From assembly GCA_024683255.1 (NCBI GenBank), contig JAIKYL010000223.1, positions 1-10,816 of the forward strand: DNA of 10,816 nucleotides, in the 5' to 3' direction. Positions 1-10,816 of this stretch are shown here, piece after piece (positions within the stretch are counted from its first letter, which is position 1; every line of letters begins with the position of its first letter). The notes beneath the pieces are model-generated. The model searched no databases. It saw only the letters and a program-made list of their open reading frames with translations, and was not told where the DNA came from. The translations under genes were made by a program, and so were the position numbers. The stretch is from Bacteroidales bacterium. GTDB taxonomy: Bacteria; Bacteroidota; Bacteroidia; Bacteroidales; UBA932.

Positions 1-1
1 C

Positions 2-2803
2 AAGCTGGACATGGTGGTGCAGACCCTCCCGGACGGAGCCTCTTCGCCCACCATCTTCAAGTTCAGCGCCGACGACATGCCCATCATGATCCTGTCGGCC
101 ACGGCCGACCAGAGCGTGAGCGCCCTGGACAAGATCCTGGATGACAAGGTGGCCACCCCGCTGGCCCGTGTGTCGGGTGTGGGTACGGTTTCCGTCTCCG
201 GCGCCCCCAACCGGGAAATCCAGGTCTATTGCGACCCGGTGAAGCTGGAAGCCTACGGGCTCAGCATCGCCTCCATCGCGCAGGTGATCGCCGCCGAGAA
301 CCGGAACGTGCCGTCCGGCAGCATCGACATCGGCTCGGAGACCTATACGCTCCGCATCACCAAGGAATTCAAGGACCCGTCCGAGCTGCTGGACATTATC
401 CTGATGTCCTACAACGGGAACGCCATCTACCTGCGCGACGTGGCCCGCGTGTATGACGGCCTGGAAGAGAAGTCGCAGGAGTCCTACACCAACGGCGTCC
501 GCGGCGCCCAGATCATCATCCAGCGCCAGTCCGGCTACAACACCGTGAACGTAATCCGGGACGTGAAGAAGACCCTGGCCCGCCTGGAGCGGGACCTCCC
601 TTCGGACATCAGGATTACCACGGTGGTGGACTCTTCGGACAACATTCTCCGCACCATCAACTCCCTCAAGGAGACCATCGTCATCATCTTCCTGGTGGTG
701 ATGCTGGTAGTGTGGCTGTTCCTGGGCCGATGGAAGGCCACCTTCATCGTGGTGCTGTCCATCCCCATCGCCCTGCTGGCCTCGCTGCTGTACCTGTTTG
801 CCACGGGGAACACGCTTAACATCATCTCCATGAGCGCCCTGGCCATCGCCATCGGCATGGTGGTGGACGACGCCATCGTGGTGCTGGAGAACGTTACGTC
901 CCATCTGGACCGGGGAGAGAAGCCCAAGGAGGCCGCCGTACACGGCACCGCCGAGGTGGGTATCTCCGTAATCGCGTCCACCCTCACCATGCTGTGCGTG
1001 TTCCTGCCGCTCACCATGATTTCCGGCATGACGGGCATCATGTTCAAGCAGCTGGGCTGGATTGTGTCCATCATCATGATCGTGTCCACCACGGCGGCCC
1101 TTACCCTGGTGCCCATGCTGTGCTCCCTGCTCCTTACCAACGAGAACAAGAGCGGACGCCTGTATCACATGATCTTCGACCCCTGGAACAAGGTGCTGGA
1201 CAGCATCTCCAGCGGCTATTCCCGCCTCATCGCCTGGTGCATGAACCACAAGAAGCTCATCCTGCTGCTGGCGGTGGTTGTCTTCGTGGGCGTGCTGGCG
1301 CTGTACGGCCCCCGGATGAAGACCGAGTACTTCCCCACGCAGGACCAGGGACGTATAACCGTATCGGCCGAACTGCCCATCGGCACGGCGCAGGAAGTTA
1401 CCGCCGGCGTGGCCGCCCGCATCTACGAGAAGGTGGTGGCCGACGTGCCGGAAATCCGCGTCATCAGCTATAACTTCGGCCAGGCCGATGCCGACAACGC
1501 CTTTGCCTCCATGCGGAACAACGGCGCCTACCTCATTTCCATGAACATCAACGTGGGCTCCATGGAGGAACGCAAGCGCTCCACCTCCGAGCTGGCCGAT
1601 ATCATCCGGGAAGACCTGGCCCTGTTCCCCGAGCTAAACCGCGCCACCGTCACGGAAGGCGGAATGGGCATGGGCGGCCGTTCCAGCGTGGTTCTGGAAA
1701 TCTACGGCTACGATTTTGAGGCCACCGAGAATGTGGCCCGCGACATCCGGGCCCGGATGCTGGAGAATCCGGCGTTTGCGCAGGTGATGATAAGCCGGGA
1801 CCAGTACATCCCCGAATACGAGGTGGACTTCGACCGCGAGAAACTGGCGCTGAACGGGCTCACCTCCACCACCGCGGCGGCTGCCGTGAGTGCCGCCATG
1901 AGCGGAACCGTGGCCTCCTTCTACCGCGAAGACGGTGAAGAGTACAACATCCGCGTGCGCTTTGCCCCGGAATTCCGCCGGAGCGTGGAGGACATAGAGA
2001 ACATCCTCATCTACAATCCCCAGGGCCGGGGCGTCAAGGTGCGTGACCTGGGCCGGATCGTGGAATCCAAGGTGCCGCCCACCATCCAGCGCAAAAACCG
2101 TGAGCGTTACATCTCCGTAACCGGTATGATGGCCCGCGGGATGGCCCTGAGCGACGGTGTGGAAACCGTCACCGCCCTGATGGAGGCCAACCCGCTTCCG
2201 CCGGAGATGTCCTGGCAGATCGGCGGTGACTACGAGGAGCAGCAGGACATGTTCTCCGACATGATCCTCCTGATGCTGCTCATCATCATCCTGGTGTATA
2301 TGGTCATGGCCTCCCAGTTCGAATCCTTCATGGGACCGTTCGTGATCATGTTCTCCATCCCGTTCGCCCTCACGGGCGTGGCGCTTGGCAACCTGATCCA
2401 TTCGCAGGCCGTGGGCGTGATGTCCCTTATCGGCATCATCATCCTGCTGGGTATCGTGGTCAAGAACGGTATCGTGCTCATCGACTACACCATCCTGTGC
2501 CAGGAGCGGGGCATGAGCGTGCGGGATTCTTCCGTAACGGCCGCCAAGAGCCGTCTGCGCCCCATCCTGATGACCACCCTCACTACGGTGCTGGGTATGC
2601 TGCCCATGGCGATGGGTACCGGCGAAGGCTCCGAGATGTGGCGCGGCCTGGGTATCACCGTAGCCTGGGGCCTGAGCATTTCCACCCTCATCACCCTGGT
2701 GCTCATCCCGGTGCTGTACTGCGGTTTCACCGAGCATCGCGCCAAGCGCAAGGCCCGCAAGGCCGCCCGCCAGGCAGCCAGGCAAAGCCCCGCAACAGAA
2801 TAA
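2..2803 (+). CDS. HAE1-family RND efflux transporter, inner-membrane subunit (5' partial)
   Basis: This is the proton-driven pump subunit of a tripartite efflux system in the AcrB/MexB class; the substrate cannot be read from the sequence. The frame is open from base 2, and the ATG at 11 is internal. Counting residues from that ATG, the paired aspartates of transmembrane helix 4 (GMVVDDAIVVLENV) are residues 286-287 and the helix 10 lysine (VVKNGIVL) is residue 818. These align with AcrB D407/D408 and K940 at an offset of about 121, so roughly 120 N-terminal residues lie outside the window. The DD plus K relay and the segment MASQFESFMGPF argue for the HAE1 (organic substrate) class rather than the CusA-type metal class. 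Hydrophobic helices cluster near residues 216-235, 275-295, 330-380 and 750-890, in the two-repeat RND layout. The tail is Arg/Lys/Ala-rich. The membrane-fusion and outer-membrane partners are probably upstream, outside the window. Confidence 0.95.
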   Translation, partial: KLDMVVQTLPDGASSPTIFKFSADDMPIMILSATADQSVSALDKILDDKVATPLARVSGVGTVSVSGAPNREIQVYCDPVKLEAYGLSIASIAQVIAAENRNVPSGSIDIGSETYTLRITKEFKDPSELLDIILMSYNGNAIYLRDVARVYDGLEEKSQESYTNGVRGAQIIIQRQSGYNTVNVIRDVKKTLARLERDLPSDIRITTVVDSSDNILRTINSLKETIVIIFLVVMLVVWLFLGRWKATFIVVLSIPIALLASLLYLFATGNTLNIISMSALAIAIGMVVDDAIVVLENVTSHLDRGEKPKEAAVHGTAEVGISVIASTLTMLCVFLPLTMISGMTGIMFKQLGWIVSIIMIVSTTAALTLVPMLCSLLLTNENKSGRLYHMIFDPWNKVLDSISSGYSRLIAWCMNHKKLILLLAVVVFVGVLALYGPRMKTEYFPTQDQGRITVSAELPIGTAQEVTAGVAARIYEKVVADVPEIRVISYNFGQADADNAFASMRNNGAYLISMNINVGSMEERKRSTSELADIIREDLALFPELNRATVTEGGMGMGGRSSVVLEIYGYDFEATENVARDIRARMLENPAFAQVMISRDQYIPEYEVDFDREKLALNGLTSTTAAAAVSAAMSGTVASFYREDGEEYNIRVRFAPEFRRSVEDIENILIYNPQGRGVKVRDLGRIVESKVPPTIQRKNRERYISVTGMMARGMALSDGVETVTALMEANPLPPEMSWQIGGDYEEQQDMFSDMILLMLLIIILVYMVMASQFESFMGPFVIMFSIPFALTGVALGNLIHSQAVGVMSLIGIIILLGIVVKNGIVLIDYTILCQERGMSVRDSSVTAAKSRLRPILMTTLTTVLGMLPMAMGTGEGSEMWRGLGITVAWGLSISTLITLVLIPVLYCGFTEHRAKRKARKAARQAARQSPATE

Positions 2804-2810
2804 TGTCAAT

Positions 2811-2836
2811 GTCATTCTGAACGAAGTGAAGAATCT
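2811..2836 (+). repeat. 26-bp dispersed palindromic repeat, copy A
   Basis: This unit starts GTCATTCTGAACG and ends AAGTGAAGAATCT, and it is identical over 26 bp to the copy at 7838-7863. It is an imperfect palindrome: ATTCT pairs with AGAAT, and AC pairs with GT around a GAA loop. It fills most of the 36-nt gap between the RND pump gene and the PII-like gene. It closely resembles a short repeat that I recognise from many bacterial genomes, where spurious translations read as SERSEES. No mobility protein is encoded here. Confidence 0.85.
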
Positions 2837-2839
2837 ATT

Positions 2840-3133
2840 ATGAAAGCTATATTTGTCGTTTACAATCAGGCTTACAATCAAGAGATTGTAGAACTGCTGG
2901 AGAAGATGGGACAGCGGGGTTATACCGTTTGGGAAGAGATTGGCGGACGGGGCTCCGTGGACGGTGAACCGCATCTGGGCAACCACGCCTGGCCCACGCA
3001 GAACCACGCCGTCCTGTCGGTGGTGGAGGACTCCCTGGCGCCTTCCGTTATGGAGGCGCTCCGCCAACTGGATGCCGATAACCCCAAGTTGGGCCTGCGC
3101 GCTTATGTGCTTCCTGTGGAAGCGGCATTGTAA
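2840..3133 (+). CDS. Small PII-like protein next to an RND pump
   Basis: This 97-residue protein begins MKAIFVVYNQAYNQEIVELL and carries the core segment WEEIGGRGSVDGEP near residues 31-44, followed by HAWPTQNHAVLSVV. The size, the beta-alpha-beta start and the second beta-alpha-beta half ending LRAYVLPVE suggest the ferredoxin-like fold of the PII/CutA superfamily. Small PII-like proteins beside RND efflux genes are known (the group called PII-NG was linked to heavy-metal RND pumps). I assign it there by resemblance and context, not by alignment. The classic uridylylated T-loop tyrosine motif of GlnB/GlnK is not visible, so direct nitrogen signalling is unlikely. It lies 36 nt after the pump gene and is probably co-transcribed with it. 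A role in sensing or modulating the pump is inference. ATG 2840 is the only plausible start. Confidence 0.8.
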   Translation: MKAIFVVYNQAYNQEIVELLEKMGQRGYTVWEEIGGRGSVDGEPHLGNHAWPTQNHAVLSVVEDSLAPSVMEALRQLDADNPKLGLRAYVLPVEAAL

Positions 3134-3142
3134 AAAAATGTT

Positions 3143-3150
3143 TATATTTG
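3143..3150 (+). promoter_or_regulatory. Bacteroidota -7 promoter element before trx operon
   Basis: The octamer TATATTTG matches the Bacteroidota -7 consensus TAnnTTTG exactly. It lies in an AT-rich stretch that begins at the stop of the PII-like gene, 20 nt before the thioredoxin ATG. No good TTTG -33 element is seen at the usual 19-21 nt upstream spacing, so the call rests on the -7 element and its position. It would drive the gene run from thioredoxin onward. Confidence 0.6.
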
Positions 3151-3170
3151 TGAATTAAATACTATTAATT

Positions 3171-3485
3171 ATGGCAAAAATTGCAACCAATACCACTTTC
3201 GAAGACCTGCTGCAGGACAGCCGGCTGGTGATTGTGGACTTCTGGGCCACCTGGTGCGGCCCGTGCCGGATGCTGTCTCCGCTGCTGGACGAGGTAGAGG
3301 AAGCCATGTCCGACAAGATAGTCGTGGTGAAGGTGAATGTGGACGATGCCGATGAGGTGGCCGCCCAGTTCCGCATCATGAACATCCCCACCCTGCTCTT
3401 CTTCAAGAACGGGCAAATCGTGGACAAGACCGTGGGCGCCATGCCCAAATCAGCCCTCATAGAAAGAATTAACGCAAATCTATAA
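3171..3485 (+). CDS. trxA: Thioredoxin
   Basis: A cytosolic dithiol-disulfide oxidoreductase of 104 residues, the usual length for a free single-domain thioredoxin and with no signal peptide. The active site WCGPC spans residues 28-32 inside the conserved VDFWATWCGPC strand-helix junction. The cis-proline follows as NIPT at 71-74, and a glycine turn (VGAMP) lies near the end. These are all the catalytic landmarks of the family. Electrons would come from thioredoxin reductase, which is not in the window. It is first in the eight-gene run, and its stop is 4 nt before the next start. Bacteroidota usually carry several thioredoxins, so the symbol denotes the family rather than a proven single trxA. 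Confidence 0.96.
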   Translation: MAKIATNTTFEDLLQDSRLVIVDFWATWCGPCRMLSPLLDEVEEAMSDKIVVVKVNVDDADEVAAQFRIMNIPTLLFFKNGQIVDKTVGAMPKSALIERINANL

Positions 3486-3489
3486 AGCA

Positions 3490-4179
3490 ATGAAAAAACT
3501 TTTAGCACTTGTTGCAGTGCTGTTTGCTTCTGCAACGCTGGCACACGCCCAGTTCGGTATCCTTGCCGGCATTAACTTCTCCAATACCAATTTATCCGCC
3601 ACCGAAATGTGGGAGCAGGCCAAGACGGTTACGCTCTTCCACGTGGGTGCCGCTTACAAGATCAACATGGGCATGGGCTTTGCCATCCAGCCGGCCCTCA
3701 CCTATGAGATGAAGGGTGCTTCCATTGAAGATTCCAAAAATGTGGCTGCTTTTACCGGAGCTCTTGACAGCAAATCCGGCTTCCTGGAGCTGGGTGTAGG
3801 TCTCCAGTGGGGTCCGGACCTGTTCATCGGCCGTCCGTTTGTGATGGTGCAGCCTTTCGTGGGCTACATGATTGCTCCTCAGGGCGACAAAACCAGCAGC
3901 TCATTCAATATCCTGGGCGTCAGTGCCACCACTAGCAGCTCCCAGTTGGATTCAGACCTGGAAAAAGCCAAGAACAAGCTGGAATACGGCTTCAGCATCG
4001 GCGCCGGTATCGAGCTCATCAAACACCTGCAGCTTTCCGTCCAGTATTTCATGAACCTGGGCAAGCTGTATAACAATGGCAAGGTGGATGGAACCCAGGT
4101 TTGGGACAGTGTGAAGAACAACTTCAACGATATCAACAACTACAACGGTGTCAAGGTAACCCTGGGTTACTTGTTTTAA
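3490..4179 (+). CDS. Outer-membrane beta-barrel protein (porin-like, small)
   Basis: A 229-residue protein with a clear Sec signal peptide. It has a Lys-Lys N-region, a hydrophobic core (LLALVAVLFASATL) and a probable signal peptidase I site after AHA at residue 20. The mature part alternates polar and hydrophobic residues in short stretches with aromatic ends, for example FGILAGINFS, GFAIQPALTYEM, FLELGVGLQW, YGFSIGAGIEL and VKVTLGYLF. It ends in phenylalanine, as outer-membrane barrel proteins usually do. This fits the small 8- to 10-strand outer-membrane beta-barrel families common in Bacteroidota. The ligand and role are unknown. The region near residues 140-165 is rich in Ser and Thr and probably forms an extracellular loop. 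It starts 4 nt after the trx stop, and its TAA overlaps the next ATG (TAATG), so translation is probably coupled. Confidence 0.85.
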   Translation: MKKLLALVAVLFASATLAHAQFGILAGINFSNTNLSATEMWEQAKTVTLFHVGAAYKINMGMGFAIQPALTYEMKGASIEDSKNVAAFTGALDSKSGFLELGVGLQWGPDLFIGRPFVMVQPFVGYMIAPQGDKTSSSFNILGVSATTSSSQLDSDLEKAKNKLEYGFSIGAGIELIKHLQLSVQYFMNLGKLYNNGKVDGTQVWDSVKNNFNDINNYNGVKVTLGYLF

Positions 4180-4712
4180 TGGGTAACAGACAAGCTGTCA
4201 TATTCTGTTCGGCTTCGTCGTCCATTGACCCGAAGTACAATCAGGCAGCGCGTGAACTTGTTCGCGCGCTGCATGCTTTGGGCTACTCGGTGACTTCGGG
4301 TGGCGGCAAGATCGGCACCATGGGAGCCATTACGGACGAATCCATCCGGTTGGGCGGGTCGCATGTGGCTGTGCTTCCCGGCTTCATGAAAGGCCTGGAG
4401 AATCCCGGAGTGTCGGAAGTGGTGTGGACGGAAACCATGAGCACGCGTAAGGAGCGGATGCGCCTTGGTTGCGATGTTGCCATCGCCCTGCCGGGCGGAA
4501 TCGGCACCCTGGACGAGGTAATTGAAACCCTGGTGCTCCGGAAACTGCACCGCTGGGAAGGGGAAGTGTACTTGCTGAACATAGACGGGTTCTATAACCC
4601 GCTGGTGACCCTGCTGGACCATTATGTGACAACCCGCATGATGGAACCGGAGGACCGCGCCCTGGTGCATGTGGCCGATACGCCGGCCCAACTTGCCGAA
4701 ATGCTGAAATGA
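4179..4712 (+). CDS. LOG-family nucleoside 5'-monophosphate phosphoribohydrolase
   Basis: A 177-residue member of the LOG (lysine-decarboxylase-like, TIGR00730-type) family. Biochemically studied members cleave the ribose-base bond of AMP or cytokinin ribotides. The diagnostic motif PGGIGTLDE lies at residues 105-113, preceded by TRKERM at 89-94. The nucleotide-binding loop SGGGKIGTMG spans 40-49. Older databases call such proteins lysine decarboxylases, which is wrong for the family. The frame stays open upstream to an ATG at 4101, but the ATG at 4179 is preferred. It overlaps the preceding stop (TAATG) and puts the first beta strand (AVIFCSAS) right at the N-terminus, as in the family. Its TGA overlaps the next ATG (ATGA). 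The physiological substrate in this organism is unknown. Confidence 0.92.
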   Translation: MGNRQAVIFCSASSSIDPKYNQAARELVRALHALGYSVTSGGGKIGTMGAITDESIRLGGSHVAVLPGFMKGLENPGVSEVVWTETMSTRKERMRLGCDVAIALPGGIGTLDEVIETLVLRKLHRWEGEVYLLNIDGFYNPLVTLLDHYVTTRMMEPEDRALVHVADTPAQLAEMLK

Positions 4713-5689
4713 GTTTAAACGAAATCAGGCAGTTCTTAAAACCGCTGATGGAGCGGGTGGAGGCGCGGATAGACGCGTCTCTCAGGAGTGATATTGCCCT
4801 TCTGGACGCCACCAACCGTTCCCTTCGGGAGAACGGCGGCAAGCTCCTCCGGCCCATGCTGGGCCTGCTGGTGGGCGGTGCCTGCGGCACGGTAAACGAA
4901 GACACCGTCCGTTATGCCGCCGCAACGGAACTGCTGCACAATTCCACCCTCCTGCACGACGACGTGGTGGACGGTGCAACGGAGCGGAGGGGCCTTCCCA
5001 CGGTGGCCACCCTCCTGAGCGGCCCGGCAGCCGTGCTTATCGGCGATTTCTGGCTGGTCCGCTGCATGCAAACCATCCTGGATGCAGACCGCTACAGCGA
5101 ACGGGTGCTCCGGATTTACGCCAAAACCCTGGCCGACCTGGCCGAGGGGGAACTCCTGCAGATGCAGAAGGCTTCGTCCGGAGACACCACGGAAGCGGAC
5201 TATCTCCGCATCATCTTCAGCAAGACGGCTTCCCTGTTTGAGGCGTCGGCTGTGGCGGCCGCCATCTCTGTGGGCGCCCCGGATAATTTCCGGGAGGCGG
5301 TGGGGGATTTTGCCCGCAACCTGGGTCTGGCGTTCCAGATCAAGGACGACATTTTTGACTACGATTCCCTCTCGGCCGAGGTGGGTAAACCGGTGGGTAT
5401 TGACTTGCAGGAGCAGAAGATTACCCAGCCCCTGCTGTGCGCCCTGGAAACGGTTTCGGAGGCCGAAGCCACCGCCGTGCGGAAAAAGGTGGTCCGTATC
5501 CTGGACCATCCGGAGCTATCGGCCGAAATAAGGGACTTCGTGCTTTCGCATGACGGCGTTTCCCTGGCATACCGGAAGCTGGATGAGCACATCGGCCGTG
5601 CCATCTCCTGCCTGGACGTGCTCCCGGACTCCCGAGAGAAGGGTTATTTGATTGAGCTGGCCCGCTATGTGGGCGAAAGAACCCGGTAG
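4709..5689 (+). CDS. Trans-polyprenyl diphosphate synthase (long chain)
   Basis: A 326-residue class I (E)-prenyltransferase that condenses isopentenyl diphosphate with an allylic diphosphate. The first Asp-rich motif LLHDDVVD has DDxxD at residues 84-88, and the second, QIKDDIFDY, has DDxxD at 213-217. GGKLLRP (43-49) supplies the diphosphate-binding Lys and Arg, and GKPVGIDLQEQKIT follows the second motif as expected. The first motif lacks the two-residue insertion of bacterial farnesyl synthases. The residue five positions before it is a small serine, which in this family allows long products. A hepta- to decaprenyl chain, probably the menaquinone side chain, is therefore likely. The exact length cannot be read from sequence. 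It overlaps the LOG gene by 4 nt (ATGA) and abuts the next gene. Confidence 0.93.
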   Translation: MSLNEIRQFLKPLMERVEARIDASLRSDIALLDATNRSLRENGGKLLRPMLGLLVGGACGTVNEDTVRYAAATELLHNSTLLHDDVVDGATERRGLPTVATLLSGPAAVLIGDFWLVRCMQTILDADRYSERVLRIYAKTLADLAEGELLQMQKASSGDTTEADYLRIIFSKTASLFEASAVAAAISVGAPDNFREAVGDFARNLGLAFQIKDDIFDYDSLSAEVGKPVGIDLQEQKITQPLLCALETVSEAEATAVRKKVVRILDHPELSAEIRDFVLSHDGVSLAYRKLDEHIGRAISCLDVLPDSREKGYLIELARYVGERTR

Positions 5690-6673
5690 ATGGTAACGGT
5701 ATACGGGAATACGGAACTGGTGAACGCCCTGCATCAGATGGCTCAAAGCGGTAATGTTCCGCATGCCATGCTGCTGCACGAGGACGACGGCGGCGGCGCC
5801 TTCCCGCTGGTGCTCAATTTCCTGGAAGATCTTTACGGCGGTTCTCCCCGCGTGCAGAAGCTCATCCACCCGGACATCCACTTTGTCTTTCCCGTTGCCG
5901 GGCCGGACAAACCGGTGTCGCTCCAGTTCATCGGCCCTTTCCGGGAGCTGCTGCTGGAGAATCCTTATTTCTTTGAAAACGAGCTTTACGGGGCCATCGG
6001 CATAGAAGGGAAACAGAGCAACATTTCCGTGCATGAAGCCCGTTCCGTGCTGGACAGGCTCTCCCTTTCGGCTGTGGAAGGCGGTTGGCGTACTGTGGTG
6101 ATGTACCTGCCGGAAAAGATGAACATGCAGGCGGGTAACGCCCTCCTCAAAATGGTGGAGGAACCGCCGGTGGGAACGCTGTTCCTGCTCATTACCCATG
6201 CCCCGGAGAAGGTGCTCACAACCATTTCTTCCCGCTGCCTGCATCTTAGGGTGCAACCCCTCACCCCGGAGGCGGAATTGCAGGTGCATGCCCGGGAAGC
6301 GGCCGGGGACGCTGTTCTGGCCGATCTGTTCCACGACCTGCTTAACGCCCTGGTGGAGAAGGACCTGCTGGGGGCCCTGGAAACGGGGGAGGCCGTGGCG
6401 GCTTTGGAATCGCGGGAACGGCAGAAAGCTTTTTGCCGGGTGGCCTCACGGGATCTCCGGATCCTGTTCCTGCTACAGCAGAAAATGCCGGCCCTCACCC
6501 ATGTGAAGGCCGACGAAGAAGATTATTACAAGCGGATGGCGGCTGCTTTGAAGCCCGCTTTTCCGCGCCTGGCCCTCTCTTGCCTGGACAGGGCCCAGCT
6601 CCTTATAGAGCGCAACGTGAATCAGAAAATCCTGTTCACCGACATGGTGAACCAACTATATATCCGCATTTGA
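5690..6673 (+). CDS. holB: DNA polymerase III subunit delta' (clamp loader), degenerate
   Basis: A 327-residue AAA+ clamp-loader subunit of the replisome. Recognisable segments are VPHAMLL (residues 23-29), HPDIHFVFPV (60-69), NALLKMVEEPP after the sensor region, and the arginine-finger motif SRC at 181-183 with its context TTISSRCLHL. This is the delta' signature. Two usual parts are missing. The P-loop position (30-39) reads HEDDGGGAFP, with no GKS/GKT. The four-cysteine zinc module that normally sits between the P-loop and the HPD motif is gone, leaving a short linker (residues 45-59) with no cysteine. Delta' does not hydrolyse ATP even in E. coli, so loss of the P-loop is tolerable. The retained SRC suggests it still serves its neighbouring ATPase subunit. 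The gene follows the prenyl synthase stop directly (TAG then ATG). Confidence 0.9.
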   Translation: MVTVYGNTELVNALHQMAQSGNVPHAMLLHEDDGGGAFPLVLNFLEDLYGGSPRVQKLIHPDIHFVFPVAGPDKPVSLQFIGPFRELLLENPYFFENELYGAIGIEGKQSNISVHEARSVLDRLSLSAVEGGWRTVVMYLPEKMNMQAGNALLKMVEEPPVGTLFLLITHAPEKVLTTISSRCLHLRVQPLTPEAELQVHAREAAGDAVLADLFHDLLNALVEKDLLGALETGEAVAALESRERQKAFCRVASRDLRILFLLQQKMPALTHVKADEEDYYKRMAAALKPAFPRLALSCLDRAQLLIERNVNQKILFTDMVNQLYIRI

Positions 6674-6674
6674 C

Positions 6675-7835
6675 ATGGACTGGAACAACGAATCCATACA
6701 ATACGACTGTTTCCGGGGCTGTACCGTAACCACGGACGAGGAGACCCTGGAACGGGATATCCGTTACCGTCAGGGTTGCTGCAAGCTTGAGGTGTACAAT
6801 TACCTCAAGGGCATCCCACAGGAGCAGTTCAATTCCTACTTTGAGGTGCGTTTCAAGAATACCCGGAAGGGATTCTATGTGAATGCATCCGGCCAGAGCA
6901 TCAAAACCGGTGACCTGGTGGTGGTGGAGGCCGCCACGGGGCATGATCTGGGAATCGTGACGCTGGAAGGTCCCATCGTGGGCCGGCAGATGAAGTGCAA
7001 GGGCGTGGACCCGGAGACGACGGAAATCCGGAAAATCTACCGCAAAGCGCGTCCATACGACATAGAGCGTTGGCAGGAAGCCATAGCCCGGGAACAGGAA
7101 ACCATGATCCGCTCCCGCGTACTGGCCAATAACCTGGGCCTGGAAATGAAAATCGGCGATGTGGAATTCCAGGGCGACGGCACCAAGGCCATCTTCTATT
7201 ACATTGCCGATGGCCGCGTGGACTTCCGTCAGCTCATCAAGGATTTTGCCGAAGAGTTCCACATCCGCGTGGAGATGAAGCAGATCGGCGCCCGCCAGGA
7301 GGCCGGTCTCATCGGTGGACTGGGCGTATGCGGCCGGGAGCTGTGCTGCGCCAATTATATCACGGAGTTTAAGTCCATTACCACATCGGCCGCCCGTACG
7401 CAGGATCTTTCCCTGAATCCGCAGAAACTGGCCGGTCAGTGCGGCAAGCTCAAATGCTGCCTCAATTATGAGGTGGCGGCATATCTGGACGCCCATTCCC
7501 GCATTCCTAAGGTTACGGAGCCGCTGGAACTGGAAGACGGACAGGCCTGGCTGGTAAAGACGGACATCCTTTCCGAAACGCTCTATTTCTCCTACGAGAA
7601 AGGCTCTCTGGCCCAGATGTTTCCGCTGTCGGCCGAGGAGGTGAAGGAAATCCAGGAAATGAACCGCCGGGGAGAAAGACCCGAAACCCTTCGTCAGGAA
7701 GAAGTGGTTGCTCCTGAGTTCATAACGGGTATGGACGATGCCATCAACCGCTTTGATCCGGAAAAGAAAAAACGCCGCCGCAAGAACCGTGGTCGCAACC
7801 GGAAACCCGGTCAGAAGCCCTCCGGCGCCGAATAA
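6675..7835 (+). CDS. ricT: PSP1-domain protein, RicT/YaaT family
   Basis: A 386-residue protein with the PSP1 C-terminal domain that defines RicT (YaaT) of Bacillus. There RicT works with RicA and RicF, carries iron-sulfur clusters and promotes mRNA maturation. The diagnostic cysteine sets are present: CGRELCC (C219, C224, C225) and CGKLKCC (C256, C261, C262), set in IGGLGVCGRELCCANY and GQCGKLKCCLNYE. The N-terminal 25 residues hold two extra Cys (YDCFRGC). The last 40 residues are a highly basic tail (KKKRRRKNRGRNRK), which may bind nucleic acid. RicA and RicF homologues are not in the window, and I would not expect the Bacillus complex in Bacteroidota, so the molecular role here is open. 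It starts 1 nt after the holB stop and precedes gldH, a linkage I associate with Bacteroidota. Confidence 0.93.
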   Translation: MDWNNESIQYDCFRGCTVTTDEETLERDIRYRQGCCKLEVYNYLKGIPQEQFNSYFEVRFKNTRKGFYVNASGQSIKTGDLVVVEAATGHDLGIVTLEGPIVGRQMKCKGVDPETTEIRKIYRKARPYDIERWQEAIAREQETMIRSRVLANNLGLEMKIGDVEFQGDGTKAIFYYIADGRVDFRQLIKDFAEEFHIRVEMKQIGARQEAGLIGGLGVCGRELCCANYITEFKSITTSAARTQDLSLNPQKLAGQCGKLKCCLNYEVAAYLDAHSRIPKVTEPLELEDGQAWLVKTDILSETLYFSYEKGSLAQMFPLSAEEVKEIQEMNRRGERPETLRQEEVVAPEFITGMDDAINRFDPEKKKRRRKNRGRNRKPGQKPSGAE

Positions 7836-7837
7836 TT

Positions 7838-7863
7838 GTCATTCTGAACGAAGTGAAGAATCT
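7838..7863 (+). repeat. 26-bp dispersed palindromic repeat, copy B, containing a start codon
   Basis: Identical over 26 bp to copy A at 2811-2836. It begins 2 nt after the ricT stop and runs through the first 11 bases of the following reading frame. Its internal GTG AAG AAT (7853-7861) is the start of the GldH-like lipoprotein. Reading its other frame gives the SERSEES peptide, which is a translation artefact. Confidence 0.87.
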
Positions 7864-8284
7864 CTCCTGCCTCCTTTCCATCCTGTTGCTCCTGGCCGCC
7901 TGCCGGGAGCCGTCTTCCGTAGAGCAGTTCATAGCCGCCCCCGGGCCCTATGAATTTCAGGTAGAGATGCGGGACACCACCGTTTTGTACGATTTCTCGT
8001 TCTATACGCGCCTGGACGGCTACCCTTCCGAGTTGCAGGAAGCGCAGGAGCTGCCGCTCCGTATCACATGGATCTCCCCTTCGGGAAAGACCTATACGGA
8101 GAATGTCTATATGCCTTTGACGGGACGTTCCTCCCTGTTTTCCCGCCAGGTGCTCCAGCCTTACCGGGCCAATGTCCAGCCTGTCCAACCCGGCCTGTGG
8201 ACCTTGATGGTAACCGTTCCATATTCCGACGGCCGGGAGATCCTTCGCGGCCTGGGACTCACCGTTTCACAGCATTACAAATAA
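7853..8284 (+). CDS. gldH: GldH-like lipoprotein
   Basis: A 143-residue lipoprotein. After a short N-region (MKNLSC), the hydrophobic stretch LLSILLLLAAC ends in a lipobox (LAAC) with the lipidated cysteine at residue 17. Position after ricT, a core such as LPLRITWISPSGKTYTE, and the late GLWTLMVTVPYSDGREILRGLGLTV segment all resemble GldH. GldH is a lipoprotein first found through gliding motility and linked to the type IX secretion machinery, but it is also kept in non-gliding Bacteroidota. The start is a GTG that lies inside a dispersed repeat. No ATG or TTG lies between it and the ricT stop in this frame, and the signal peptide begins exactly there. Family members are usually somewhat longer. 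The stop overlaps the trmB ATG (TAATG). The family call rests on context plus moderate resemblance. Confidence 0.78.
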   Translation: MKNLSCLLSILLLLAACREPSSVEQFIAAPGPYEFQVEMRDTTVLYDFSFYTRLDGYPSELQEAQELPLRITWISPSGKTYTENVYMPLTGRSSLFSRQVLQPYRANVQPVQPGLWTLMVTVPYSDGREILRGLGLTVSQHYK

Positions 8285-9138
8285 TGGGACACGGGAAACT
8301 ACGCAAATTTGCCGAAAATGAGACCTTCCGCTGTCTTTTGCAGCCGGATGCGTCACAGGTGCTCGCCAAGGAGACGGGTTCCCGGGAGCTGAAGCTCCGG
8401 AACCATGCCATCAAAGGCCGATGGGGGGAGGAAATGTTCGGCAATGACCATCCCATCGTTCTGGAACTGGGCTGCGGCAAGGGAGAATACACCATTGCCC
8501 TGGCCGAAAAGCATCCGGAAATCAATTACATCGGCGTGGATATCAAAGGTGCGCGTCTTTGGAAAGGCGCCAAATACGCTACGGAAAACGCCCTTCCCAA
8601 CGTGGCCTTCCTGCGTACGCGCATAGAGTTCATAGAGGCGTTCTTCGGCCCCGGGGAGGTGAGCGAAATCTGGCTCACTTTCTCCGACCCGCAGCTCCGG
8701 GGCAGCGAAAACAGCCGGCTTTCCTCGCCCCTTTTCCTGGAGCGTTACCGCAAATTCCTAAAGCCCGGTGGTATAGTTCATCTCAAAACAGACTCCCGCT
8801 TCCTCTACGAATACACTCAGGCCGTCTGTAGGGTGAATAGTCTTACCATACTAGCCTCTGGTACAGATATTTATCATCAGGGCGTCATGCCCGGCCCCGA
8901 CCGGGCATCTGAGACCCCCGATCAAGTCGGGGGTGACGGTTGGGCGGCTGTTACTCAGGTGCAGACTTTCTATGAGAAGATGTTCCTGGAGATGGGGCTG
9001 CCTATAACCTACATGGCTTTCTGTATTGAGCATGAGGGCCCCTACGCATTTCCGGGGGAGGCTTTTGATCATGACTACTGGCTGGAGGCCGAAGGTCCCC
9101 GCCGCAGCTTCTCTCACCAGCCCAACAAGAAGGGCTGA
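8284..9138 (+). CDS. trmB: tRNA (guanine-46-N7)-methyltransferase with in-frame repeat insertion
   Basis: A 284-residue SAM-dependent enzyme that makes m7G46 in the tRNA variable loop. The SAM-binding motif I is ELGCGKGEYT (residues 61-70), INYIGVDIKGARLW gives motif II, and FSDPQ (133-137) followed by NSRLSSPLFLERYRKFL is the TrmB catalytic and tRNA-binding region. PGGIVHLKTDS and the C-terminal TFYEKMFLEMGLPITYMAF complete the fold. The frame is open upstream to 8068, but ATG 8284 overlaps the preceding stop and matches the family N-terminus (KLRKFAEN). Residues 201-218 are an insertion encoded by a 54-bp double-hairpin element between the DIYH and VQTFYE segments, where relatives have only a short loop. 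The enzyme may well remain active, because the insert is in frame and falls in a loop. It appears to be the last gene of the run. Confidence 0.93.
   Translation: MGHGKLRKFAENETFRCLLQPDASQVLAKETGSRELKLRNHAIKGRWGEEMFGNDHPIVLELGCGKGEYTIALAEKHPEINYIGVDIKGARLWKGAKYATENALPNVAFLRTRIEFIEAFFGPGEVSEIWLTFSDPQLRGSENSRLSSPLFLERYRKFLKPGGIVHLKTDSRFLYEYTQAVCRVNSLTILASGTDIYHQGVMPGPDRASETPDQVGGDGWAAVTQVQTFYEKMFLEMGLPITYMAFCIEHEGPYAFPGEAFDHDYWLEAEGPRRSFSHQPNKKG
8884..8937. repeat. 54-bp double-hairpin repeat inserted in trmB
   Basis: The element is bounded by GTCA and its reverse complement TGAC and holds two hairpins. In the first, ATGCCCGG (8887-8894) pairs with CCGGGCAT (8901-8908). In the second, ACCCCCGA (8914-8921) pairs with TCGGGGGT (8927-8934). 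The left half, GTCAT-hairpin-ATCT, has the same end bases as the repeats at 2811 and 7838, and the right half is a similar unit in inverted orientation. Its 54 bp equal 18 codons with no stop, so trmB stays open. Confidence 0.82.
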
Positions 9139-9158
9139 ATAAAAAATTTTAAAAATAT

Positions 9159-9189
9159 CTTGCATTCTCAAGATTTCTTTGTAACTTGC
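9159..9189 (+). promoter_or_regulatory. Promoter of glnN leader
   Basis: CTTG (9159-9162) and TAACTTGC (from 9182) are separated by exactly 19 nt, which fits the Bacteroidota TTG-N19-TAnnTTTG promoter with one base missing from the -7 T-run. It lies in an AT-rich stretch directly after the trmB stop. Transcription would begin near 9192-9196, about 20 nt before the leader peptide start. Confidence 0.62.
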
Positions 9190-9213
9190 ACTCGAATTTG
9201 GTTGTGCAAAGCA

Positions 9214-9294
9214 GTGAAACTTTACCGTAATAACCAGCAGCAGGAGCAGCAGTCCCAGAACCAGCAGGTCCCGGGTGCTTCTTGTTGCGTATAA
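9214..9294 (+). CDS. Glutamine-rich leader peptide of glutamine synthetase
   Basis: A 26-codon frame from GTG 9214 to TAA 9292-9294. It begins MKLYRNN, continues QQQEQQSQNQQ (residues 8-18) and ends VPGASCCV. Eight of the codons are CAG for glutamine, all within residues 8-18. Three Asn and one Glu codon lie nearby. It sits between a promoter and an intrinsic terminator, upstream of glutamine synthetase. This is where a leader peptide that senses charged tRNA-Gln would be expected. GTG is chosen because no ATG exists upstream in frame. A TTG at 9202 would leave only a few nucleotides of 5' leader. The peptide is probably made only as a sensor; no membrane or secretion signal is seen. The alternative is that the codons are a chance CAG-rich stretch in a noncoding RNA. 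Confidence 0.72.
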   Translation: MKLYRNNQQQEQQSQNQQVPGASCCV

Positions 9295-9296
9295 TT

Positions 9297-9353
9297 CCAG
9301 CCGTATGCGGCACAGTTTAAAAGAGGCAAATATTTAACTTATACAGAGGCTGG
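9297..9353 (+). promoter_or_regulatory. Antiterminator alternative to the glnN leader terminator
   Basis: CCAGCC (9297-9302) can pair with GGCTGG (9348-9353), and GTATG (9303-9307) continues by pairing with TATAC (9340-9344, the last pair a G-U). Only three bases are bulged (9345-9347). The stem is 11 bp with a 32-nt loop. Its 3' arm uses six of the thirteen bases of the terminator 5' arm, so the two structures exclude each other. The 5' arm starts 2 nt after the leader stop codon, within reach of a terminating ribosome. Confidence 0.68.
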
Positions 9354-9379
9354 TCCCGAGGGGATCAGCCTCTTTTTTT
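9345..9379 (+). terminator. Intrinsic terminator in the glnN leader (attenuator)
   Basis: A 13-bp stem. AGAGGCTGGTCCC (9345-9357) pairs with GGGATCAGCCTCT (9361-9373), with one G-U pair and a GAG loop. The stem runs directly into a T-tract (9373-9379). It lies 28 nt before the glnN start codon, downstream of the leader promoter, so it would stop transcripts before the gene. Confidence 0.88.
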
Positions 9380-9406
9380 GTGAAGGTTATAAAACAACTA
9401 ATATTT

Positions 9407-10816
9407 ATGGTTATGGACAGATTTGATTTGGTAAAGGAATCCTTCGAACGGAAGGTGGTTCCGGCAGAAGTCCCCGCAGGTAAGACTTCCGATTATTTCG
9501 GTGAACTGGTGTTCGACCGCAAGAAGATGTGCAAGTATCTGGATGCCGACAGCCTCCAGGCCCTGCTTGCCTGCATCGAGGGTGGCAAGCCCCTTGACCG
9601 CAAAACGGCCGACGGCGTGGCCCGCGGCATGAAGGAATGGGCTATGGAGCATGGTGTAACCCATGTTACCCACTGGTTCCAGCCCCTCACCGAAGGTACG
9701 GCCGAAAAGCATGACTCGCTCATTGACTACGACGGAAAGGGCGGCGTTATTGAGACTTTTGACGGAAAGATGCTGGCCCAGCAGGAACCCGATGCTTCGT
9801 CCTTCCCCAGCGGCGGTATCCGCGCCACTTTCGAGGCCCGCGGTTACACAGCCTGGGATCCTACCTCCCCGGTGTTCATCCTGGATGATACGCTCTGTAT
9901 CCCTACCGTTTTCATTTCCTATACCGGCGAGGCCCTGGATTACAAGACCCCGCTCAAGAAGGCCCTCAAAGCCGTCAGCGATGCGGCTGTACCGGTCTGC
10001 AAGCTTTTCGACCCTTCCGTTACCAAAGTCTATTCTTACCTGGGTTGGGAGCAGGAGTATTTCCTGGTGGACGAGTCGCTGTATGCTGCCCGTACGGATC
10101 TCATGATCACCGGACGCACCCTCTTCGGCCACAATTCTTCCAAGAACCAGCAGCTGGACGACCATTATTTCGGCGCCATTCCTTCCCGTGTGGCAGCCTT
10201 TATGCGGGACCTGGAGGTTGCCGGTCACAAGCTGGGCATTCCGCTCAAGACCCGTCACAACGAGGTGGCTCCCAACCAGTTTGAGCTGGCTCCCATCTAC
10301 GGAGAAACCAACCTGTCCAATGACCAGAACCAGATAGTGATGAACCTCATGTCCAAGATTGCCCGCAAGCATGGTTTTGTGGTGCTCCTGCATGAGAAGC
10401 CTTTTGATGGTGTAAACGGTTCAGGTAAGCACAACAACTGGTCCCTGGGAACGGACAAGGGTACGCAGCTGCTGGCTCCCGGCAAGGATGCCAAGGGTAA
10501 CCTCCAGTTCGTCACCTTCTTCGTGAATGTGCTGGCGGCCGTGCAGAAGCACAACGCCTTGCTCAAGGCCTCCATCGCCAGCGCCACCAACGCGCACCGC
10601 CTGGGCGCCAACGAGGCTCCGCCCGCAATTGTATCGGCCTTCCTGGGTCGCACCATGACGGAAGTGCTGCACAAGCTCCTGGAAGTCCCGTCCGACACAC
10701 CCATTGAGATAGCCGGCAAGAAGGGCAAGAGCGTGGGTCTGGTGGAGATTCCGGAAATCTTCGTGGACAACACGGACCGCAACCGTACTTCCCCGTTCGC
10801 CTTCACCGGTAACCGC
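9407..10816 (+). CDS. glnN: Type III glutamine synthetase (3' partial)
   Basis: GSIII makes glutamine from glutamate, ammonia and ATP in the cytosol and is the typical Bacteroidota glutamine synthetase. Members are about 700-730 residues, and 470 are visible here with the frame open to the window end. Family segments seen in order are HWFQPLTEGTAEKHD (about 84-98), SGGIRATFEARGYTAWDP (135-152), LFGHNSSKNQQLDDHYFG (239-256), RHNEVAPNQFELAPIYGE (283-300), HEKPFDGVNGSGKHNNW (329-345), and NRTSPFAFTGNR (459-470) at the edge. The glutamate- and ATP-binding residues in the EVAPNQFE and NGSGKHNN regions are intact. ATG 9407 is used, and ATG 9413 two codons later is equally possible. It lies 28 nt after a leader terminator preceded by a glutamine-codon leader peptide, which suggests control by transcription attenuation. 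The GlnA-type (GSI) fold motifs and adenylylation site are not expected in this class. Confidence 0.97.
   Translation, partial: MVMDRFDLVKESFERKVVPAEVPAGKTSDYFGELVFDRKKMCKYLDADSLQALLACIEGGKPLDRKTADGVARGMKEWAMEHGVTHVTHWFQPLTEGTAEKHDSLIDYDGKGGVIETFDGKMLAQQEPDASSFPSGGIRATFEARGYTAWDPTSPVFILDDTLCIPTVFISYTGEALDYKTPLKKALKAVSDAAVPVCKLFDPSVTKVYSYLGWEQEYFLVDESLYAARTDLMITGRTLFGHNSSKNQQLDDHYFGAIPSRVAAFMRDLEVAGHKLGIPLKTRHNEVAPNQFELAPIYGETNLSNDQNQIVMNLMSKIARKHGFVVLLHEKPFDGVNGSGKHNNWSLGTDKGTQLLAPGKDAKGNLQFVTFFVNVLAAVQKHNALLKASIASATNAHRLGANEAPPAIVSAFLGRTMTEVLHKLLEVPSDTPIEIAGKKGKSVGLVEIPEIFVDNTDRNRTSPFAFTGNR

Follow-up and report, generated by a model that had tools for sequence, protein, structure and literature searches.

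A probable ribosome-mediated attenuator with glutamine codons precedes glnN in a Bacteroidales bacterium, and related Gln/Asn-codon leaders precede other nitrogen-assimilation genes

RESULTS

Features upstream of glnN

The window analyzed here is a stretch of 10,816 nucleotides from a Bacteroidales bacterium. It ends in glnN, which starts with the ATG at 9413 and codes for a type III glutamine synthetase (GSIII) with GSIII_N and Gln-synt_C domains. The window stops inside this gene, hence its own genes 3′ of glnN lie outside. The following features were identified.

9160..9189, + strand: promoter-like pair TTG-N19-TAACTTGC (sequence, recurrence of the box in leaders)
9214..9294, + strand: leader ORF with GTG start, 26 codons plus TAA (sequence, gap-run comparison of 15 core leaders)
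9229..9267, + strand: amide-codon cluster NNQQQEQQSQNQQ, eight CAG and three Asn codons (dinucleotide shuffles)
9277..9282, + strand: 5′ strand of an auxiliary hairpin, GCTTCT, within the ORF (pairs with 9322-9327)
9285..9288, + strand: inner 5′ strand of the auxiliary hairpin, TTGC, GTGC in many relatives (pairs with 9310-9313)
9297..9302, + strand: candidate antiterminator arm, CCAGCC (pairs with GGCTGG at 9348-9353)
9310..9313, + strand: inner 3′ strand of the auxiliary hairpin, GCAC (pairs with 9285-9288)
9322..9327, + strand: 3′ strand of the auxiliary hairpin, AGAGGC (pairs with 9277-9282)
9345..9373, + strand: intrinsic terminator stem-loop, 13 pairs, 5′ arm containing GGCTGG at 9348-9353 (folding, alignment)
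9374..9379, + strand: terminator T-run, six T after the stem
9413..10816, + strand: glnN, glutamine synthetase type III, running off the window (PF12437 GSIII_N, E 3.5e-74; PF00120 Gln-synt_C)

The promoter-like pair consists of TTG (9160-9162), a spacer of 19 nt and TAACTTGC (9182-9189), an arrangement that corresponds to the -33 and -7 boxes of the Bacteroidales type. Of 25 leaders, 21 have a TAnnTTG or TAnnTTTG box no more than 70 nt before their start, versus 5.3 expected by shuffling. The coding part of the leader ORF (9214-9291, stop codon TAA at 9292-9294) reads MKLYRNNQQQEQQSQNQQVPGASCCV and has its eight CAG codons at residues 8 to 18. In the 300 nt preceding glnN, the richest stretch of 14 codons has 8 Gln; none of 3000 dinucleotide shuffles of this segment reached that count (mean 2.0, maximum 5). 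A chance trinucleotide repeat as the source of the Gln run was ruled out by these shuffles and by the related loci described below.

A preliminary description of this DNA had named the promoter-like pair, the 26-codon ORF with its CAG cluster and a 13-bp terminator with a T-run, all of which we recovered, the terminator with a predicted dG of -23.5 kcal/mol and its six T directly after the stem. The 11-bp alternative stem that it also proposed was not found as such. The conserved competitor of the terminator is a 6-bp pairing between CCAGCC, which begins 2 nt after the leader stop, and GGCTGG in the terminator.

Leaders upstream of related glnN genes

Genome contigs were scanned for homologues with the window GlnN, and 80 loci were kept. 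The closest GlnN proteins among them, at L001 (93% identity) and L002 (91%), both come from metagenome-assembled genomes, the latter from water buffalo rumen; the L001 contig ends 49 nt upstream of glnN. We also used a genus sample, an incomplete set of 151 genomes assigned to the genus of the L001 genome, 110 of which had a GSIII match. A leader was scored when at least seven Gln or Asn occurred in 14 codons. In total, 71 glnN upstream regions were examined; of about 50 further GSIII matches (47 with 56-59% identity, four with 64-68%, and some partial matches), L089 alone was included, and it has no leader.

The presence of a leader depended on the relatedness of the gene. Leaders were found in 21 of the 22 upstream regions with a GlnN at least 91% identical to that of the window, in 2 of 22 at 85-90%, in 0 of 19 at 75-84% and in 3 of 8 below 75%, leaving 45 of the 71 without a leader over the threshold, L094 (95% identity) being a close relative of this kind. 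The conservation of a Gln-rich ORF that the preliminary description had proposed to look for is thus found, as a Gln/Asn-rich leader, in the class closest to the window. The same description held that relatives with the terminator but no Gln-rich ORF would count against its reading: L123 and L124 are such relatives.

For 23 of 25 leaders, none of 200 shuffles each equaled the Gln plus Asn content; the numbers were 5/200 for L125 and 6/200 for L129. These last two, in the 85-90% class, have five-Gln leaders with terminators, which are below the threshold and were not counted. Over the 699,080 strand-bases of loci L090-L117 and L228-L287, which include genes other than glnN (see below), 43 distinct short ORFs with at least seven Gln or Asn in 14 codons were present; 42 were leaders before target genes and one was elsewhere.

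Covariation of the RNA elements

We aligned 22 leaders at the DNA level to assess the conservation of the RNA structures. The terminator was paired in 95.1% of cells, with both-side changes at 6 of 12 pairs and 10 both-side-change cells versus 1.8 in shuffles. The antiterminator pairing was possible in 99.2% of cells of the 22 sequences and in at most 52.4% when the arm was slid. Within this alignment a single antiterminator pair showed a both-side change, which 162 of 500 shuffles match. Across gene families, the two arms swap jointly, giving CCAGCC:GGCTGG, CCGGTC:GACCGG, ACCGGTC:GGCCGGT, ACGGCC:GGCCGT and CGTCGG:CCGACC. The covarying terminator and antiterminator expected from the preliminary description therefore exist in relatives, the competing arm changing jointly with the terminator.

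The auxiliary hairpin (9277-9327) encloses the antiterminator arm in its loop, and we compare it with the pause (1:2) hairpin of classical attenuators. Its outer strands are GCTTC/GAAGC and GTTTC/GAAAC in relatives, and it covaries, with 18 both-side cells in the 22-leader alignment versus 8.2 in shuffles.

Leaders before other nitrogen-assimilation genes

A covariance model was built from the 22-leader alignment and searched over 300 genomes. Weak matches abounded, 267 of the 300 genomes having one at E up to 0.1. We followed 44 matches downstream: 39 have a Gln/Asn-rich ORF, and the five without one (L202 and L204-L207) score 33-38 bits. Besides glnN, the genes after model-matched leaders were asnB, glnK-amtB, a purF-like gene, a porin-like gene next to glnK, and a CP-ATP-grasp gene. 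These names were assigned by family scans of representatives; "porin-like" is a guess, NCBIfam giving no match for the scanned homologue, and the score of the purF-like homologue falls short of the cut-off.

Gene-side scans revealed leaders over the threshold in 12 of 30 glnK and 9 of 30 asnB upstream regions. Taken together, 86 of 230 scanned regions pass, which is not a rate, as the regions were variously chosen and some places occur in two sets. They yield 74 distinct Gln/Asn-rich leaders, 38 before glnN, 15 before asnB, 17 before glnK-amtB (L218 among them) and 4 before four other genes. The glutamine attenuator of the preliminary description is thus supported by the relatives but too narrow, as Asn codons, asnB and glnK-amtB belong to the system too.

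In two close relatives these genes lie together. L345 has a leader followed on one strand, over about 15 kb, by glnN, gltB, gltD, pyrG, the purF-like gene, glnK, amtB and asnB, and L346 has glnN, gltB, gltD, pyrG, glnK, amtB, the porin-like gene, asnB, the purF-like gene and glmS (eight L345 genes and two L346 genes were assigned by family scans, the others by likeness). Each cluster, following one leader, presumably forms one transcript.

Predicted effect of ribosome position

A terminator of -10 kcal/mol or lower was found in 71 of the 74 leaders. Pairing of the arm with the 5′ strand of the terminator exceeded the mean of shuffled spacers in 69 of 74, and singly beat the shuffled spacers at p < 0.05 in 26 of 74 (window, p 0.26). 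Because only those 26 reach this level singly, the support for a competing arm rests on conservation and on the whole set.

We then compared a ribosome at the stop codon with one on the middle amide codon. In 72 of 74 leaders, the position at the stop weakened the pairing of the arm with the terminator by at least 3 kcal/mol, versus a mean of 38 and a maximum of 45 of 74 with shuffled spacers. A partition-function version of the stall test separated the two states in 58 of 74 leaders, and the window was not one of them (arm pairing 0.62, 0.55 and 0.46 in stalled states versus 0.66 with the ribosome at the stop).

The window thus has the hallmarks of a classical attenuator, namely a short leader ORF in which end-product codons are clustered (8 CAG), a constrained reading frame (see below), an intrinsic terminator between leader and gene at 9345-9373, and a competing arm predicted to be masked by a ribosome at the stop, the partition-function calculation failing for the last of these. 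The segment 9160-9380 is very probably a ribosome-mediated transcription attenuator that would sense charged tRNA-Gln. When charged tRNA-Gln is short, the ribosome would stall on the CAG codons and leave the CCAGCC arm free to pair with the 5′ half of the terminator, and RNA polymerase would read on into the glutamine synthetase gene. When glutamine is ample, the ribosome would run to the stop and cover the arm, so that the terminator forms. We infer from the sequence and its comparison that ribosomes translate the ORF and stall there, with antitermination and readthrough following tRNA charging.

Glutamine and asparagine codons and tRNA charging

The codon mix of the leaders differed between target genes. 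The median Gln/(Gln+Asn) ratio was 0.59 for glnN, 0.40 for asnB and 0.42 for glnK leaders, with p 2.3e-5 for glnN versus asnB and no difference between asnB and glnK (p 0.23); for gene-side leaders only (25 glnN, 10 asnB) the medians were 0.57 versus 0.40 (p 2.2e-4), all these p-values overstating independence because the leaders share ancestry. Some glnN leaders, L120, L150, L213 and L227 among them, have more Asn than Gln. Gln is encoded by CAG 387 times and by CAA 10 times.

A variant compatible with attenuation is that the leaders answer to a joint shortage of Gln and Asn, with no specificity by gene. Most leaders contain both codons, and glnK leaders are intermediate and do not differ from those of asnB. 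However, the extremes speak against it: the asnB leaders L262, L263, L268 and L271 have 8-10 Asn and 0-1 Gln, and the glnN leaders L199, L210 and L212 have 7-8 Gln and no Asn. We consider this variant possible but rather unlikely.

We searched 20 relative genomes for the enzymes that charge tRNA-Gln. GlnRS was present in all 20 (19 over the curated cut-off, one partial) and GatB in 0 of 20, the same GatB search being positive in 12 of 14 known control genomes. Because GlnRS is present and GatB was not found, we expect free glutamine to be loaded directly onto tRNA-Gln, the charging of which is thus a plausible readout of free glutamine. The preliminary description had the device work independently of sigma-54 and PII. 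This was not borne out: PII is itself a target gene, and since all 20 genomes contain sigma-54, independence from it is unsupported and other nitrogen control is possible.

Taxonomic range and a tryptophan-codon version

In a family sample, the model matched before one TrpB-like gene at eight loci (L369, L372-L377 and L379). This gene matches TIGR01415, as scanned for L373 and L379, and seven of the eight loci have a short ORF with FFFWRAWFW. The matches score 37-46 bits. Matches without a leader in an order sample go up to 39 bits, a range that overlaps with the lower of these scores and is exceeded by the upper ones. These leaders look like a Trp version of the same scaffold, and so like a natural positive control.

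At least six Gln/Asn leaders occurred in the family sample: L367 and L368 before glnN, L380 before glnK, L371 before the porin-like gene, L370 with no downstream ORF seen, and L288, the one locus over the threshold among the 29 best-matching asnB loci (48 genomes with a match). The model matched 53 of the 198 genomes in the order sample, and the 15 matches examined had no Gln/Asn leader; for asnB, 0 of the 28 best-matching loci of that sample were over the threshold (60 genomes with a match). The GSIII loci L011-L080 had no comparable leader, with at most five Gln or Asn in 14 codons, L056 offering only 146 nt upstream of the gene. A feature spread widely over Bacteroidales is unsupported by these loci and by the order sample. 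In the sampled genomes, the Gln/Asn leader device occurred only within the family.

Reading-frame constraint and alternative explanations

Three other explanations were weighed against attenuation by tRNA charging. A glutamine-binding RNA or a protein might control the terminator, the Gln-rich ORF being incidental. Passages of PMC2864571 place glutamine-binding RNAs (the glnA motif) beside the same kinds of genes in cyanobacteria, and the leader contains the covarying auxiliary hairpin. However, neither the window nor L091, L373, L379, L371, L214 and L217 gave an Rfam family at gathering score, and the recurring element is an in-frame codon run whose mix shifts to Asn before asnB. We regard this explanation as very unlikely.

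The Rfam search gave five weak matches in 9140-9430 (E up to 5), all implausible. The glutamine riboswitches (glnA, RF01739, and Downstream-peptide, RF01704; accessions as given in a part of PMC2864571) and the T-box were rejected as candidates, having no covariance match. The Bacteroid-trp model (RF01692) matched neither the window nor the Trp-codon leaders L373 and L379. Release 15 is assumed to hold all four.

The constraint on the ORF was assessed with pairwise comparisons of 15 core leaders with an intact ORF. Gap runs inside the ORF were multiples of three in 112 of 112 cases versus 36 of 279 after the stop, a test that is not fully independent because the sequences were chosen for having an ORF and because pairs of 15 sequences are not independent, although an ORF of this kind is present in 21 of the 22 upstream regions closest to the window. 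Indels thus respect the frame, as the preliminary description had anticipated. Leader N termini and many residues vary while the amide run persists, and over the last 18 codons we counted 836 non-synonymous versus 160 synonymous differences. What is conserved is the reading frame and the amide codons rather than the peptide.

Alternative hairpins are used by arrest peptides too, and a Gln/Asn-rich nascent peptide might arrest the ribosome, for example on a small-molecule signal, instead of uncharged tRNA doing so. Nevertheless, the peptide is not kept, as the excess of non-synonymous differences indicates, and what recurs is amide residues in a Gln/Asn mix that varies by gene. We regard this mechanism, too, as very unlikely. 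That the ORF encodes a functional small protein and the terminator merely fixes a basal glnN level would account for the frame-preserving indels but hardly merits belief, given the absence of a conserved peptide, the jointly changing arms and the occurrence of the device before several nitrogen genes.

DISCUSSION

Upstream of glnN lies what resembles a classical ribosome-mediated attenuator; its Gln/Asn specificity and its nitrogen-assimilation regulon were not met in the literature searched. We lean slightly towards a broader picture, in which central nitrogen control by codon reading on one interchangeable RNA scaffold would run the whole nitrogen-assimilation regulon by sensing how far tRNA-Gln and tRNA-Asn are charged, the leaders of glutamine synthetase being loaded with Gln codons, those of asparagine synthetase with Asn codons and those of PII-AmtB with both.

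Leader-peptide attenuators are known for the trp, his, leu, thr and phe operons of proteobacteria. They share with the window a short ORF with codons for the end product, an intrinsic terminator and a competing antiterminator arm; unlike them, the group described here uses Gln and Asn codons and targets glnN, glnK-amtB and asnB. T-box leaders also read tRNA charging and control a terminator, as proposed for our device, but they bind the tRNA directly, and the window has no T-box match in Rfam. The Bacteroid-trp motif, which we take to be a trp leader, is likewise a putative cis-regulatory element in Bacteroidetes, and differs in that the window, L373 and L379 have no Rfam match at gathering score. 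This motif is listed in a table of PMC2864571. In Actinobacteria, leader-peptide attenuators of trp, leuS and ilvB are described in passages of PMC1262725. Codon-rich leaders can mislead: that paper reports that changing candidate codons of the Streptomyces coelicolor ilvB leader was without effect. A word search found neither glutamine nor asparagine in PMC1262725 and PMC2965389.

Two RNA elements are closer in their targets. The glnA RNA, a glutamine riboswitch, is associated with nearly the same genes (PII, glutamine synthetase, glutamate synthase, ammonium transporters), but it is a metabolite-binding element of cyanobacteria in the passages of PMC2864571 that describe it, whereas the window device is made of codons in a leader frame and has no Rfam match. 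The gltD motif is an RNA candidate before a glutamate synthase gene with glutamine as the proposed signal; the parts of PMC8632094 that deal with it present a riboswitch candidate with a hairpin that seemingly occludes the ribosome site, and a Gln-codon ORF is not mentioned in them.

In Prevotella ruminicola 23, the homologous genes respond to ammonium according to parts of PMC5552732. One passage describes strong induction of amtB, glnK, asnB, glnN and gltBD when ammonium is limiting, and other passages tie expression of those genes to ammonium that is not limiting. By word search, neither "attenuat-" nor "leader" occurs in that paper. Among the matches listed in the full-text literature searched, which contains few subscription papers or preprints, none describes a leader with Gln or Asn codons in front of glutamine synthetase, asnB or amtB.

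Cells use glutamine as their nitrogen signal and usually read it through PII, sigma-54/NtrC or feedback. In cyanobacteria it is read by a riboswitch, as a passage of PMC2864571 reports. If our reading is right, the charging of glutamine's own tRNA would be the nitrogen signal for a whole regulon in these bacteria, for which metagenome-assembled genomes, including one from buffalo rumen, are the closest named relatives. Leader peptides would then do what glutamine riboswitches or PII/NtrC-type regulators do elsewhere, and the Gln, Asn and Trp versions would constitute a natural codon-swap series that makes the evolution of attenuator specificity directly testable.

Leader variants upstream of glnN

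The glnN leaders of two loci from relatives' genomes, L083 (same place as L010) and L084 (same place as L005), have an Asn-rich stretch (NNN..N.N), the CCAGCC antiterminator arm and a GGCTGG terminator; they fell under the threshold used (at least 7 Gln/Asn in 14 codons) and were left out of the counts. Two tandem terminators lie 263 and 104 nt upstream of glnN in L085, with a Gln/Asn leader seen solely ahead of the first. In L123 and L124, whose glnN is 87% identical to that of the window, a strong terminator without a Gln-rich ORF is located approximately 75 nt upstream of the gene.

Other features of the window were as follows:
2840-3130, small P-II domain protein (PF00543), immediately after an RND pump gene
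~7837-7863, repeat-like stretch, one frame of which reads CHSERSEES, shortly after the PSP1 gene
~8881-8940, repeat-like stretch, a GC-rich inverted repeat within the Methyltransf_4 (TrmB-like) reading frame

Leaders upstream of other genes

A Trp-codon leader precedes a trpB-like gene in L369, L372-L377 and L379, and the peptide stretch FFFWRAWFW is listed in seven of these eight loci. The scaffold of these leaders is close enough to the Gln-leader covariance model to be matched by it; L373 and L379 had no Rfam match.

Gln/Asn-rich leaders were also found upstream of a gene that we guess to be porin-like (L224, L227:11318-11477 and L371), which glnK adjoins in L224 and L227. The porin-like homologue of L346 had no NCBIfam match.

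In L201, such a leader precedes a CP-ATP-grasp/Alpha-E gene pair. A similar pair, with transglutaminase and AstE/AspA genes, lies downstream of glnN and asnB (L347:4605-8349). There are hints that this uncharacterised CP-ATP-grasp/Alpha-E set, together with the transglutaminase and AstE/AspA, is part of nitrogen metabolism.
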